A stretch of DNA of 64,000 bases, taken from the NCBI GenBank assembly GCA_002840505.1, contig PHBC01000005.1, forward strand, positions 62,001-126,000, written 5' to 3'. Every line of letters starts with the position of its first letter. The first letter of the stretch is position 1. A program made the translations under genes and the position numbers. Source of the DNA: Deltaproteobacteria bacterium HGW-Deltaproteobacteria-2 (GTDB lineage Bacteria; Desulfobacterota; Syntrophia; Syntrophales; Smithellaceae). The notes under the pieces are model-generated. The model was given only the letters and a program-made list of their open reading frames with translations, was not told the DNA's origin and ran no database searches. Of this stretch, positions 1 through 64,000 are shown one piece after another.

Positions 1-3
1 AAC

Positions 4-42
4 AAAAAAGCCGTGAAGATCCCGGAGGCTCTCCACGGCTTT
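4..42 (-). terminator. trp attenuator terminator (left-edge leader)
   Basis: Read on the minus strand, a 13-bp stem (one G-U pair) is formed by plus-strand 30-42 and 7-19 around a 10-base loop, followed by six Ts (plus-strand A4-A9). The loop contains CCTCC (24-28), which can pair with GGAGG of the leader (75-79). That gives a competing antiterminator, as expected for a ribosome-mediated trp attenuator. The genes it controls lie beyond position 1. Confidence 0.85.
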
Positions 43-59
43 AACTTTAATTTAAAAGA

Positions 60-125
60 TCAGCGGCGGATAATCCTCCCTTTGAGGTTCCACCACCAGT
101 TATTAAGTTTAATAGCTTTTTTCAT
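60..125 (-). CDS. trpL: trp operon leader peptide (21 aa, three consecutive Trp codons)
   Basis: An ATG at 125-123 is preceded by a good ribosome binding site (GGAAAG) and opens a 21-codon frame starting MKKAIKLNNWWW, with stop TGA at 62-60. Three adjacent TGG codons followed by an intrinsic terminator (4-42) are the hallmark of trp leader peptides: ribosome stalling on the Trp codons when charged tRNA-Trp is low frees the antiterminator pairing. A very similar leader (KNNWWWW) lies at 14036-14098. The regulated operon would lie to the left of the window, so its genes are not seen; a trp biosynthetic operon is the natural expectation. Confidence 0.85.
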   Translation of the reverse strand: MKKAIKLNNWWWNLKGRIIRR

Positions 126-155
126 AAAAACGCTTTCCATGTTCAATTTGGCAGT

Positions 156-184
156 CATATAACAACAAGAAAATCATCTGTCAA
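156..184 (-). promoter_or_regulatory. sigma-70-type promoter of the left-edge trp leader
   Basis: Minus-strand TTGACA (184-179), 17-bp spacer, TATATG (161-156). Transcription would start near 150 and run through the leader peptide at 125-60 to the terminator at 42-4. No clear TrpR-like operator was recognised. Confidence 0.75.
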
Positions 185-194
185 TAGATTTTTT

Positions 195-281
195 AGTGAG
201 ACTCGCTGAAAACGAGCGAAGCGAAGTTTGAAGAGTTAGTCGAACAATCCCGATAACATAGTTATCGGGATTAATGACACC
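195..281. repeat. intergenic repeat family 1, copy A
   Basis: About 87 bp that is nearly the reverse complement of 13857-13945 (copy B). Shared parts, read as in copy B: TGTCATTA, a hairpin ATCCCGATAA/TTATCGGGAT, TTCGAC, a GC-rich inner inverted repeat and GAGTCTCA. It sits just upstream of the trp leader promoter. Copies with the same frame but a different inner arm lie at 5057-5148 and 62471-62536. The rest of 282-350 holds nothing I recognise. Confidence 0.7.
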
Positions 282-351
282 TTATCATAGCATAGCGAAG
301 TGAGATTCGAGACCCCATTTTCACATCAAAACTTCTCAGGATTGTGTAATT

Positions 352-453
352 TTATTCAACATTTACATCAACGGCTGATTGTACACCTTCAATTATATTG
401 ATAACTTGGCTCCAGTATTGTGCTCCTGATACATCATAATTTTGTTTAAACAT
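352..453 (-). CDS. possible small ORF or gene remnant (33 aa)
   Basis: A minus-strand frame beginning MFKQNYDVSGAQYW runs from ATG 453-451 to TAA 354-352, downstream of the TPR-like gene at 472-1479. Its composition looks protein-like rather than random, but there is no strong ribosome binding site and no family I recognise. It may be the remnant of a longer gene. Confidence 0.25.
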   Translation of the reverse strand: MFKQNYDVSGAQYWSQVINIIEGVQSAVDVNVE

Positions 454-471
454 ATATCAATTAATATTAAA

Positions 472-1479
472 CTACTCACTCATGCCTGCCCATTTTTGCC
501 ATTTATAAAAATTCGACCTGCCTTGCCAAGCTTCAGTATAAGGTTCATCGCCTATTCTCTTGAAAAGTTCTATGGCTGTTTCCTTATCGCTCGCAATGCA
601 GGCAAGCCTACAGAAAAAATTGAGCATATAAGGAGAATTAGGATAATTGCGCTCAATATCAATAAAGCCCTGCCTCATCTTCTGCCATGAGATGTCGGGT
701 TCCCTGAATTCTGTAAATTCTTTTAAATCCCATGCCTTCAATAAAATAAGGGCATAAATTCCCATCCCTTCCGATTTGGGTGTCAATTTTACCGCTTCAT
801 CTGCAAACTTCTGCCAATCACCTTTTTCTCCATGCCAACGTGGTAATAGATCATATGCTTTCTCAAGGTAATATGCGTAATATGATGGTTCATACGATAC
901 AGCTTTTTTAAAAAGTGCTTCATACTTATGCTTGTCCCAACCCTGTGCTCGAGCAATAATAAGAAGGACGTAATAACGTTCTACGCAATCTTTGGACAGA
1001 TCTTCAGGTGGATTCTTAACTAGCTCATATGCTTTGGCTGTTCGTTCTTCAAATAATTTCCATCCTTCTTCTTTTACTGTATTTGCATAGCCACCTCCTC
1101 TTGCTGCCCAGGCATACTCGACCCATGCTCGGCCCGCTGCAACTTTTGCTGTTACTGAGTTGGGATACATCTTCATCCATTTATCAAGATTACCAAGCAG
1201 TTCATCCCAACCATAATAATGACTGGCAAAAGCAGCATGAAAGGAATGTACCTTCCATCCGCCGTCAGGGAAACGAGTTTTTTCCGTGCGAAATTTATTG
1301 GCCATATTTTCAAGCTCGCTGAACTTTTCCTCATGTAAAAGAGCTCGCACTTCTTTCCTTAGTTTGACTCTAGCTATCGAACCATCTTGTATTTCGGCAT
1401 ATACAAGTTTTGCGTTACCAGCCATTATAAACAACAAAGCAAAAAAGCTTATTACTTTTAGTGATAAGTTGTTTTTCAA
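472..1479 (-). CDS. secreted TPR/DUF4034-like hypothetical protein
   Basis: A 335-residue protein starting at a TTG (1479-1477) behind a strong AGGAGG site. Residues 1-29 form a signal peptide ending near VYAE, so it is probably periplasmic. The rest is helical and Trp/Tyr-rich, with repeated alanine-rich units (for example AGRAWVEYAWAARGGG, then AVSYEPSYYAYYLEKA) resembling tetratricopeptide or DUF4034-type proteins that count effort per unit in polypeptide scaffolds. No catalytic motif is visible. It lies just downstream of another secreted TPR protein (1523-2698) in the same direction, so the two are probably co-transcribed. Specific role unknown. Confidence 0.6.
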   Translation of the reverse strand: MKNNLSLKVISFFALLFIMAGNAKLVYAEIQDGSIARVKLRKEVRALLHEEKFSELENMANKFRTEKTRFPDGGWKVHSFHAAFASHYYGWDELLGNLDKWMKMYPNSVTAKVAAGRAWVEYAWAARGGGYANTVKEEGWKLFEERTAKAYELVKNPPEDLSKDCVERYYVLLIIARAQGWDKHKYEALFKKAVSYEPSYYAYYLEKAYDLLPRWHGEKGDWQKFADEAVKLTPKSEGMGIYALILLKAWDLKEFTEFREPDISWQKMRQGFIDIERNYPNSPYMLNFFCRLACIASDKETAIELFKRIGDEPYTEAWQGRSNFYKWQKWAGMSE

Positions 1480-1522
1480 ATTTTTACCTCCTATTTAATG
1501 GTGGTTAAAAGTCCTGTTGAAC

Positions 1523-2698
1523 TTATTTTTTGTCTTTACATTGAGAAACAACATCTTTCATTTGTTCAAAAGAACGGGGATACTCACTATATTGGATTTT
1601 AAATTCTTTTGCCGCGTTAATACAGTCGCTTTGCTCAATATGTGCCTGAATGATTTTCTGCCATGTTTTTATACAGCGATCATCCGAAAATTGTGAACAT
1701 AGGAAAGAAATTCTTTCTCTTATAAAACTGTTTTGGGAATTACCAATAAAACTTTCCGTATATTCGACCAATGCCCGTCCATAATCTTTTTTATTAAAGA
1801 AAAAGTTAGCACGATGAAGATAGAGTTCCCAAATAGCGCCAATGTTAAAATTTGTATTAGCCTTGCAGTCCCTTATAAGCCTTGTAGCTTCAGAAATGTC
1901 GCTATTCTTTATGTAACCCTCATCTGTTCTTAAAAGCAAAAGTTCATAGTAACAAATATAAGGCCATATTTGATAAGGCTTCAATTCAACAGCGTGTTTG
2001 AGATATTTCTCCGTCGAATCGAAATCCTTCATTGTTCGCATGACATCCCTGAATAAATTTATGCCAGAATGATCACATTCCATATAATCGGTTACTTCCA
2101 TGATTGCCATTTTCTTGTCAAAAGGCTCTTTTTTAATTAAAAATTTTTCCCTATAGGCTTTAGCTCTAAAACCATGAAGTTTACATTCGTTGAATGTTCC
2201 ATTTTTTTCAATGACATCAATTTCTGCTAAAGCTTTATCGAAATCTCCCAGACAAAGTAATGCCTCATATTTAGTAACTCTAACCCGTTCATTTTTTTCA
2301 TCTATTGAAATGGCGATATTAAAAAATTCTAAAGCTTTTTGGCAAGAGTCTTTGTTGAAATCATTATATGGAAGATGATTTCTTACCATAATTAATCTAC
2401 CCAATCCGGCATATGCTTCAGCATTATAATTATCGAGCTTGATAGCTTTTTGAAAAAGATCTTCAGCTTTCTGAAAATATTTTTCGCTTTTTTTATAATA
2501 TTCTTCAGGTTTGTTAAAATTTTGCGAGCAACCTTGTCGTAAATATCTCCAGCCTTCATTTGTTAGAATTGTTGGATTCTCCATATCACTTTCCGAAAGA
2601 GCATAGCAAATATGTGTTCTCAAAACAGATATATTTAGCAATGTAAAAAGTATTAGTAGAATGTATCGATATTTTTTAGAAACGAGTAAGTTATTCAT
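1523..2698 (-). CDS. TPR-repeat protein, exported
   Basis: A 391-residue protein with an N-terminal hydrophobic segment (about residues 10-33) acting as signal peptide or anchor. Several TPR units follow, most clearly around residues 70-165 (AEDLFQKAIKLDNYNAEAYAGLGR; ALEFFNIAISIDEKNERVRV; LCLGDFDKALAEIDVIEKNG). TPR arrays are protein-binding scaffolds and nothing points to an enzyme. It precedes the DUF4034-like gene with a 43-bp gap and probably forms an operon with it. Partners are unknown. Confidence 0.6.
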   Translation of the reverse strand: MNNLLVSKKYRYILLILFTLLNISVLRTHICYALSESDMENPTILTNEGWRYLRQGCSQNFNKPEEYYKKSEKYFQKAEDLFQKAIKLDNYNAEAYAGLGRLIMVRNHLPYNDFNKDSCQKALEFFNIAISIDEKNERVRVTKYEALLCLGDFDKALAEIDVIEKNGTFNECKLHGFRAKAYREKFLIKKEPFDKKMAIMEVTDYMECDHSGINLFRDVMRTMKDFDSTEKYLKHAVELKPYQIWPYICYYELLLLRTDEGYIKNSDISEATRLIRDCKANTNFNIGAIWELYLHRANFFFNKKDYGRALVEYTESFIGNSQNSFIRERISFLCSQFSDDRCIKTWQKIIQAHIEQSDCINAAKEFKIQYSEYPRSFEQMKDVVSQCKDKK

Positions 2699-2882
2699 TT
2701 CTGCTTTTTCTGATTGTAAAAATGATGCTTATTGAAATGAGCTTAAACGATATAAATCGCTATTTTAAAAAATTTCTGTTTGTATATTCTATTTTGAATA
2801 CGATTACAAATAATTTTTTTTGATGTCCGGAAATGTAAACCGTTCAATATGTTAATTCGATTATGCCTGAATTCCCGGCATG

Positions 2883-3077
2883 TCAAAAGGGCAGAGGCAT
2901 TTGTATTAGGGAAGCAAAACAGCGGCGGCAGGTTTTTTGCTGCAGAGATCGGGCACGACAGGCATCCAGATCAATGAAATAGCCATATTTTGCGCACCAG
3001 ACACTTTCCCTGGATTGCTTTTTATGAGAGGCCAATGCGTCCCCGGTATCAAGATGAGTATGAGATATTTTTTTCAT
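2883..3077 (-). CDS. small Cys-rich hypothetical protein (64 aa)
   Basis: A 64-residue frame with four cysteines in the second half, spaced as WCAKYGYFIDLDACRARS then KTCRRC, suggesting a small zinc-binding or metal-binding fold. No ribosome binding site is convincing and I do not recognise the family, though the CxxC end and the conserved-looking YGYFIDLDAC core argue it is real. It stands alone, 180 bp upstream of the TPR gene pair on the same strand. Confidence 0.4.
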   Translation of the reverse strand: MKKISHTHLDTGDALASHKKQSRESVWCAKYGYFIDLDACRARSLQQKTCRRCFASLIQMPLPF

Positions 3078-3268
3078 TGCGGGAAAGATATGAGATAATT
3101 GCCTTAGATGTCAATATAAGATTTTTAATCCTGCTTGACACTGGATTATATATTTTTATATAAGTTTCATACCATTTCGTTTGTAAGTTACCACCTTGCA
3201 GGCGGTAATTACCGGTAAGGTAAATGTTTTGATTTACTATGCGCTCCCTTGCGGGATGCGCTCCCGGT

Positions 3269-3365
3269 CTTTGGCTAACTTTGTTGGCTGCGTCGTCGGC
3301 TTCCTCAACGTATTATCATATACGCCTGCGGAGCCTTCTCCTTGCTGCTGCGTTATCCTTTGAAA
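3269..3365. repeat. intergenic repeat family 2, copy E
   Basis: About 97 bp that match the reverse complement of 6885-6979. Shared blocks include TTTGGCTAACTTTGTTG, CGTCGTCGGC, CCTCAACGTAT, TATACGCC and ATCCTTTGAAA. It occupies most of the 340-bp gene-free stretch between 3078 and 3420. The remainder of that stretch shows only an imperfect GC-rich hairpin near 3190-3225. Confidence 0.7.
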
Positions 3366-3420
3366 ACAAGATGGTGTAAGTATCAGAAAAAATTATTAAA
3401 GTAACTTCGGGAAGAAGTTG

Positions 3421-4896
3421 ATGAACTTATTCAATTCTACTTTAACAGTCATTAAGAGCATCAGAATTCCGGATATTCTGGATGTGACGATAATCGCTCT
3501 AATGATTTTTGCCGCTCTGACCTGGTTCAAAACAAGAGCTTCCCGCTTTGTGCTTATCGGTATAACGCTTCTGGGCGGAGTTTATCTTGCTGCACGTTTC
3601 TTTGAGCTTTACCTTACCACTATAGTTCTGCAGAGCTTTTTTGCTATTTCGATTTTTGTTTTAGTTGTTATTTTTCAGGAAGACCTGCGCGGTTTTTTTG
3701 AGAGGCTGGCTGTGCTTGGAAACATCGGGAAAAAATTTCCGTCACTGTCCGGATTGAAGTCAACTGCGGAAATAATTGCGCAAACCTCAGCAAATTTAGC
3801 TAAAAAACGCACTGGCGCCTTGATAGTTCTACAGGGCATAGATCCACTGGAAAGACACATCAACGGCGGAACCAACTTAGATGGTGTGGTCAGCGAATCT
3901 CTATTGGAGAGTCTTTTCGATCCTCATTCCATGGGTCATGACGGAGCCGTTATAATAGACGGCAACAGGGTTACAAAGTTTGGCTGTCATCTGCCGCTTT
4001 CCATAAATACGTCAAAATATGGAAATATCGGGTTGCGTCATACGGCGGCTCTTGGTCTTGCCGAGCGATCCGACGCCATATGTATTGTGGTTTCCGAAGA
4101 AAGAGGCACCATATCCCTGGCCTATTTGGGAAATCTTAATGTGGTTCAAAATGCCGCTGCACTGCATGAGGCACTGGAGCAATTTTACACTCGCAATATT
4201 CCTGGTGAAAAATCACATCCCGCATTTAATTGGCTCAAAGAAAACACCATGGAGAAAATTATTGCAGTGGTTATGGCGTGTCTTTTATGGGTCGCTTTCG
4301 GTTATCAAAAAGAAATTGTACGCCGCGATTTCGTCATTCCCATTGAATATAAAAATGTTCCGAAAAATTGGCAGATTGATGAACCGCAGGTAACAGAAGC
4401 AAAGGTTATTCTTCAGGGGCCCGACCAGGCGTTTCGTCTTCTTGATGAACGCTCGTTGAAATTATCTTTGGATTTATCTGCAGATATAGAAAAAAAGCGC
4501 GAATTTACCTTGAAGAAGGATATGGTTAATGCTCCGTCCAATTTGTCGGTTGCCGATATTATTCCCGCGAGAATACACGTTTATGCCTCTAAATCTATTT
4601 CCTGGACTTTTCCTGTTAATATCAACACGCAAAATTCTTTAGCGGAGCATCTTTCCTTGCAAAAGATAAGCGTTACTCCTTCCAAGATAAGAGTTTTAAT
4701 GGGATCCCGTATCAACCCTGAACAGATTAGAATCGAAACAGAACCTATTGATCTGCAGAAAATATTTTTTACAACGACGCTGGATACAAAAATAGTGCTG
4801 CCTGCCGGTGTTTCTTTCCCGGATGGAACATCATCAGCCGCCAGCGTGATTATAAAAGTAAAAAAGAAGGCATCTTCCCCATCCGGGGTGAGGTAA
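3421..4896 (+). CDS. cdaA: diadenylate cyclase (CdaA type) fused to YbbR-like domains
   Basis: A 491-residue membrane protein. Residues 1-85 hold hydrophobic segments, residues about 95-260 are a DisA_N/DAC domain that makes c-di-AMP from two ATP, and about 277-293 is another membrane segment (IIAVVMACLLWVAF). Two YbbR/CdaR-like modules follow to the end. The DAC signature DGAVIIDG lies near residue 174. The second motif reads RHTAALG near 204, where canonical cyclases have RHR, so the last residue differs. In Firmicutes cdaA and the regulator cdaR (YbbR) are separate adjacent genes; here they are one polypeptide. ATG 3421 is preferred over an upstream TTG (3418) because GGAAGAAG is well spaced for it. 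Role inferred: c-di-AMP signalling at the inner membrane. Confidence 0.85.
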   Translation: MNLFNSTLTVIKSIRIPDILDVTIIALMIFAALTWFKTRASRFVLIGITLLGGVYLAARFFELYLTTIVLQSFFAISIFVLVVIFQEDLRGFFERLAVLGNIGKKFPSLSGLKSTAEIIAQTSANLAKKRTGALIVLQGIDPLERHINGGTNLDGVVSESLLESLFDPHSMGHDGAVIIDGNRVTKFGCHLPLSINTSKYGNIGLRHTAALGLAERSDAICIVVSEERGTISLAYLGNLNVVQNAAALHEALEQFYTRNIPGEKSHPAFNWLKENTMEKIIAVVMACLLWVAFGYQKEIVRRDFVIPIEYKNVPKNWQIDEPQVTEAKVILQGPDQAFRLLDERSLKLSLDLSADIEKKREFTLKKDMVNAPSNLSVADIIPARIHVYASKSISWTFPVNINTQNSLAEHLSLQKISVTPSKIRVLMGSRINPEQIRIETEPIDLQKIFFTTTLDTKIVLPAGVSFPDGTSSAASVIIKVKKKASSPSGVR

Positions 4897-4898
4897 AC

Positions 4899-5006
4899 AT
4901 GCGTTCTAACTTTCAGAAAAGATCCAAAAAAACAGGACTTGCTCCGGGAAGCTTGGTTCATCGTGGTAAAGGTATTGCATTAAATAAAAAAATATGGTCA
5001 AGTTAG
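4899..5006 (+). pseudogene. corA N-terminal remnant (35 codons)
   Basis: ATG 4899 opens a frame reading MRSNFQKRSKKTGLAPGS and then LVHRGKGIAL, before stopping at TAG 5004-5006. The KKxGLxPGxLVH pattern is the characteristic N-terminus of CorA-family Mg/Co transporters, which continue with G(E)KK..KVKI and some 300 more residues. Nothing downstream resembles the rest of CorA; repeat family 1 copy D begins about 50 bp later. I read this as the stump of a deleted corA. A short real peptide is less likely. Confidence 0.6.
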
Positions 5007-5056
5007 CTTGTATTGGATCATCTAACAATGCGCTAGAAGCGTATGGTGGTGATTAT

Positions 5057-5148
5057 ATCCCGATACGCTTCGCTATCGGGATTAATTCGACTAAAAATTT
5101 TTACTTCTCCCGCAATAATGCGGGATTGTAAAAATTTAGTCTCATTAA
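5057..5148. repeat. intergenic repeat family 1, copy D
   Basis: Hairpin ATCCCGATA/TATCGGGAT, then TAATTCGACTAA, an inner inverted repeat (CTAAAAATTTTTAC to GTAAAAATTTAG with CCCGCA/TGCGGG inside) and the closing GTCTCATTAA. The outer frame matches copies A and B; the inner arm is different. It ends 10 bp before the ribosome binding site of the ferritin-like gene and may be part of its leader. Confidence 0.65.
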
Positions 5149-5167
5149 AAATCAGGAGGCAATTAGT

Positions 5168-5644
5168 ATGAGTGTTTTTGCAGCAAGCGATATAGTGGAA
5201 GTTGCTATAAGAATTGAAGAAAATGGCGTTAATTTTTATAAATTCGCCGAGCAGATCGCCAAAAAGGAAGACGAGAAAAAACTTTTTGCCCAGTTGGCAC
5301 AGGCGGAAATTGCTCATAAAAAAACTTTTGAAAAACTTTTTGCCGGCATGGAAAAATCCAATCTTACCGAGAGTTATGAGGGAGAATTCGGCGCTTATTT
5401 ACGTTCTTATGTGGATAACAATTTAATTTTTACTAAAGAAATAATGGATAAGCAGTTATCCAAGATTAAGGACACTGCTGCCGCCCTGGATTTCGCTATT
5501 CAAAGAGAGCTGGATTCAATTTTGTATTATCACGAAATTAAAAAGCTGGTTCCAGCGGCTCAGCATGACGCGATCGAGAAGATAATCGAGGAAGAGAGAA
5601 AACATTTTCTGTCTCTGACGGAAATGAAAAAATGTATGGCGTAA
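5168..5644 (+). CDS. ferritin-like (rubrerythrin-type) diiron protein
   Basis: A 158-residue all-helical protein behind a perfect AGGAGG site. Carboxylate and histidine pairs fit a four-helix diiron fold: EENGVNFY in helix 1, EIAHKKTF (ExxH) in helix 2, QRELDSILYYHEI in helix 3 and EEERKHFLSL (ExxH-type) in helix 4. There is no C-terminal rubredoxin domain, so it belongs to the short ferritin-family/rubrerythrin-like group that in anaerobes usually protects against peroxide or oxygen. It is monocistronic, ended by a strong terminator at 5674. Substrate not determinable from sequence. Confidence 0.75.
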   Translation: MSVFAASDIVEVAIRIEENGVNFYKFAEQIAKKEDEKKLFAQLAQAEIAHKKTFEKLFAGMEKSNLTESYEGEFGAYLRSYVDNNLIFTKEIMDKQLSKIKDTAAALDFAIQRELDSILYYHEIKKLVPAAQHDAIEKIIEEERKHFLSLTEMKKCMA

Positions 5645-5673
5645 CAAACCAATTATATTTGCAACTGACTATT

Positions 5674-5704
5674 AAAAAAAGCCGCCCCAAAAGGCGGCTT
5701 TTTT
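5674..5704. terminator. bidirectional intrinsic terminator
   Basis: AAAAAAAGCCGCC, a six-base loop, then GGCGGCTTTTTT. The GC-rich stem is flanked by A and T tracts, so it can stop the ferritin-like transcript (plus) and anything reading leftward. Confidence 0.85.
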
Positions 5705-5900
5705 ATGGTCATCCAATGAATGGTCACTTCTTTCTTTTACAAAGTCACACTTGGTTGCATCACTGAGAATCAATGATTACCATTTGTAACATTAAAAAAT
5801 TGCTTATAAAGAATTTTGTGTAAATGATTTTTCGTCTCAGAAGGTTGGCAGTGTTTATTCAACGTGCCGATTCAGCGACGGCAAGGAAGCAACCCTATCA

Positions 5901-6635
5901 TCAAAACCGGTAGTTGAGTTCCAGCATATGAAGATCTGCCCCCGTATGCTGATGTCCGTAAATTGCGGCATCGGAATAGTGCAGATACCGATAGCCCACT
6001 CCCAGCCGTTTGAAGAGCGGTATGCTAACGCCCGCGGTCAGTGCAAATTGGAAGTATCCGCCGAAGTCTTGCGTTCCAAAGGTATGCCTGCTAAGAAGAG
6101 CCCCACCAGCTCCCATATCTAATGTAAATCTCCCATCTTGACTGCCAAAGGTAACCAAGGGAATGAGAGAAACGACCAACGCGGTTGCCCCGGCGCCATA
6201 AAGAGCACCGACACTGGTCATCAGCCTTATTTCGGATCCCCATCCTGATTTGGAATACCACGATGCCCAAGGCAGCCTGAAGTTCGCCGCCACGTCGAAT
6301 TCTCCAAACTCTTCCGGCGCCACATCCCCGAGCACGTCAGTGTTTGAGAAGTTCACCCGTATACTGACGCTTAGCAACCTCAGTTTGATAGGAGCCTGCT
6401 TATCGTGTTCACATAAATCAAAACTCCTTCCTAGTATTGCCACTTTTTTTGTAGTGTAAGATGTTGTTGGAGTGTCGTAGCCGACAGCGGCGATGGACCG
6501 TTCATAAAGGCTTGCAGCTTGGGTATCGGCGGTCCAGACAAGAAACAACGCGACTACATATAAACTGATGTAGGAGGACTTAGCTATTTTAACCATAGGT
6601 GATTTTATATCATTTTTCAGAGGGAATAACACCAT
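5901..6635 (-). CDS. PagL-like outer-membrane protein (lipid A 3-O-deacylase family)
   Basis: About 244 residues with a signal peptide (cleavage after TADTQAA) and a beta-barrel pattern ending in LELNYRF, the aromatic C-terminus of outer-membrane proteins. The segment GYRYLHYSDAAIYG matches the PagL acyloxyacyl hydrolase site (H-x-S of the Ser-His-Glu triad, usually HYSN). The expected glutamate about 12 residues after the Ser is not clear; an Asp (GADLH) is the nearest acidic residue, so activity is uncertain. Neither ATG (6635 or internal 6593) has a clear ribosome binding site; the internal one gives a more typical signal peptide. Monocistronic. Confidence 0.6.
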   Translation of the reverse strand: MVLFPLKNDIKSPMVKIAKSSYISLYVVALFLVWTADTQAASLYERSIAAVGYDTPTTSYTTKKVAILGRSFDLCEHDKQAPIKLRLLSVSIRVNFSNTDVLGDVAPEEFGEFDVAANFRLPWASWYSKSGWGSEIRLMTSVGALYGAGATALVVSLIPLVTFGSQDGRFTLDMGAGGALLSRHTFGTQDFGGYFQFALTAGVSIPLFKRLGVGYRYLHYSDAAIYGHQHTGADLHMLELNYRF

Positions 6636-6746
6636 TGATTACGGATTGAAGTCTTGTATTTTAATCAAGATGGATGGTTTGTTTCTTACAGGAAGAACAT
6701 ATCAGCTAAGTAAGATTTTTTGTTTTAGCCGCTTCGTCAAATTTAA

Positions 6747-6803
6747 GGGCTGTGCAAAAGCTTGTCCCGTACTTGATACGGGATGTCCAGATGCAAGGCG
6801 CGC
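6747..6803. repeat. intergenic repeat, TGTNCAAAA...AGATGCAAGGCGCGC type
   Basis: Starts GGGCTGTGCAAAAGCTTGTC, carries the hairpin TCCCGTActtgaTACGGGA and ends CAGATGCAAGGCGCGC. The end blocks recur in reverse complement at 17855-17888. With copy F (6885-6979) it fills the 358-bp gene-free region 6636-6993, where I see no gene. Confidence 0.55.
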
Positions 6804-6884
6804 ATCCGGCATTCGCCGGATTCACTCCGCAGGCACCCGCCCGAAGCGTATAACCTAAAGATAACACGTATGCATACCATTCGA

Positions 6885-6979
6885 TTTCAAAGGATAACGA
6901 GGCGGCAAGGAGGAGGCGACGAGGCGTATTATACATACGTTGAGGATGCCGACGACGAAGTCAACAAAGTTAGCCGAAG
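6885..6979. repeat. intergenic repeat family 2, copy F
   Basis: Reverse complement of copy E at 3269-3365 over about 95 bp with scattered substitutions: TTTCAAAGGATAACG, GGCAAGGAG, TACGTTGAGGA, GCCGACGACG, CAACAAAGTTAGCC. It ends just before the 3' end of the response-regulator gene. Confidence 0.7.
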
Positions 6980-6993
6980 AAAGCGAATTGGTA

Positions 6994-8355
6994 TCAGTTC
7001 TTCAGAGCGTATTTCTTGAGTTTGTACCGCAACATGCGTTCCGATATTCCTAAAATTTCGGCGGCTTTTGTCTGGTTATCTTGTGTCTTTTCCATTGCCT
7101 CGATAATTAATTTCTTTTCTAAATCATCGACCGAATCGCGTAAAGCACCAGAGACTTTCTTTTCGGAATCATCAGCGGGTAGTATCGATTTGAATGGTAA
7201 ATCCTCTGTCGTAATGTATTGATTGCGCGCAATTACTACTGCCCTTTCAATAATATTAACCAGTTCGCGAACATTTCCCGGATAATCGTATTTTAAAAGA
7301 ACGTCACGTGCCTGGGCTGTCAGTCCCTGAATATTTTTCCCGTTCTCGGCGGCAAATTTATCAATAAAATGATTGATCAAAAGGCTTAAATCTTCTTTTC
7401 TTTCTTTCAATGGCGGCAGGGACATGGTCACAACTTTCAGACGGTAAAAAAGATCTTCGCGAAAAGTTCCTTCTTTAACTTGTGTTTCCAAATCGCGATT
7501 GGTTGCGCTGATAATTCTGACATCGACCTGTAGATTAACATTACTGCCCAGACGTTGGAATTCCCGCTCCTGCAAAAAACGCAAAAGTTTAACCTGTATG
7601 GTCGGACTTAGCTCTCCTATTTCGTCAAGAAAAAGCGTACCGCCATCGGCTTCTTCGAATCGGCCGATGCGGCGGGAAGACGCGCCGGTAAAAGAGCCTT
7701 TCTCGTGGCCGAACAATTCGCTTTCCAGTAAATTTTCATGCAGGGTCCCGCAATTGACAACAACGATTGATTTGTGCGCCCGGGGGCTCAATTGGTGAAT
7801 CAATCGTGCCAGTAATTCTTTCCCGGTTCCGCTTTCTCCCTGAATTAAAACGGATGCTTTGCTTGCGGCTACACGTCCCGCCAGATTGATCAGCTCAGCC
7901 ATGCGCTGGCTTTTGAAGATAATTTTATCCGCGGTAACGCCGCGTTTGCTTAAATCTTCCTTTAAAAGCTTATTCTCCTGAATCAGCTGTCTTCTTTCCG
8001 CTATCCTGTTGACCAGAATTATTAGTTCATCCAGTTCGACAGGTTTTGTTATATAATCAATTGCGCCTGCTTTTAAGGCTTCAACCGCCGTTTCGATTGT
8101 TCCGTAAGCGGTGATTATAATCACGTCTATTTCCGGATTGATGTGTTTTACTTCTTTGAGAACCTGCAGACCATCCATTCCGGGCATCTTGTAGTCCAGA
8201 AGAATTAAATCAAAGTGACCACTCCGGACTGTTTTAAGCGCTTTTTCTCCTTCTTCCGCTTCCATCACCGTATGACCTTCGGAACGCAGAAAATCGCGCA
8301 GCATTTCTCTTTGGGATTGACCGTCATCGACAACAAGAATACTCAGCTTTTGCAT
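6994..8355 (-). CDS. NtrC-family sigma-54-dependent response regulator
   Basis: A 453-residue protein in three parts. The receiver domain (1-120) has Asp10-Asp11 and phospho-acceptor Asp54 in LLDYKMPGMDG. The AAA+ domain (about 145-380) has Walker A GESGTGKE and the sigma-54 contact loop as GSFTGA, a variant of GAFTGA. A C-terminal Fis-type helix-turn-helix (NQTKAAEILGISERMLRYKL) follows. It should activate sigma-54 promoters when phosphorylated by the kinase encoded immediately upstream (7-bp gap, 8362-10164). A GG-N10-GC promoter at 10436-10451, divergent from the kinase gene, is the nearest candidate target. Confidence 0.92.
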   Translation of the reverse strand: MQKLSILVVDDGQSQREMLRDFLRSEGHTVMEAEEGEKALKTVRSGHFDLILLDYKMPGMDGLQVLKEVKHINPEIDVIIITAYGTIETAVEALKAGAIDYITKPVELDELIILVNRIAERRQLIQENKLLKEDLSKRGVTADKIIFKSQRMAELINLAGRVAASKASVLIQGESGTGKELLARLIHQLSPRAHKSIVVVNCGTLHENLLESELFGHEKGSFTGASSRRIGRFEEADGGTLFLDEIGELSPTIQVKLLRFLQEREFQRLGSNVNLQVDVRIISATNRDLETQVKEGTFREDLFYRLKVVTMSLPPLKERKEDLSLLINHFIDKFAAENGKNIQGLTAQARDVLLKYDYPGNVRELVNIIERAVVIARNQYITTEDLPFKSILPADDSEKKVSGALRDSVDDLEKKLIIEAMEKTQDNQTKAAEILGISERMLRYKLKKYALKN

Positions 8356-8361
8356 GAATTT

Positions 8362-10164
8362 TTAGTCCTTATCTTTTGAGGGTGTTTCATTGAATCTTTC
8401 ACGAGGCAAAATAACTTCAAATATCGTTCCTTTACCTTTTCTGCTGATTACTTGTATATCTCCTCCATGACCGCGGATGATTTCAAAAGCCAAAGGTATA
8501 CCTAATCCTACGCCCTTTTCTTTGGTTGTATATTCAGGACTGAAAATCTTTTCGATTTCTTCCGCTGTCATGCCGCAGCCGGTATCGGAAATTCTGGTGA
8601 TAATATAATTCTTTCCATGCTTATCCACTGTAATGGTAATTTTACCTTCTGCCTCTGTTATCGATTCCATGGCATTTTTGATCAAGTTGAGAAATGCCTG
8701 CTGAAGCTTATTGACGTCCATGGACATCAAAGCCGGATTTTCCCGCCATGTTGTTTCAATGGTAATACCTCGGGTTGATGCTTCCTCACGGATAAGGGTG
8801 ACTATTTTTTGCAGCACTTCCGTGATGGAGAATTTAGAGAAATCCAGCCGTCGGCTTTTGGAAAAGGTCAGGAACTCTTCAATTATGGAGTTGAGACGCT
8901 TGATTTCGTCTTTGATAACGCCGGAAAGATTTTGGAAATCAGCCTCTTTTGGGGGGTCGGAAGGAACAAAATCACGCTTAAGCCTTTGAGCTGCTATGCT
9001 GATGGCGTTTAAAGGGTTGCGAATTTCATGTGCCACTCCGGCTGCCAGTTGTCCTAAAGAAGAAAGCCTTTCCGCTTTTTCCAGCTGCCTTTCCATTTCA
9101 ACAATTCCGGCCAGATGCTGGTTCTGATCATGATAAAGCAGCCACATGGAAAGCAAAGCGATTGCGACGATAAAAAACATGAAGACAAAGATATGTTGAC
9201 GGTTTTCGGCAATACTTTTATCCATAGAACTGCGATCAAGGCCGATTCTCACGATACCGACAATTTTTTTGTCCACAAACAAGGGTGCCACTAAATCTAA
9301 AATTTTATGGTCAGCGTAATTAATTTTCCTGCTGGCAATTTTTATCCTTCCGGCTAAAATTTCTTCAAGCTTGAAATCGTTCTTGCTTAAACCGGGGGCA
9401 AACTGGCCGACGCTACTGAGCAGTTTGTTTTGATCATTGATGATTTGCATGTAGACGATGCCGTGGCCTTCGCCTATTTTGTTCATTCCTTTTTCTCCGG
9501 CGACCTTCAAACTCCAGTAAATTAATCCGGCTTTGTCCAGATTTATTACCACTGTGCCGCTGTTATCCTTACGCCTTAAACCTATAAAACCTATTTTCTG
9601 TTTTTCCCGTATTTTCTCTAATAGTTCCAAAGTAGTTAATTTTTTGCCATTTTTAAAAAGATCGCTTGAATCCAGCATGTTTGTTTGTAAAACATTGCTT
9701 TGATGAACCGCATTTCCCTGAGCGTTTAATAAACCGATGTATAAAAAATTGTTATCAACGGCAAATTTATGCAGGTAATCGTTGTTTGTTTTGCCTTTTT
9801 TCCATTGCTCATCCAGGGCCAAAGCCATTTTTGTTATTGCTTCGATTACCCATTTTTTGGAATAAGAAGCTTCGTCCTGGCTGGCATTCTTTATATTGGA
9901 AGCTTTTTTTTCAGGTGTGGCAATTATACTTTTTAAATTTTCTTCAGTTAAACGCTGCAGCACGCCGATGGTGCTCAGGGCCTGATCTTCCATAAATGCT
10001 ATGAGATTATTTTCACTTCGTTGGATTTCCAAAAATCCTGTAGTCAGAATCAAGGCTACAAAAATAGCGCTGACAATAGCTACAGCTAAAGGCTGGAGAA
10101 AGGGATCATTGTAATTGTGAGCTTTGCGGCGAACAATCAAATCTTTTTTTCTAAAAAAAATCAT
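8362..10164 (-). CDS. membrane sensor histidine kinase partner of the NtrC-type regulator
   Basis: A 600-residue protein. Transmembrane helix 1 is at about 30-52; an extracytoplasmic sensor region of roughly 270 residues follows, ending in a PAS/Cache-like segment (HKILDLVAPLFVDKKIVGIVRIG). Helix 2 is at about 328-348. HisKA has the phospho-accepting His in GVAHEIRNPLNAI (near 378), and the HATPase_c domain shows N-box NLIKNAMESI, G1 DTGCGM and G2 GVGLGIPLAFEII. Ligand unknown; the uncharged sensor gives no clue. Co-transcribed with the response regulator. Confidence 0.9.
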   Translation of the reverse strand: MIFFRKKDLIVRRKAHNYNDPFLQPLAVAIVSAIFVALILTTGFLEIQRSENNLIAFMEDQALSTIGVLQRLTEENLKSIIATPEKKASNIKNASQDEASYSKKWVIEAITKMALALDEQWKKGKTNNDYLHKFAVDNNFLYIGLLNAQGNAVHQSNVLQTNMLDSSDLFKNGKKLTTLELLEKIREKQKIGFIGLRRKDNSGTVVINLDKAGLIYWSLKVAGEKGMNKIGEGHGIVYMQIINDQNKLLSSVGQFAPGLSKNDFKLEEILAGRIKIASRKINYADHKILDLVAPLFVDKKIVGIVRIGLDRSSMDKSIAENRQHIFVFMFFIVAIALLSMWLLYHDQNQHLAGIVEMERQLEKAERLSSLGQLAAGVAHEIRNPLNAISIAAQRLKRDFVPSDPPKEADFQNLSGVIKDEIKRLNSIIEEFLTFSKSRRLDFSKFSITEVLQKIVTLIREEASTRGITIETTWRENPALMSMDVNKLQQAFLNLIKNAMESITEAEGKITITVDKHGKNYIITRISDTGCGMTAEEIEKIFSPEYTTKEKGVGLGIPLAFEIIRGHGGDIQVISRKGKGTIFEVILPRERFNETPSKDKD

Positions 10165-10241
10165 TTTTACCCTGATAATCTTATTTTGTTAGTCACTTTA
10201 AGCTATTTAAGGAAAAAGTCAACGGCTAATCCCCCATGACC

Positions 10242-10255
10242 CGACATTTTTGTCG
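10242..10255. promoter_or_regulatory. palindrome, candidate enhancer site for the NtrC-type regulator
   Basis: CGACA-TTTT-TGTCG is a perfect inverted repeat about 200 bp upstream of the sigma-54-like promoter at 10436 and just upstream of the kinase gene. A degenerate copy (CGACATTTATTGCCG) begins at 10333. Position and symmetry fit an upstream activating site; that the neighbouring regulator binds it is inference. Confidence 0.4.
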
Positions 10256-10435
10256 AAAAAATAGCAAACACTGCGATTTACAATTAAATATTTGAATTTA
10301 TTATGTTATTTAAAATAAGCAGGTATGTTTTCCGACATTTATTGCCGCCAACATAAAATGGTTATTCGGTACTCTTGGCACTGTTTAAAATTATTTACTA
10401 ACAATATTAAATATTTACAATGATCGTATCATTAG

Positions 10436-10451
10436 TGGTACGATAAATGCT
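10436..10451 (+). promoter_or_regulatory. sigma-54 (RpoN) type promoter
   Basis: TGGTACG-ATAA-ATGCT matches the -24/-12 consensus (TGGCACG-N4-TTGCT), with the invariant GG (10437-10438) and GC (10449-10450) exactly 10 bp apart. Transcription would start near 10462, upstream of a compact three-hairpin sequence with an intrinsic terminator and no open reading frame of note. Confidence 0.6.
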
Positions 10452-10461
10452 TTAAATAATG

Positions 10462-10587
10462 GCAAGTTCGTTTTTTGTCGACTATAAATAACGGGTATGA
10501 TTAGCCGACAACAAAACAACCAAGAAGGTATTTAACCTTCTCTCTTCATTCCTCAGGGAGGCCTTAACCAAGCCTCCCTTTCCTTTT
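10462..10587 (+). ncRNA. candidate sigma-54-dependent small RNA (about 125 nt)
   Basis: From the predicted start the transcript folds into three hairpins. Hairpin 1 pairs 10470-10480 with 10506-10517 (11 bp, one bulged C). Hairpin 2 is GAAGGT/ACCTTC at 10524-10540. Hairpin 3 is a GC-rich terminator, AGGGAGGC/GCCTCCCT, at 10555-10579 followed by TTTCCTTTT. The single-stranded pyrimidine stretch between hairpins 2 and 3 (TCTCTTCATTCCTC) is complementary to Shine-Dalgarno plus start-codon sequences of the type GAGGAATGA, a plausible seed for translational repression. It lies divergent from an NtrC-type two-component pair, an arrangement known for RpoN-driven sRNAs in other bacteria. No family match was recognised. 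Confidence 0.55.
10555..10587 (+). terminator. intrinsic terminator of the candidate sRNA
   Basis: An 8-bp stem AGGGAGGC/GCCTCCCT is followed by TTTCCTTTT on the plus strand. There is no T tract in the minus direction, so it belongs to rightward transcription and not to rarA, which ends 10 bp away. Confidence 0.8.
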
Positions 10588-10596
10588 GCGCAAAAC

Positions 10597-11946
10597 TCAG
10601 TCATCTCCAGAATTTATTTTCTTGTTGTGCCAATATTTTAATCTTTCTTTAATGGTTTTCTCAAATCCGGTATCTTTGGGTTGGTAAAATATCTGCCCCT
10701 TAATTTCATCCGGCAGATATTCTTGCTGTACATAACCGTCGGAGTAATCGTGGGCGTATTTATAGTCCTTGCCGTAGTCAAGTTCTTTCATTAATTTGGT
10801 CGGAGCATTGCGAATATGTAAAGGAACGGGCAAATATCCGGTTGTTTTAATTGTTTCTTTAACTTTGCCATAACCAACGTACAATGAATTGCTTTTAGGT
10901 GCCGTGGCCAGGTAAACTGCTGCCTGGGCTAGCGCCAGTTCTCCTTCCGGCAGACCGATAAAATGAAAAGCCTGTTGGGCGGCCATAGCAATAACCAAAG
11001 CCTGTGGATCAGCGTTGCCCACATCTTCCGAAGCGAAGCGAATCATGCGCCGAGCAATGTACAGAGGATCTTCTCCGGCGGCAAGCATTCGTCCCAGCCA
11101 GTAAAGTGCGGCATCAGGGTCACTGCCGCGCAAGCTTTTGTGCAAAGCCGAAATTAAATTATAATGCTCTTCGCCGTCTTTATCGTATAAAAGCGATTTC
11201 TTCAGCAGGGCTTCTTGAGCAAATTTCAAAGAGATAACTCTTTCATCCTCCTGCAAGTTTTGCACCATGGATACAATGGCTTCCAGATTATTCAGGGCAC
11301 TGCGGGCATCGCCGTCGGCCAGACTGACAATATAACGAAGAACATTTGGATCGATTTTTATAGAAATTTGCCCGAATCCTTTTTGTTTATCTTTCAAAGC
11401 ATTTTCTAGAATAGCCAGCAGATCTTCTTCGGAAAATGGTTTTAAAACTAAAACCCTTGTTCGCGACAAAAGAGGAGCAATTACTTCAAAAGAAGGATTT
11501 TCCGTGGTTGCGCCGATTAAGGTAATCAGTCCGCTTTCCACATGCGGTAAAAAAGCGTCCTGCTGTGCTTTGTTGAAACGGTGAATTTCGTCAACAAAGA
11601 GAATCATTTTCATTTTTTTTCTTTCCAGCAGTTCTCTGGCTTCATCAATGACCGCGCGAATTTCTTTTACGCCGGAAAGAACGGCAGAAAAGCTGACAAA
11701 ATTTGATTTGGTTTCACGGGCTAAGATTCTGGCCAGAGTGGTTTTGCCAGAACCCGGTGGCCCCCAGAAAATCATGGAGAAAAGCTTATCTTCATCGATC
11801 GCGCGTTTGAGCAGACAGCCTTCTGATAGAAGATGCCGCTGACCGATGTATTCAGAAATATTTTGCGGCCTCATTCTTTCGGCTAGCGGTGCCAAATCTT
11901 TCACATCGCCTGTTTTACCATCGCTGAATAAATCTAAAGTTTTCAT
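10597..11946 (-). CDS. rarA: replication-associated recombination protein RarA (MgsA)
   Basis: A 449-residue AAA+ ATPase of the RarA/MgsA/WRNIP1 family, related to clamp-loader subunits and acting at stalled forks. Seen: N-terminal LAERMRPQNISEYIGQ, Walker A GPPGSGKTT (about residue 62), Walker B FVDEIHRFNK, sensor 1 GATTENPSF, and the C-terminal tetramerisation part with SLRGSDPDAALYWLGRML and SYVGYGK-like motifs. Full length. The upstream 85-aa gene overlaps it by ATGA, so they are translationally coupled. Confidence 0.93.
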   Translation of the reverse strand: MKTLDLFSDGKTGDVKDLAPLAERMRPQNISEYIGQRHLLSEGCLLKRAIDEDKLFSMIFWGPPGSGKTTLARILARETKSNFVSFSAVLSGVKEIRAVIDEARELLERKKMKMILFVDEIHRFNKAQQDAFLPHVESGLITLIGATTENPSFEVIAPLLSRTRVLVLKPFSEEDLLAILENALKDKQKGFGQISIKIDPNVLRYIVSLADGDARSALNNLEAIVSMVQNLQEDERVISLKFAQEALLKKSLLYDKDGEEHYNLISALHKSLRGSDPDAALYWLGRMLAAGEDPLYIARRMIRFASEDVGNADPQALVIAMAAQQAFHFIGLPEGELALAQAAVYLATAPKSNSLYVGYGKVKETIKTTGYLPVPLHIRNAPTKLMKELDYGKDYKYAHDYSDGYVQQEYLPDEIKGQIFYQPKDTGFEKTIKERLKYWHNKKINSGDD

Positions 11947-12200
11947 TTTCTTACCTTTGCAGCTTCAATTACTTCAATCAGGTTGATTATTTTATCTTTG
12001 GGTTGAGCACAGGTGACTTGTTCCCACTGTTCAGGCGTCAGGTGTTCTTTGAGCAAGGTTTCCACGTCAAAAGCCGTCTGCCAGCATTGGATAATGCGCA
12101 AACAGGGCAAATTCCCCGATTCCTGAAGACAGTAACCAAATGTCATTTCGTCGCCGAGTTTCGGGCAACGGGTTAATTTTGAGTCAGGCAGAGTTTTCAT
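11943..12200 (-). CDS. small Cys-containing protein coupled to rarA (85 aa)
   Basis: An 85-residue protein whose first half carries the pattern RCPKLG, FGYCLQESG, PCLRIIQCW: four cysteines spaced as in small metal-binding proteins. I do not know a function. Its stop codon overlaps the rarA start (ATGA at 11943-11946). A bidirectional terminator separates it from trpB upstream, so it heads a two-gene rarA operon. Confidence 0.65.
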   Translation of the reverse strand: MKTLPDSKLTRCPKLGDEMTFGYCLQESGNLPCLRIIQCWQTAFDVETLLKEHLTPEQWEQVTCAQPKDKIINLIEVIEAAKVRK

Positions 12201-12216
12201 TGCCGATTAGCTTGGC

Positions 12217-12268
12217 TAAAAAAAGGAAAGCCGTCAAGAAGAGATTTCTTAACGGCCTTTCCTTTTTA
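12217..12268. terminator. bidirectional terminator after trpB2
   Basis: A long inverted repeat, AAAAAAGGAAAG-CCGTCAAGAA / TTCTTAACGG-CCTTTCCTTTTT, with a 5-base loop. It closes the trpB2 transcript on the minus strand just ahead of the rarA operon. Confidence 0.85.
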
Positions 12269-12284
12269 ATATGTTGAATATTGA

Positions 12285-13646
12285 TTAAGGTTTCGGGAAA
12301 TCCTTAATAGCGTTCAATGCACGATCTATTTCATGATCCGGCAATTCATAAGCTTCCAGTTTACCTGACAAATAGGCATCATAGGCGGCCAGGTCGACCA
12401 AGCCATGACCACTCCAGTTGAAGAGGATGGTCTTTTCCTTACCTTCCTGTTTGGCGCGCATGGCTTCATCCACAACTGCCGCCAGAACATGGTTAGTCTC
12501 CGGCGCGGGAATAAATCCTTCTGTGCGTGCCCATTTGACGCCGGCGTCAAAAGTTTTTAGCTGATCATAAGCTCTGGCTTCAATAATGTTTTCGTGTACT
12601 AAATGGCTGACAATCGGCGCCATGCCGTGGTAGCGCAAACCACCCGCGTGAATTGGTGCGGGGACATAATCATGACCCAGTGTATACATGGGCAGTAGCG
12701 GCGTTGTTCTAGCCAGATCACCAAAATCATAGGCAAATGGCCCTTTGGTCATGCTGGGACAGGAAGATGGTTCGGCGCCAACTATCTTCACATCTTTCCC
12801 GTGAATCTTGTCACAGACATAAGGAAGAGCGATACCTGCAAAATTACTGCCGCCACCGCAACATCCCATAACCACATCGGGATATACTCCGATTTTCTGC
12901 ATTTGTTTTTGAGCTTCCAGGCCGATTATTGTCTGATAGAGTAATACATGATTCAATACACTGCCTAAACCGTATCGCGAACCGGGGGTCGTTACGGCTT
13001 CTTCAATGGCTTCGCTGATCGCGATTCCCAGAGAGCCGGGTGAATCAGGATACTCCGCCAGAACATTTCTTCCTGCATTAGTTAAATTACTTGGGCTGGG
13101 AATGCATTCCGCACCCCAGGTATTCATCATCAAACGCCGGTAAGGTTTTTGTTCGTAACTTATCTTGACCATATAAACGCGGCATTCCAAACCGAACATT
13201 TGTGTGGCCATTGATAATGCGCTGCCCCATTGTCCGGCGCCGGTTTCCGTAACCATTCTTTTTGTTCCGGCCACTTTATTGAAATAAGCCATAGGTACGG
13301 CGGCGTTGGGTTTGTGTGAACCTGCCGGGCTGACGCCTTCATTTTTATAATAAATTTTAACAGGGCAGTTGAGCAGTTTTTCGAAATTATAAGCCCGGTA
13401 AAGAGGAGATGGCCGCCATAGCAAATATTTTTGTAGGACTTCGTCAGGAATTTTTATCCAACGCTTGCCGGAAGCTTCCTGTGCGATAATGTTCATTGGA
13501 AAGATGGCCGCCAGATCTTTGGGGGTTACCGGCTGGCCGGTACCGGGGTGCAGAGGCGGTTTCATCGGTGTAGGCAAATCCGCCATAATATTATACCACT
13601 TTTTGGGTATTTCGCGGTCTTGCAATACTACTTTTACCTGTTCCAT
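12285..13646 (-). CDS. trpB: tryptophan synthase beta chain, TrpB2 type
   Basis: A 453-residue fold-type II PLP enzyme. The PLP lysine lies in AGSHKPNAA, the phosphate-binding loop is CCGGGSN, and the region TETGAGQWGSA matches the TrpB active site. Length (about 450 against 400) and the N-terminal extension (MADLPTPMKPPLHPGTG) place it in the TrpB2 group, which condenses indole with serine, often without a TrpA partner; no trpA is adjacent. ATG 13646 has AAAGGAG ahead. A tryptophan attenuator 300 bp upstream (13946-14159) indicates expression controlled by tryptophan supply, which supports a true biosynthetic or indole-salvage role. Confidence 0.93.
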   Translation of the reverse strand: MEQVKVVLQDREIPKKWYNIMADLPTPMKPPLHPGTGQPVTPKDLAAIFPMNIIAQEASGKRWIKIPDEVLQKYLLWRPSPLYRAYNFEKLLNCPVKIYYKNEGVSPAGSHKPNAAVPMAYFNKVAGTKRMVTETGAGQWGSALSMATQMFGLECRVYMVKISYEQKPYRRLMMNTWGAECIPSPSNLTNAGRNVLAEYPDSPGSLGIAISEAIEEAVTTPGSRYGLGSVLNHVLLYQTIIGLEAQKQMQKIGVYPDVVMGCCGGGSNFAGIALPYVCDKIHGKDVKIVGAEPSSCPSMTKGPFAYDFGDLARTTPLLPMYTLGHDYVPAPIHAGGLRYHGMAPIVSHLVHENIIEARAYDQLKTFDAGVKWARTEGFIPAPETNHVLAAVVDEAMRAKQEGKEKTILFNWSGHGLVDLAAYDAYLSGKLEAYELPDHEIDRALNAIKDFPKP

Positions 13647-13856
13647 ATTTTTTCTCCTTTAAATAAAGTATTAGTCGTCTATTACCTAATTTATGAACCT
13701 TAGGTTTCATTTTCAGCGAGTCTCAAACCCTACGTCGTTTTGCTCCGAGGATATCCCGTGAGGGATAATTTAACTTACACATTTCAGTTCACTGCGTTTC
13801 TGAATGTGAGATTCATTAATTCGTCCAGCGAGCTTCAGTGCATTTCTTTTTAATCT

Positions 13857-13945
13857 GGTGTCATTAATCCCGATAACCATGTTATCGGGATAATTCGACC
13901 AACTCTTCGACCTTCGCTCCGCTCGGTCTTGGCGAGTCTCATTAA
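13857..13945. repeat. intergenic repeat family 1, copy B
   Basis: Begins GGTGTCATTAATCCCGATAA, hairpin with TTATCGGGAT, ATTCGACCAACTCTTCGAC, a GC-rich inner palindrome (CTTCGCTCCGCTCGG) and GGCGAGTCTCATTAA. It is nearly the reverse complement of copy A and lies directly between the attenuator terminator and trpB2. Degenerate related blocks (CAGCGAGTCTCA at 13717, GAATGTGAGATTCATTAATTCGTC near 13802) suggest older copies in 13700-13850. Confidence 0.75.
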
Positions 13946-13976
13946 TAAAAAAGCCACGGGATTATATTCCCATGGC
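13946..13976 (-). terminator. trp attenuator terminator upstream of trpB2
   Basis: On the minus-strand RNA GCCAUGGGA pairs with UCCCGUGGC (plus-strand 13968-13976 and 13953-13961), 9 bp including a U-G pair, then six Us. The wobble would be a C-A mismatch in the other strand, which supports leftward transcription. The 5' arm overlaps CATGGGAA (13967-13974), which pairs perfectly with leader TTCCCATG (13995-14002) to make the antiterminator. Confidence 0.85.
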
Positions 13977-14035
13977 GCTGTATTTTTTTAGAGTCATGGG
14001 AAGGATCTTCCCTGCCCATCCTCTTTTTTCGAAGC

Positions 14036-14098
14036 TTATGGGCAGATATTTAAAATCTGCCACCACCACCAGTTATTTTTAGAAATGTTTTTGAACAC
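14036..14098 (-). CDS. trpL: trp leader peptide upstream of trpB2 (20 aa, four consecutive Trp codons)
   Basis: GTG 14098-14096 opens a 20-codon frame (reading VFKNISKNNWWWWQ, then ILNICP) ending at TAA 14038-14036. The four TGG codons lie about 90 nt before the terminator. The leader's own 3' end CTGCCCAT (14038-14045) pairs perfectly with ATGGGCAG (14012-14019), and the downstream TTCCCATG can pair either with the preceding GGGAAG or with the terminator arm. This is the set of alternative pairings expected of a trp attenuator. The ribosome binding site is weak (GAG), so the exact start is less sure than the frame. It closely resembles the leader at 60-125 (shared KNNWWW/LNNWWW core). Confidence 0.85.
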   Translation of the reverse strand: MFKNISKNNWWWWQILNICP

Positions 14099-14130
14099 TT
14101 TCAGCTCGCTTATTTTTCCAGTGTGAGAAC

Positions 14131-14159
14131 TCGTAGCACAGCGAATAAATGGCTGTCAA
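14131..14159 (-). promoter_or_regulatory. promoter of the trpB2 leader
   Basis: Minus-strand TTGACA (14159-14154), 17-bp spacer, CTACGA (14136-14131) as a weak -10, with TACGAG one base on as an alternative. It begins 18 bp after the stop codon of the DUF523/DUF1722 gene. Confidence 0.55.
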
Positions 14160-14177
14160 GATGAAAATTAGCTCATC

Positions 14178-15125
14178 TTAAACATGATTTCTCAGTTGAA
14201 GTTCAGAAGGATGCGGGTTCAGATATACCTGTTGGCTAAGATAAGGTTCATCATATTTGCGGACGTAGTGACTGATTAGTGTAACAGGCACAATCAGGGG
14301 AATGTATCCATCGTGGTAATGATTAATCAATTCCAGTAATTCCTTCTTTTCATCACCGGATAATTGTTCTTTGAAGTATCCCATCATATGCTGAAGAACA
14401 TTGACATGTTTCTTTGACGTTGCCCTTACTTTAAGTGCTTCGAGCAATAAATCCTGATATTGTTTTTGTATATCTTTGCCGGCCAGACTCTTTTGCGAGG
14501 CAACGAGTTTTCCCATCAATTGGTAATGCCTAGGGCTATGGGCAAGTATTAATAATTTATGTTTAGTATGAAAATCTATCAGGCTCTTTTTAAAATTTTT
14601 GTTGCTTAAAGTTTCCCGCCACCTTTTTAATGCGAATATCCTTTCAATAAAATTTTCACGCAGACCGGGATCATGAAGACGTCCTTCGTCTTCCACCGGC
14701 AGTAAAGGAAAATGTTCCATAAAAATTTTGGCAAATATTCCCGTGCCGGCTTTTACGGACATGGAGTTTTCGTTATAAATCTTGACCCGCTCCATTCCGC
14801 TGCTGGGTGAATCGCTTTTAAAGATAAAACCGCAAATATCTTCTTTTTCCAGTTGAACAACTCTTTTTTGCGCCCAATTCACCATGCGATCAGTCATGTT
14901 TTCTCTTGTGCTTGTCACTATTAATCGGGGAGCATTTGGATTTCCCTCCAGCCGCATGGATTTTCTGGGAACACCCAGGCCGCATCCGACTTCCGGACAA
15001 ACCGGGACATATTCCACATATTTCCCCAGAGTGTCCGTAAGGAATTTGTCCAGCTTATGTCCTCCGTCATAGCGGACTTTTTCACCCAGTAAACAGGAAC
15101 TTATGCCTAACCTGATTTTCTCCAT
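14178..15125 (-). CDS. DUF523 and DUF1722 (YbgA-like) two-domain protein
   Basis: A 315-residue protein. Residues 1-150 form a DUF523 domain with Cys residues in ISSCLLGEKVRYDGGHK, PVCPEVGCGLGVPR and CGFIFKSDSPSSG. Related stand-alone DUF523 proteins are iron-sulfur 2-thiouracil desulfurases, and these cysteines fit cluster ligands. Residues about 195-310 are DUF1722/YbgA (KHKLLILAHSPRHYQLMGKLV). Its physiological substrate is unknown. It directly precedes the trpB2 attenuator but has no terminator of its own, so its transcript may run into it. Confidence 0.8.
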   Translation of the reverse strand: MEKIRLGISSCLLGEKVRYDGGHKLDKFLTDTLGKYVEYVPVCPEVGCGLGVPRKSMRLEGNPNAPRLIVTSTRENMTDRMVNWAQKRVVQLEKEDICGFIFKSDSPSSGMERVKIYNENSMSVKAGTGIFAKIFMEHFPLLPVEDEGRLHDPGLRENFIERIFALKRWRETLSNKNFKKSLIDFHTKHKLLILAHSPRHYQLMGKLVASQKSLAGKDIQKQYQDLLLEALKVRATSKKHVNVLQHMMGYFKEQLSGDEKKELLELINHYHDGYIPLIVPVTLISHYVRKYDEPYLSQQVYLNPHPSELQLRNHV

Positions 15126-15358
15126 TAAACCTGCCGTTGAGTTAAATTACGTTTTTGTTAATTATCATTTTTCAAAAAAAAACGCCAAAAATTTCGACTC
15201 GTTAATTTCAGAAAAAAGCGAAAGATATTAATTGATTTTTGCCGTGATCATCTGATTTAATACAAATACATATTGAGGTGGAAATACTGCCGTGGAGGAA
15301 TAACACAAATAAAAAATATTACTGCCGGTTCTTATTTCTGGAGTAAAGATTATAAAAA

Positions 15359-16408
15359 ATGAAAAAACTTGCTTATTTTGACACATCTCATGAGATGCCG
15401 CTGGAAATTATAATGGCTGCCGGATTTATCCCATATAAAATTATGGGTGATGTCCACGAACCCAATGACCCGGCGGATAAATATTTATCCAGTTTTTTCT
15501 GCCCTGCCACAAGGAGCTGGCTCACGGAAGCTCTTGCTCACGCAAAAGAATGGGCAGGGATTATTTTCGCGCAGGGGTGCAATAATACAAACAGGCATTA
15601 CGATATATGGAAACTTCACGTGGAAACGCCTTTTCTGCACTGGTTCGGCGCTCCCCTGCTGGACAGCGAGGCCGCCAAAAAATATTACAGGGTAGAATTG
15701 CAGAGGCTGATCAGCCATCTTGAAAATCAGTTTGATATAAAAATTACAGCGGAAAAAATCAGGGAGGCAATCGGCAAATCCAATGATATAAAGAAAAAGC
15801 TGAAAAGCCTCTCCATGCTCAGATCGGAGAAGGACATTCCCAACCGTGATTATCTGACCGCGATGATAAGATGTCTTGCCGGCCCTGTGGACGAAGTTTC
15901 CGCCTGGCTCGATTCGGAGATAACACTCTGGAGTTCAAGGCCGGCTTTTCCGTCCGGCAAAAAACGATTTCTCTTGACCGGCAGTGACGTTACTTATGTG
16001 GAGTGGATGGACACGCTCGACGGTTGCGGAATCAGGGTCGTCCGTGACGACCTTTCCGTAGGAGAAAGATTTTTCGCGACACTGATTCCCGACAGGAACA
16101 ACCCGCTTGATTCTCTCATGGAATATTACATGGGGATACCCAAACCTGCGACCAGGCCGACGATTCAGAAGAGACTGGATTATCTGTATCAAGTCCTTCA
16201 AGAGACAAGAGTTGACGGAGTTCTTTCGCAAAACCTGAAATTCTGCGAACCTTATGCCTATGACTCCGTACCGGTCAATAATGCCCTGAAATCCAGGGGC
16301 TACAAGGTTATCCACCTGGAAAGGGACTTTTCTCCCGCTGCCGATCAGCAACTCGCAAACCGCCTTGCGGCCTTTGTCGAAATGATGGACGGAGGAAATA
16401 ATGGATAA
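15359..16408 (+). CDS. 2-hydroxyacyl-CoA dehydratase / benzoyl-CoA reductase family subunit (small)
   Basis: A 349-residue protein of the HgdB/BcrC-like (D-component) family. The Cys-containing segments FFCPATRSWLTEAL, FAQGCNNTNRHYDIW and SQNLKFCEPYAYD match the positions that ligate the [4Fe-4S] cluster and shape the acyl-CoA site. Such proteins work as heterodimers that receive a low-potential electron from an ATP-driven activase. The partner overlaps by 8 nt (16401) and an activase is encoded at 19087. Substrate cannot be told from sequence: dehydration of a 2-hydroxyacyl-CoA or an aromatic-ring reduction are both possible. Confidence 0.8.
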   Translation: MKKLAYFDTSHEMPLEIIMAAGFIPYKIMGDVHEPNDPADKYLSSFFCPATRSWLTEALAHAKEWAGIIFAQGCNNTNRHYDIWKLHVETPFLHWFGAPLLDSEAAKKYYRVELQRLISHLENQFDIKITAEKIREAIGKSNDIKKKLKSLSMLRSEKDIPNRDYLTAMIRCLAGPVDEVSAWLDSEITLWSSRPAFPSGKKRFLLTGSDVTYVEWMDTLDGCGIRVVRDDLSVGERFFATLIPDRNNPLDSLMEYYMGIPKPATRPTIQKRLDYLYQVLQETRVDGVLSQNLKFCEPYAYDSVPVNNALKSRGYKVIHLERDFSPAADQQLANRLAAFVEMMDGGNNG

Positions 16409-17675
16409 AGCGAAAAATTCCGGTAATAACTCCGGGAAGGTTATGCTGAAAACAGTACCTCACGCGAAAGACCTGAAATGGCCGATGCTGTGGTGGATTG
16501 CCATGGAAAAAATATACAGGACTCTGCCCTGGAAAAAGACGGCCTGGACCTGCGCCGCTTTCCCGATAGAACTCATGTGGATCTACGATATTTTCCCCGA
16601 TCATCCTGAAAATATGGCGACAGTGGCTGCCGCCCGCAAACAGTCCCAGCGTCTTATCGAGCATGCCGAGGGAATGGGTTTTTCCCGGGACCTGTGTTCC
16701 TACTGTAAGACAAACATTGGCGCTTATGATACAAAAATCAAAAAGACGCTCGGGGGGATAAGCAAGCCCGATATAGTGGTTTGCACAAATGCTATCTGCG
16801 ATACCCACTGGAAGTGGTTTCAGATTATGGCCGATAAAATGAATGTCCCGTTTTTTATGTTTGATATTCCCAAATGGGTGAGTGGTACGGATGAGAAAAC
16901 CCTCGAGGGAAATATTGATTATGTGGTTGATCAGTTTTACGACCTGATTGCATTTATTGAAAAGCATACGGGTAAAAAGATGAATGAGAAGAGACTTTAC
17001 AAAGTCCTGGACAGGTCGACGGAACTGTCCAACCTGTGGAGGGAGATTTTTGAACACAGAAAAGCGGTGCCGTCGCCTTACAGCGGAGCGGAAACTTCCG
17101 CGGCATTTTTCCCCCTTGTGGTTCTGCCGGGTGTTCAAATCGGAATAAAATTTTTCAAAAAAATTCTTGCCGATATAAAAGACCGTACCGCAAAGGGCGA
17201 GGGAACCATGCCCCGGGGAAACGAAAAATACCGGGTGATGTGGGAGGGCATTCCTTTCTGGTACCGGATGAGGTTCATGTATGACCTTGCGCAATACGGC
17301 GCTGTTATTGCGTTCGAGCCTTACACCTATTCCTTCGCTCCCGTAAAGAAAAAATGTCTCACCATGGAAGAGACTTTGCGCGATGTTGCCAGACTGATCA
17401 TGGACACGCCCTACGCCTATAACCTCGAAAGGCGGATCGAGAATTTTGAAAAATGGATTGACGAATACAAACTGGACGGCGTCATTCTGCACGAAAACAT
17501 GTCATGCCGGCCTTCCAGCGCCGGAATGGTCGATCTGGCGGAGGCCATCAGGAGGGACAAGGGCATTCCGGTGCTGATCCTCCAGTGTGACATGAACGAT
17601 CCCCGCGCTTATTCTGAAGAACAGATTAAAACCAGGGTGGAAGGGTTTATTGAACTGATGGAGGCGAATAAATGA
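16401..17675 (+). CDS. 2-hydroxyacyl-CoA dehydratase / benzoyl-CoA reductase family subunit (large)
   Basis: A 424-residue partner of the preceding gene; start ATG 16401 has GGAGG and lies inside the end of that gene, so translation is coupled. Family signs: AAFPIELMWIYDIFPDHPENMATVAAARK region, cluster Cys in LCSYCKTNIGAY, NAICDTHWKWF, PFFMFDIPKW, and the C-terminal HENMSCRPSSAGM. Length and motifs agree with BcrB/HgdA-like alpha subunits. It looks more GC-rich than its AT-rich neighbours (18006-18764), so the gene pair may have a separate history. Confidence 0.8.
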   Translation: MDKAKNSGNNSGKVMLKTVPHAKDLKWPMLWWIAMEKIYRTLPWKKTAWTCAAFPIELMWIYDIFPDHPENMATVAAARKQSQRLIEHAEGMGFSRDLCSYCKTNIGAYDTKIKKTLGGISKPDIVVCTNAICDTHWKWFQIMADKMNVPFFMFDIPKWVSGTDEKTLEGNIDYVVDQFYDLIAFIEKHTGKKMNEKRLYKVLDRSTELSNLWREIFEHRKAVPSPYSGAETSAAFFPLVVLPGVQIGIKFFKKILADIKDRTAKGEGTMPRGNEKYRVMWEGIPFWYRMRFMYDLAQYGAVIAFEPYTYSFAPVKKKCLTMEETLRDVARLIMDTPYAYNLERRIENFEKWIDEYKLDGVILHENMSCRPSSAGMVDLAEAIRRDKGIPVLILQCDMNDPRAYSEEQIKTRVEGFIELMEANK

Positions 17676-17756
17676 CAGGGCCGTTGACCGGGTGCGCATT
17701 CCCGCAAGGGAGGCGCAATAGTGAATAATAATATTCCTTGCCGGTAAAAGCCGAAG

Positions 17757-17888
17757 GGTTTTACAAAACACTCATCTGTCCCGATAAAATCGGGATTGCG
17801 CTGCAAACCGCACCGCTCGACGTATGTCTATATACGCCTCGCGGTTCGCTTTTTGCGCGCCTTGCATCTGAGCATTTTTGAACAGCCC
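17757..17888. repeat. intergenic hairpin repeat region
   Basis: Contains the inverted repeat TCCCGATaaaATCGGGA, then GACGTATGTCTATATACGCCTCGCGG, and GCGCGCCTTGCATCTGAGCA with TTTTTGAACAGCCC. The last block is the reverse complement of the element at 6747-6803. It fills the 330-bp gap between the dehydratase pair and the glycosyltransferase; no gene is seen there. Confidence 0.55.
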
Positions 17889-18005
17889 TCGAATTGGGGT
17901 TTTTTAACAGTTCCACAGCTGTTCCCAATTTAAAAACCGTTTGCACTAATATAATATTTCTAGCGGAGTTAAGAAAAATTTTCTAGAAGATTAAATGGAA
18001 TAAAG

Positions 18006-18764
18006 ATGAAAAAAATATCTGTAATAATTCCGTGTTATATGCAGGCGGAGTATGTATCCGAGGCTGTGTTGTCAGTAGTAAATCAAACAGTACCACCGGA
18101 AGAAATTCTGGTGCTTACTATGGATGAAAAATCGAATGAGAAATTACGTCAGTTGACAAATTATTTAAAACTACCTCCTGATTATTTAAGATGGTTTACT
18201 ACTCCAAAACGATATGTGCCGGCAGCCAGAAACTGCTTAATAAGTAAATCTATAGGTGATTATTTTATTCCTCTTGATGCGGATGATTATTTGGAAAGTA
18301 ATTTTATTGAAGAAGTATCTAAAATAGACGCGGATATCGTTTATACTGATGCTCAGGAATTTGGCATATCAAATAAGAAACTCTGTATTGATCGGGAACC
18401 TTCATTAGAAAAGCTGCGATTTCGAAACTGCATCCATTGCTGTTCTTTAGTAAAGAGAGAGTCTTTTGAAAAAACCGGTAAATATAATGAAACTCTTATC
18501 CATGGCCTGGAAGATTATGAATTGTGGATTAATATGTATAAACACGGATATCATGCCAAATACTGTGATTCTACATTCTTTTGGTATCGTCGTAAAAAGC
18601 ATTCCATGATTATGGGCGTAGCAAGAAATCCTGAGCGTATTTATCAAATGGTGAGAAACCTGCACCCTGATTTACACAAATGGAGTTTATTTCAGTTAGT
18701 AAAATTCAAGCTTAATAAATACAGAGTCATTATCCGTTCGGGCGGAAAAATGCATGGCTCATAA
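18006..18764 (+). CDS. family 2 glycosyltransferase
   Basis: A 252-residue GT-A enzyme: N-terminal ISVIIPCYMQAEYVSEAVLSV nucleotide-sugar binding strand and the metal-binding DxD as LDADDYLE (about residue 92); acceptor region LIHGLEDYELWINMYKHGY. It would transfer a sugar to a surface glycan; donor and acceptor unknown. The gene is AT-rich and stands between the dehydratase subunits and their likely activase, as if inserted there. Confidence 0.75.
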   Translation: MKKISVIIPCYMQAEYVSEAVLSVVNQTVPPEEILVLTMDEKSNEKLRQLTNYLKLPPDYLRWFTTPKRYVPAARNCLISKSIGDYFIPLDADDYLESNFIEEVSKIDADIVYTDAQEFGISNKKLCIDREPSLEKLRFRNCIHCCSLVKRESFEKTGKYNETLIHGLEDYELWINMYKHGYHAKYCDSTFFWYRRKKHSMIMGVARNPERIYQMVRNLHPDLHKWSLFQLVKFKLNKYRVIIRSGGKMHGS

Positions 18765-18830
18765 GCGGGGCGATAAATATGTTTTTACCTCCTCCGGTTA
18801 GCTTATTAAAGATGAGTAGTATAAAAATCA

Positions 18831-18878
18831 TTGCCCATGGGCAACATCATTCCCTGATGTTAACTCCAACGTTGGAGG
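18831..18878 (+). promoter_or_regulatory. three adjacent hairpins, the last masking a Shine-Dalgarno site
   Basis: Three consecutive inverted repeats: TTGCCCATGGGCAA (18831-18844), ACATCA/TGATGT (18844-18860) and CTCCAACGTTGGAG (18864-18877). The right arm of the third contains GGAGG (18874-18878), a perfect ribosome binding site. Downstream a frame without an ATG for 70 nt continues into the 44-aa ORF at 18949 and then the activase. This looks like a translational control element or the damaged start of a gene. Confidence 0.45.
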
Positions 18879-18948
18879 TATATAAAAAATAATCTGCGGG
18901 AACGCTGAACTTATCAATGGTAAGAGCGAAAGGAATGTGCTTTATTTA

Positions 18949-19083
18949 ATGATCAAATCAGACAATGGTGATGAAAGAAGTTTTTCCGAAAACCAAGTTT
19001 CAACAAGAATAGATGCTTTTATGGAGATCATCAAAGAAAGAAAAGAGAAATATAACAAGGAGTTTGTAAGAAATAAAAATTAG
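18949..19083 (+). CDS. small acidic/basic helical ORF just upstream of the activase (44 aa)
   Basis: A frame from ATG 18949 to TAG 19081-19083 (begins MIKSDNGDERSFSENQ; ends with the Lys/Glu-rich helix DAFMEIIKERKEKYNKEF). The same frame is open further upstream back to about 18886 (NAELINGKSERNVLYL) without an ATG; GTG 18937 is an alternative start. It stops 3 nt before the activase ATG. Either a real coupled small protein or the 3' end of a decayed gene. Confidence 0.4.
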   Translation: MIKSDNGDERSFSENQVSTRIDAFMEIIKERKEKYNKEFVRNKN

Positions 19084-19086
19084 AAA

Positions 19087-19854
19087 ATGATAACTGCGGG
19101 CATTGACATAGGTTCCATTACAGCGAAGGCGGCCATTTTTGAAAATGGCAAACTTCTGGCTACAAAGGTTATTTTTACCGGATACAATGCGGAAGCCGCA
19201 GGTCTTAGAGTTTATGACGAAATTTTAAGCGAAAAGGGAATTGATAAAAACAGTGTAGCGAAAATTGTTTCCACCGGCTACGGTCGCAACAGCGTAAAGT
19301 TTTCCGATAAGTCTTATACGGAAATCATGTGTCATGCCGCGGGCGCTCATTTTTTAAATCCGCATGTCCGCACCATCATTGATATCGGAGGACAGGACAG
19401 CAAAGCAATTCTCCTTGACGATAAAGGCAAGGTGAAAAATTTCGTTATGAACGATAAATGTGCTGCCGGAACGGGGCGTTTTCTGGAAGTGATGGCCAGA
19501 GCCCTGGAAGTTAATTTGGACGAATTCGGGGCCATGTCTATAAAATCGAAACATCCTTCCAAAATAAGCAGCCTTTGCACAGTATTTGCGGAATCGGAAG
19601 TTATCTCTCTGATAGCAAAAGGAAATCAGAGGATGGATATTATCGCCGGAATTCATGAATCAATAGCTTCAAGAATTTCATCTATGATTGGACGTGTCGG
19701 AATAAAAGAACCGGTAATGATAACGGGAGGGGTAGCCCGAAATATCGGGGTTATCCATGCCCTCGAAAAGAAGCTGGGAATGAATATAGAAGTATCACCT
19801 TATGCTCAGGTCAACGGAGCGATAGGAGCCGCCATTATCGCTGTGTCACTATAA
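19087..19854 (+). CDS. 2-hydroxyacyl-CoA dehydratase activase (BadF/BadG/BcrA/BcrD ATPase family)
   Basis: A 255-residue ASKHA ATPase: phosphate 1 loop GIDIGSITAKAAIFE, IDIGGQDSKAI (phosphate 2), and the cluster region MNDKCAAGTGRFLE with a second Cys in SLCTVFAESEV. These two cysteines per monomer bridge a [4Fe-4S] cluster across the homodimer. It uses ATP to push an electron onto the dehydratase. Its likely clients are the subunits at 15359-17675, from which a glycosyltransferase gene separates it. Ended by a terminator at 19923. Confidence 0.9.
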   Translation: MITAGIDIGSITAKAAIFENGKLLATKVIFTGYNAEAAGLRVYDEILSEKGIDKNSVAKIVSTGYGRNSVKFSDKSYTEIMCHAAGAHFLNPHVRTIIDIGGQDSKAILLDDKGKVKNFVMNDKCAAGTGRFLEVMARALEVNLDEFGAMSIKSKHPSKISSLCTVFAESEVISLIAKGNQRMDIIAGIHESIASRISSMIGRVGIKEPVMITGGVARNIGVIHALEKKLGMNIEVSPYAQVNGAIGAAIIAVSL

Positions 19855-19922
19855 TTGTTTATCCCCATAAAGAATTATACGGCTTAATCGGATAACTGAA
19901 CTTTCTAAAAATATTTAAAAAT

Positions 19923-19954
19923 AAAACAGGCAGATACGAGAACCTGCCTGTTTT
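19923..19954. terminator. bidirectional terminator between activase and SWIB gene
   Basis: AAAACAGGCAG and CTGCCTGTTTT form an 11-bp stem around a 10-base loop, with A and T runs both sides. It serves the two converging genes. Confidence 0.85.
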
Positions 19955-19975
19955 GAAAAAACCTACCACGTTTTT

Positions 19976-20302
19976 TTATTCGATATTGGCGCTGACAACA
20001 GAGGCTATCTGCATCATATCAATGGTTTGTCCTTCTTTTAGTTTCGTAAAATCAACAACCTTACCGCTTTTGCCGGTAACTTTGGTGTTATTAAATATCT
20101 TAATTAGCTTGGCATCGGCCACGATATTCTTTCCCGCGTTTTCCGGCTTACCATTAACCGTTTTGGTTTGCAGTTTGTTTGCTTTAATGTAATCCCACAG
20201 TTTTTTTGTTATTTCAGTGCGTGGAAGTGCTTTAGCTCCCAGTAGCGCTGCTAAATCCGCCTTTAACTTTACCGGTTTGTTCAACCCTTTTTCTTCTGCC
20301 AT
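19976..20302 (-). CDS. SWIB/MDM2 domain protein
   Basis: 108 residues from ATG 20302, chosen over an upstream in-frame start because GGAGG sits 8 nt before it. The SWIB fold is visible in LKADLAALLGAKALPRTEITKKLWDYIKANKLQ and DAKLIKIFN; residues 1-25 are a short Lys-rich tail. Bacterial SWIB proteins of this size are thought to be DNA- or chromatin-associated; function unproven. Single gene. Confidence 0.85.
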   Translation of the reverse strand: MAEEKGLNKPVKLKADLAALLGAKALPRTEITKKLWDYIKANKLQTKTVNGKPENAGKNIVADAKLIKIFNNTKVTGKSGKVVDFTKLKEGQTIDMMQIASVVSANIE

Positions 20303-20525
20303 AATTAAGCCTCCGTTTTTTTTAATTGTGTTAGAATTTTTTAATAAGATATTGCCGCGAGAAGTATAAGAACTTTCTATTTTGTATGTCAAGGAAATAT
20401 TGAGACATGTTTTAATTATTGATTCGTAAATAAATGAGGCTGAATAATTAGTGGCTTAGGTCAGACAAAGGTAATGTTTATTGCTTTTTCGCCGAACATC
20501 AGGTATGTCATACGGGAAAATGTTA

Positions 20526-20547
20526 TCGGAAACTGAGCTGTTTCCGA
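20526..20547. promoter_or_regulatory. perfect inverted repeat upstream of the KAS III-like gene
   Basis: TCGGAAAC-N6-GTTTCCGA, 8-bp arms, about 70 bp before the start of the KAS III-like gene. Its symmetry and position suit a repressor operator; it lacks a T tract, so it is not a terminator. No regulator gene adjoins it. Confidence 0.4.
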
Positions 20548-20615
20548 CATGTTATGAGACCAAAAAAACAATGGATATTGGTTTTTAGAATAGTTTTAGA
20601 AAAGGAACGTTGAAA

Positions 20616-21752
20616 ATGACAACAAATTTATCCCCCAAGATCGTCATTAGCGGTTCGGGGATTTGGACACCGTCAGATGTCATAACAAATGATGAACTGG
20701 TTGATAGCTATAACGCTTATGCGGAAAAGTTCAATTCCACTCATGCAGCGGATATAGCATCCGGTAAAATTAAGGAAAAGCCTCTCTCCAGTGCAAGATT
20801 CATCGAAAAAACATCCGGAATAAAAGAACGGCATGTATATGCAAAAGAAGGTATTTTAGATATTGATCGCATGCGTCCCAGATTTCCCGAACGAAAAGAA
20901 GAAGAATTAAGCATTCAGGCGGAGATCGGCGTTTTTGCCGCACGGAGGGCAATGGCCGCCGCCGGTAAGACAGCAGCCGATATTGATGCTGTTATTGTTG
21001 CCGGTGCTTATACTCAGCGGGCTTATCCTGCCATTGCCATTGAAATACAGAATGAATTGGGCATTGATGGTTTTGGATTTGACATGCTGGTGGCTTGTTC
21101 GGCGGCGACATTCGGTCTTCACCGCGCATATGACAGTTTGAAGTCCGGTTCAACAAAGTGTGTTTTGGCTGTAAATCCGGAACTGAATACCCCTCAGGTA
21201 AATTTTTGTGACCGTGATAGTCATTTCATTTTTGGTGATGTTGCTACTGCCATAATAATGGAGCGGTCTGAAACCTGTACGAGCCCGAACAGTTACGAAA
21301 TTTTGAGCACAAAAGCGCTGACTAAATTTTCAAACAATATCCGCTCCAACTTCGGACATCTGTCTTATGTTACAGATGTTGATCCTTTCGGTTGGGACAA
21401 ATTTTTTCATCAGTCAGGACGCATTGTATTTAAAGAAGTAAGTCCGATTGCCGCCAAACATATTGGGGAGCATCTGGCAAGCCTTGGTTTAAAGCCCGGG
21501 GATATAAAAAGGTTCTGGCTTCACCAGGCAAATATCAACATGAACAATATGGTGGTAAAACAACTCTTTGGTGAAGAGGTTGATGAAAAAACTATCCCGA
21601 CAATTCTTGATACGTATGCAAACACGGCATCCGCAGGATCAATTATTGCATTTCATCTTTATAATAATGATCTGAAAAAAGGCGATATAGGGGTGATATG
21701 TTCTTTTGGTGCCGGATATTCCGTTGGCAGTTTGGTTTTACGCAAACGGTGA
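20616..21752 (+). CDS. 3-oxoacyl-ACP synthase III-like (beta-ketodecanoyl-ACP synthase type)
   Basis: A 378-residue thiolase-fold condensing enzyme. Catalytic Cys in VACSAATFGL, His in LHQANINM and Asn in ANTASAGS. The N-terminal IEKTSGIKERHVYAKEGILDIDRMRP insert is typical of the longer KAS III-like proteins that accept medium-chain acyl-CoA (Pseudomonas PA3286 type) rather than FabH, which is about 320 residues. It may feed acyl-CoA into fatty acid synthesis. ATG 20616 with AAGGAA is preferred to TTG 20610. Confidence 0.82.
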   Translation: MTTNLSPKIVISGSGIWTPSDVITNDELVDSYNAYAEKFNSTHAADIASGKIKEKPLSSARFIEKTSGIKERHVYAKEGILDIDRMRPRFPERKEEELSIQAEIGVFAARRAMAAAGKTAADIDAVIVAGAYTQRAYPAIAIEIQNELGIDGFGFDMLVACSAATFGLHRAYDSLKSGSTKCVLAVNPELNTPQVNFCDRDSHFIFGDVATAIIMERSETCTSPNSYEILSTKALTKFSNNIRSNFGHLSYVTDVDPFGWDKFFHQSGRIVFKEVSPIAAKHIGEHLASLGLKPGDIKRFWLHQANINMNNMVVKQLFGEEVDEKTIPTILDTYANTASAGSIIAFHLYNNDLKKGDIGVICSFGAGYSVGSLVLRKR

Positions 21753-21937
21753 ACTGGATATGACCTGAAAGCGGTAATCCAGAACAATCTACTAATTTAA
21801 TTTCTTCCTAAAAGCAGCAATGCGTATAAAATACAGACGTTCAGCGACAGTAAAAACTGTTTGTACTCGATACCAGATATTGAAAACATGCCTTATGGAA
21901 GGAATATCTTATAAAAAATCAATTGGAGAGAGGTGAA

Positions 21938-23467
21938 ATGATCGGGAAGCCGGGATTTGACAACGAAAAATACATCAAGGAACAAACAACAGAAATCCTC
22001 AAGAGAGTTGATCGTTTCAACAACAAACTCTACCTCGAATTCGGTGGCAAACTTTTATATGATTACCACGCCGCCCGTGTTCTACCCGGTTACGATCCTA
22101 ATGTAAAGATGCGACTGCTCAGAGAATTGAAAGACAAAGCAGATATAATTCTCTGCATTTACGCCGGGGATATTGAAAGAAAAAAAATTCGCGCCGATTT
22201 CGGGATTACCTACGACGCGGACGCATTAAAACTTATAGATAATCTTCGGACATGGGGAATAAATGTGCTGGGCGTCGTCATCACCCGTTTTGATGAGCAA
22301 CCCTCTGCTATAATCTTTAAAAACAAGTTGGAACGACGAAACATTCCCGTTTATACGCACAGATTCACCAAAGGCTACCCAACGGACGTGGAAATGATAG
22401 TCAGTGATGAAGGTTATGGCGCCAACGATTTCATCGATACAAAAAAACCTCTCGTTATCGTGACTGGTCCGGGACCGGGAAGCGGCAAAATGGCAACCTG
22501 TCTTTCCCAACTTTATCACGACTATAAACGTGGCATAAAATCCGGTTACGCCAAATTTGAAACTTTTCCTATATGGAACATTCCTCTCAAACATCCGGTA
22601 AATGTGGCTTACGAAGCAGCAACGGCTGACATTCGGGATTTCAATCTTATTGATCCGTTTCATCTTGATGCCTACGGAGAGAAGTCTGTTAATTATAATC
22701 GTGATGTGGAAGTTTTCCCTGTTCTGAAGAGAATTCTGGAAAAGATTACGGGAGAACCATCATTTTACAAATCGCCAACGGACATGGGTGTTAATCGCGC
22801 CGGTTTCGCTATTATAGATGACGAAGTCACAAAAAAAGCGGCTAAAATGGAAATTATCCGTCGTTACTTCCGTTATCGCTGTGAATATGCAATGGGATTT
22901 ACCGACAAAGAAACTGTTCAGCGTGTTGAACTTTTCCTCAAAGATTTTAATCTTGTACCGGAAGAACGCTCTGTTGTGACACCGGCGCGGGAGGCTGCCG
23001 GAGCGGCTCCGGTGGAAGCGAGAGATTATGAAAGAGGTAATGAAGGAATATTCTGCGGTGCTGCCCTGGAATTAAAAGACGGAACAATAATAACGGGAAG
23101 CAACTCATCTCTTATGCATGCCGCAACCAGTATGGTTCTTCACGCTATAAAACATCTGGCGGAAATTCCCGACAAGATAAAACTTTTGCCGCCGCATATA
23201 ACCGATTCGGTAAAGAATCTGAAAACGGAAATACTTGATGAAAAATCGTTAAGTCTCGATCTGGAAGAAGCGCTTATTGCTGTAAGCATCAGTGCGACAA
23301 ATAATCCGGCCGCTCAACTGGCAATAGAAAAACTCAGGGAACTCCGTGATTGTGAAGCTCATATGACTCATATCCCTACGCCCGGTGATGAAACAGGGCT
23401 GAGAAGGTTGGGCATTAATCTGACAACGGATCCAAACTTTTCAACTAATGATTTATTCATCACGTAG
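21938..23467 (+). CDS. DUF1846 family protein
   Basis: A 509-residue protein matching the DUF1846 family in length and sequence style (GFDNEKYIKEQTTEILKRVDRFNNKLYLEFGGKL; VVITRFDEQPSA; VTGPGPGSGKMATCLSQLYHD). The last resembles a phosphate-binding loop (GPGPGSGKMA). The function of the family is not established. It follows the KAS III-like gene by 185 bp in the same direction. Start ATG 21938 has GGAGAGAGG; an upstream TTG is less likely. Confidence 0.85.
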   Translation: MIGKPGFDNEKYIKEQTTEILKRVDRFNNKLYLEFGGKLLYDYHAARVLPGYDPNVKMRLLRELKDKADIILCIYAGDIERKKIRADFGITYDADALKLIDNLRTWGINVLGVVITRFDEQPSAIIFKNKLERRNIPVYTHRFTKGYPTDVEMIVSDEGYGANDFIDTKKPLVIVTGPGPGSGKMATCLSQLYHDYKRGIKSGYAKFETFPIWNIPLKHPVNVAYEAATADIRDFNLIDPFHLDAYGEKSVNYNRDVEVFPVLKRILEKITGEPSFYKSPTDMGVNRAGFAIIDDEVTKKAAKMEIIRRYFRYRCEYAMGFTDKETVQRVELFLKDFNLVPEERSVVTPAREAAGAAPVEARDYERGNEGIFCGAALELKDGTIITGSNSSLMHAATSMVLHAIKHLAEIPDKIKLLPPHITDSVKNLKTEILDEKSLSLDLEEALIAVSISATNNPAAQLAIEKLRELRDCEAHMTHIPTPGDETGLRRLGINLTTDPNFSTNDLFIT

Positions 23468-23617
23468 GAAACAATTACATAAAGATAAAAAACAAACCTG
23501 CCCTTTTGGTTTTTAAAATATTTTATTCGTGATGGTTGTTGATATGGTCGAAAAAACAATTTGCCTCTAGAAGGTGAATATGATGCACTATTCTCATGAC
23601 CAATGAGACAAAATCAA

Positions 23618-23646
23618 TTGACAAAGAAAATATCTTTTGATTAATA
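23618..23646 (+). promoter_or_regulatory. sigma-70-type promoter of the gap-pgk-tpiA operon
   Basis: TTGACA (23618-23623), 17-bp spacer, TTAATA (23641-23646), with TAATAA one base on. It lies 27 bp before the gap start codon. Confidence 0.6.
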
Positions 23647-23672
23647 ATTTTCAAAATATAAAGGAGGTTAAT

Positions 23673-24671
23673 ATGTCCATCAAAGTTGCGATTAACGGAT
23701 TTGGAAGAATTGGCCGGCTTGTGTTCAGAGCTGGATATAAAAGCAAAGATGTGGAATTCGTGGCGGTAAATGATCTTGCAGATGCCAGAACACTTGCTCA
23801 TTTGTTGAAATACGATTCAAATCATGGAATATTGGATGCCGAAGTTAAGGTCGACAATAACGCAATAATTGTTGATGGCAAAGAGGTCAAGACCTTTTCT
23901 GTCAGAGAACCGGAATCGTTACCCTGGAAAGACTTAGGAATTGACGTTGTTTTGGAAAGTACCGGAAAATATACAGACAAGGCAGGTGCGGAAAAACACA
24001 TCAAGGCAGGCGCTAAAAAAGTTGTTATTTCTGCTCCGGCTAAAAATCCGGATGTAACTTTTGTTCTTGGTGTCAATCAGGAAGTGTACGACAAATCAAA
24101 GCATAATGTAATTTCCATGGGATCATGCACCACAAATTGCCTCGCGCCGATTGTCAAAATATTGCATCAGGAATTCGGGGTTGAATACGGTTTGATGACG
24201 ACTATTCATGCCTACACTAATGACCAGGTTGTGCAGGATGAACCACACAAAGATTTAAGAAGAGCCCGTGCTGCCGCACTTTCTATGATACCTACCACAA
24301 CCGGAGCCGCCAAGGCGATTTCGGAAGTCATACCGGAAATGAAAGGAAAGCTTGATGGGTTGGCTATACGGGTTCCGACACCAAATGTTTCTATCGTTGA
24401 TTTTGTGGCCACACTTTCAAAGAGCGCGAAAAAGGATGAAATTAACGCAAAATTCAGAGAATATGCAAAAGGAGCCATGAAAGGAATTCTGATGTGTTCG
24501 GAAGAAGAATTGGTTTCCCGTGATTTCAATGGCAACAAGCATTCCTCTATAGTGGATATTCCGAATACAACTGTCATCGGCGGTAATATGGTAAAAGTGC
24601 TTTCCTGGTATGACAACGAGTGGGGTTTTTCCAACAGAATGCTGGAGCTCCTTTCTTTTATCATGAAGTAA
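23673..24671 (+). CDS. gap: glyceraldehyde-3-phosphate dehydrogenase, type I
   Basis: A 332-residue classical GAPDH: NAD-binding INGFGRIGRL, catalytic Cys in SMGSCTTNCLAP, His in TIHAYTNDQ, substrate-phosphate residues in TTTGAAKA, C-terminal WYDNEWGFSNR. Phosphorylates glyceraldehyde-3-phosphate with NAD in central carbon metabolism. ATG 23673 is placed by AAGGAGG. First gene of a gap-pgk-tpiA operon (25-bp and 10-bp gaps). A second, divergent GAPDH is encoded at 35201. Confidence 0.96.
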   Translation: MSIKVAINGFGRIGRLVFRAGYKSKDVEFVAVNDLADARTLAHLLKYDSNHGILDAEVKVDNNAIIVDGKEVKTFSVREPESLPWKDLGIDVVLESTGKYTDKAGAEKHIKAGAKKVVISAPAKNPDVTFVLGVNQEVYDKSKHNVISMGSCTTNCLAPIVKILHQEFGVEYGLMTTIHAYTNDQVVQDEPHKDLRRARAAALSMIPTTTGAAKAISEVIPEMKGKLDGLAIRVPTPNVSIVDFVATLSKSAKKDEINAKFREYAKGAMKGILMCSEEELVSRDFNGNKHSSIVDIPNTTVIGGNMVKVLSWYDNEWGFSNRMLELLSFIMK

Positions 24672-24695
24672 AATAAAAATAATCAAAGGTAAAAC

Positions 24696-25874
24696 ATGAA
24701 ATACATTGATCAGATCGACTTGGAGGATAAACGAGTATTTTTGCGGGTGGACTTCAACGTCCCGATGGATAAAGAAGGAAATGTTACCAGCGATAAACGT
24801 GTGAGGGCGAGCGTCCCGACGATAAATTACGCGCTGGAAAAGGGAGCTAAATTAATCATCGCTTCTCATTTGGGCAGACCGAAAGGTAAAAGAGTTGAGG
24901 AAATGTCGCTTAAGCCGGTGGTGAAGGTTCTATCGGGACTGTTGCAAAAAGAAGTCATGTTTTTAGATGATTGTGTGGGAGAAAAAGTTGTTCAAGCCGT
25001 CAACAACATGAAAAAGGGAGATATTATTCTCTTGGAAAATCTTCGATTTCACCCGGGCGAAGATAAAAACGATTCGGAGTTTGCCAAACAGCTAGCTGCG
25101 CTTTGCGACGTTTACATTGATGATGCTTTTGCAGTATCGCATCGCGCGGCGGCATCAAATTCGGCGATCACGGAATTTGTTACAACATGCGCTGCTGGTT
25201 TTTTATTGAAAAATGAAGTCGAATATTTCAAAAAAGCCATGGTTAATCCGGCGCATCCTCTGATCGCGATTATCGGCGGAGCCAAGGTTTCCGATAAAAT
25301 CGGCCTTTTGGAAAATCTCATCGAAAAAGTGGATAAAATTCTTATCGGTGGCGGCATGGCGTTTACTTTTTTACGGGCGGCCGGCTACGAAACAGGCAAA
25401 TCTCTTTGTGAAGAAGACATGCTGGATACGGCACGCAAGATTGTAGATAAAGCAAAACAAAAAAACGTGCAGTTTTTACTGCCAGTTGACGCTGTTATAG
25501 CTCAAACCACGACGGCGGAAGCTGAAGCAAAAGTTTGTGGCGTGAAAGAAATTCCCAAAGACATGATCGGATTGGATATAGGCCCGGTCACGATTTCAGT
25601 GTTTAGTGAAGCTTTAAAAGGGGTGAAAACAATAATCTGGAACGGCCCCATGGGCATGTTCGAACTTGCGCCTTTCAGCAAAGGGACCTTCGCGCTGGCC
25701 CAAGCCGTGGCTGATTCTGGAGCGCTATCCATAATCGGCGGCGGCGATACGGATACGGCAATAAAAAAAGCGGGCTTGAGCGCTAAGATGTCTTATATTT
25801 CAACAGGCGGTGGAGCATTTCTCGAGTGGCTGGAAGGGAAAATTCTGCCGGGAATTGCTGCGCTGGAACGATAA
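24696..25874 (+). CDS. pgk: phosphoglycerate kinase
   Basis: 392 residues, full length. N-terminal substrate motif RVFLRVDFNVPMD, SHLGRPKG, ENLRFHPGE, the hinge GGAKVSDKIGLLENL and nucleotide-binding GGGDTDTAIKKAG. Transfers phosphate from 1,3-bisphosphoglycerate to ADP. Middle gene of the gap-pgk-tpiA operon. Confidence 0.97.
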   Translation: MKYIDQIDLEDKRVFLRVDFNVPMDKEGNVTSDKRVRASVPTINYALEKGAKLIIASHLGRPKGKRVEEMSLKPVVKVLSGLLQKEVMFLDDCVGEKVVQAVNNMKKGDIILLENLRFHPGEDKNDSEFAKQLAALCDVYIDDAFAVSHRAAASNSAITEFVTTCAAGFLLKNEVEYFKKAMVNPAHPLIAIIGGAKVSDKIGLLENLIEKVDKILIGGGMAFTFLRAAGYETGKSLCEEDMLDTARKIVDKAKQKNVQFLLPVDAVIAQTTTAEAEAKVCGVKEIPKDMIGLDIGPVTISVFSEALKGVKTIIWNGPMGMFELAPFSKGTFALAQAVADSGALSIIGGGDTDTAIKKAGLSAKMSYISTGGGAFLEWLEGKILPGIAALER

Positions 25875-25884
25875 GGAGGGAATA

Positions 25885-26643
25885 ATGAGAGAATGGATTG
25901 TTGCCGGTAACTGGAAAATGCACAACAATGTTGCCGAATCTATTACGTTGGCCAAAGCTATCAAGGAAGGTTCAAGGGCCATTAAAAATGGGGAAGTGAT
26001 TGTAGCGCCGACTTTTACCGCTTTATTCAATGTCGGTGAGGCTATCAGTGGTTCGAAGATATTGCTGGCTGCCCAGAACATGTATTACGAAGATAAGGGA
26101 GCGTTCACGGGAGAAATATCACCGGGTATGCTCAAGGATGCAGGATGCACTTACGTAATTATTGGTCATTCGGAGCGTAGAAAATATTTTCACGAACAAG
26201 ATAGTGATGTGAATTTGAAAGTCAAAAAGGCTTTGATGGTCGGTTTAAAACCTATCATGTGTGTGGGAGAAACTGATGAGGAAAGAGAAAAAGGAGTCAC
26301 CCAGTCAGTGGTTGGCAGACAAGTGAAAGAGGGATTAAGCGGTGTGGAAAAAATTGAAGATGTTGTTATTGCTTATGAACCGGTATGGGCAATAGGGACG
26401 GGTAAAGTAGCTACACCGGCGCAGGCACAGGAAGTGCACTCCTTCATACGCGGTATCTTAAAAAATTTGTATGGCGGCAGTACGGCTGACGACGTTCGGA
26501 TACTTTATGGCGGAAGCGTGACCAAAGATAATATCGGCGACTTAATTGCGATGGCAGATATCGACGGCGCCCTTGTCGGCGGTGCGTCATTAAAGGCGGA
26601 TGGTTTTCTGGAAATCATTAAAGCAATTTCCGGCAAACAATAA
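25885..26643 (+). CDS. tpiA: triosephosphate isomerase
   Basis: 252 residues from ATG 25885, placed by AAGGAGG 6 nt upstream. GNWKMHNN carries the catalytic Lys, GHSERRKYF the His, AYEPVWAIGTGK the Glu and loop 6, and YGGSVTKDN and LVGGASL the phosphate site. Interconverts the triose phosphates. Last gene of the operon. Confidence 0.97.
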   Translation: MREWIVAGNWKMHNNVAESITLAKAIKEGSRAIKNGEVIVAPTFTALFNVGEAISGSKILLAAQNMYYEDKGAFTGEISPGMLKDAGCTYVIIGHSERRKYFHEQDSDVNLKVKKALMVGLKPIMCVGETDEEREKGVTQSVVGRQVKEGLSGVEKIEDVVIAYEPVWAIGTGKVATPAQAQEVHSFIRGILKNLYGGSTADDVRILYGGSVTKDNIGDLIAMADIDGALVGGASLKADGFLEIIKAISGKQ

Positions 26644-26820
26644 TTTCATGCCTCAAATTCATGTGCTTATTGCCCCTTTTACAAATTCGTTCTTTCTATG
26701 TCATCAAATAGAGGATTCATTATTGCTTCGGAGAAGTAATTGAAGAACAAACACAACTGTCTTATCTCCTCCTGCTATAATGTATTACTTTTTAAAAAAT
26801 ATCCGGCAACGGTGTAAAAC

Positions 26821-27930
26821 ATGAATAATCTACGTAATCATTTAGCAGGAATAGCTTTTCTGTTATTGAGTGTTGTTTTTCCGGCGGTGGTGATAAACGG
26901 TTGCGGATCATCCGATTCACAGGATAGCGAAAGTTCCGTGTCTTATGAGTTCAATGTCACCGATTCACCTACCACGATTACATCCGGCGATGAACCTTTC
27001 ATGGAAGAGGAAGCGGTTTTTGATTCGATTTCCGGTATGGCCGGACATCATTCTTCTTCACTTACAATTTTCCCCGACGGTGAAATGCTGGCCTCGTGGG
27101 TATCTTATAGCGGAGAGCATGAACTGTCGGGTACTGTAATTTACAGGTCGCGAAAAATGCCCGGCGGGTCATGGGAAACCCCTCAAGTTCATAGCGACCG
27201 TTCCACAGGTGAAGGCAATCCGGTGCTTTACAGTGAAGACGATCGTGTATGGATTTTTCAGGCGGTGGTTCCCGGAGGATGGGATACGTCGCATATTGAA
27301 TTTCAGGAATCCACCGATAGGGGAGCAAACTGGACCGATCCTGTCGTTTTGGGATCGACATTGGGACCAGATGTCAAATATCCGCCGGTGCGCCTGAATG
27401 ATGGGACTTTACTTTTGCCCGCATACGACGAGCTTACGAGCGCATCGCTTTACTATACATCGGTAGACGGAACAAGCTGGAGTAAGCGATCATCGGTTGC
27501 GAGTAATCCGGGAAATACCGAGCCGTCATTCGTTCAATTAAGCACGGGCCGGTTAATCAGCGTTATGCGCAATGAAGGACAGGGATGGCTATGGGTAACG
27601 GCTTCGGATGATAATGGAACGTCATGGTCGGAACCGAAAGACAGCGGTTTTCTGAATCCTGCGAGTGCTACGCAGATAATTCGTCTGGCGAACGGGCATT
27701 TGGTGTTGATTTATAATGACAGTGCCACGATACGCAGACCCCTTTCGATTGCGCTTTCGGCAGATGAGGGACGCACCTGGCCTTATAGAAAAGTCTTGAA
27801 GGACGGGACAGACACGTACAGTTATCCTTTTGCAGTTCAGGGGCCCGATGGAATAATTCACATTCTCTATAGTCTGAATCGCGACAAGATCATGCACATA
27901 GCTGTCAATGAAGCATGGATAATTTTATAA
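26821..27930 (+). CDS. sialidase-like beta-propeller lipoprotein
   Basis: A 369-residue protein with a lipoprotein signal (lipobox ending VINGC, Cys at about 28), so it is membrane-anchored outside the cytoplasm. Three Asp-box (BNR) repeats are seen: STDRGANW, SDDNGTSW and SADEGRTW; the fold resembles the six-bladed exo-alpha-sialidase family (PF13088-like). The arginine triad of true sialidases cannot be confirmed by eye, so substrate and even activity are open. It converges on the alanine racemase gene with a 5-bp gap. Confidence 0.7.
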   Translation: MNNLRNHLAGIAFLLLSVVFPAVVINGCGSSDSQDSESSVSYEFNVTDSPTTITSGDEPFMEEEAVFDSISGMAGHHSSSLTIFPDGEMLASWVSYSGEHELSGTVIYRSRKMPGGSWETPQVHSDRSTGEGNPVLYSEDDRVWIFQAVVPGGWDTSHIEFQESTDRGANWTDPVVLGSTLGPDVKYPPVRLNDGTLLLPAYDELTSASLYYTSVDGTSWSKRSSVASNPGNTEPSFVQLSTGRLISVMRNEGQGWLWVTASDDNGTSWSEPKDSGFLNPASATQIIRLANGHLVLIYNDSATIRRPLSIALSADEGRTWPYRKVLKDGTDTYSYPFAVQGPDGIIHILYSLNRDKIMHIAVNEAWIIL

Positions 27931-27935
27931 AATTT

Positions 27936-29888
27936 TTAAATATCCCAGATGAATATAACGCCGCTGGTGGGGAAAATCCAATCTTTGCCGGATATCTTAA
28001 TGCCGATGGACTTTCCTTTCTTTATTGATACGGAGGGCTGTGAAAGTCTTCCGGCAAAAAAACTTTCTTCCCTGACGTTTTTTATACCCGCCTTCTCATA
28101 ATTGAAGTTAATTTCCAATCCTCTTACCGGATAAACTAAATATATAGGGAAGATTTTATTCTCCCTGGCCTTCTTGGTGGAAATTTCTATTTCCAATTTC
28201 ACTTCGGTGTTTATTTTCTTCTTCAGCTGTTCGGAACCGCACCAGATTTCGTAGCCGCGCTTTGTATTTTTTGTTTCGATAATGGGAACGTTTTCGTTAT
28301 CAATGCGGACTCTTTCGACGGTAAAATCACGGTCTATGACCAAATCTTTTCCGTTGTTCAAAAGCCAGCGATATTCGCAACGCGGGTCTTCAAATAATGC
28401 GGCTAACTGGGCATTATTGGAAGCACAGCCGATCATAAAGATATTATCGCGAAATGTTTTTTTATACTCTACGTGTGTGTTGACGCGAAGATAATCTCTG
28501 GAAGATGCAGCGTTTTTTGCTTTTGATAGTTTTGCTATACTAATGTCATAGCGAAAACCGGAGCGCAGTTCCAGCCGGCGATCTTCTTTGCCGAAGAGGG
28601 TTTCAAACATTTCATAATAAATGGCATTGCCCAGTTCTTCGTCACATGCACGCGTTTGCAGACAATGACGGATAATATTATCAATTCGGGAAATAGATTT
28701 TTCTTCATCCGGAATAAATATCCGCCGCAGTCTAGGCTCGAAAGCTTCCTTCTTTCCCTTTAGCAGGAAAACACGCGGCGCTCTTTTCCCTAGAGCGCAA
28801 AGGACTTCATAACTGATGGTACTGGCTTTGGCCGCGATTTCATTGGCGCTGATACATTCTTTCCCCTGCCTGCCCAGAAGAACAACTTCATCACCGACGT
28901 TGCAATCGGGAATATGGGTGACGTCAATTGTGCACATATCCATCGAAATTCTTCCGACGATGGGTGCTCGCTTGCCGCGGATTAAAGCCTCTCCCTGATT
29001 GGAAAGAATAAAGCCGTAACCATCTCCGTAGCCAACTGGTATAGTAGCTATAAGTGTTTGTTTTTTAGTTATGTATGTGCTGCCGTAGCCGATACCGTAA
29101 CCTGATGGGAACCTTTTAAGTAAAACAATACTGGTTTTAAAAGACATTACCTGTGCCAGCTTGGCTCCTGACTCATTATCCGGTGAAGGGTAAATACCGT
29201 AAGTCATGATTCCCGGGCGCACCATATTCAGTTTGAAATCAGGATAGTTTAAAATTGCGCCGCTATTATCTATATGTCGGATGGGAAATTCTATTCCGGA
29301 GTGCTTAATTTCTTTAAGCAAATTAGAAAAGAACCGCCACTGCTTATCATTGTACGGGGTTATCTTTTCACTGGAAGCAAGATGGGTGAAAATTCCTTCC
29401 ATTGTAATGTTGGGCAATTTGTATATTTCAAGGATGAGCTTCAGTGCTTCAGTGTGCATTGTTCCGCCACGACCCATACCGGTATCCACTTCGATATGCA
29501 CGGGAAGTTTATGACCCGCTTTGGCAAGTGCTTCGTTGAGTTTCTTCGTAAAATACAGGTCTGAAACAGACGGCGTAAGGTTGTACTTGATGATTTGCTC
29601 GATTTCCACAGCGGTGGAGGGTCCTAAAATAACAATGGGCGCTTCGATTCCGCTTATTCTGAGTTGAACGCCTTCATCGGCATTGGCTACACCAAGAATC
29701 CGCGCGCCGTTTTTTAATGCCGTGTTGGAAATTTCTATGGCGCCGTGTCCATAAGCGTCGGCCTTAACGACCTGCATAAAATCAACTTGCGGACCGATTA
29801 ATCTTTTTATTTCTTTCAGATTACCAATAAAATTATCCAGATCAACTTCGACCCAGCTGCGATATTTTTGTTCCTTTTTTAACGGCAT
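27936..29888 (-). CDS. alr: alanine racemase with a large unknown C-terminal domain
   Basis: 650 residues from ATG 29888 (GGAA ahead; TTG 29900 is less likely). Residues about 10-380 are a complete alanine racemase: PLP lysine in VVKADAYGHG, HIEVDTGMGRGG, the catalytic Tyr region YGIGYGSTY and SMDMCTIDVT. It makes D-alanine for peptidoglycan. The usual enzyme ends near 375; here about 265 more residues follow (from EPRLRRIF). These include a helical part (IRHCLQTRACDEELGNAIYYEMF) and a beta-rich end (IYLVYPVRGLEINFNY). I do not recognise that domain. Confidence 0.9.
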   Translation of the reverse strand: MPLKKEQKYRSWVEVDLDNFIGNLKEIKRLIGPQVDFMQVVKADAYGHGAIEISNTALKNGARILGVANADEGVQLRISGIEAPIVILGPSTAVEIEQIIKYNLTPSVSDLYFTKKLNEALAKAGHKLPVHIEVDTGMGRGGTMHTEALKLILEIYKLPNITMEGIFTHLASSEKITPYNDKQWRFFSNLLKEIKHSGIEFPIRHIDNSGAILNYPDFKLNMVRPGIMTYGIYPSPDNESGAKLAQVMSFKTSIVLLKRFPSGYGIGYGSTYITKKQTLIATIPVGYGDGYGFILSNQGEALIRGKRAPIVGRISMDMCTIDVTHIPDCNVGDEVVLLGRQGKECISANEIAAKASTISYEVLCALGKRAPRVFLLKGKKEAFEPRLRRIFIPDEEKSISRIDNIIRHCLQTRACDEELGNAIYYEMFETLFGKEDRRLELRSGFRYDISIAKLSKAKNAASSRDYLRVNTHVEYKKTFRDNIFMIGCASNNAQLAALFEDPRCEYRWLLNNGKDLVIDRDFTVERVRIDNENVPIIETKNTKRGYEIWCGSEQLKKKINTEVKLEIEISTKKARENKIFPIYLVYPVRGLEINFNYEKAGIKNVREESFFAGRLSQPSVSIKKGKSIGIKISGKDWIFPTSGVIFIWDI

Positions 29889-30157
29889 AAATTGTTCCAA
29901 TAGATTTTCGCTGTATAAATTGCAACGCTATAGCGGTTGATTTTTCTGCGCTTATTTGCGGAGATTTTTAGATGAAAATTTTAACCAGGACAAATATATT
30001 TTTTTGGATAATATCAAATCGTTGATGAAAGTCAAGCCGTCTGTGTCTTTCAAAAAAATCAGCAATTTATGCTTGAAAAAATATTTTTTTTAATTAGAAT
30101 GAGATAAATAATTGGAGGGTGAATATTATAACCCTTCACAACGAGGAGGAAAAACCA

Positions 30158-30433
30158 ATGGCAAAAGTAAGGTCTGGAGATGTTCTGAGTTGTGAAGTAT
30201 GTGGACTTACTGTAATCGTAGACGAAGAATGTGGTTGTGCTACGATAGACATTATTTGCTGTGAAGAGCCGATGGTCCATACTGGTGTATCAAAAATGAA
30301 GCTGCTACAGGCTGCAGCGGAGCCGAAAAAAAAGGCGGCAGTGAAAAAAGTAAAGACAGTAAAGAAAAAAGCGCCTAAAGCGAAAAAGAAACCTGTAAAG
30401 AAGACTGTAAAAAAAGCGGCAAAAAAGAAATAA
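30158..30433 (+). CDS. desulforedoxin-like protein with a Lys-rich histone-H1-like tail
   Basis: 91 residues from ATG 30158, placed by AGGAGGA (30144-30150); a longer frame from 30119 is unlikely. Residues 1-45 resemble desulforedoxin/desulfoferrodoxin N-domains: SCEVCGLTVIVDEECGC and IICCEEPM, offering CxxC and a later CC pair as four metal ligands (Fe or Zn). Residues 50-91 are nearly all Lys, Ala and Pro in KKA, KKP and KKT repeats, like bacterial H1-type nucleoid proteins. The pairing suggests a metal or redox domain tethered to nucleic acid; function is inference. Monocistronic, divergent from alr. Confidence 0.7.
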   Translation: MAKVRSGDVLSCEVCGLTVIVDEECGCATIDIICCEEPMVHTGVSKMKLLQAAAEPKKKAAVKKVKTVKKKAPKAKKKPVKKTVKKAAKKK

Positions 30434-30507
30434 ACGGAGCCCCTCCAATAAAAGCCGGTTAATTTCGAGTGGCGTTGTTAATTGTCTGAAAATTAAATCT
30501 TCAATTT

Positions 30508-30539
30508 AATAGGGTCTCGCGAGAAGGCGGGATCCTATT
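30508..30539 (+). other. 13-bp RNA hairpin between the H1-like gene and the dikinase gene
   Basis: AATAGGGTCTCGC pairs with GCGGGATCCTATT (two G-U pairs allowed only in plus-strand RNA) around a six-base loop. No T tract follows, so it is more likely a processed leader or stabilising stem than a simple terminator. The rest of 30434-30699 shows a small CCAGG/CCTGG hairpin at 30593-30610 and nothing else. Confidence 0.5.
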
Positions 30540-30699
30540 AACCCTGTGTTTTTATCAAATGGTTCATCCCATATAACTATTGGCACAAAAGCCAGGCCGA
30601 AAAACCTGGTTACCTACGGTACTTATGTTCTGAACTTGAAAAATTATGTGAATTCTGATTAAGAATTGACATAATCTTTTTTGTGCAGGAATCTTCCTT

Positions 30700-33600
30700 A
30701 TGACAACAAAAAATAACCCAAATAAAAAAAGTAATGAGTGGGATTCATCCGCTCTGAAAGTTAATTTGGAAAGAACCGCCGTAACCATAGAAATACCGGA
30801 GCGGTATGCACCCCTGCTCAAGGTTGTGGAAGACCACTACGGTCTGCAGAAGAAGACTCGTGAGCTGCTGACGGAATTAAACCATCCTTTCATTAACTGG
30901 GAATATGTCCTCAAAGAACTGAAAGCAATTTCCATTGGAGATTTTTATATTTACAACAATCATCGTGACGGATTGTCCGCTCTTTCCATGATGCTGCATA
31001 TTTACTTTGATGTTATCAGGTTGGCATCAAGTAATGATATAAAAGACAGCGCTATACACTATCTATTCGATTATATTGACACGATACTTACTCAGAGTGG
31101 TGAATATCTTTCGCGAAACTTATCCATGTTTCCGGATATTACCACATCTCTTATTAATATTGCGGAGGGGAATGAGATTCTCTGCAAGAAATGTTCGGCT
31201 TACCTCAAAAGAATCATCAAGAGCATAACGGAGAACAATATAGATATTCGCACGCCCATGTTTGATCAATTAGTCTACCGGATGTTTAAAATAACGTATC
31301 AATTCTGGCTTACCCAGCCGGATCCCTCCGGGTGGTTTGATCAAGAGGAGAGCGAAACAGCCGAATCAAACAATGCCTATGGACAGTTCATTGGGCCATT
31401 AAGTCACCAGTGTCTTCATACTCTGCTTGAAGATTTGGAAAATCTTAACCCGGGCACACAGAAAAAAAGCGAAAATCGCCTGAAAAAGTATCTTGATATG
31501 CCTGATTATTTTCAAATAATAAACGGTTATTTGATCGTTGCTGACCAGTTGGAAAAATCACCAGCGCATCAGGGGCGTCAACACCTGGCCAAATTAAGTT
31601 TTCTGTTTAAAACAATGGATGTTCCCAGTCTTGCCGACATTCACGCGAGCGCTTTGCGGGAAATCAACCACTCTCTGAACAAAGTTTTTCAGGAAGAAAA
31701 GAAGGAAAATCTCAACGAATTTGTACGCAAAATATTTGGTTTTCTCAAAAAGAGCAAATCTCAACGTGAATTCAGTATTGCAAACTTTGATTGCATCACG
31801 ACAACGGCAAAGGAAGTTTTTGCTCAAAACAGCCATTCCCTTGTAGATACATTTATTGATGAACTGATATCTTACGGTTTTCAATATCCGGAAATTACAG
31901 GTTCAACTACGGAATGGCAGGTAAAGGTCAATCCGGCTCATATCATCAATATTCGGTCCTGGCTGGAAATTATCGGGATGAAACCCAGATGGACAAAAAG
32001 ATTGATTTCAGCGTTAATAATCAATTTGAAAATGGGAGGAATTTTTATCCGTGACACGGATCTCATTCAGAAGAACATCTCCGCACTGCTCAATACCGAT
32101 GTCGCACCGGCGTATAATCTGACAAAGCAACTTCTTAGAATTTTTCCGGTCTATTTCAGTGAAATCGGCGCCGAAGGCGAACTGAGGGATATTTCCACCA
32201 AGGTTGATGAGCTTTCTTTGCGCAACGACAGACTGGTGTATTTTTTCCGCAAACAATCCCACGTGGAAAGCAATAGTCAGATCGTAAAATTTGTTGAGGA
32301 CATATTAAATTATTGGCGTTCCGGCGACAAAGAATTTATCCGCATACATCTGCCTGATGAAGTGTATGAACAAGTTGTTAATTCCGGAGAATATTTCGAC
32401 GGAATGCACAAAGTGTTTAAGGCTTTCTTTTCCAAAATAAAAGATATCCGTGATTTTCTGGAATGGGATACAGCAAAAGTGTGCAAAGAACTCAATCATG
32501 TACAGGATATTAATGAAAGAGATCAGGAACGGATTAAAATAATGATCCGTATTTATCAATTAATCTATAAAAAATACTATCCCCAGTATATCGATTTGTT
32601 GAAAGATTTGGGATCAGACAACGCTTTTAACAAAACTGATATTTTATCTCTGAAGCGAGCCCTGGACAGCAAAAATCATTACCGGAGCCTTACGATTATC
32701 TTGAAATTCCTGTCTATATTGAAAGCAAAAATTCTCTCTTCCAAGAAAACACAGTTTTATGAAAACATATATTACAAAAGGCACATAGCGGCAGGCATTC
32801 CATCGATGTATGGAACCTATAATGAGAAAAAATTTGAGGCCGTTGGATTATCTCTGAGACTGGAAACCCTTGCCACTATGCTTTTTGAGGAGTTGATTCA
32901 ATCATTGAATCTCAAATTCATTACCAAACACACCATCGCCAAGATTCATACATGTTTGTGGCTCTATATCCACGCTCTGGAACTGGAAGGTGTTTCTACA
33001 GAAGGCCTGGGAACTAAAATCAAATACGTGACGAACGCCTTGCCGATCAAGCAGTTTTCCATAGACCAATACATAGACATCTTTCGTTTTATTTCCAAAG
33101 ATATTCAGGATATTATTCGTAATTATTACATTGATGCCCACAGCCCCAATCTGCCTGTTATTATCGGTCAGATTTATCATCAAATTTCCGAAGCCGAAAC
33201 AAAATCCGGACAGAAAAAATATGAAAAGTCCATCTACCAGCACTCGGAAAATTTTATCAGAGGAATGATATCTTCGGCCTTCGGCCTTCAGGTATTGGAC
33301 AACTTTATCAATGCAGTCATCAAAACTCTAAATGCTGAGTCAGAAAAGTTTAAGGATAATAAACAAATTCTCAAAGTCCTCATGTCCTATAATCCGGAGT
33401 CGACTGTTTCATCCTTTTACAGAAAGAATAAAAAATTGGATAATCAAATACTTCTCGGGAATAAGGGATATTTTCTCAAGGAGCTGGTATCTTTTGGTTT
33501 TAATGTTCCTCCGGGGTTTATTATCACCACAGAAGTATTTAGAGGATATGATGCGGTCTATGGCTATAAATATATCTTTAATGACCTGGCTGTCCGGGTA

Positions 33601-34935
33601 AACAAAGAGATAGCCACGCTAGAGAAGATAACCGGCCGCAAATTCGGTGATCGCCGCAATCCATTGCTGTTATCAGTACGAAGCGGCGCTACGGTCTCCC
33701 TCCCCGGCATGATGAAATCTTTCTTAAATCTGGGGATCAACGAATCCATAGCAGAAAATCTCAGCACAAAGGAAAACTTCCAATGGGCGGCATGGGATTC
33801 GTATCGCCGGTTTTTACAGACATGGGGAATGTTCCAGGGGATGAATCGTAATTTTTTCGATGCAATAATAAACGAATTCAAACAGAAACATGGAGTGGAA
33901 AGAAAAATACAGTTTTCCCCCGTCCAAATGAAACAGATTGCCCTCTCCTATAAGGAAGGAATAATAGACAATGGCATTGTGCTCAAAGATAAACCTCTGG
34001 AGCAATTACGGCACGCCATTCTCCAGGTTTTTGATTCGTGGTATTCGGAACAGGCGGAAATCTATCGCCATCAGATGCATCTCTCCGACAAATGGGGAAC
34101 AGCCGTTATTGTCCAGGCAATGGTCTATGGAAACCTCAATGAGCACTCCGGGTCAGGCGTTATTTTTACCCGCGAACCCAAAAGCTCATCGTCCGATGTG
34201 ACACTCTATGGAGATTTTATATTTGGTGTTCAGGGAGACGATATTGTTTCCGGGCTGGCGGAGACATATTCTATTTCGGAAAAGCAACGCATGGCGGAAC
34301 GCAGACCTTCGGAAATATCTCTGGAAACAAAATTCCCTGAGATTTACGCCGAACTGGTCAGAATTGCCGAGGTCCTGATTTATGAGAAAGGTTTCAACCA
34401 TCAGGAAATTGAATTTACCTTTGAAGGAGCAACCCGCGATAAATTATATATTCTGCAAACGCGGGACATGAATCAAATAAAGACAAAAAGATGGCGGCAT
34501 TTTAAAGATACCAGGACTCTGCAAGCATCCATGCTGGGAACAGGCATAGGAGTGAACGGTGGTGCCCTTTGCGGCCGGGCGGTATATTCGGAATCAGACA
34601 TTAAACGTTTCCGTAGTGCTGAACCGGAGACGCCTCTTATTCTGGTGCGTCCAGATACGGTTCCTGATGACGTCGGAATTCTGCTGCAGGTTGAAGGACT
34701 TCTAACTGCCAAAGGTGGAAGCACTTCGCATGCCGCGGTAACAATCCCGCAATTGAATAAGGTCGGTGTTGTCGGTTTCAGTAAACTAAAAGTTTATGAG
34801 GTCGATGAATACGCAACAATAGGAGACCTTGCAATTAAAGCAGGAGACTTTATCAGCATAGATGGTTGGAGTGGCACAGTATATTCGGGAAAACATGAAA
34901 GCGAGGCTGAAGAATTGCATGATATAACATTCTGA
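30700..34935 (+). CDS. large PPDK/PEP-synthase-like dikinase lacking the PEP-binding barrel
   Basis: A 1411-residue protein. Residues about 915-1265 form a pyruvate phosphate dikinase/PEP synthase ATP-binding domain (LGNKGYFLKELVSFGFNVPPG; RSGATVSLPGMMKSFLNLG; GVIFTREP; EIEFTFEG). Residues about 1290-1400 are the swivelling phosphohistidine domain (LTAKGGSTSHAAVTIPQL). The usual C-terminal PEP/pyruvate TIM barrel is absent. The first 900 residues are helical and unrecognised. Enzymes built as ATP-grasp plus His-domain with another acceptor module include glucan-water dikinase, rifampin phosphotransferase and phenylphosphate synthase. This is therefore probably a dikinase with an unknown acceptor; not PPDK itself. 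Confidence 0.75.
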   Translation: MTTKNNPNKKSNEWDSSALKVNLERTAVTIEIPERYAPLLKVVEDHYGLQKKTRELLTELNHPFINWEYVLKELKAISIGDFYIYNNHRDGLSALSMMLHIYFDVIRLASSNDIKDSAIHYLFDYIDTILTQSGEYLSRNLSMFPDITTSLINIAEGNEILCKKCSAYLKRIIKSITENNIDIRTPMFDQLVYRMFKITYQFWLTQPDPSGWFDQEESETAESNNAYGQFIGPLSHQCLHTLLEDLENLNPGTQKKSENRLKKYLDMPDYFQIINGYLIVADQLEKSPAHQGRQHLAKLSFLFKTMDVPSLADIHASALREINHSLNKVFQEEKKENLNEFVRKIFGFLKKSKSQREFSIANFDCITTTAKEVFAQNSHSLVDTFIDELISYGFQYPEITGSTTEWQVKVNPAHIINIRSWLEIIGMKPRWTKRLISALIINLKMGGIFIRDTDLIQKNISALLNTDVAPAYNLTKQLLRIFPVYFSEIGAEGELRDISTKVDELSLRNDRLVYFFRKQSHVESNSQIVKFVEDILNYWRSGDKEFIRIHLPDEVYEQVVNSGEYFDGMHKVFKAFFSKIKDIRDFLEWDTAKVCKELNHVQDINERDQERIKIMIRIYQLIYKKYYPQYIDLLKDLGSDNAFNKTDILSLKRALDSKNHYRSLTIILKFLSILKAKILSSKKTQFYENIYYKRHIAAGIPSMYGTYNEKKFEAVGLSLRLETLATMLFEELIQSLNLKFITKHTIAKIHTCLWLYIHALELEGVSTEGLGTKIKYVTNALPIKQFSIDQYIDIFRFISKDIQDIIRNYYIDAHSPNLPVIIGQIYHQISEAETKSGQKKYEKSIYQHSENFIRGMISSAFGLQVLDNFINAVIKTLNAESEKFKDNKQILKVLMSYNPESTVSSFYRKNKKLDNQILLGNKGYFLKELVSFGFNVPPGFIITTEVFRGYDAVYGYKYIFNDLAVRVNKEIATLEKITGRKFGDRRNPLLLSVRSGATVSLPGMMKSFLNLGINESIAENLSTKENFQWAAWDSYRRFLQTWGMFQGMNRNFFDAIINEFKQKHGVERKIQFSPVQMKQIALSYKEGIIDNGIVLKDKPLEQLRHAILQVFDSWYSEQAEIYRHQMHLSDKWGTAVIVQAMVYGNLNEHSGSGVIFTREPKSSSSDVTLYGDFIFGVQGDDIVSGLAETYSISEKQRMAERRPSEISLETKFPEIYAELVRIAEVLIYEKGFNHQEIEFTFEGATRDKLYILQTRDMNQIKTKRWRHFKDTRTLQASMLGTGIGVNGGALCGRAVYSESDIKRFRSAEPETPLILVRPDTVPDDVGILLQVEGLLTAKGGSTSHAAVTIPQLNKVGVVGFSKLKVYEVDEYATIGDLAIKAGDFISIDGWSGTVYSGKHESEAEELHDITF

Positions 34936-34992
34936 CGGCAGCTTATGAACCTCAGCGGCGGGAAGCCGTCCAAATACTGAGAGCTCTGCAAA

Positions 34993-35147
34993 TCGCCTCT
35001 ATTTGTCATAGAGGCGAAGAGACTGTGTCGCAATCCTTATTTGTCATTGCGAGTTCACGACAGTGAACGTGGCAATCTATATTAGATCAGCTAACTACGA
35101 GATTGCTTCGTTCGTTACTCTCCCTCGCAAAGACAATTACAACACAG
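34993..35147. repeat. REP/MITE-like palindromic element
   Basis: First a 10-bp hairpin TCGCCTCTAT/ATAGAGGCGA (34993-35017). Then an element bounded by CTGTGT (35023) and ACACAG (35147), with internal TTGTCATTGCGAG matched by CTCGCAAAGACAA, and GTGGCAATCT facing GAGATTGCTTC. The CATTGCGAG...GCAATCT...AGATTGC design is common among bacterial interspersed repeats. It lies between convergent genes. Confidence 0.7.
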
Positions 35148-35200
35148 CCTCGAAGGCCGGTGCGACAAAACTATTATTTTTATAAAGTTGCGCAAAATTC

Positions 35201-36478
35201 TTATAAAATGTTTTTGTGAGTGTAAACAGTCAGATCTGCCATCCTGTTTGTATAGCTTCCATATTCATTATCATACCAGCCGAATATCTTGGCATGGACA
35301 ACAGGCACTTTCATTAACTTCTCGGGAAATGCCTTCATCAGACCGGCGGGAAAATTTGGAATATTAGCAATATCCAAATTAATGAAGGCAGTGCGTGTGT
35401 GGTTAAACTGCCCTTCAATGATTACCGTCGCGTCCACGCCGATAAGATCGGTGGATACATTTTGTTCCATCGTAAATTTTATTTTGCGTTCGGGATTACT
35501 TTCGGCTGCTTTGAGGTAAATGTCGTTGATCATTTTAGTATTGATGACATTCTCAGCACCACGTTTATTCATACGCGTTTGGAAAGTAACATTCAGAACG
35601 ATTAAGGACATGGTATTGGTGGGCACCCTGATGGAATCCGCCATAAAACCGATGTTCTGTACTTCCGGAATTACATCTCCCAGGGCCTTTGCAGCATTCG
35701 TAGATGTCAGAATTATATTGTTCAAAATGCTTCGATTCTTTCTCAGATCAATTTCGCCAGCCTTCGGAACCTTGTCCAGTACGCTCTGAGAATTGGTAAC
35801 GGCATGAATAGTCGACATAGAGGCTGTAAGGATGATGTTTGTTGCCTCGTTTTCCAGAAGAGGTTTGATCATGTGGGCAAGTCCTGTTGTCGTGCAGGAG
35901 GCCGCGGAAATGACCTGGTGTTTTTTGGGATCGAAAGCGGTATGGTTGATTCCATAAATAAGAGTAACTGCGTCATCCGGTACGGACAACGCTTTGTTTT
36001 TTATCTTGAAAGGTGAAGAATTGATGACAACTTTTGCCCCGCCGTGTAAATGTCCGCGGATTGAACCGCTTTTATTATCTGAAGAAATTGTCGGGTCTTT
36101 GAATTTACCTGTGCAATCCAGAACGACATCAATTCCGTATTGTCTCCAGGGAACATCGGCGGGATTTCTTGCTTCGCGCAGAATCGTAATAGGCACTCCG
36201 TCAATCAGCATCTTGCCTTTCTTTTCGTCAACAATCTGAATAAGACGCTCTGATTTCATGCCATAGAGGAATCTATGGAGCAATCCATACGTCGCATCTT
36301 TTTCAATTACCTGGGCGATGACATCCAACCCTGTCCCTGCTTCCCGCCCCAGATTTACAACAATTTCTTTAAAATATTTTCTGCCGATATGGTGCCATAG
36401 AGATAGCTTCCCGATTCTTCCCAGACTGTTGATACCGAGCACCGGCGGCTTGTTTTCCAATATTTGAACCTTTGCCAT
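35201..36478 (-). CDS. divergent glyceraldehyde-3-phosphate dehydrogenase-like protein (425 aa)
   Basis: A 425-residue protein with GAPDH architecture: LGINSLGRIGKLSLW (NAD site), catalytic Cys in SAASCTTTGLAHM (where type I enzymes have SCTTNC), His in TIHAVTNSQS, TSTNAAKALGDVIPE and the C-terminal GWYDNEYGSYTNR. It is about 90 residues longer than gap at 23673, with insertions around residues 75-90 and 130-150 (KDPTISSDNKSGSIRG). It may be a GAPDH paralogue of altered cofactor or substrate preference. ATG 36478 follows GGAGG. Its leader carries a promoter and an intrinsic terminator (36552-36688). Confidence 0.8.
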   Translation of the reverse strand: MAKVQILENKPPVLGINSLGRIGKLSLWHHIGRKYFKEIVVNLGREAGTGLDVIAQVIEKDATYGLLHRFLYGMKSERLIQIVDEKKGKMLIDGVPITILREARNPADVPWRQYGIDVVLDCTGKFKDPTISSDNKSGSIRGHLHGGAKVVINSSPFKIKNKALSVPDDAVTLIYGINHTAFDPKKHQVISAASCTTTGLAHMIKPLLENEATNIILTASMSTIHAVTNSQSVLDKVPKAGEIDLRKNRSILNNIILTSTNAAKALGDVIPEVQNIGFMADSIRVPTNTMSLIVLNVTFQTRMNKRGAENVINTKMINDIYLKAAESNPERKIKFTMEQNVSTDLIGVDATVIIEGQFNHTRTAFINLDIANIPNFPAGLMKAFPEKLMKVPVVHAKIFGWYDNEYGSYTNRMADLTVYTHKNIL

Positions 36479-36551
36479 TATAAATATCCTCCTTTATTCC
36501 TGCTTTCACAGAAAGAAAAATGCCGATAGATTTCCTTTTTGATTATTAATG

Positions 36552-36575
36552 AAAAAAAACGCAGGGAACCCCTGC
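36552..36575 (-). terminator. intrinsic terminator in the leader of the second GAPDH
   Basis: GCAGGG-GTT-CCCTGC followed by GTTTTTTTT on the minus strand. No complete gene lies upstream on this strand (the next one is the divergent TraB/GumN gene), so it must act on a leader or short RNA. Confidence 0.8.
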
Positions 36576-36653
36576 TGAAATATAATGAAAATAAGACTAT
36601 TAAAAAACGGTTTTGTGGTGACCGGGACCATGAAAAATCTCCCTTAAAAGGTC
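36552..36653 (-). ncRNA. candidate attenuated leader or small RNA ahead of the second GAPDH
   Basis: Minus-strand transcription from the promoter at 36660-36688 would start near 36653 and meet a strong terminator at 36575-36552, about 75 bp before the GAPDH-like start. The roughly 100-nt RNA contains GGCGACC near its 5' end, which can pair with GGTCACC (7 bp, one G-U), and an ACGG that can pair instead with CCGT further on. These are mutually exclusive pairings. It could be an attenuator for the GAPDH-like gene or a stand-alone sRNA. No known riboswitch class was recognised. Confidence 0.45.
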
Positions 36654-36659
36654 GCCGTC

Positions 36660-36688
36660 TACATACAAGAAAGACAACGCAAAGTCAA
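36660..36688 (-). promoter_or_regulatory. promoter for the GAPDH-like leader
   Basis: Minus-strand TTGACT (36688-36683), 17-bp spacer, TATGTA (36665-36660). Confidence 0.5.
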
Positions 36689-36746
36689 CAAAAAACAAAG
36701 ATTCTAAAACATACAATGCATTTAAATAGTTCATATAACAGAAAAA

Positions 36747-36775
36747 TTGACTATATAAGTATTTTTTTATATAAA
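36747..36775 (+). promoter_or_regulatory. promoter of the TraB/GumN-family gene
   Basis: TTGACT (36747-36752), 17-bp spacer, TATAAA (36770-36775); about 85 bp before the start codon. Confidence 0.6.
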
Positions 36776-36860
36776 AAGAAAAGTGGCAGTTAATAAGGAC
36801 GTGAGCCTGATAAATATTCAGTAATTTACTATTTAATTAGTTTGAGAAAAGGAGAATTTA

Positions 36861-37736
36861 ATGACACTACGCTTGTTGCGAACGATTCTGGCATTATTTG
36901 TTTTATTGACGGCTTCCGGTGTTTGGGCCGAAAGCTCCGTGTGGGTAGTCAGCTACTCCAAGGCGAAAGTTTATCTGGCCGGATCTTTCCATATGCTGAG
37001 GGCGTCCGATTATCCTCTGCCTGCCGAATTTTTTACAGCTTATAAGGATTCCCGTAAAATCATCTTTGAAATACCGCCTGATGAGACGGGAAACATGGGA
37101 AATATGGCAGAATTTCTTGGCGGGGCAATTTATTCTGACGGCACAACTCTCAAAGATCATCTTTCATCAGAGGCTTACGCCAAGGTAGAAAAATTTTGTA
37201 AAGAACGAAATTATCCCCTGGAACTATACCGGCTATTTAAACCGGCATTGTTTGCAATGACGCTTACGGTTCAGGAAATGAACAGAATCGGGGCAGACCC
37301 GCAAAAGGGGATTGATTATTATTTCAAAGAAAAAGCTCTGCAGGATAGGAAAGAGACAGGGAGTCTGGAGACGGTCGATCAACAACTTCGCCTTCTTCTT
37401 TCCATGGAAGCAATTGTGGGAAGCGATCAAATTCTCGAATCTATCGATGAATTTAAACAACTTGAAACAGCGCTGGGAGAATATCTGGCTGCCTGGAGAA
37501 AGGGCGATGAACCAAAGATGGAAGAACTTTACATCAATGGTCTGAAGCTCTATCCAAAATTATATAAAACCATAGTGATTGACAGAAACAATAAATGGAT
37601 TGGAGATATCAAAAATTTTTTCAATGATTCGGGAAACACGATGGTAATCGTGGGAGCGGCGCATCTGGTCGGTCCGGATGGTCTGGTTAACTTACTGCGC
37701 AAACAGGGTTATAAAGTTGTTAAACTGCAGAAATGA
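36861..37736 (+). CDS. TraB/GumN family protein, exported
   Basis: A 291-residue protein with a signal peptide (LLRTILALFVLLTASGVWA, cut near residue 22). It has the TraB/GumN (ChaN-like) pattern: KAKVYLAGSFHMLRASDYPLP near the N-terminus (the GxxH motif) and the C-terminal NTMVIVGAAHLVGPDGLVNLLRKQGYKV (the second His motif). These proteins are thought to be metal-dependent proteases or related hydrolases; the exact activity is not shown. AAAGGAG precedes ATG 36861. Single gene with its own promoter. Confidence 0.85.
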   Translation: MTLRLLRTILALFVLLTASGVWAESSVWVVSYSKAKVYLAGSFHMLRASDYPLPAEFFTAYKDSRKIIFEIPPDETGNMGNMAEFLGGAIYSDGTTLKDHLSSEAYAKVEKFCKERNYPLELYRLFKPALFAMTLTVQEMNRIGADPQKGIDYYFKEKALQDRKETGSLETVDQQLRLLLSMEAIVGSDQILESIDEFKQLETALGEYLAAWRKGDEPKMEELYINGLKLYPKLYKTIVIDRNNKWIGDIKNFFNDSGNTMVIVGAAHLVGPDGLVNLLRKQGYKVVKLQK

Positions 37737-37793
37737 TAACGAAAAGCTCACCCGGAGCGAAGCGATCGGATGGAGCGCCTGGTTATGCGCTCA

Positions 37794-38183
37794 TTATTTA
37801 GGATTCTGTTTTCTTAACCAGGATAGAATAAAAACAGTAATTGTTAAAAGCCCAAGGGCACAGAAAAAATAAAAACGTACTGTGGAATTAATCACAAACA
37901 TCGGCATTCCACTATCTGTAATTGGTAGATAGAATAATATAGGATATAGTATAAACAGCCATGCAAGCACAATACGCATTATTCTTAGTAATGACATTTG
38001 TGATTTATAGGTATTCTTATATGAATAGGTAGCTTCATTATAAGGATCGATTCGATATAGTAATGTATTATAGATATTTCCAGATCCTGCGTTGCCAATA
38101 AAAATTGATGTGCTCAGAAAAATAAGAACTATAGCATAAATAACAATGAGAAATAACATAAGTATGATATCAATTAAGCCCAT
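37794..38183 (-). CDS. small membrane protein (129 aa)
   Basis: Three or four hydrophobic helices: about 5-28 (IILMLFLIVIYAIVLIFLST), 72-92 (MRIVLAWLFILYPILFYL) and 102-124 (FYFFCALGLLTITVFILSWL), with a soluble loop between the first two. AGAGGT lies 8 nt before ATG 38183. No family recognised. It follows the PilT-like gene and a 44-aa ORF in the same direction. Confidence 0.55.
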   Translation of the reverse strand: MGLIDIILMLFLIVIYAIVLIFLSTSIFIGNAGSGNIYNTLLYRIDPYNEATYSYKNTYKSQMSLLRIMRIVLAWLFILYPILFYLPITDSGMPMFVINSTVRFYFFCALGLLTITVFILSWLRKQNPK

Positions 38184-38216
38184 TAATACATTGACCTCTT
38201 GCGGATATTATATTTT

Positions 38217-38351
38217 CTAATATATGTTAACAAAATATTCCCTGATAATCTCTACATCATAACATTGTTTATATGGATCGATGCTAATATTGTAAACACC
38301 GACACTTCTGTCGGCATAAATTCCCTCATCAAAAACTACAATTTGGAGCAT
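38217..38351 (-). CDS. possible 44-aa ORF upstream of the small membrane protein
   Basis: ATG 38351-38349 to TAG 38219-38217, beginning MLQIVVFDEGIYADRSVG; its composition looks coding, but no good ribosome binding site is visible. It contains a hairpin CCGACActtcTGTCGG in the DNA. It lies 33 bp ahead of the membrane-protein gene. The rest of 38184-38450 has no other recognisable feature. Confidence 0.3.
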   Translation of the reverse strand: MLQIVVFDEGIYADRSVGVYNISIDPYKQCYDVEIIREYFVNIY

Positions 38352-38450
38352 AATAACTTGATATCAAACAACAATTAACCTGTCTCCTGCTTATATATTG
38401 GGATGTTATCTAGATCGGTATAAAATCCAAAAGAAAAGCGACTGAAGATT

Positions 38451-39683
38451 TTACTTGCTATCCTTATGCAGCTTTTCGACAAGTCTATCCAGCGATATAT
38501 TATCCTTGATATTCAGTATACTTTCCTCAGTTTCTTCGCTGTATTCGGACACAGCAATGATTGGCTGTGATGCCGTCTTCGTTGATTGTTTTGCTGCATG
38601 TTTTACATGCTGTGTTTCCGTCAACGGCGACTGATAAAAATTATTCTGTGACAATTCTTCTAATGGACGAAAGACATTTCCATATGGGGAGAAATTAGAA
38701 CGGTTCTTCAAATAGTACGTCAAATAACGTTCGGACGTGAACATACCTTCGTCTTTCGATGTTTCTACGATGTTGTTAATCTGGTGAAGTTTGTTATCGC
38801 GAATCGTATTCTTGATGGATGAGGTTCCGTGAATAATATCCAAAACGGGGACGCGTTGTCCGACTTTTTCCAGATATACCAGTTGCTGAACAGTGATCCA
38901 GGCCAGCGTGGATGCCAGCTGGTTACGCACCTCGTTTTGAGCTTCTACAGGGACGGCATTGCACATACGATAGATGGCTTCTTCCGGAGTGGATGCATGC
39001 ATCGTGGCAATGACCAAATGTCCTGACTCCGCGGCATTAAGCGCTAGCTTCATTGTTTCTCCTTCGCGCAGTTCGCCCACAACGATAATGTCGGCATCTT
39101 CTCGCAGCACATCAATGAGTCCCTGTTCAAAGGAGGTAGTATGAGAACCTATTTCACGCTGTTCAATAAAGGATTTTTTCGATGAAAAGCGAAATTCAAC
39201 AGGATCTTCCAGAGTGACAATATGTGCCCTACGTGCTTTGTTAATATCGTTAATAATGGCTGCGATCGTTGTTGTTTTACCTTCTCCGGTGCCTCCGCAA
39301 ATGAGAACCAAGCCGGATTTGATCTTGGAAATTTCATGGAGTGAGGTATGGAGATTGAGCTCCTCAATCGTCGGTATGTGACCGGGAAGAAGCCGAATGG
39401 CTATACTTATTCCACGCATCGTGGTGAAAACGTTAACCCGGAGACGGGCATTGCTGACGGAAAGGGAAACATCAACTGATTTATTTTGCCGGAGAGTCTC
39501 CAGTTGCAGTGGTGTCAGAAGCTTTCTGGTCAGATTATCGATTTCCGAATGGGTCCATTTCAGTGAACCGTGAAATTGAATGTCACCAAGCTTTCGAGTT
39601 ACTACGGGATGTTCGCCGGTGATGTGAATATCCGACATAGACTCTTTGATTGCAGTATTTATAATACTTTCAAACCGTTTCAT
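38451..39683 (-). CDS. PilT-like twitching/secretion ATPase
   Basis: A 410-residue GspE/PilT-type hexameric ATPase. Walker A is GGTGEGKTTT (near residue 131), the Asp box ITLEDPVEFRF, Walker B ADIIVVGELREGETM and the His box TGHLVIATMH-like ESGHLVIATMHAST. Residues 1-100 are the PilT N-domain (SDIHITGEHP). The C-terminal 80 residues are longer and more polar than in PilT. No pilin or pilus assembly genes adjoin it, so it is an orphan motor; retraction of type IV pili is the family role. Confidence 0.85.
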   Translation of the reverse strand: MKRFESIINTAIKESMSDIHITGEHPVVTRKLGDIQFHGSLKWTHSEIDNLTRKLLTPLQLETLRQNKSVDVSLSVSNARLRVNVFTTMRGISIAIRLLPGHIPTIEELNLHTSLHEISKIKSGLVLICGGTGEGKTTTIAAIINDINKARRAHIVTLEDPVEFRFSSKKSFIEQREIGSHTTSFEQGLIDVLREDADIIVVGELREGETMKLALNAAESGHLVIATMHASTPEEAIYRMCNAVPVEAQNEVRNQLASTLAWITVQQLVYLEKVGQRVPVLDIIHGTSSIKNTIRDNKLHQINNIVETSKDEGMFTSERYLTYYLKNRSNFSPYGNVFRPLEELSQNNFYQSPLTETQHVKHAAKQSTKTASQPIIAVSEYSEETEESILNIKDNISLDRLVEKLHKDSK

Positions 39684-39807
39684 AAGACTCTCCCTTATGC
39701 TTTTATAAATTTAAAGAAAATTATATTTCCAGCCTTAAAAAGCAGTGACTATTCGCATTTTCGTAAATCCTTGAGCATCATGCTGAAAGGAGACACGGCC
39801 CGAGAGA

Positions 39808-40893
39808 TTATCTCCTTGCGGGCGGGACAAAAACATCCCTGATGCCGGTTCTTTCCAGTTTTATTGCGGATGTCGGGCAATGGTAAGAGCAAACTCCGCA
39901 ACCTATGCATTTCTTTTCATCTATAACAGCGATTTCTTCAACAAGGCTGATCGCCTCCATCGGGCACATATCCTCACAAGCCGCGCATCCTGTGCATTCA
40001 GAGGCTTCAACTTTGGCCATGCATGATGAATAGGATTGCATTGGAGCGCCGCCAATGTAATAAATCTGGAAGGTGCCGCAACAGCATTTGCAGCAATTGC
40101 AGATGGCGAATTCTTCATTGTTTATGTCCTGTTTTACATGAAATGCTTTATGCACCAACCCGTCTTCCCGGGCCTTATCCATTATTTTCAATGCTTCATC
40201 TTTTGATATTTTTTTCCCGAAATTGTATTTTATTACAAACTCGGCGGTCTGGCCGAAGATGAAACAGTTTTCTCTTTCATTTGTGACATGACAGGGCTTG
40301 CCCAGAAGATCTTTTTCGTGACGGCAGTAGCAAGTAGAGACCGCTATTGTATCAAATCTTTCGATGATCTTCTTCACATCGTCATACGGCATAACGTCGT
40401 CATGCGCTCCTTTTACTTCCTGCTCAACGGGAACTACTCTTGTAAATGGGGGCACTGTTTTGAGAAAATCGATAACCGGGTCATAACTGCCCTGAACCAG
40501 ATCCGAGAGCTCTTTGAAAATCTGGTCAAATAATTTTGCCAGTTTTTTTTCCTTTTCGGTTTTTTCGCCCCTCATCAGTGTAAATTCGAAGAGTCCCGGT
40601 ATAGGAGGCAAAAGCCTGTAGACAACTATGCCTGTGCTTTTACTGGGGATGCCGGTAATAATACCTTTACGCATTAGTCCATCCAGCATTTTGTCCAATG
40701 CTTCATCACTCAAATTGGATTTTTCCTTGATATCCTTTATATTCATCGGCTTTGTGAATACCGGAATGAATGCGGCCTCCTTTTCATCCATTATGGTCTG
40801 CAACAATTCAATCAATGTACCGGAAACAGGTATCGGGATAGCTCCTGCGCCTATTGAAGCTTGTGCGGCATCCTGCCATATTTTCTCATTCAT
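39808..40893 (-). CDS. 4Fe-4S protein with N-terminal winged-helix-like domain
   Basis: 361 residues. Residues 45-100 look like a winged helix (MNIKDIKEKSNLSDEALDKMLDGLMRKGII). The middle has Cys-rich segments (STCYCRHEKDLLGKPC; ICNCCKCCCG). The end is a two-cluster ferredoxin domain (CTGCAACEDMCP, CIGCGVCSYHCP). Homologous proteins are widespread in anaerobes but without an assigned role; it may carry electrons or sense redox state. GGAGAAATTT precedes ATG 40893. Apparently monocistronic. Confidence 0.75.
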   Translation of the reverse strand: MNEKIWQDAAQASIGAGAIPIPVSGTLIELLQTIMDEKEAAFIPVFTKPMNIKDIKEKSNLSDEALDKMLDGLMRKGIITGIPSKSTGIVVYRLLPPIPGLFEFTLMRGEKTEKEKKLAKLFDQIFKELSDLVQGSYDPVIDFLKTVPPFTRVVPVEQEVKGAHDDVMPYDDVKKIIERFDTIAVSTCYCRHEKDLLGKPCHVTNERENCFIFGQTAEFVIKYNFGKKISKDEALKIMDKAREDGLVHKAFHVKQDINNEEFAICNCCKCCCGTFQIYYIGGAPMQSYSSCMAKVEASECTGCAACEDMCPMEAISLVEEIAVIDEKKCIGCGVCSYHCPTSAIKLERTGIRDVFVPPARR

Positions 40894-41115
40894 AAATTTC
40901 TCCTTAAATTATAAATTTTATAAGTATGATTTCATTAAACGCTCTTCGGTCAAAACATTTATCATTGTAAATATCAAAAGCATTTATGAGACTCTCTCTT
41001 TCTGCATCAGGCACTTCCAGTCTATTAGTGGATTTGAACTATTAGATCCGGAAGGGCTGGATGTAAGTTAAAAACCCTTTTCTGAATTGATTGATAGTTA
41101 TAATCCATAAAAAAT

Positions 41116-42351
41116 TTAAACCGCTGCCTGATCATCGTCAGATTGTCCACTAACCACAACACGATTACGACCCGATCTTTTAGCGCGATACATTGCCTGA
41201 TCAGCCTCCAGAATCAATGCATCCGGGTTTGCCTGCCCGATACCTGGCACCATACTTGCCACTCCTAAGCTCACTGTGATATTAGTTGAAACGGATTTTT
41301 CGTACTTTATTGTCGTTTCCATAATTTTTTTGCGCATTTGCTCGGCAATAATCCTTGCTTGTTCTGCAGAGGAGTTGGTGAGTACCAGCGCGAACTCCTC
41401 GCCGCCGTAACGTGCTGCCAAATCTCCCGGACGGCGAGCATGATCCTTGATCAATGAAGCCACGACACGCAGACACTCATCGCCAGCCTGATGACCATAG
41501 GTATCGTTAAACATCTTGAAGTGATCGATATCAGCCATGATGAAGCCGACCGGTTCGCGTTTACGTCTGGCGCGCTGCCACTCGATAGCCAGGCTTCTGT
41601 CAAGACTGCGGCGGTTGGCAATCTGGGTGAGGCCGTCGATGGCAGAAAGATATTGCAGTGTCAAATTTGATTCTTCGAGATCACGATTCTCGACGGAAAG
41701 CAAGCGTGATTGCAGATAATTCTGTCGCAAACTGCGCTCTATCAGGAACGTACCAATCAAAGCACTGATGGAGGATCCCAAAAACACGTAATCAATAATG
41801 ACTACAGTAGCCAGCTTGTTGTCCGTTTGGTCGAACCCGATCAATCCTACATTGAGCGATAACAACATGATGATAGCGGAGATAACCCCCCATTTGAACT
41901 GTATGCGCGACAGCACAAACACAATAACCATCGCCACGGTGACAGCATTGTAGTAGTAGTAATTGTAAGGTTCAAGTGAATTTAGAGATATTGCAATAAG
42001 CCCGCCTACTGCAGAAGTGGCGAAAATGCAGGTAAAAAGTTGCATGTATTTTTCGCCGTATTTTTGCCTGAATTTTCCCCAAAAGCTGAGCAGCAACGGA
42101 ACAGCCATGGGTATTCCTGCCACCAGACGTATGAACCACGTTCGTCCGGCCATATCGGTCATCCAGATTAAGTCGAGTATGCCGCAGGCCAGGAAAACAA
42201 CCAATCCCATGATTCCGGCGATCTGCATGTGCGCAAAATAACGGCGCGCATAATCCTGCTGGAATTCGCGCTCCAATTCTTCGTTGAAACGCAAACGCCA
42301 GCCACGATCATTAAGTAACTGTTGCAGGGTATTTAATTCAGCATCTTTCAA
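41116..42351 (-). CDS. membrane diguanylate cyclase (GGDEF)
   Basis: 411 residues. Five or six membrane helices occupy about 38-210 (IAGIMGLVVFLACGILDLI through VFLGSSISALIGTFLI); a short linker is followed by a GGDEF domain from about 235. The active-site motif is RYGGEEFALVL, with DIDHFKMFNDTYGHQAGD before it. It should make c-di-GMP from two GTP. No RxxD inhibitory site stands immediately before the motif. A strong promoter (42440-42468) lies upstream. Confidence 0.9.
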   Translation of the reverse strand: MKDAELNTLQQLLNDRGWRLRFNEELEREFQQDYARRYFAHMQIAGIMGLVVFLACGILDLIWMTDMAGRTWFIRLVAGIPMAVPLLLSFWGKFRQKYGEKYMQLFTCIFATSAVGGLIAISLNSLEPYNYYYYNAVTVAMVIVFVLSRIQFKWGVISAIIMLLSLNVGLIGFDQTDNKLATVVIIDYVFLGSSISALIGTFLIERSLRQNYLQSRLLSVENRDLEESNLTLQYLSAIDGLTQIANRRSLDRSLAIEWQRARRKREPVGFIMADIDHFKMFNDTYGHQAGDECLRVVASLIKDHARRPGDLAARYGGEEFALVLTNSSAEQARIIAEQMRKKIMETTIKYEKSVSTNITVSLGVASMVPGIGQANPDALILEADQAMYRAKRSGRNRVVVSGQSDDDQAAV

Positions 42352-42439
42352 GACTGCGTCCTTTCTGGCAAGTAAGCCTCATCCGATAATTGGCGGCAGG
42401 TGTAACCCGTCAGACACATGAATCATTTTTTGCTGGTCA

Positions 42440-42468
42440 AGTATAGGGGTGACTTTCTTGTGTGTCAA
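42440..42468 (-). promoter_or_regulatory. strong sigma-70-type promoter of the diguanylate cyclase gene
   Basis: Minus-strand TTGACA (42468-42463), 17-bp spacer, TATACT (42445-42440). I see nothing else in the gene-free stretch 42352-42652. Confidence 0.75.
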
Positions 42469-42652
42469 GACAATTTGAAACAGTAAATAATAACTGTTAA
42501 CTACAAAAAATGGAGAGTGTTTTTTATGCTTATCATCTTTCCTGACAAATAAAAGAAAGTTCAGAAAATTATTTGCTTCATGCTGGAAAGCGGTCGGTTT
42601 TCCGTTGCCTACGTTCTGCTGACAGTTGTTTGATTATAAAAATCGAAGTATA

Positions 42653-43543
42653 TCAGTAACGCTTTGCGCCGATATTATAATAGGCAAGATTGGTCGGATT
42701 AGTGCAGTTCAGAAGTCTCTGAATAGATTCTCCTTTGCAAATATTCGGATAGCTTTTAAGCGCTTCCCGTTTGCCTGGCGTGCCGGGACTTACATAGTCA
42801 ATTTCTGCCTCATCTCTATGGTCTGTAGATGTTCCCGCTGCCGGCCAGTGTTCCGAATGAAGTCCCAGTTGCCTGCAAACAAAACGATGATCCGGATGAA
42901 CCGGTTCACGTTCCTTCATGCGCAAAACACGTTTAAGACTGAAGCGTGTTGAAAAGCGATCAAACCATTGTCGTTCGATTAACCTGGAATCGTCAGGTGA
43001 CAGACCGCAGAATATATCCACTAATGGTTCATAATTACGAAGAATTAAAAACTGAGTGCAGAAATCCACAGCATCGTAGCTCATACGGCGAGGCAAAGAA
43101 ATAAACCTGGATAAACGGTCTGTTGGAATATTAACGATCTCGTTAACTTCCATCAATAATCGATGAATAAGACGACGTGGCGGAGGCATCCATGCACAGG
43201 TTGCCATCAATAAATCGGGATTCTCCTGCAGACATTGTATGAATTCAAGTAAAGCCCTTTCTTCTAACAACCATGTATCACCATCGAGGATTACAAGAAA
43301 ATCTGGTTTAAAAGGCAATGCAGCCTTAATTGCATTTTTCATAAGTGAAATAGCACCGGCAAAGTGAGGCAAGGGTTTACAGGACACAAAAGCATCTTCC
43401 AGATAGGGCTTGGCAGCGGCTCCGGACGAGGCATGGACTAATATGTAAGGATAAGTAAAATTAAGCTTGAAAATCTCCTGGTTGATGCGCGTGCAATCCA
43501 GACGATCGTGACTTGTCAGGCATATCGCAACTTTAGGATTCAA
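42653..43543 (-). CDS. glycosyltransferase-like protein
   Basis: About 296 residues from TTG 43543, which overlaps the stop codon of the preceding gene (TTGA) and gives the natural N-terminus NPKVAICLTSHDRL; an in-frame ATG at 43600 would add 19 residues inside that gene. GT-A fold signs: ICLTSHDRL strand and the DxD motif in FLVILDGDTWLLEE. Donor and acceptor unknown. It is translationally coupled to the SAF-domain oxidoreductase. Confidence 0.65.
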   Translation of the reverse strand: MNPKVAICLTSHDRLDCTRINQEIFKLNFTYPYILVHASSGAAAKPYLEDAFVSCKPLPHFAGAISLMKNAIKAALPFKPDFLVILDGDTWLLEERALLEFIQCLQENPDLLMATCAWMPPPRRLIHRLLMEVNEIVNIPTDRLSRFISLPRRMSYDAVDFCTQFLILRNYEPLVDIFCGLSPDDSRLIERQWFDRFSTRFSLKRVLRMKEREPVHPDHRFVCRQLGLHSEHWPAAGTSTDHRDEAEIDYVSPGTPGKREALKSYPNICKGESIQRLLNCTNPTNLAYYNIGAKRY

Positions 43544-44715
43544 TTTACGGCTCCAATGGTATGACCAGCGTGTATAACTTTCTCTTCGGTGGCAAGCCAC
43601 GCTTGCAGCGCTCGCGATTCCGGTAATTCGACATCATCGCGCATTATTATTTCGCCTTTTGCGATCTTGCGTTTGATTATTATGTCGCGCATAAGAGCGA
43701 TGGGAAGATGTCCGTGGTTTTCTAAAATACGCACGCATTCGCCCCGTGCATCAAAGCTTCCGATACCTTGTTTGATTCTATCACCAGGCATTAGCCTGTG
43801 CTTAGTTATTGTTGCAACGCTAATTGTCGGAAGTGAACCGTTATCCATCAGGATGTTGCCACCTGCTACTGTCCGGCGAAGCGTTTTCATAATTTCTAAA
43901 TGACAAAGATGATAAGGTCGCACCAGCCGATAAAACGGTCCATCACCCATTTTCAAATATCCTAAAGCAACTGATTCTTGCGAATCATGATGCGCAATGA
44001 TCATCACAGCACCAGGTGCCTCTTGCGTCAACACATAGTCGACAATTGGTTTGCCATGATTTGCTGCCGCTTTAGACAGTATATCCAATCCTTTGTTTAT
44101 TTTAGAGACAGTAGGTCCAAGCATTCCTTGTCTGTAAATATCAGCACCAAATCCATTGGCAACAAGAGCCTGTTCAAGTTGAAGTTTTGTGCCATCCGTA
44201 AATGACGTAACCTGCGGGAGTGAAATTCCATATATTTTTGAAAAATGCGCCATCGTTTTGCACGTAGGTGAAAGATTTAGAAATCCCTTAACATTGACGT
44301 AAACCAGCGGATCAAATCCCATCGCCTTGCCGTCTTCAGCGAGGGCCGCCAGTGATCCCGGTTGATCACCTTCAGCTTCGGTAATATATCCGCGAGTCCG
44401 GTAATAACTGCCTGCAATTACGTGCCATGCTGAACTCATTGTCACAATTTTTCGTTTGGCGGCAATTGCGTGTTCAATAACATCTGTTGCGTGCAAAGGA
44501 TCGCCGGAACATTCGACTATGATTTCTGACTTCTCAATCAGGGCCTCTATTGAGGAGACAATTTCATCATCATGAAAGTCAGGGATATTTACTTTTTTAC
44601 GTCTTGTTAGTACTGACCCGACTTTAAAATCGTTGGAACGTCTGATCGCTCTGGCTAACCCCTGCGCGATGAAACCTGTACCAACGATCCCTATTACACA
44701 AAGCTTTTTAATCAA
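43540..44715 (-). CDS. NAD(P)-binding homoserine-dehydrogenase-like protein with SAF domain
   Basis: 391 residues starting at TTG 44715 behind AAGGAG. A Rossmann motif CVIGIVGTGFIAQGLARAI and VECSGDP with IVTMSSAWH are followed by a middle catalytic-like domain. The C-terminal part (from about 310) resembles the SAF domain that closes sugar-acid dehydratases and sialic-acid-synthase-like proteins. Members of this family occur near polysaccharide genes; the reaction is not established. Coupled to the glycosyltransferase downstream, which hints at nucleotide-sugar or glycan modification. Confidence 0.7.
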   Translation of the reverse strand: MIKKLCVIGIVGTGFIAQGLARAIRRSNDFKVGSVLTRRKKVNIPDFHDDEIVSSIEALIEKSEIIVECSGDPLHATDVIEHAIAAKRKIVTMSSAWHVIAGSYYRTRGYITEAEGDQPGSLAALAEDGKAMGFDPLVYVNVKGFLNLSPTCKTMAHFSKIYGISLPQVTSFTDGTKLQLEQALVANGFGADIYRQGMLGPTVSKINKGLDILSKAAANHGKPIVDYVLTQEAPGAVMIIAHHDSQESVALGYLKMGDGPFYRLVRPYHLCHLEIMKTLRRTVAGGNILMDNGSLPTISVATITKHRLMPGDRIKQGIGSFDARGECVRILENHGHLPIALMRDIIIKRKIAKGEIIMRDDVELPESRALQAWLATEEKVIHAGHTIGAVN

Positions 44716-44811
44716 ATGTTAATTCTCCTTCCGGGAAAAAACAGCAAACACAGTAGCAGCAGTAACCAGAATAAACTTTTATGTCAAGGCAATGTTAATT
44801 GTAAAACGTAG

Positions 44812-45111
44812 TCATATTTTTAATTTCTTCGTCACGTAATGTCTCGCTGTCATGATGGGGTGGCGATAAAGCATGCGGGGTCCGGAGTCTTTCATTACCG
44901 CTTTGATTTTTTCCCTCATGTCCGGTTTATAACAATGTATGGGGCATTTTGAGCACGGGGGCTTGTTCTCTTTGAGCGGGCATTTTTCAAGTCTCTTTTT
45001 AACATAATTAAGAAGCTCTCGACATTCGGGACAAATGTTTTCTGTACTGCCATGATGATCACGGCAGTACAGATCAATCATCAGTTCGACTGTTTTAATT
45101 TCCTGTTCCAT
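44812..45111 (-). CDS. YgbA-like protein (nitrous oxide-stimulated promoter family)
   Basis: A 99-residue Cys-rich protein: CRDHH, ICPECRELL, CPLKENKPPCSKCPIHCY and a C-terminal PRMLYRHPIMTARHYVTKK, the diagnostic end of the YgbA/PF11756 family. In E. coli the homologue is controlled by the nitric-oxide sensor NsrR and helps recovery from nitrosative stress. It follows the FrdX-like gene by 6 bp and shares the region with hcp and an hcpR-like gene, so a role in NO defence is a good inference. Confidence 0.85.
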   Translation of the reverse strand: MEQEIKTVELMIDLYCRDHHGSTENICPECRELLNYVKKRLEKCPLKENKPPCSKCPIHCYKPDMREKIKAVMKDSGPRMLYRHPIMTARHYVTKKLKI

Positions 45112-45117
45112 TATCCT

Positions 45118-45855
45118 TTACGAACGCTTCAATATCTTTCCTCTTAAACTCAGGACGATTTCTTTCGTTGGGATTTTCTTGTTCGCAGCTTCCATCCCTT
45201 TTTTGACAATCATGGGCATTCCGGAACAACAAGGCACCTCCATCACAACAGTGGTGACGCTCTTAATTCCCGCGGTTCTGAAAATGTCGGCAAACTTGCT
45301 AACATACTCGTGAACATCATCGAATTTCGGACAGCCCATCATCACCACTTTTCCCTTCATCAAATCACGGTGCAGGGTGGGAAAAGCGACGGCCGTGCAG
45401 TCCGCCAGGACCAGCAGGTCGGCTCCTTTCAAGAAGGGGGCACTGGCCGGGATAAGTTTGATCTGAATCGGCCAGTGGGTGAGAGACGATTCTTCCTCTT
45501 TACCGGCATCAAAATGAGCAGGCTTATTTGCCGCCTCGCAGGCGGACGGTTTATCAAAAATCTGGATATGTGTTGACGGGCATCCACAGGGCATGGTTGC
45601 CTTCTCCTTTTTTGTAAGGTGCTTTTTAACAGCTTTTTCGTCAAAAGCAGGAGCTTCGCGCTCGACAATGCGCAGAGCTCCGGTGGGGCACTCTCCGATG
45701 CAGGCGCCCAGGCCGTCGCAGAATGTTTCCGAAACAACCTTGGCTTTGCCGTCAATGATTTGCAGGGCACCCTCGGCGCAGCCGGTCACGCAATTTCCGC
45801 AGCCGTCACACAAATCTTCATCAATCTCGATAATCTTGCGTAATATTTTTTTCAT
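45118..45855 (-). CDS. FrdX-like ferredoxin-domain protein
   Basis: 245 residues. Residues 1-65 form a bacterial 2[4Fe-4S] ferredoxin domain (CDGCGNCVTGCAEGAL; CDGLGACIGECPTGAL). The rest carries further Cys motifs (MPCGCPSTH; MMGCPKFDD; EVPCCSGMP) with a probable redox or cluster function. In Desulfovibrio and relatives a ferredoxin-like gene (frdX) is co-regulated with hcp by HcpR. Here it sits between ygbA-like and hcp on the same strand. Likely electron donor to Hcp; inference. AGGTGATGTC precedes the ATG. Confidence 0.8.
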   Translation of the reverse strand: MKKILRKIIEIDEDLCDGCGNCVTGCAEGALQIIDGKAKVVSETFCDGLGACIGECPTGALRIVEREAPAFDEKAVKKHLTKKEKATMPCGCPSTHIQIFDKPSACEAANKPAHFDAGKEEESSLTHWPIQIKLIPASAPFLKGADLLVLADCTAVAFPTLHRDLMKGKVVMMGCPKFDDVHEYVSKFADIFRTAGIKSVTTVVMEVPCCSGMPMIVKKGMEAANKKIPTKEIVLSLRGKILKRS

Positions 45856-45893
45856 GACATCACCTTTTTAAAATTAATTGTTCTTATCCGCTG

Positions 45894-45984
45894 TGTCATT
45901 CCCGCGAAGGCGGGAATCCAGTATTATCAATTATTCCTGGATACCGGCTGGAGTTTATCCCGCGTATGCGGGGCCGGTATGACA
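45894..45984. repeat. TGTCATTCCCGCG-type interspersed palindrome
   Basis: Bounded by TGTCAT (45894) and ATGACA (45984). Internal stems are ATTCCCGCG/CGGGAAT, CCCGC/GCGGG, and ATACCGG with CCGGTAT. This composite element is common between genes in many bacteria. It lies between hcp and the FrdX-like gene and may uncouple their transcription. Confidence 0.8.
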
Positions 45985-46002
45985 ATGGAGATTATGATTT
46001 TC

Positions 46003-47637
46003 TTATTGCCCCTTCACCATTGCCTCAACGTCAGTTTTCGGATCCGTAATTGGTTTGATATTAAAATTATCCACTAAAACTTTGAGAACATTCGGCGATG
46101 CAAATGCCGGCAGTGTCGGCCCGAGACGGATTCCTTTTACACCCAAATGAAGAAGTGCCAGAAGCACAGCCACAGCTTTCTGCTCATACCAGGCAACATC
46201 GAAGGAAATCGGCAGTTCATTAATGTCTTTGAGTCCGAATACTTCTTTAAGCTTCAAAGCGATAACGGCCAGCGAATAGCAATCGTTACACTGTCCCGCG
46301 TCCAAAACCCTGGGAATGCCGCCGATATCGCCCAGAGCCAGTTTGTTGTAGCGATATTTGGCGCATCCCGCTGTCAGAATAACTGTCTCTTGAGGAAGTT
46401 CTTGGGCGACATCAGTATAATAACTGCGTGTTTTATGCCGTCCATCGCATCCGGCCATGACGATGAAGCGCTTGATCGCTCCGGATTTTACCGCGTCCAC
46501 AACCTTGTCGGCCAACGCCAGAACCTGATTGTGGCCAAATCCCGTTACCAGTTCTCCCTTTTCTAGCTCCGTCGGCGATGCGCATTTTTTAGCCAGCGCG
46601 ACTATTTCGGAAAAATCTTTTGTGCCGCCTTTTGCTCTGGGAGGAATATGTTTGACTCCAGGATAAGCAACAACTCCGGTGGTGAATATTCTGTCTTTAT
46701 AAGGATCTTTCACCGGAATAATGCAGTTGGTCGTCATCAGGATGGGGCCGTTGAACGACTCGAATTCCTCCGCCTGTTTCCACCAGGAGCTCCCGTAATT
46801 ACCAACGAAGTGAGAGTATTTCTTAAACGCGGGGTAACTGTTTGCCGGCAGCATCTCACCATGAGTGTAAACATCAACACCGGTTCCTTCCGTCTGCTTC
46901 AGAAGTTCCTCCATATCTTTGAGGTCATGGCCGGAAATCAGAATACCCGGATTGCCCCGCACGCCGATATTAACCTTGGATATTTCGGGATTTCCATAAG
47001 TGGAAGTATTCGCTTTGTCCAGTAGCGCCATTGTGTTGACGGCGCACTCTCCCGCGCGCATAACCATCGCGACCATTTCATTAACGCTCAAATCTTTGGT
47101 TGTCGAAACCAACGCTTCCATCAGGAAATTATAAATCTTCTCATCCTCAAAACCCAGCACTGCGGCGTGCTCCGCATAGGCGGCAATGCCTTTGATTCCA
47201 TAGATCAAAAGCATCCGCAGTGATCGGACATCTACGTTTTCTATGGAAAGAATACCGATTTGTGCAGCCTTTTTATTAAATTCGGCAACATCATCCGAGA
47301 ACCACACCGCCGAATCGTGCAAAACACCCGGCATATCCGCCCCATATTTTTTCTTTAATTCATCCCGTAATTTAAGCGCCTCGTGAATGAGCGCGATTAT
47401 TCTGTCATTGTCAAAGTTAACATTCGTAATCGTCGCAAAAAGCGCCTCTGCCGTAAAACGTCCGTATTTGCTGTCCAATATTCCTGCTTGTCTGGCCTTT
47501 TCGGCATAGATCGCGATACCTTTCAGGACGTAAACCAACAGGTCTTGAAGATTTGCTGTTTCTTCCGTCTTTCCGCATACACCCTTGATACCGCAACCTT
47601 CATTCTTGACTGTTTCCTGACACTGATAACAAAACAT
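46003..47637 (-). CDS. hcp: hybrid cluster protein, class I (hydroxylamine reductase / NO reductase)
   Basis: 544 residues. N-terminal cysteines C3-x2-C6-x8-C15-x5-C21 are the class I arrangement of strict anaerobes for a [4Fe-4S] cluster. Hybrid-cluster ligands are visible in [53 protein letters not shown] and [11 protein letters not shown]. Hcp reduces NO to N2O and hydroxylamine to ammonia, protecting against nitrosative stress. AGGAGG precedes the ATG. Divergent from an hcpR-like gene with a shared Fnr-type palindrome. Confidence 0.96.
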
Positions 47638-47705
47638 ATGAAACCTCCTGTATTAAATTCTTTGTTTTTTGTTTGCCAGTGTATCTAAAATAATACCGCA
47701 TATCC

Positions 47706-47719
47706 TTGACTTATGTTAA
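47706..47719. promoter_or_regulatory. Crp/Fnr-type binding site between hcp and its regulator
   Basis: TTGAC-TTAT-GTTAA, an inverted repeat with one mismatch and 4-bp spacer, in the 118-bp region between divergent hcp and the Crp/Fnr gene. The half-site spacing is that of Fnr/HcpR-type sites. Binding by the neighbouring regulator is inference. Confidence 0.65.
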
Positions 47720-47755
47720 GAAGAATATATATTTTTCCCCAAAGGGATGTAAACC

Positions 47756-48445
47756 ATGAAAAAAGCACATGATATTCTGATAAAAAGCCAACTATTCGGG
47801 GGCCTGCCCGAAGAGCACATCGTCGAGATTGAGAAAATTGCCGTCGATAAACATTATAACAAAGGCGATATAATCTTTTATGACGGAGACGAAGGTGTTG
47901 GTTTTTATCTTGTTGTCGCGGGGAGCATCAATGTTTACAAACTATCACCTGACGGAAAAGAGCAGATACTCCACATTGTAAAAGAAGGCGACACCATCGG
48001 TGCTGTTCCCGTCTTTTCCGGGAAATCATTTCCCGCCAACGCCCGGGCCATCTCTAAAAGTCATCTGTTATTTTTCGACAGGAATAAGTTTATTCAGCTC
48101 ATTACCAATAAACCGTCTCTGACGATGAACATTCTGGCGCTGCTTTCCATGCGTCTGCGGGAGTTTACCATCCAAGTGGAGAATCTATCACTTAAGGAAA
48201 TTCCCGGACGCCTGGCTGCCTATCTGCTTTATCTTGCGCAGGAGCAGGGCAACAAAGATTTAATCAAACTTACTATTTCCAAGGTGCAACTTGCCAATCT
48301 GCTGGGCACGGGACCGGAATCACTTTCACGCGCATTGGGAAACATGAAGACCAAGAAGCTTGTGGCGGAAGAAGGCGCCAATGTCAGGCTGATTAACCGC
48401 GTTTTACTGGAAGAGCTTGCCGAGAGGGGCAAAGAGGCTCAATAA
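47756..48445 (+). CDS. Crp/Fnr-family regulator, HcpR-like
   Basis: 229 residues: cyclic-nucleotide-binding-type beta barrel (about 10-125; KGDIIFYDGDEGVGFYLVVAGSINVY), dimer helix (130-150) and Crp-type helix-turn-helix (KVQLANLLGTGPESLSRALGNMKTK). The Fnr cluster cysteines are absent, so it is not an oxygen sensor of the Fnr kind. HcpR proteins of anaerobes have this build and regulate hcp in response to NO, probably through haem. Divergent from hcp with a palindrome between them. Confidence 0.85.
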   Translation: MKKAHDILIKSQLFGGLPEEHIVEIEKIAVDKHYNKGDIIFYDGDEGVGFYLVVAGSINVYKLSPDGKEQILHIVKEGDTIGAVPVFSGKSFPANARAISKSHLLFFDRNKFIQLITNKPSLTMNILALLSMRLREFTIQVENLSLKEIPGRLAAYLLYLAQEQGNKDLIKLTISKVQLANLLGTGPESLSRALGNMKTKKLVAEEGANVRLINRVLLEELAERGKEAQ

Positions 48446-48595
48446 TCATTTCTTTTTTCCCACTTCTTTTGTTTGGCGGATTGAATTATGAAACACTTTT
48501 TGATAAACTGTAAAAAATTAATACAATCAGTTTATTGTTTCCGGAATTTCTCCTCTCAGCAGTTCCCTCATGTTTTCTTCTTTTGTCATGATACT

Positions 48596-49270
48596 TTATG
48601 GTGTTTGAGTTTGTGCTTTCGGCGCAATCCTGATTTCTACCCTTCTATTTTTCTGTCGTCCAGATTCGGTATTATTGGTTGCAACAGGCATGGTTTTGCC
48701 ATATCCGACAACTTCAATGCGATTTTCAGCTACACCACGCATAACCAGTAAAGTTTTCACATTATTGGCACGCCTTTTCGAAAGATCCATGTTATATTCA
48801 TCAGAACCTTTACTGTCGGTATGTCCTTCCACTCTGATTAAGGTATCGGGATATTGGTTTAAAACTCCGGCTACCCTGTTTATTTCATTATAGAGTCCCG
48901 GACGCAATTCTGCTGAGTTCGTATCGAATGTAACATCGCCCTTAAAAGTTACCGATAGAAGATTGCCTTCCCGGGTAACGGCGGCAGCTTCCGATTTTGC
49001 CAGAACTTCACGCATGTCTTTTTCCTGCTTGTCCATCATCGCGCCGACACCGTAACCACCACCACCGCCTACAGCAGCGCCAATGGCCGCTCCGATAAGG
49101 GTGCTCTGTGTATTATGTCCGATGGCCTGTCCTAGTATCGCTCCGACCACGGCTCCGCCTCCCGCTCCGATAAGGCCGCCTTGTTGACCTTTTGTCATTG
49201 TTCCGGTCTGAGCGCAACCGGCCAGAATTAAAATACAACAAAGAAATAAGGAAAATCCTTTTTTATTCAT
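48596..49270 (-). CDS. OmpA-family lipoprotein with glycine-zipper segment
   Basis: 224 residues. Lipobox LILAGC (Cys near 19); residues 30-75 are a glycine-zipper hairpin (GGLIGAGGGAVVGAILGQAIG, IGAAIGAAVGGGGG). The C-terminal OmpA/peptidoglycan-binding domain has VEGHTDSKGSDEYNMDLSKRRA and the basic RRVEIRI end. It should anchor the outer membrane to peptidoglycan (YiaD-like). AAGGGAG before ATG 49270. Confidence 0.88.
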   Translation of the reverse strand: MNKKGFSLFLCCILILAGCAQTGTMTKGQQGGLIGAGGGAVVGAILGQAIGHNTQSTLIGAAIGAAVGGGGGYGVGAMMDKQEKDMREVLAKSEAAAVTREGNLLSVTFKGDVTFDTNSAELRPGLYNEINRVAGVLNQYPDTLIRVEGHTDSKGSDEYNMDLSKRRANNVKTLLVMRGVAENRIEVVGYGKTMPVATNNTESGRQKNRRVEIRIAPKAQTQTP

Positions 49271-49413
49271 TTTTTGTCACTCCCTTAAAATGCGTTAAAA
49301 TTATAACTTTTTGAGATTTAAGTATAAACAGCAATTTATTTGCAGGTCAAGGAAATATTGGTCGCAAAGTATTGTGCATGTTCCGGATATCTGTCTGACG
49401 AGAGTAGTGTTTA

Positions 49414-50556
49414 TTAATGCTCCAATGAATCCAGGCACCGTCGGGCAATAAGCGCAGAGTTGAAATTATGGGTAACATAATCCCTTAATTGCATGCCTTT
49501 TTCCGCGGCGCCCTGTTGATCTTCGAACACCTGACGCATTAATTGCCGGGCGTGTGCCAGATCAGGATCTGCCCACAGCTGGTCAAGGGTATATGATTGT
49601 CCGCCTTTCTCACAGCGAACAGGTATCAATCCATAGCTCACGTGATAAGAAAGATTTTCCGGCAGGTAATCAAGAACGCCGCCTAAGCCTGTTATGATTA
49701 TTGGTTTGCCCCACCAGGCCGCTTCATACGAACCCATTCCCCATCCTTCGCCGCGCCCGAGGGAAATAAAACAATCACCTCTTTTGTGAAGCCAGGCTAT
49801 ATCACTATCAGATAGTTCTTCGTCCAGGCAGATAATTTCCGGTCTACTCGTCCGGTCTTTCATGATATTTCTGAAAGTGTTCGCCGTTTTCACCGGCGTT
49901 GATTGCCATGGTTTGCGCCAATTACGTTTGTATTTTGTGAAATCGTGTTTTCCTGTTTTTATAACAAGGGCGACCGGTTCCTGCGAACTGAATTCCGACA
50001 AAAAAGCTTCAATCAAAAGCCATGGCGCTTTCCTGTCGCTCCAAACGCCAACGTTGTAAAAAACAAATCGCTCACCAATCTGTTTCATCAGTTTATTCAG
50101 TTTCGGAGATGGCAAAACATCCGGGGACTTTCCCTGGAATTGGGATATATGTGGTAAAACTTCAATCCTTGTTTGAACACCACATTCGTGAAATACTTTC
50201 TTGTTCCAGTTGCACGGCACAAAGATTCCGTCCATAATATTCAAAAGCTTCGCCCAGTGGCGGGGGATTTTATCAGTTTCCCACGTAGTGTACCCCCATA
50301 TTTTTTTAAGTTTTATCTTTTGTTCTTGCTCGAATTTAAGCCAGGAGGGGTAGTATTCGGGCATTGTATGAACAATGACATTTTTATAGTCTTCCCTGAT
50401 CTGTGGTACCGAATACGGTTTATAGGCCGAAGCGCCCCCCGCAACAGGCACCCAATGCACAACTGCGTTTTCCTGCCGCAAAGCCGAAACCATAGTTTTT
50501 GCCGCAATGCTGTAACCGGTTGAATCATTAAATCCAATATACTTTATTGTTTTCAT
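49414..50556 (-). CDS. GT4-type glycosyltransferase
   Basis: About 380 residues; ATG 50556 (MKTIKYIGFNDSTGYS) or an upstream GTG 50565. GT-B fold: Rossmann half with FVPCNWNKKVF, hinge and nucleotide-sugar site FYNVGVWSDRKAPWLLIEAF, and the family E-x7-E region RGEGWGMGSYEAAWWGKPIIITG. Last of a row of minus-strand glycosyltransferases (53802 to 49414) with very short gaps, so one operon. Confidence 0.8.
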   Translation of the reverse strand: MKTIKYIGFNDSTGYSIAAKTMVSALRQENAVVHWVPVAGGASAYKPYSVPQIREDYKNVIVHTMPEYYPSWLKFEQEQKIKLKKIWGYTTWETDKIPRHWAKLLNIMDGIFVPCNWNKKVFHECGVQTRIEVLPHISQFQGKSPDVLPSPKLNKLMKQIGERFVFYNVGVWSDRKAPWLLIEAFLSEFSSQEPVALVIKTGKHDFTKYKRNWRKPWQSTPVKTANTFRNIMKDRTSRPEIICLDEELSDSDIAWLHKRGDCFISLGRGEGWGMGSYEAAWWGKPIIITGLGGVLDYLPENLSYHVSYGLIPVRCEKGGQSYTLDQLWADPDLAHARQLMRQVFEDQQGAAEKGMQLRDYVTHNFNSALIARRCLDSLEH

Positions 50557-50601
50557 ATCTTTCACGGAGGTCTTGATTAATTTTTTGACAGATGATATTT
50601 T

Positions 50602-51576
50602 TTAAACCTTTGCTGTAAGCGCAGATTCCGGCGGAGTATTTTTGCCCCATCTGTATATTTTCCCCAGATATTTTCTGCCGGTGAATGTTCCATTTTCTAA
50701 AACAGCGTTTATTTTCTGTAATTCAAATTGCAAACGGCCACATGATATACTTTCAGGCAAAAAAGGCCGGGCCAGTTCGGCGTAAGCTGCTTTGGAAAAT
50801 CTTACATATTCAGGTGTCAATCTTCCGGCATGGAAATAAGAGGTGTCAATTCTTTTGCGGTCCCACCACATATGACTCCAAAGATGGATACTGTATACTT
50901 CATCGAGATTCGGCTGGGGCTTTTCAAAAATGCCACTGATTCCCTCTCCTGTCCAGTCATAAAAAAAGAATGACTGTTGGGGTTCCACGTGAATCCATTC
51001 CGGATGTTCACGGCTCAACCGGTAAGGCAGAAAAGTGCTGTGAGCGCTCCACGTGCCGTCAAAGCATTCATATGTTCGCGCCAGCAGAAGTTTGGCAAAA
51101 TTCGAATTTGGTGCTCCCATCATCCAGGCATTGCAAAGAGATCCTCCTGCCGCTTGTGCGGCTGCCACTGTCCAATCTATCTTTTCCATGCCCATGACAA
51201 ATTCATGTTCAAAAAAATGATTGGGGAGTTTGTTAATAAACAGTGTGTCTATATCGGCGTATATTCCACCATACTTAACCAAAATTTTCAGACGGGCAAT
51301 ATCAGAAAGATGAGCGTAGCGGTATTTACCAATGGCGGCATCGTTATATGAAAAGGAAGAAATGAATTTGTCCGGTTCAATTTTACGCAGTTGCAAGGAT
51401 GGGGCTATAATGTCCCACCATGGTCCCCAGGGCATATACTGATAATGAAACATGACAGCATCCGGTTTGTTGATACTCATACAGGAAGCGATGCAAAGAT
51501 AATGCATTAAATGGAATGGCTCTGTTTGCGGGCGGAGTCCAAACACAAAATGAAATATTCGAGGTGTTTTTTTCAT
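50602..51576 (-). CDS. GT32-like glycosyltransferase (DXD sugar-binding)
   Basis: 324 residues. PRIFHFVFGLRP at the N-terminus and ARLKILVKYGGIYADIDTLF carry the DxD motif of the Gly_transf_sug (GT32) family; YSIHLWSHMWWD at the end matches the conserved His-Trp region. It probably adds a hexose to a surface polysaccharide. It starts 4 bp after the stop of the GT4 gene upstream. Confidence 0.82.
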   Translation of the reverse strand: MKKTPRIFHFVFGLRPQTEPFHLMHYLCIASCMSINKPDAVMFHYQYMPWGPWWDIIAPSLQLRKIEPDKFISSFSYNDAAIGKYRYAHLSDIARLKILVKYGGIYADIDTLFINKLPNHFFEHEFVMGMEKIDWTVAAAQAAGGSLCNAWMMGAPNSNFAKLLLARTYECFDGTWSAHSTFLPYRLSREHPEWIHVEPQQSFFFYDWTGEGISGIFEKPQPNLDEVYSIHLWSHMWWDRKRIDTSYFHAGRLTPEYVRFSKAAYAELARPFLPESISCGRLQFELQKINAVLENGTFTGRKYLGKIYRWGKNTPPESALTAKV

Positions 51577-51580
51577 ATTC

Positions 51581-52858
51581 CTAATTCAAGCCGGTATGCA
51601 GTAACTGACTTGTCCAGACTTGGTTAATAATTTCGGGGCTGTATTTTAAAGCCACAAGACCCAAAGCCTGTCTTGATATTTCATCGGCAAATTTATTGTC
51701 TGTCATTAATTGCATGCACGCTTCTGCAAAACGCCGGGCATCATCTTCAGTAATTAAATGTACTCTGTTTTCAACATCCAGTCCCTCGCATCCCTTGGAT
51801 GTCGAAACAACAGGGACTCCATGGGCAAATGCTTCCAGTATTTTAATTCTGGTTCCTCCTCCTCCGCGGATAGGCGCAATAACAATATCCGCTTTTTCAT
51901 ATTCCTGGTGAAGGTCTTTTACCCATCCTGTAAATTCTATTTCGGGGAACTTTTCTAATCGCTTTCTCCATTTATTTTGCGGAAGGGCTCCGACAACACG
52001 CAACTCCCAGGGTTGCCGGCTTTTTTCTCTAAGTATCGGTACTATTTGATCGGCAAAAAATAATAAACCATCGATATTAGGATAATATCCCAATGTTCCT
52101 ACAAAAAGAATTGTAAAAATCCCGTTGACCTCATGGATTTTTAAATTCTTCGGAATTGGTACGACATTTGGAAGGACAGAAATAACTTTGTCCGGGAATC
52201 TGTTTTGGAGAATATTTTTGTCATGAAGAGAGCATGTAAATATTTGATCATATCCGGGAATATTTTTTGTCTCCATGTTGAAAAATATTGTTGATTCATT
52301 ATTTAGTCTTGATGCCCGAATAAAATCTTTGTTTCGAAAGTATAATTTACTGATTGATTTTCGTGTTTCCGATTCTATATCATCCATATCGAGAGAGTAA
52401 AAAGAATTAAGCCCATGTTTTTTTAGTATTTCAGCTACAGATGTCAGATAAAGCCTGAATACATGTACGCAATCGAAAGTCATACTGGCTATCATTGCCA
52501 GATTTTTATCATACTGCAAATAATTATTGTCGCCTGAATCTGCAACAAAAGAAAGATCATTTTCTTTGATAAAGTGTTTAAGATTATCCATTAAACGACG
52601 ACTACGGTGCCACAGGCTGAATTTCCATCCCGAGAACCGGTAGCGACAAATATAGTTTACGTTTTCACAATATTTATTAATATTTGTATCATATAAAGGT
52701 CTTTCGGGAGTAGTGCCCGCAACAAGAAGATGGATTGAATATATGCGACTAAGACTTACAATCTGATAATATGGCCTCATGGCCAGGCCGGGTCCGTCGG
52801 GAGAAGGAAACACCGGAGAAATAAATAAGAGTCTTGGTTTTATTAACTTTGGAGCCAT
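51581..52858 (-). CDS. GT4-type glycosyltransferase
   Basis: 425 residues. N-terminal PRLLFISPVFPSPDGPGLAMRPYY, catalytic half from about 255 with ILFVGTLGYYPNIDGLLFF, donor-binding ADIVIAPIRGGGGTRIKILEAFAHGVPVVST (the E-x7-E-like signature). It starts 16 nt before the end of the preceding glycosyltransferase gene, so the two are coupled. Confidence 0.85.
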   Translation of the reverse strand: MAPKLIKPRLLFISPVFPSPDGPGLAMRPYYQIVSLSRIYSIHLLVAGTTPERPLYDTNINKYCENVNYICRYRFSGWKFSLWHRSRRLMDNLKHFIKENDLSFVADSGDNNYLQYDKNLAMIASMTFDCVHVFRLYLTSVAEILKKHGLNSFYSLDMDDIESETRKSISKLYFRNKDFIRASRLNNESTIFFNMETKNIPGYDQIFTCSLHDKNILQNRFPDKVISVLPNVVPIPKNLKIHEVNGIFTILFVGTLGYYPNIDGLLFFADQIVPILREKSRQPWELRVVGALPQNKWRKRLEKFPEIEFTGWVKDLHQEYEKADIVIAPIRGGGGTRIKILEAFAHGVPVVSTSKGCEGLDVENRVHLITEDDARRFAEACMQLMTDNKFADEISRQALGLVALKYSPEIINQVWTSQLLHTGLN

Positions 52859-53802
52859 GTGAAATCCAGCGGCTTTCTTTTTAAGAATTTGTCTGTCAGC
52901 GTGATTCCATATCTATAAAGTCTTTTCCTGATCAGCAGAATCAGTATTCTGACGCCATAAAGAGGATTGCTCATCAATAGCTCAATTATAGACGGTGAAT
53001 ACCAGGAGTTGTCGGCTATCCGTTGAAATATTATTTTCAGTGTAAATTCATTCCATCGATTTTTGTTTTCCATGGAATCAAGCATAAGTCTGATATAAGT
53101 TTCTTTGGAGCGCGCAGGAGAACCGTCCGGATGAAATGGATTATTCCTCAACGTGATTTTGTCACTATGCTGCCGTACACCAGAAAATGCCGTATCTGTT
53201 GTTGTGAGTTTATTAATATTTTGCATAAGAGAGAACCAGAACAGCATATCTTCTCCATGCCAGATATCTTCTCTGAATCGCAGTGAGCCAATAGACTCTC
53301 TACAGACAAGACAAGATCCTATCGTAATCCCGTTAATAAGCATAGTGGTTATTGGGTCTTTTTTGTATGGTCTGAGATTAATTGCTCCGATTGCGTCTTG
53401 AGGATAAAAAACAGGTAAACCTTCTCTAAAACAGACCGCCCGCGCGATTATCATCTCTGCGTTTTTTTCAAACTGGATGCTTTCAAAACAAGCTTTAATA
53501 AAATCAGGGGCAAGAATATCGTCATCATCCAAAAACAATATCCAGTCGCCATTCGATTTTTCAATTCCTATATTGCGCGCATACCCCGGCCCTTTATTTG
53601 CCTGAAGACGGACAAGGTTAATCAAACCGGAGCTATTCTCGATTTTGGAAAGTTCATTTAGGTGTTCAGAGTCCGAGCCGTTATCAATTATTATAATTTC
53701 TGAAGAAGGATATGTCTGTTTCAAAACGGATTTTACGGATTGAGCAAGCAATTTCGGCCGGTTAAAGGTTGGAATAATAACGGAAACGCTATACCGTTGC
53801 AT
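52843..53802 (-). CDS. family 2 glycosyltransferase
   Basis: 319 residues from ATG 53802 (RYSVSVIIPTFNRPKLL follows); a longer form from 53844 is possible but unusual for the family. GT-A signs: VSVIIPTFNRP, IIIDNGSDSEH, NKGPGYARNIGIEKS and the metal-binding FLDDDDILAP; acceptor-side IWHGEDMLFWFSL. First gene of the glycosyltransferase operon. Confidence 0.87.
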   Translation of the reverse strand: MQRYSVSVIIPTFNRPKLLAQSVKSVLKQTYPSSEIIIIDNGSDSEHLNELSKIENSSGLINLVRLQANKGPGYARNIGIEKSNGDWILFLDDDDILAPDFIKACFESIQFEKNAEMIIARAVCFREGLPVFYPQDAIGAINLRPYKKDPITTMLINGITIGSCLVCRESIGSLRFREDIWHGEDMLFWFSLMQNINKLTTTDTAFSGVRQHSDKITLRNNPFHPDGSPARSKETYIRLMLDSMENKNRWNEFTLKIIFQRIADNSWYSPSIIELLMSNPLYGVRILILLIRKRLYRYGITLTDKFLKRKPLDFTWLQS

Positions 53803-54085
53803 AATATATTTCCATTCAAACAGGTTCAGGATACCTTGCGGCAATATGCTCTAAAATTTTCATATGGCGACCCGTGAAGTTTTAATAATCTGATACGATA
53901 TTGTTTCCGCTGAAACCGACTATAATGAATAACGCTCATTTAAGTCAATAAAATCTTGACCACACCACAGCAAAAAACAGAAACATTGAGTAGAATTGCT
54001 TCATGGTATAAAGTAAAAAAACAGATCGCTGATTTTTTGTGTATCGACTTAAATTAAGCAATAAAACCATCAGGTATGATCATCT

Positions 54086-55057
54086 GTGAAAGAAGTCCTG
54101 AAAATAAAATTTGCCGATTATCACGAAGGATTTAATCCTGAGAAAAATTTCTTCTGGGATCTCTTATCTGTTAAATATGATCTGCAAACTTCTGATCAAC
54201 CGGAAATTCTGATTTACACGTCTTTTGGCCGATCTCATGTAAACTTTAGGTGTCTGAAAATTTACTGGACAGGCGAGAACCGCAGACCCGATTTCAAACA
54301 ATGCGATTTTGCTTTTACTTTCGATGAACACAGCCAGGATGGAAAGAATTACAGGTTGCCACTCTATGTTCATTATCCGCACGCTTATGGTTTGGGTGAC
54401 TTAAGTTGCATTACAAACAGGAAACTAAACGGCGCCCAGGCAAATAAAGTCCCCCTTCAGAAGACGAGGTTTTGCAACATGGTCGTCTCGAATGCGCAGC
54501 GAGACAAAAAGTGTGAGGAGTTTTTTCATAAATTATCGAAATATAAAAAGGTTGATTCAGGCGGAAGGTATCTCAATAATATCGGAGGTCCTGTGCCGAA
54601 CAAACTTGATTTTATAAAAGATTACAAATTTACGATGTCTTTTGAGAATTCATCATACCCCGGATACACAACAGAGAAGATAATAGAACCCATGTTGGTG
54701 AAGAGCATACCTGTTTACTGGGGAAATCCGAACATTGCCAATGAATTCAATCCGGAGAGTTTTATAAATCTGCACGATTTTGCCACTATTGACGAAGCAA
54801 TTCAGCGAATAATTGAAATCGATCAGGATGATGAGCTTTACAACCATATGATATCAGCTCCATGTTTTCATGATGATAGAGTTCCATTGTATCTAACTAA
54901 TGATGCGATACTGGAGCGTTTTTCGGAAATTATCGACAAGAGAAAGAATTTTATTCCGGTAGCCCGCACATGGCGATATTATCCGCAGTACGTGATTGCG
55001 AAGTTAAAGGATGTTTGTGTGATCGTGTTAAAAAATATGAACCTCAGAATTTTATAG
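54086..55057 (+). CDS. GT10 fucosyltransferase-like protein
   Basis: 323 residues starting at GTG 54086. The segment KFTMSFENSSYPGYTTEKIIEPMLVKSIPVYWGNP is the diagnostic GDP-fucose site of the GT10 (alpha-1,3/1,4-fucosyltransferase) family. It would fucosylate a lipopolysaccharide or other surface glycan. Divergent from the glycosyltransferase operon, with which it probably cooperates. Confidence 0.88.
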   Translation: MKEVLKIKFADYHEGFNPEKNFFWDLLSVKYDLQTSDQPEILIYTSFGRSHVNFRCLKIYWTGENRRPDFKQCDFAFTFDEHSQDGKNYRLPLYVHYPHAYGLGDLSCITNRKLNGAQANKVPLQKTRFCNMVVSNAQRDKKCEEFFHKLSKYKKVDSGGRYLNNIGGPVPNKLDFIKDYKFTMSFENSSYPGYTTEKIIEPMLVKSIPVYWGNPNIANEFNPESFINLHDFATIDEAIQRIIEIDQDDELYNHMISAPCFHDDRVPLYLTNDAILERFSEIIDKRKNFIPVARTWRYYPQYVIAKLKDVCVIVLKNMNLRIL

Positions 55058-55253
55058 GTCTGATTATTTTGACTGAAAAAAGCAGAAGAACATTTTATTT
55101 ATTAAGAAAACGTTTGTGTCGAAAAATAAGAAAACAAAAATTTATTCTATTATAGAATAAAGCAAGTTCGTTAAAAAACCTGTTATTGGAAATGCTTCTA
55201 TAGATTTTGACAAGGAATTATCGAAGAGTCGCGGTAAATTATTTTAACAAAAA

Positions 55254-55293
55254 TTGACTTTATAAGTAACATATGTTACATTACAAATGTAAT
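55254..55293 (+). promoter_or_regulatory. promoter with two adjacent palindromic operators ahead of tetR-like gene
   Basis: TTGACT (55254-55259), 17-bp spacer, TACATT (55277-55282). The perfect palindrome GTAACATATGTTAC (55266-55279) covers the spacer and -10, and a second inverted repeat ATTACA-AA-TGTAAT (55280-55293) follows immediately. The two share the core TTACA. Arrangement typical of TetR autorepression. Confidence 0.65.
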
Positions 55294-55314
55294 TTGAAAC
55301 ATGATGGAGATTAC

Positions 55315-55905
55315 ATGCCGCCAAAAATGATTTTTAATAAATCAGATATTATTGATTCTTCCCTTGGCATTGTCAGAGAAAAGGGATTCAAACAACTGAG
55401 CGCCCGAGAAGTTGCAAGGAAATTGAGTTCATCAACGAGGCCTGTATACGAACATTTTCATTCAATGGCTGAGCTTAAAAAGTCGGTACTGCAAAAAACC
55501 GTTGATCTTCTCTATGATTATGTCACGCGACACTACACAAAAAATGCTTTCCTGAATACCGGCGTGGGATATGTTTTGTATGCAAGGGATCATAAGGAAT
55601 TTTTCAAGGTCATATTTCTCGAAGATAATGATGCTAGCGTAATAATCGATGAAATGCTGAAAAAAATAGACAAAGAGATGCTAAAGGTACCTTGCCTTAA
55701 GGAGCTTTCGCATAAAGAAAGAAAGTCCCTGTTGAAAAGAAGCTGGATATATACGCACGGATTTGCTGTTATGGTTTTTTCCGGATACATAAAAAACAAT
55801 CAGGATAATTATATTATCAGGATGCTGTCTGAAGGTGGTGCGATTTTTATTCAAGATGCTTTACGAAAACACAGTGAAAGTTGTGTTGCGGCTACCGGCA
55901 AATAA
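55315..55905 (+). CDS. TetR/AcrR-family regulator
   Basis: 196 residues from ATG 55315 (GGAGA ahead; an upstream in-frame ATG at 55273 lies inside the operator). N-terminal helix-turn-helix: IVREKGFKQLSAREVARKLSSSTRPVYEHFHSMAEL. The C-terminal ligand domain is helical and unassigned. Likely represses itself through the palindromes at 55266-55293 and possibly the acyl-CoA synthetase gene 66 bp downstream, which suggests an acyl-CoA or acid ligand. Confidence 0.82.
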   Translation: MPPKMIFNKSDIIDSSLGIVREKGFKQLSAREVARKLSSSTRPVYEHFHSMAELKKSVLQKTVDLLYDYVTRHYTKNAFLNTGVGYVLYARDHKEFFKVIFLEDNDASVIIDEMLKKIDKEMLKVPCLKELSHKERKSLLKRSWIYTHGFAVMVFSGYIKNNQDNYIIRMLSEGGAIFIQDALRKHSESCVAATGK

Positions 55906-55971
55906 TTTTATTGAACGGCTTATAACAAACTAAGATGCAATAGCCGACAGGACGATAAAGGAGATCTAATA

Positions 55972-58113
55972 ATGTCTGAAAATCCACTTCATTTACTTAT
56001 GAATCCGCGATCTATCGCAGTTGTAGGAGCAAACAATAGTCCATCAAAAATGGGCACGGTAATGGCGCTTAATGTTTTGAAGCAAGGCTATGAGGGGAAA
56101 ATTTTTCCGGTGCATCCCAAAGAAGAAACAGTCTTAGGACTTAAAGCTTACGCCTCTGTACAGGATTTGCCCGAAATTCCTGATTTGGCAATGCTGATAG
56201 TTCCCGCAAAATCCATCATTCATGTTTTGGAGAGTTTCGGCAAAATCGGCACGAAGAGGGCAATAATTATAACTGCCGGCTTCAAGGAAACAGGTGCGAC
56301 AGGACGGGAAATGGAAAAGAAAATCGGTGAAATAGCCGGGCGCTACGGGATGCGTTTTGTCGGTCCCAACTGTATGGGAGTAATCAACTCTCAAATTGCG
56401 TTAAACACAACGGTGTTGCCTATGGTCAAAGAACCTGGTTTGCTGGGTTTTGCTTCTCAAAGCGGTACTTATGTTAGTCAGGTTCTGCCGTACATGAAAA
56501 AAAGGGGATATCGCTTTAGCAAAGCTATCAGTCTGGGCAACGAAGCCAATATAAATATTGTTGATGCTCTGGAATATTTAGGAGAAGATGAACAAACTAA
56601 AGCCATCATGCTTTACATAGAAGGAATCCGCGAAGGGCAAAGATTTTTGGAAGTTGCCCGCAAGATCACACCGCATAAACCAATAGTGGCGCAATACGTA
56701 GGTGGTTCAGCCTCCGGCGCGCGCGCGATCCTCAGCCACACAGGAGCAATGACCGGTCCTGATTTCCTCTTCAGTGGTATTTTTAAACAAGCGGGCATAA
56801 TTCGGGTATACTCTGTTGAAGATCTTTACTCGCATGGCTGGACGCTGGCAACACAGCCGCAGATGCGAGGCAAACGCGTCGGTGTAATAACCAACTCCGG
56901 CGGCCCTTCAACAGCCATTTCTTATACCTGCGATTCTGTCGGTCTGGAAGTTCCCCGTTTTTCAGATGGTTTGCAAAAAGAAATTAGAAAACATATTGAA
57001 CCGCATGCGTCCTCCGCCAATCCCGTCGATATGACTTTCGATTTGAGTATGAAAAACCTTACGGTAACCCTGCCGGAAATTATGATAAAAAGCGGCGAAG
57101 TGGATGCTCTTGTCCTTCATGGTGTAATGATGAGCGGTTACATGCGCGAAATTTATATCCACTTTAAGGAACTGGCGGGAAATATTTCACTGGAAGAATT
57201 TTTAAAATTTGGTCAACCCATTGTACCCGGAGCATTTGAACTGCCTCATAAGTATCAAATGCCGATGCTAATATCTACTTTCTTTGATTGGGAAGATAAT
57301 TATACAACAGGTTATCGTGATACAAACACGCCGATTTTTTATTGTCCGGAAAATACCGCACGGGCATTGGGGTCTCTTTATCGCTACAAAGAAATAAAAG
57401 AACGCCAACCGGTTTGTAAAATCGATCTTCCGGCGGTGCGCGGACTTGCTTGCGATTTAATTCAACAGGCACAAGCAAATGGTCAAAAAGCTCTGGATGA
57501 ATATGCGGCTAAAAAATTACTTTCCTCCTATGGCGTAGCTGTGACAAAAGAAGCATTGGCCGCAACAGAGGAAGATGCTCTTGCTGCGGCAACGAAGATC
57601 GGCTACCCGGTAGCGATGAAAGCCTGCAGTTGGGAAATCATGCACAAGAGCGGTAAAGGTCTTATTGCTTTGAATGTGGAAAACGAAACCGTACTGAAAG
57701 CTGAATTTCAGAATATTCAAAAAAATGCGGGAAGAAACGTACCAGTGCTGATTCAGGAAATGCTGAAAGGTAACAGGGAATTTATGGCCGGCATGACACG
57801 TTTTGCCGGATTCGGTCCATGCGTTATTTTCGGCCTCGGCGGAGTTTTTACTGAAATCTACAAAGATACAACTCTGCGCCTGGCGCCTCTAGGCGATGCC
57901 GACACTCAGGAGATGTTCGCTGATATCCGTGCTAAGGACCTACTGGATGAGTTTAGGGGCATGCCGAAAGTCAGATTAGACAAGCTCTCTCAAATAATTC
58001 AAGCGTTGGGTAATGTTGCTTTGCTGCATCCCGAAATATCTGAAATCGATCTTAATCCGATTCTCATCAGTGGGGCCCAACCGGTTGTTGCCGATGCTTT
58101 GATTGTGCTGTAG
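55972..58113 (+). CDS. ADP-forming acyl-CoA (acetyl-CoA) synthetase, fused alpha-beta
   Basis: 713 residues. CoA-binding domain at about 5-130 (PRSIAVVGANNSPSKMG; MLIVPAKSIIHV), succinyl-CoA-ligase-like domains at 135-455 with the catalytic His in ILSHTGAMTGPD, and an ATP-grasp domain from about 490 to the end (ALDEYAAKKLLSSYGVAV; GFGPCVIFGLGGVFTE; EIDLNPILI). It converts acyl-CoA plus ADP and phosphate to acid plus ATP, an energy-conserving step in fermenting anaerobes. AAGGAG before the ATG. Follows the TetR gene by 66 bp. Confidence 0.93.
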   Translation: MSENPLHLLMNPRSIAVVGANNSPSKMGTVMALNVLKQGYEGKIFPVHPKEETVLGLKAYASVQDLPEIPDLAMLIVPAKSIIHVLESFGKIGTKRAIIITAGFKETGATGREMEKKIGEIAGRYGMRFVGPNCMGVINSQIALNTTVLPMVKEPGLLGFASQSGTYVSQVLPYMKKRGYRFSKAISLGNEANINIVDALEYLGEDEQTKAIMLYIEGIREGQRFLEVARKITPHKPIVAQYVGGSASGARAILSHTGAMTGPDFLFSGIFKQAGIIRVYSVEDLYSHGWTLATQPQMRGKRVGVITNSGGPSTAISYTCDSVGLEVPRFSDGLQKEIRKHIEPHASSANPVDMTFDLSMKNLTVTLPEIMIKSGEVDALVLHGVMMSGYMREIYIHFKELAGNISLEEFLKFGQPIVPGAFELPHKYQMPMLISTFFDWEDNYTTGYRDTNTPIFYCPENTARALGSLYRYKEIKERQPVCKIDLPAVRGLACDLIQQAQANGQKALDEYAAKKLLSSYGVAVTKEALAATEEDALAAATKIGYPVAMKACSWEIMHKSGKGLIALNVENETVLKAEFQNIQKNAGRNVPVLIQEMLKGNREFMAGMTRFAGFGPCVIFGLGGVFTEIYKDTTLRLAPLGDADTQEMFADIRAKDLLDEFRGMPKVRLDKLSQIIQALGNVALLHPEISEIDLNPILISGAQPVVADALIVL

Positions 58114-58133
58114 AAAAATTACTATGAGAAAAG

Positions 58134-58310
58134 TTGCCCAAAAGTCATTTTCGCTTAAGCATAAATCGTTTTGGGTAAATCTAAGCCTCGCTTAAGGCGA
58201 TTACAAAACTCGCCTTTGGCTCAAACAATTGTAATCCCTTCTCTTAAGCTTCGCCAAGATTTAAAGCCAAAACGCTTAAATGGCCGCTCAAATGGATTTT
58301 GGGAGAGCAA
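58134..58310. repeat. 177-bp imperfect palindrome between convergent genes
   Basis: Nested inverted repeats span the region. TTGC-CCAAAAGTCATTT (58134) matches the reverse complement of the end (AAATGGATTTTGGGAGAGCAA). Next inward are CGTTTTGGG/GCCAAAACG and AAATCTAAGCCTCGCTTAAG against CTTAAGCTTCGCCAAGATTT, and the centre is GATTACAA / TTGTAATC around CTCGCCTTTGGCTC. It could fold as a cruciform or a very long hairpin RNA, acting as a two-way terminator or a non-autonomous repeat. Confidence 0.7.
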
Positions 58311-58318
58311 CGAATGCG

Positions 58319-59488
58319 TTATTTCTTGCCTGATTTTTTATTAAACATATCGCCCAGGGTGCCCATGGCTTTCGGCGATTTGGCGATATAATTACGGAAG
58401 TCATCTTCATCGCCCGTAGCAGAAGTATCCTTATCGCTTCCGGCCAGATCCAATGAAATTTTTTTATTTTCCCGGTCGATCTTTTCAATCTTAACTTCTA
58501 TCTCTTCACCGGCTTTCAGAACATCACCGGCATGTTTAATCTTTTTACCGCGCGCCAGCTTGGAAATGTGCAGAAGCCCTTCCACTCCGGCCTCTATCGT
58601 AATAAAAGCTCCGAAATTGGTCAGATTTGAAACCTTGCCTTTCAGCATGCTTCCTTCGGCGTACTTTCTAACAACCTCCTCCCACGGATTAGGTAAAGTT
58701 GCTTTGGCAGATAAGGTGATGCGATTACTTTCCCAGTCAAGATTAATTATAACAGCCTCAACCTTGTCGCCGGGAGAATAAAGTACTTTGGGATCTTCAA
58801 CTCTGCTCCAACCCATTTCCGAAACAGGCAGCAGAGCCTGAATCCCGCCAAGATCAATAAACGCGCCGAATTTCTGCACGCTGGCGACCACGCCGCTCAC
58901 GCTCATTCCCTTTTTCAGAGACTCCTTGAGCGCACCTTTTTTCTCTTGTTCTATTTTTTCGAGAAGAGGACGGCGCGACAGGATTATATTGCGTCCGTTT
59001 TCCGAATATTCGGCAACGACAAATTCAAATTTCTTGCCGACATAAGCGGCGACATCATCTATTTTTTTCGTATCCATCTGCGAGTAAGGACAAAAACCGC
59101 TGACATTCGCGTTTATTTTAACAGAGAAGCCGCCTTTAATTTCCTTCTCTACAGTTGCTTCCATGGGAATTTGAGTTTCGTAGGCTTTAAATAGGAAATC
59201 GTCTACACTTTTGCTGGTCAGCAATTTGGTGGTAAAAAGTTTTTCACCGTGACGTGAAGAAACAAAATAAGCCGTAATGGAATCTCCTTCTTTTGCGGTG
59301 AGGTTGCCCTCTTCATCCATAAGCTCTTTTTTATCAAGGTAACCTTCGCTTTTCGCTCCCAAATCAAGAAATATCCATTCGGCTGTAATTTTTACGATGG
59401 TTGTATTGATCTTTTCGCCCACTGAAAAATGCTGGGGCATAAGATTTGTTTCGTTAAGTAATTCCGAAAAGCTTTTTGTTTCTTCCAT
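58319..59488 (-). CDS. S1-domain RNA-binding protein (RpsA-like)
   Basis: 389 residues with four S1 motifs at about 25-90 (TTIVKITAEWIFLDLGAKSEGYLD), 105-170 (ATVEKEIKGGFSVKINANVSGF), 200-268 (GVVASVQKFGAFIDLGGIQALLP) and 285-352 (GKVSNLTNFGAFITIEAGVEGLLH). Ribosomal protein S1 usually has six; this four-repeat form is either a short S1 paralogue or a separate RNA-binding factor. Acidic middle and a Lys-rich C-terminus (MFNKKSGKK). Confidence 0.88.
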   Translation of the reverse strand: MEETKSFSELLNETNLMPQHFSVGEKINTTIVKITAEWIFLDLGAKSEGYLDKKELMDEEGNLTAKEGDSITAYFVSSRHGEKLFTTKLLTSKSVDDFLFKAYETQIPMEATVEKEIKGGFSVKINANVSGFCPYSQMDTKKIDDVAAYVGKKFEFVVAEYSENGRNIILSRRPLLEKIEQEKKGALKESLKKGMSVSGVVASVQKFGAFIDLGGIQALLPVSEMGWSRVEDPKVLYSPGDKVEAVIINLDWESNRITLSAKATLPNPWEEVVRKYAEGSMLKGKVSNLTNFGAFITIEAGVEGLLHISKLARGKKIKHAGDVLKAGEEIEVKIEKIDRENKKISLDLAGSDKDTSATGDEDDFRNYIAKSPKAMGTLGDMFNKKSGKK

Positions 59489-59670
59489 TTTATTCCTCTT
59501 ATCTGTTTATGATTAAGCGTGAAAGCGCCACCTTGCATAACGCGGCCCTCCGATAACACAAAAAATATAATTTGTCTTCGGAAAATTTTCTAAATAATTA
59601 AAAAAATCTGGAAATTTAAACAAATATGTACTATGAAATAAAACTTAACATCTAAGGGGTTAAAATACTT

Positions 59671-61005
59671 ATGCGTTTTGAAATTTCCCGCGGCGGCAGC
59701 GGGCTTACTTATGAAATCCGTAATATAGTTCTTATTGCTAATAAGCTCAAGGAATTGGGAGTTAATGTAATCTGGGAGAATATCGGCGATCCGGTACAAA
59801 AGGGAGAAAAAATTCCCGACTGGATGAAAGAAGTTCTTACTGAGATAATTAAAGATGATGCATCTTTTGCTTATTCACCAACAAAAGGCGTGGACTCCAC
59901 AAGAAAATTTCTTGCCGACCGTCTCAACGGGCGTGGCAAGGTACAAATTACTCCGGAAGATATAATCTTCTTCAACGGTCTGGGAGATGCCATTGCACGC
60001 GCTTACAGTTCCATTCAGGTTGATGCCCGTATGATTATGCCGGAACCAACCTATTCTACTCATTTCATGGCGGAGGTTTTGCATGCTTCTTTTCCGCCCA
60101 ATACCTACCGTTTAAATCCCTATAACGGCTGGTCTCCGGATATGCGGGAGCTGGAACAGAAAGTAAGAAGCCACAGGGCTATTGTGGGAATTCTGGTTAT
60201 TAATCCCGACAATCCAACAGGATTTGTTTATCCGGAAGAAACGCTGAAGCAAGTCGTACGCATTGCAAAAGAGAACGATCTTTTCCTTGTCTTTGACGAA
60301 ACCTACATTAATATTGTTTTCAACGGTAAAAAGACTGTGCCGCTTTCTGATATTGTCGGCGATGTTCCAGCAATCAGTATGAAGGGGATTTCCAAGGAAC
60401 TGCCCTGGCCTGGTTCCCGCTGCGGCTGGATGGAAGTATACAACGCCGGTAAGGATCCTATTTTCGATCGTTTCATTAACACTATACTGCATCAGAAAAT
60501 GTCGGAGGTTTGTTCAACAACCCTTCCGCAACTGGCGATTCCCAGAATAATGACGCATCCGAAATATCAGAATTACCTGGATGAACGTAAAAAGCACTAT
60601 GAGAAACTTTCGCATATTGCTTATGACATTTTAAAAGACGTTCCCTGCCTGATGGTCAATAAAACCAACGGCGCGTTTTATATGACCATTGTTTTCAATG
60701 AATCCGGTCTTAACGGCAATCAGAGTCTTCATATTAAAAACAAGGAAATAAGGGAATTCGTGGAGAATCTGGTCAAGGACCCTATAGAACACGATAAGAG
60801 ATTCGTTTATTATCTTCTGGCGGCAACCGGAATTTGCGTGGTTCCTCTGACATCTTTCTTTACTTCTTTGCTCGGGTTCCGCATGACGTTATTGGACAAA
60901 GACGAAGCGGAATTCGAATATGTGATAAAAACCATCGCCGAAAAATTTACCGAATACACTAATTCGTCCAACAAAAGCATTCAGACAGCGATAAATTTAT
61001 CTTAA
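59671..61005 (+). CDS. class I/II PLP aminotransferase
   Basis: 444 residues of fold type I. NPDNPTGFVYPEE (cofactor phosphate and Asn), VFDETYINIVF (Asp for pyridine N), and the PLP lysine in SMKGISKELPWPGSRCGW. Length and the insert between 345 and 390 are as in the alanine/aspartate aminotransferase-like proteins of Desulfobacterota. Amino donor unknown. AAGGGG before ATG. The methyltransferase and DUF2238 genes follow in the same direction. Confidence 0.88.
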   Translation: MRFEISRGGSGLTYEIRNIVLIANKLKELGVNVIWENIGDPVQKGEKIPDWMKEVLTEIIKDDASFAYSPTKGVDSTRKFLADRLNGRGKVQITPEDIIFFNGLGDAIARAYSSIQVDARMIMPEPTYSTHFMAEVLHASFPPNTYRLNPYNGWSPDMRELEQKVRSHRAIVGILVINPDNPTGFVYPEETLKQVVRIAKENDLFLVFDETYINIVFNGKKTVPLSDIVGDVPAISMKGISKELPWPGSRCGWMEVYNAGKDPIFDRFINTILHQKMSEVCSTTLPQLAIPRIMTHPKYQNYLDERKKHYEKLSHIAYDILKDVPCLMVNKTNGAFYMTIVFNESGLNGNQSLHIKNKEIREFVENLVKDPIEHDKRFVYYLLAATGICVVPLTSFFTSLLGFRMTLLDKDEAEFEYVIKTIAEKFTEYTNSSNKSIQTAINLS

Positions 61006-61108
61006 GGAACCTTTCCCAAATAACATTTGAAAGAATTTCCTTAAAAATATTTTGCACTGAACAAAATGACATTTTCTTATTATTTGCCGGCAGAATAAAT
61101 GTAATGCC

Positions 61109-61720
61109 ATGAATATTTCTCTGCAAAAAATCTACGATAAATTTGCCCAAACGTATGAGAAGAACCGTGGACTTTTTGACATGACGGAAGTCTTCAATTC
61201 TTTTTATGAGCGGCTGGGACCCCAAAAGGGTAACTTGCTTGATCTGGGCTGCGGCGCCGGCGAGCCGTTTCCCCGATTATTTATTGATCGCGGTTGGAAA
61301 GTTACAGGTGTAGATTTCTCCGGAAAAATGCTTGCGCTTGCCTCGAAATATGTTCCGGAGATGAAAACTATCAAAGCCGATGTGCGGGCAATTGAATTTG
61401 AGACAAATCAGTTTGACGCCATCACTGCGATTTACAGTATGTTTCATGTTCCCAGCGTTGATCATTATGCCTTGTTTGAAAAATTATATCAATGGCTTGG
61501 CCCGCAAGGGAAAGTGCTATTCACTTACGCGACAAAAGAATATACCGGTCAAATCGAATTTGACGGTTACAAGGAATTCATGGGACAAAAGCTTTATTAC
61601 AGCCACAAAAATCCCGAAAAGCTTTACGCTGATCTGGAAGAAATCGGCTTTAATATAGAATCAAAAATTTACCGTGGAATCGGCGGAGAAACGTTTCTTT
61701 GGGTTACCGTGAGCAAGTAA
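61109..61720 (+). CDS. class I SAM-dependent methyltransferase
   Basis: 203 residues: motif I NLLDLGCGAGEPFPRLF, motif II VTGVDFSGKMLALA, AITAIYSMFHVPSVDH. Substrate unknown; resembles UbiE/ArsM-type small-molecule methyltransferases. Between the aminotransferase and DUF2238 genes with gaps of 103 and 18 bp. Confidence 0.85.
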   Translation: MNISLQKIYDKFAQTYEKNRGLFDMTEVFNSFYERLGPQKGNLLDLGCGAGEPFPRLFIDRGWKVTGVDFSGKMLALASKYVPEMKTIKADVRAIEFETNQFDAITAIYSMFHVPSVDHYALFEKLYQWLGPQGKVLFTYATKEYTGQIEFDGYKEFMGQKLYYSHKNPEKLYADLEEIGFNIESKIYRGIGGETFLWVTVSK

Positions 61721-61738
61721 ATTAAGAAATGGTGTAGG

Positions 61739-62353
61739 ATGTCATCGAAACAGTATCATATTCTTCTGCTAATAATAACATTGGCCTTTTGGATTTGGTC
61801 AGGAATAGAGCCGCACGATACACGTCTTACCTGGATTCTGGAAACCTTTCCGGTAATGATTGCTCTGCCTATTATGTTGCTCACCTATAAAAGATTTCCA
61901 CTAACCACTATTACATATTCGATCATCGCCATCCACGCGATGATTCTGATGCTGGGCGGTCATTATTCCTACGCCAAAGTGCCGCTGGGTTTTTGGATGG
62001 AAGACTGGTTTGGTTGGACTCGCAACAATTATGATAAAATCGGACACTTCATGCAAGGTTTCGGTCCGGCCATATATACGCGTGAAATTCTTGCACGGAC
62101 ATCGCCGCTCAGGCGCGGCAAGTGGCTTGGGTTCATATCTATAGCCGTGCCCCTTGCTTTTTCAGCACTCTATGAAATTATTGAATGGCTGGCTTCCCTT
62201 TCCAATCCTGCGGACACGGAAGCTTTTCTGGGAACACAGGGTTATATCTGGGATACGCAAACCGATATGTTCTGGTGCCTGATAGGTTCGATTGTTGCGC
62301 TTGTCCTGCTTGCGAAGCTGCATAACAAATATCTGTCAAAAATCGGCGCGTAA
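61739..62353 (+). CDS. DUF2238 (YjdF-like) membrane protein
   Basis: 204 residues with about six membrane helices (for example IILLLIITLAFWIWSG-like at the N-terminus, ETFPVMIALPIMLLTY, YSIIAIHAMILMLGGHY, and a last helix MFWCLIGSIVALVLLA). The conserved YDKIGHFMQGFGPAIYTREIL and ALYEIIEWLAS are diagnostic of the family. Function unknown. Ended by the terminator at 62404. Confidence 0.85.
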   Translation: MSSKQYHILLLIITLAFWIWSGIEPHDTRLTWILETFPVMIALPIMLLTYKRFPLTTITYSIIAIHAMILMLGGHYSYAKVPLGFWMEDWFGWTRNNYDKIGHFMQGFGPAIYTREILARTSPLRRGKWLGFISIAVPLAFSALYEIIEWLASLSNPADTEAFLGTQGYIWDTQTDMFWCLIGSIVALVLLAKLHNKYLSKIGA

Positions 62354-62403
62354 CGATTTTTTTAAAATCTTTTTAGACGGTTGAAATCTACATTTAAAAA
62401 CAC

Positions 62404-62440
62404 AAGAGCGGAAGGTTTTGTAAAATAACCGTCCGCTCTT
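62404..62440. terminator. terminator between converging genes
   Basis: AAGAGCGGA/TCCGCTCTT with an inner GGTT/AACC extension, then TTTATTAAG. It serves the DUF2238 operon and the RRM gene from the other side. Confidence 0.75.
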
Positions 62441-62470
62441 TATTAAGTAATTTTATTTTTTTAGTTAATT

Positions 62471-62536
62471 CCCCAATACACTTCGTTATCGGGATTAATT
62501 CCACTTACGCTTCCTATAGTCAGCGAGTGTCATTAA
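62471..62536. repeat. intergenic repeat family 1, copy C (degenerate)
   Basis: TTCGTTATCGGGATTAATTC, a divergent inner part, then GTCAGCGAGTGTCATTAA. It keeps the right hairpin arm and the closing block of copies A, B and D. It abuts the stop codon of the RRM protein gene. Confidence 0.5.
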
Positions 62537-62914
62537 CTAGTAACGGCCACCGCCGCCGCCGCCACGGTTTCCACCGCCGCCGCCGCCTCTCGGACCTCTG
62601 TTAAATCCGCCGCCGCCGCCGCGATTACCGCCGCCTCTGGGGCCACCACCGCCGGCGCCAAAATCTTTCTTTGGCCTTGCTTCGTTAACGGTGATTGCCT
62701 TACCGTCAAGCATTCCACCATTGAATTTCTTGATGGCTTCCGCCGCGCCTTCTTCTGTTTTCATTTCGACAAAACCGAATCCTTTGGATTGCCCTGTAAA
62801 CTTGTCTTTAATGATCGTTGCGGATTCAACTTCTCCTGCCTCGGAAAAGTTTGATTTAAGATCTTCGTCTGTGATTTTATAAGACAGGTTGCCGACATAC
62901 AAATTTTTGTTCAT
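62537..62914 (-). CDS. RRM RNA-binding protein with Gly/Arg-rich tail
   Basis: 125 residues. One RRM domain (1-80) with RNP2 LYVGNL and RNP1 KGFGFVEM. Residues 85-125 are Gly with Arg and Phe in RGG-type repeats, ending GGRY. This is the short glycine-rich RNA-binding type found in cyanobacteria and many Desulfobacterota, often cold-induced as an RNA chaperone. AAAGGGG precedes ATG 62914. Confidence 0.93.
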   Translation of the reverse strand: MNKNLYVGNLSYKITDEDLKSNFSEAGEVESATIIKDKFTGQSKGFGFVEMKTEEGAAEAIKKFNGGMLDGKAITVNEARPKKDFGAGGGGPRGGGNRGGGGGFNRGPRGGGGGGNRGGGGGGRY

Positions 62915-63085
62915 TTTAATCCCCTTTCTTGTTAATTACTTCTAATTCTTTCTTTCCCCGATGGGGCCCCACAAAGCATCAAAATCACCCCCATCCGTCT
63001 CCTAGTTGAGAAGGAAGGAAAAAGTGAGGGGCTTGTATGCCTTACCTCCAGAGCTTTTTAAAAAAAGCTCTTTGCCGCTTAAAGC

Positions 63086-63120
63086 GAAAAACCACCATGC
63101 TCTTTGGAGCTTTGGTGGTT
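63086..63120 (-). terminator. terminator after the ABC-2 permease gene
   Basis: Minus-strand AACCACCA ... TGGTGGTT with an inner GCTC/GAGC stem, followed by a short T run. A second stem (AGAGCTTTTT/AAAAAGCTCT, 63053-63072) lies just beyond. The rest of 62915-63255 has no gene I can support. Confidence 0.6.
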
Positions 63121-63255
63121 GTGTCTCATTTATTAAGAAAGATCTATCATTCCATAATATAAACACACTTAATTTTGCTCGTCTTTTTACTTGTTCATAT
63201 TGCCGGTTATTAGTCAAGCAATATTTCCCTTTTTATTTTGCCGCGGGATCAGATA

Positions 63256-64000
63256 TTATTTAATCAGTCTGCGGTGCATTTTGAAGATAGCAATGGGAAA
63301 CATGATGAGACAGAAAACAATCAGATAGCATAAACCTATCAATGCCTCTGAATTAAACAAGCCGAAACTAAGTGCTCTGACAAGATTGACCAGATGGGTA
63401 AGCGGTAATAAAAGAGCGAAATATTGCGCCCAGAGGGGCAGGCCGGTTATCGGGAAAAATGTACCGCTGAAAAGAAACATGGGTGTAATGAATAAAAATA
63501 TCGGCAGGTTAAACAGCTCTATTCTTGCTACTATGCCGGTGAATATCATGGCCACCGAACCAAAGGCAATACCGCCCAGAAATGCCGCAAACACAATTAA
63601 AAGTCCTGCCGGATAACTGACCAATCCGAAAAAACTTATTACAATCAGCATTATAACTGTTCCAATTGCCGCTTTTGTCGCTCCCCAGACTATTTCACCG
63701 GTGATGATTTCTTCGGCGTTGAGCGGAGTGGCCATCATGGCGTCAAACGTTTTCTGGTAGTACATACGCACAAAGGAACCGAAAGTATTTTCGAAAAAAG
63801 CGTTGTTCATAATATTAATCGCCACTAGCGAGGGCGCAATGAAACGCACGTAAGAAACTTCCTGAGCGGCATAACTGACAGAGTCAATCATACCGCTGAA
63901 ACCGATACCGAAAGCCAGAAGATAGAAAAGCGGCTCCAGAAGCGGCGGCAGAAAGTTTACTTTCCAGCTTTCTTTGTACACTGTAAGATTGCGCTGCCAT
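63256..64000 (-). CDS. ABC-2 type transporter permease (5' end outside the window)
   Basis: At least 248 residues, open to the window edge: the frame continues upstream of the first Met (63981) as WQRNLTVYKESWKVNF, so the true start lies beyond 64000. Six membrane helices are visible and the ABC-2 signature is present (LEPLFYLLAFGIGFSGMI; YQKTFDAMMATPLNAEEIITGEI; PMFLFSGTFFPITGLPLWAQYFALLLPLTHLVNLVRAL). NodJ/DrrB-like exporter of polysaccharide or drug; the ATPase gene is presumably to the right. Confidence 0.88.
   Translation of the reverse strand, partial: WQRNLTVYKESWKVNFLPPLLEPLFYLLAFGIGFSGMIDSVSYAAQEVSYVRFIAPSLVAINIMNNAFFENTFGSFVRMYYQKTFDAMMATPLNAEEIITGEIVWGATKAAIGTVIMLIVISFFGLVSYPAGLLIVFAAFLGGIAFGSVAMIFTGIVARIELFNLPIFLFITPMFLFSGTFFPITGLPLWAQYFALLLPLTHLVNLVRALSFGLFNSEALIGLCYLIVFCLIMFPIAIFKMHRRLIK

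Follow-up and report, generated by a model that had tools for sequence, protein, structure and literature searches.

Introduction

The Qrr RNAs of Vibrio are stand-alone small RNAs (sRNAs) of about 100 nt that are transcribed from sigma-54 promoters under activation by the NtrC-type regulator LuxO, act by base pairing, and are present as several siblings in some species. RpoN-driven sRNAs tied to an NtrC-type activator of a two-component system are also found in the pairs GlmY/GlrR and CrcZ/CbrB. CpxP is a relative of the ZraP and Spy proteins. CpxQ, an sRNA released from the 3'UTR of cpxP, constitutes a second output of an envelope-stress system (PMC4817254), and the regulator ZraR of E. coli commands a very small regulon around its own locus, comprising zraP, zraSR and mgtA (PMC7657598). 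The alpha-r14 or cuckoo sRNAs (NfeR1, CcsR) expose unpaired anti-Shine-Dalgarno (anti-SD) motifs, with many predicted mRNA targets, and their stems vary while the motif stays (PMC10746234). The Qrr literature consulted is PMC2680268 and PMC4211561.

Here we describe a locus of Syntrophales whose RNA is of the same kind as those of Qrr/LuxO, GlmY/GlrR and CrcZ/CbrB, and which adds to them a position of the zraP type, a near-fixed enhancer pair and structural turnover of the RNA behind one switch. It resembles Qrr/LuxO in its stand-alone sigma-54 sRNA, its NtrC-type activator and the several siblings of some genomes, but differs in sequence and structure (no Rfam match), in having the kinase as direct neighbour, in its anti-SD seed, and in that no Hfq was found in the relatives searched. 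With GlmY/GlrR and CrcZ/CbrB it shares an RpoN-driven sRNA with a two-component activator of the NtrC type; unlike GlmY and CrcZ, the RNA has no Rfam match, lacks the CA-repeat array of CrcZ and is unlinked to rapZ or glmS.

Results

Architecture of the locus

The window, that is, the whole stretch of DNA analysed here, comprises 64,000 nucleotides of Deltaproteobacteria bacterium HGW-Deltaproteobacteria-2, and the features of the locus are collected in Table 1. A sequence-only reading of this DNA had proposed a GG-N10-GC sigma-54 promoter, followed by about 125 nt without a gene that fold into three hairpins and end in a GC-rich terminator with a T tract, beside a sigma-54 activator and its kinase; promoter and fold were borne out as described below, and the identity of the neighbours was confirmed by their domains.

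Table 1. Coordinates of the features of the kinase-regulator-RNA-rarA locus within the window
Feature	Position	Strand	Remarks
NtrC-type response regulator	6994..8355	-	REC, sigma-54 AAA+ and Fis-type HTH domains
Sensor histidine kinase, AtoS/ZraS-like	8362..10164	-	HisKA/HATPase (Pfam, NCBIfam)
Probable sigma-70 promoter of kinase gene (TTGACT-17-TAAAGT)	10195..10223	-	Adjoins UAS1; read from the sequence
UAS1, palindrome CGACATTTTTGTCG	10242..10255	.	Likely binding site of the adjoining response regulator
UAS2, CGACATTTATTGCCG	10333..10347	.	Second likely regulator site
Sigma-54 promoter TGGTACGATAAATGCT	10436..10451	+	-24 GG at 10437-10438, -12 GC at 10449-10450
Predicted small non-coding RNA	10462..10588	+	Fold z -4.95; covariance model match 10475-10587, E 5.4e-23
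Hairpin 1, conserved loop AACGGGYAUGA	10476..10510	+	Stem includes GC/AU double changes in A4
Hairpin 2	10523..10541	+	4/4 modelled pairs with double changes; lost in some clades
Conserved pyrimidine (anti-SD) stretch CCUUCUCUCUUCAUUCCUC	10536..10554	+	Nearly invariant in the window's family
Intrinsic terminator hairpin and T tract	10555..10587	+	Covariation in 5/7 modelled pairs; all cells (100%) paired
rarA/mgsA	10597..11946	-	Synteny marker; convergent with the RNA gene at almost every locus

Judged by its sequence, TGGTACGATAAATGCT is near-consensus for a sigma-54 promoter, and GG-N10-GC was present in 90 of the 91 rows examined across Syntrophales loci, a set that includes some loci fetched twice; exceptions are L113, with GT in place of GC, and the f4 members L172 and L173, with GA. 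The predicted RNA starts about 12 nt past the -12 element and finishes at the T tract of the terminator. Folded from position 10462, it reaches -38 kcal/mol and displays three hairpins and a GC-rich terminator followed by the T tract TTTCCTTTT; its z-score of -4.95 was obtained against 200 dinucleotide shuffles, none of which was equally low.

The only open reading frame of at least 40 aa overlapping the RNA region was a single antisense frame of 40 aa, which is not a plausible gene, and no conserved reading frame was found across the relatives of the RNA. A small mRNA, in which the AUG of the conserved loop would open a micro-ORF (MISRQ...), could draw on the presence of AUGAUURGCCGA in the stem of many sequences, but the AUG is absent in 26 of 89, the frame extends from two codons to open-ended, and the sequence changes track stem pairing, so that we consider a coding role highly improbable. 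The RNA is conserved among relatives and therefore represents more than a chance feature; the non-coding RNA gene is almost certainly real, its transcript being a predicted one, and we infer that it is transcribed.

The kinase contains two transmembrane segments according to hydropathy, and its sensor was modelled as extracytoplasmic (mean pLDDT 78.7), with weak matches to Cache/PAS-type folds. The HTH of the regulator is conserved as far as the outgroup, and the solved relatives named for this protein include ZraR and LuxO. Downstream of the regulator gene, positions 5901-6635 of the window (- strand) encode a PagL-type lipid A 3-O-deacylase (PF09411). Relative to the curated ZraS/ZraR cut-offs, the kinase (205.6 vs 479 bits) and the regulator (466.6 vs 760 bits) both score below; the AtoS and AtoC models score above ZraS and ZraR for kinase and regulator, respectively, and likewise remain below cut-off. 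Because both proteins fall below the curated ZraS/ZraR cut-offs, any assignment to stress is made by analogy only, and we propose envelope or metal stress as the signal tentatively.

Likely enhancer sites and proposed control of the RNA gene

Two sites that went unmentioned in the sequence-only reading, UAS1 and UAS2, sit between the kinase gene and the sigma-54 promoter; together with the sibling copies and the zraP position described below, they extend that reading. Of 89 loci, 79 contain the UAS1 pattern CGACA-N4-TGTCG, usually 188-197 bp ahead of the -24 element (0.06 in shuffles), and 77 contain the UAS2 pattern CGACA-N5-TGCC, usually 100-105 bp ahead of the same element (0.12 in shuffles). 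The AT-centred palindrome CGACAWWWWTGTCG occurs once in the whole genome to which the window belongs, at this site. UAS1 followed after 160-190 bp by TGGC-N8-TGC was detected in 92 of 154 Syntrophales genomes, and a reversed control pattern gave 3 matches. Both sites are likely enhancers at which the neighbouring regulator would bind, and the RNA gene is very probably driven by this regulator together with sigma-54. In L225:3033-3351 (G066) and L224 (G065), both of family f18, tandem UAS1 palindromes lie 111-112 bp apart upstream of the sigma-54 promoter.

The arms of hairpin 1 (TGTCG...CGACA) resemble UAS half sites in the window's genome, as would be expected if the conserved block were merely DNA regulatory sequence plus a terminator and encoded no functional RNA. 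Nevertheless, the corresponding stem in other families reads UUAUCGG/CCGAUAG, with compensatory changes and no likeness to the UAS, and the UAS themselves sit upstream at fixed distances, making such a DNA-only function very improbable in comparison with an RNA gene.

The AAGTCAA of the kinase -35 region is kept in many of the relatives compared. Since the kinase -35 element TTGACT adjoins UAS1, the neighbouring regulator may exert control over its own operon as well.

Distribution and covariation of the RNA

Searching 60 related genomes at the DNA level returned strong matches within the window's family, from which 35 distinct sequences (alignment A1) were used to build covariance model R1. 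This model matched in 86 of 155 Syntrophales genomes, spread over many families, and model R3, built from 57 Syntrophales sequences (alignment A4), matched in 97 of 155. The kinase and regulator genes are divergent from the RNA gene, and rarA is convergent with it, in nearly all loci; the sequence-only reading had called for a covariance search across Syntrophales and for promoter and hairpins kept beside orthologous kinase/regulator pairs, and this is the distribution that was found. Within this analysis, the kinase-regulator-RNA-rarA arrangement was encountered only in Syntrophales.

When R3 was run on 395 genomes drawn from the phylum, no convincing member appeared outside Syntrophales; among the outside matches (best E 7.6e-4), the strongest of those inspected lacked the promoter and an adjoining kinase pair. 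Two weak R1 matches (G009:C24 and G003:C20) proved to be terminator look-alikes devoid of promoter or divergent kinase, and the covariance model located no second copy of the RNA in the window's genome. Neither the window RNA nor the other members tested matched Rfam, whose covariance models place the RNA in none of the Qrr, GlmY/GlmZ and CrcZ sequence families. The RNA is thus previously unlisted, in agreement with the earlier suggestion of a new family, and a search of the open-access literature retrieved no paper describing an sRNA from either Syntrophus or Smithella.

All three stems covary, and the compensatory changes that had been anticipated are abundant. On A4, double changes affect 12 of 18 pairs (132 cells vs 39.8 in shuffles) and the covariation score is 0.426, as opposed to 0.095-0.122 with partners slid, counts that are biased to the extent that A4 was aligned to fit the structure of R1; the MAFFT alignment A1, which is independent, yielded 7 double-change pairs vs 2.7 in shuffled data. 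Model R2 (RNAalifold on the MAFFT alignment) contained too few pairs and was set aside. A loop-linker pseudoknot joining the GGG of the hairpin 1 loop to the CC after that hairpin displayed no consistent covariation by eye. The architecture of hairpins and terminator would also suit a leader or attenuator at the 5' end of a downstream gene, with no stand-alone RNA formed; however, rarA, which follows, is convergent with the RNA gene at nearly every locus, and in the window this orientation already refutes a leader. With the terminator as the helix that covaries most strongly, a leader retains hardly any probability against an independent RNA gene.

Sibling copies and turnover of the RNA behind one switch

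The Syntrophus-type genome G084 carries three modules (at 813649, 1678301 and 1924998), one beside the kinase and two elsewhere, each equipped with UAS and a sigma-54 promoter. Its third module (L215:3002-3400; G084:C1:1678301, + strand) is followed by an RNA-like stretch matched by no model. Orphan RNA copies possess UAS and a promoter of their own, and some f14 members have two or more modules. In L125:3520-4592 (G041), the sRNA gene and its promoter are tandemly duplicated about 1 kb apart.

In genus g2 (L220:1910-2240; L221:289-620), a second, different putative RNA stands behind the same switch and shares UCUCUUCAU with the main RNA. Families f2 and f15 (L302, L303, L304, L305, L306, L308, L309, L310) likewise combine the same switch with a different RNA, whose 5' hairpin loop exposes CUCC(U)CC and which conserves GCUUAAACC 3' of that hairpin. 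In f2/f15, the kinase and regulator genes adjoin the module in G104 and G142, and were not present beside it in the examined stretches of G113, G144 and G036.

Further modules precede protein genes. In L311:1498-1900 (G153) and L312:1540-1950 (G152), a second UAS-like and sigma-54 module lies before a protein starting MVASMKLIDLVENH, a possible further regulon member, and in L300:1527-1900 (G058:C1) a UAS and a sigma-54-like site lie before a protein starting MATVKMKRYKSMLHHRIEE, with a similar layout in several f6 genomes.

The exposed anti-Shine-Dalgarno stretch

The sequence-only reading had pointed to an unpaired pyrimidine stretch complementary to ribosome-binding sites, a prediction that the folds uphold: positions 10542-10554 (UCUUCAUUCCUC) are unpaired between hairpins 2 and 3, and the seed has a mean unpaired probability of 0.73, compared with 0.46 over the entire RNA. 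The seed reads CUCUUC in the window's family, where it is a weaker SD complement, and CUCCUGA or CUCCUCCUGA in other families. Hairpin 2 is missing in L119, L120, L122, L124, L128, L131, L132 and L139; a whole clade and one orphan copy have lost it, and there the pyrimidine stretch is kept. Because the stretch persists where hairpin 2 is lost, it is the stretch rather than the hairpin that appears to be the functional part.

As the most constant accessible element of the RNA is this anti-SD stretch, a block of translation by pairing with ribosome-binding sites is likely; conservation and accessibility together make anti-SD action a reasonably probable mode. The stretch recalls the alpha-r14 or cuckoo sRNAs, in which an exposed anti-SD motif is constant while the stems differ. 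Alpha-r14, however, has three hairpins each exposing CCUCCUCCC, an arrangement found in none of the Syntrophales RNAs by sequence, folds and Rfam comparison; these present a sigma-54 promoter and a single linear stretch, or in f2/f15 a single loop.

When 13 genomes were searched for near-perfect anti-seeds to CUCCUCCUGA beside a start codon, 7 matches were returned, of which one was the antisense strand of the RNA gene itself, and no gene clearly recurred across many of these genomes. Autoregulation through the start sites of the kinase and regulator genes was discarded, the pairing being weak (-4.2 and -6.1 kcal/mol).

An RNA that is real and driven by the regulator might instead serve mainly as a protein decoy or sponge through its hairpin 1 loop (GGGCA-type), in the manner of CrcZ or RsmY, with the pyrimidine stretch secondary. 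The GGG of this loop is invariant in 48 diverse sequences, so that its conservation equals or exceeds that of the pyrimidine stretch, and no Hfq was found in 60 relatives under conditions in which positive controls were detected; both observations favour a sponge. Yet the f2/f15 RNAs have no GGGCA-type loop and still expose an anti-SD behind the same switch, each RNA carries a single copy of the loop where known sponges usually offer several sites, and inspection revealed no conservation of GGA (CsrA) motifs in the loops, on which basis a CsrA sponge was rejected. We therefore consider the decoy function unlikely, and retain pairing with ribosome-binding sites as the preferred mode of action.

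A probable zraP position in a ZraSR-like locus

In other orders of the phylum, the same UAS-promoter pattern precedes genes that encode small secreted PF13801 proteins (Metal_resist, ZraP family), namely in G317 (L278), G255 (L281) and G174 (L314:5458-6200). In G174, a kinase with 33% identity and a regulator with 60% identity lie divergent from the PF13801 gene, both UAS are present, and the recognition helix of the regulator is nearly the same as that of the window regulator. In G424 (L279), also outside Syntrophales, the pattern lies before a gene resembling the ZraP-like ones. At the Syntrophales locus, the divergent gene behind the sigma-54 promoter is the RNA and not zraP. Since loci of the G174 type outside the order place a ZraP-like gene behind the same switch, the RNA can with good confidence be placed in the slot that zraP, the gene of a protective periplasmic protein, holds at ZraSR-like loci.

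The locus resembles the enterobacterial ZraPSR system in having a divergent effector gene with a sigma-54 promoter beside an NtrC-type system, but differs from it in that the effector gene is an RNA and in the sub-cut-off scores of kinase and regulator. It resembles CpxQ as an sRNA tied to a stress-type system whose protein output is ZraP-related; CpxQ, in contrast, is a 3'UTR fragment, and the Syntrophales RNA has a gene to itself, complete with promoter and terminator.

Discussion

Taken as a whole, the feature is probably a stand-alone, trans-acting sRNA gene that is switched by the regulator and sigma-54 and likely acts through its anti-SD stretch. In the mechanism that we propose, the kinase would sense a signal outside the cytoplasm and phosphorylate the NtrC-type regulator, which would bind UAS1 and UAS2 and activate sigma-54 RNA polymerase at the promoter. 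The resulting RNA of about 125 nt, with its 5' hairpin and fixed GGGCA-type loop, unpaired anti-SD stretch and terminator, would repress mRNAs, possibly many, by Hfq-independent pairing with the ribosome-binding sites of these targets. By analogy with ZraSR, it may be the output through which the cell responds to envelope or metal stress.

A more speculative and rather doubtful scenario is that, in the ancestor of Syntrophales, the output of a ZraP-like chaperone was replaced by a mimic of the 16S rRNA anti-Shine-Dalgarno. The switch would have remained near-fixed while the RNA types turned over, sharing only the exposed anti-SD, and the result would be an Hfq-free translational stress brake throughout the order.

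These findings describe a small-RNA regulator together with its complete switch for a whole order of syntrophs that drive methanogenic degradation. They also present a two-component system of the stress type in which, depending on the lineage, the divergent effector slot is filled by a protein gene or by an RNA gene, and render testable the question of whether an RNA can stand in for a periplasmic accessory protein. As Syntrophales are apparently without Hfq, the mode of action of this RNA would be informative on Hfq-free riboregulation.
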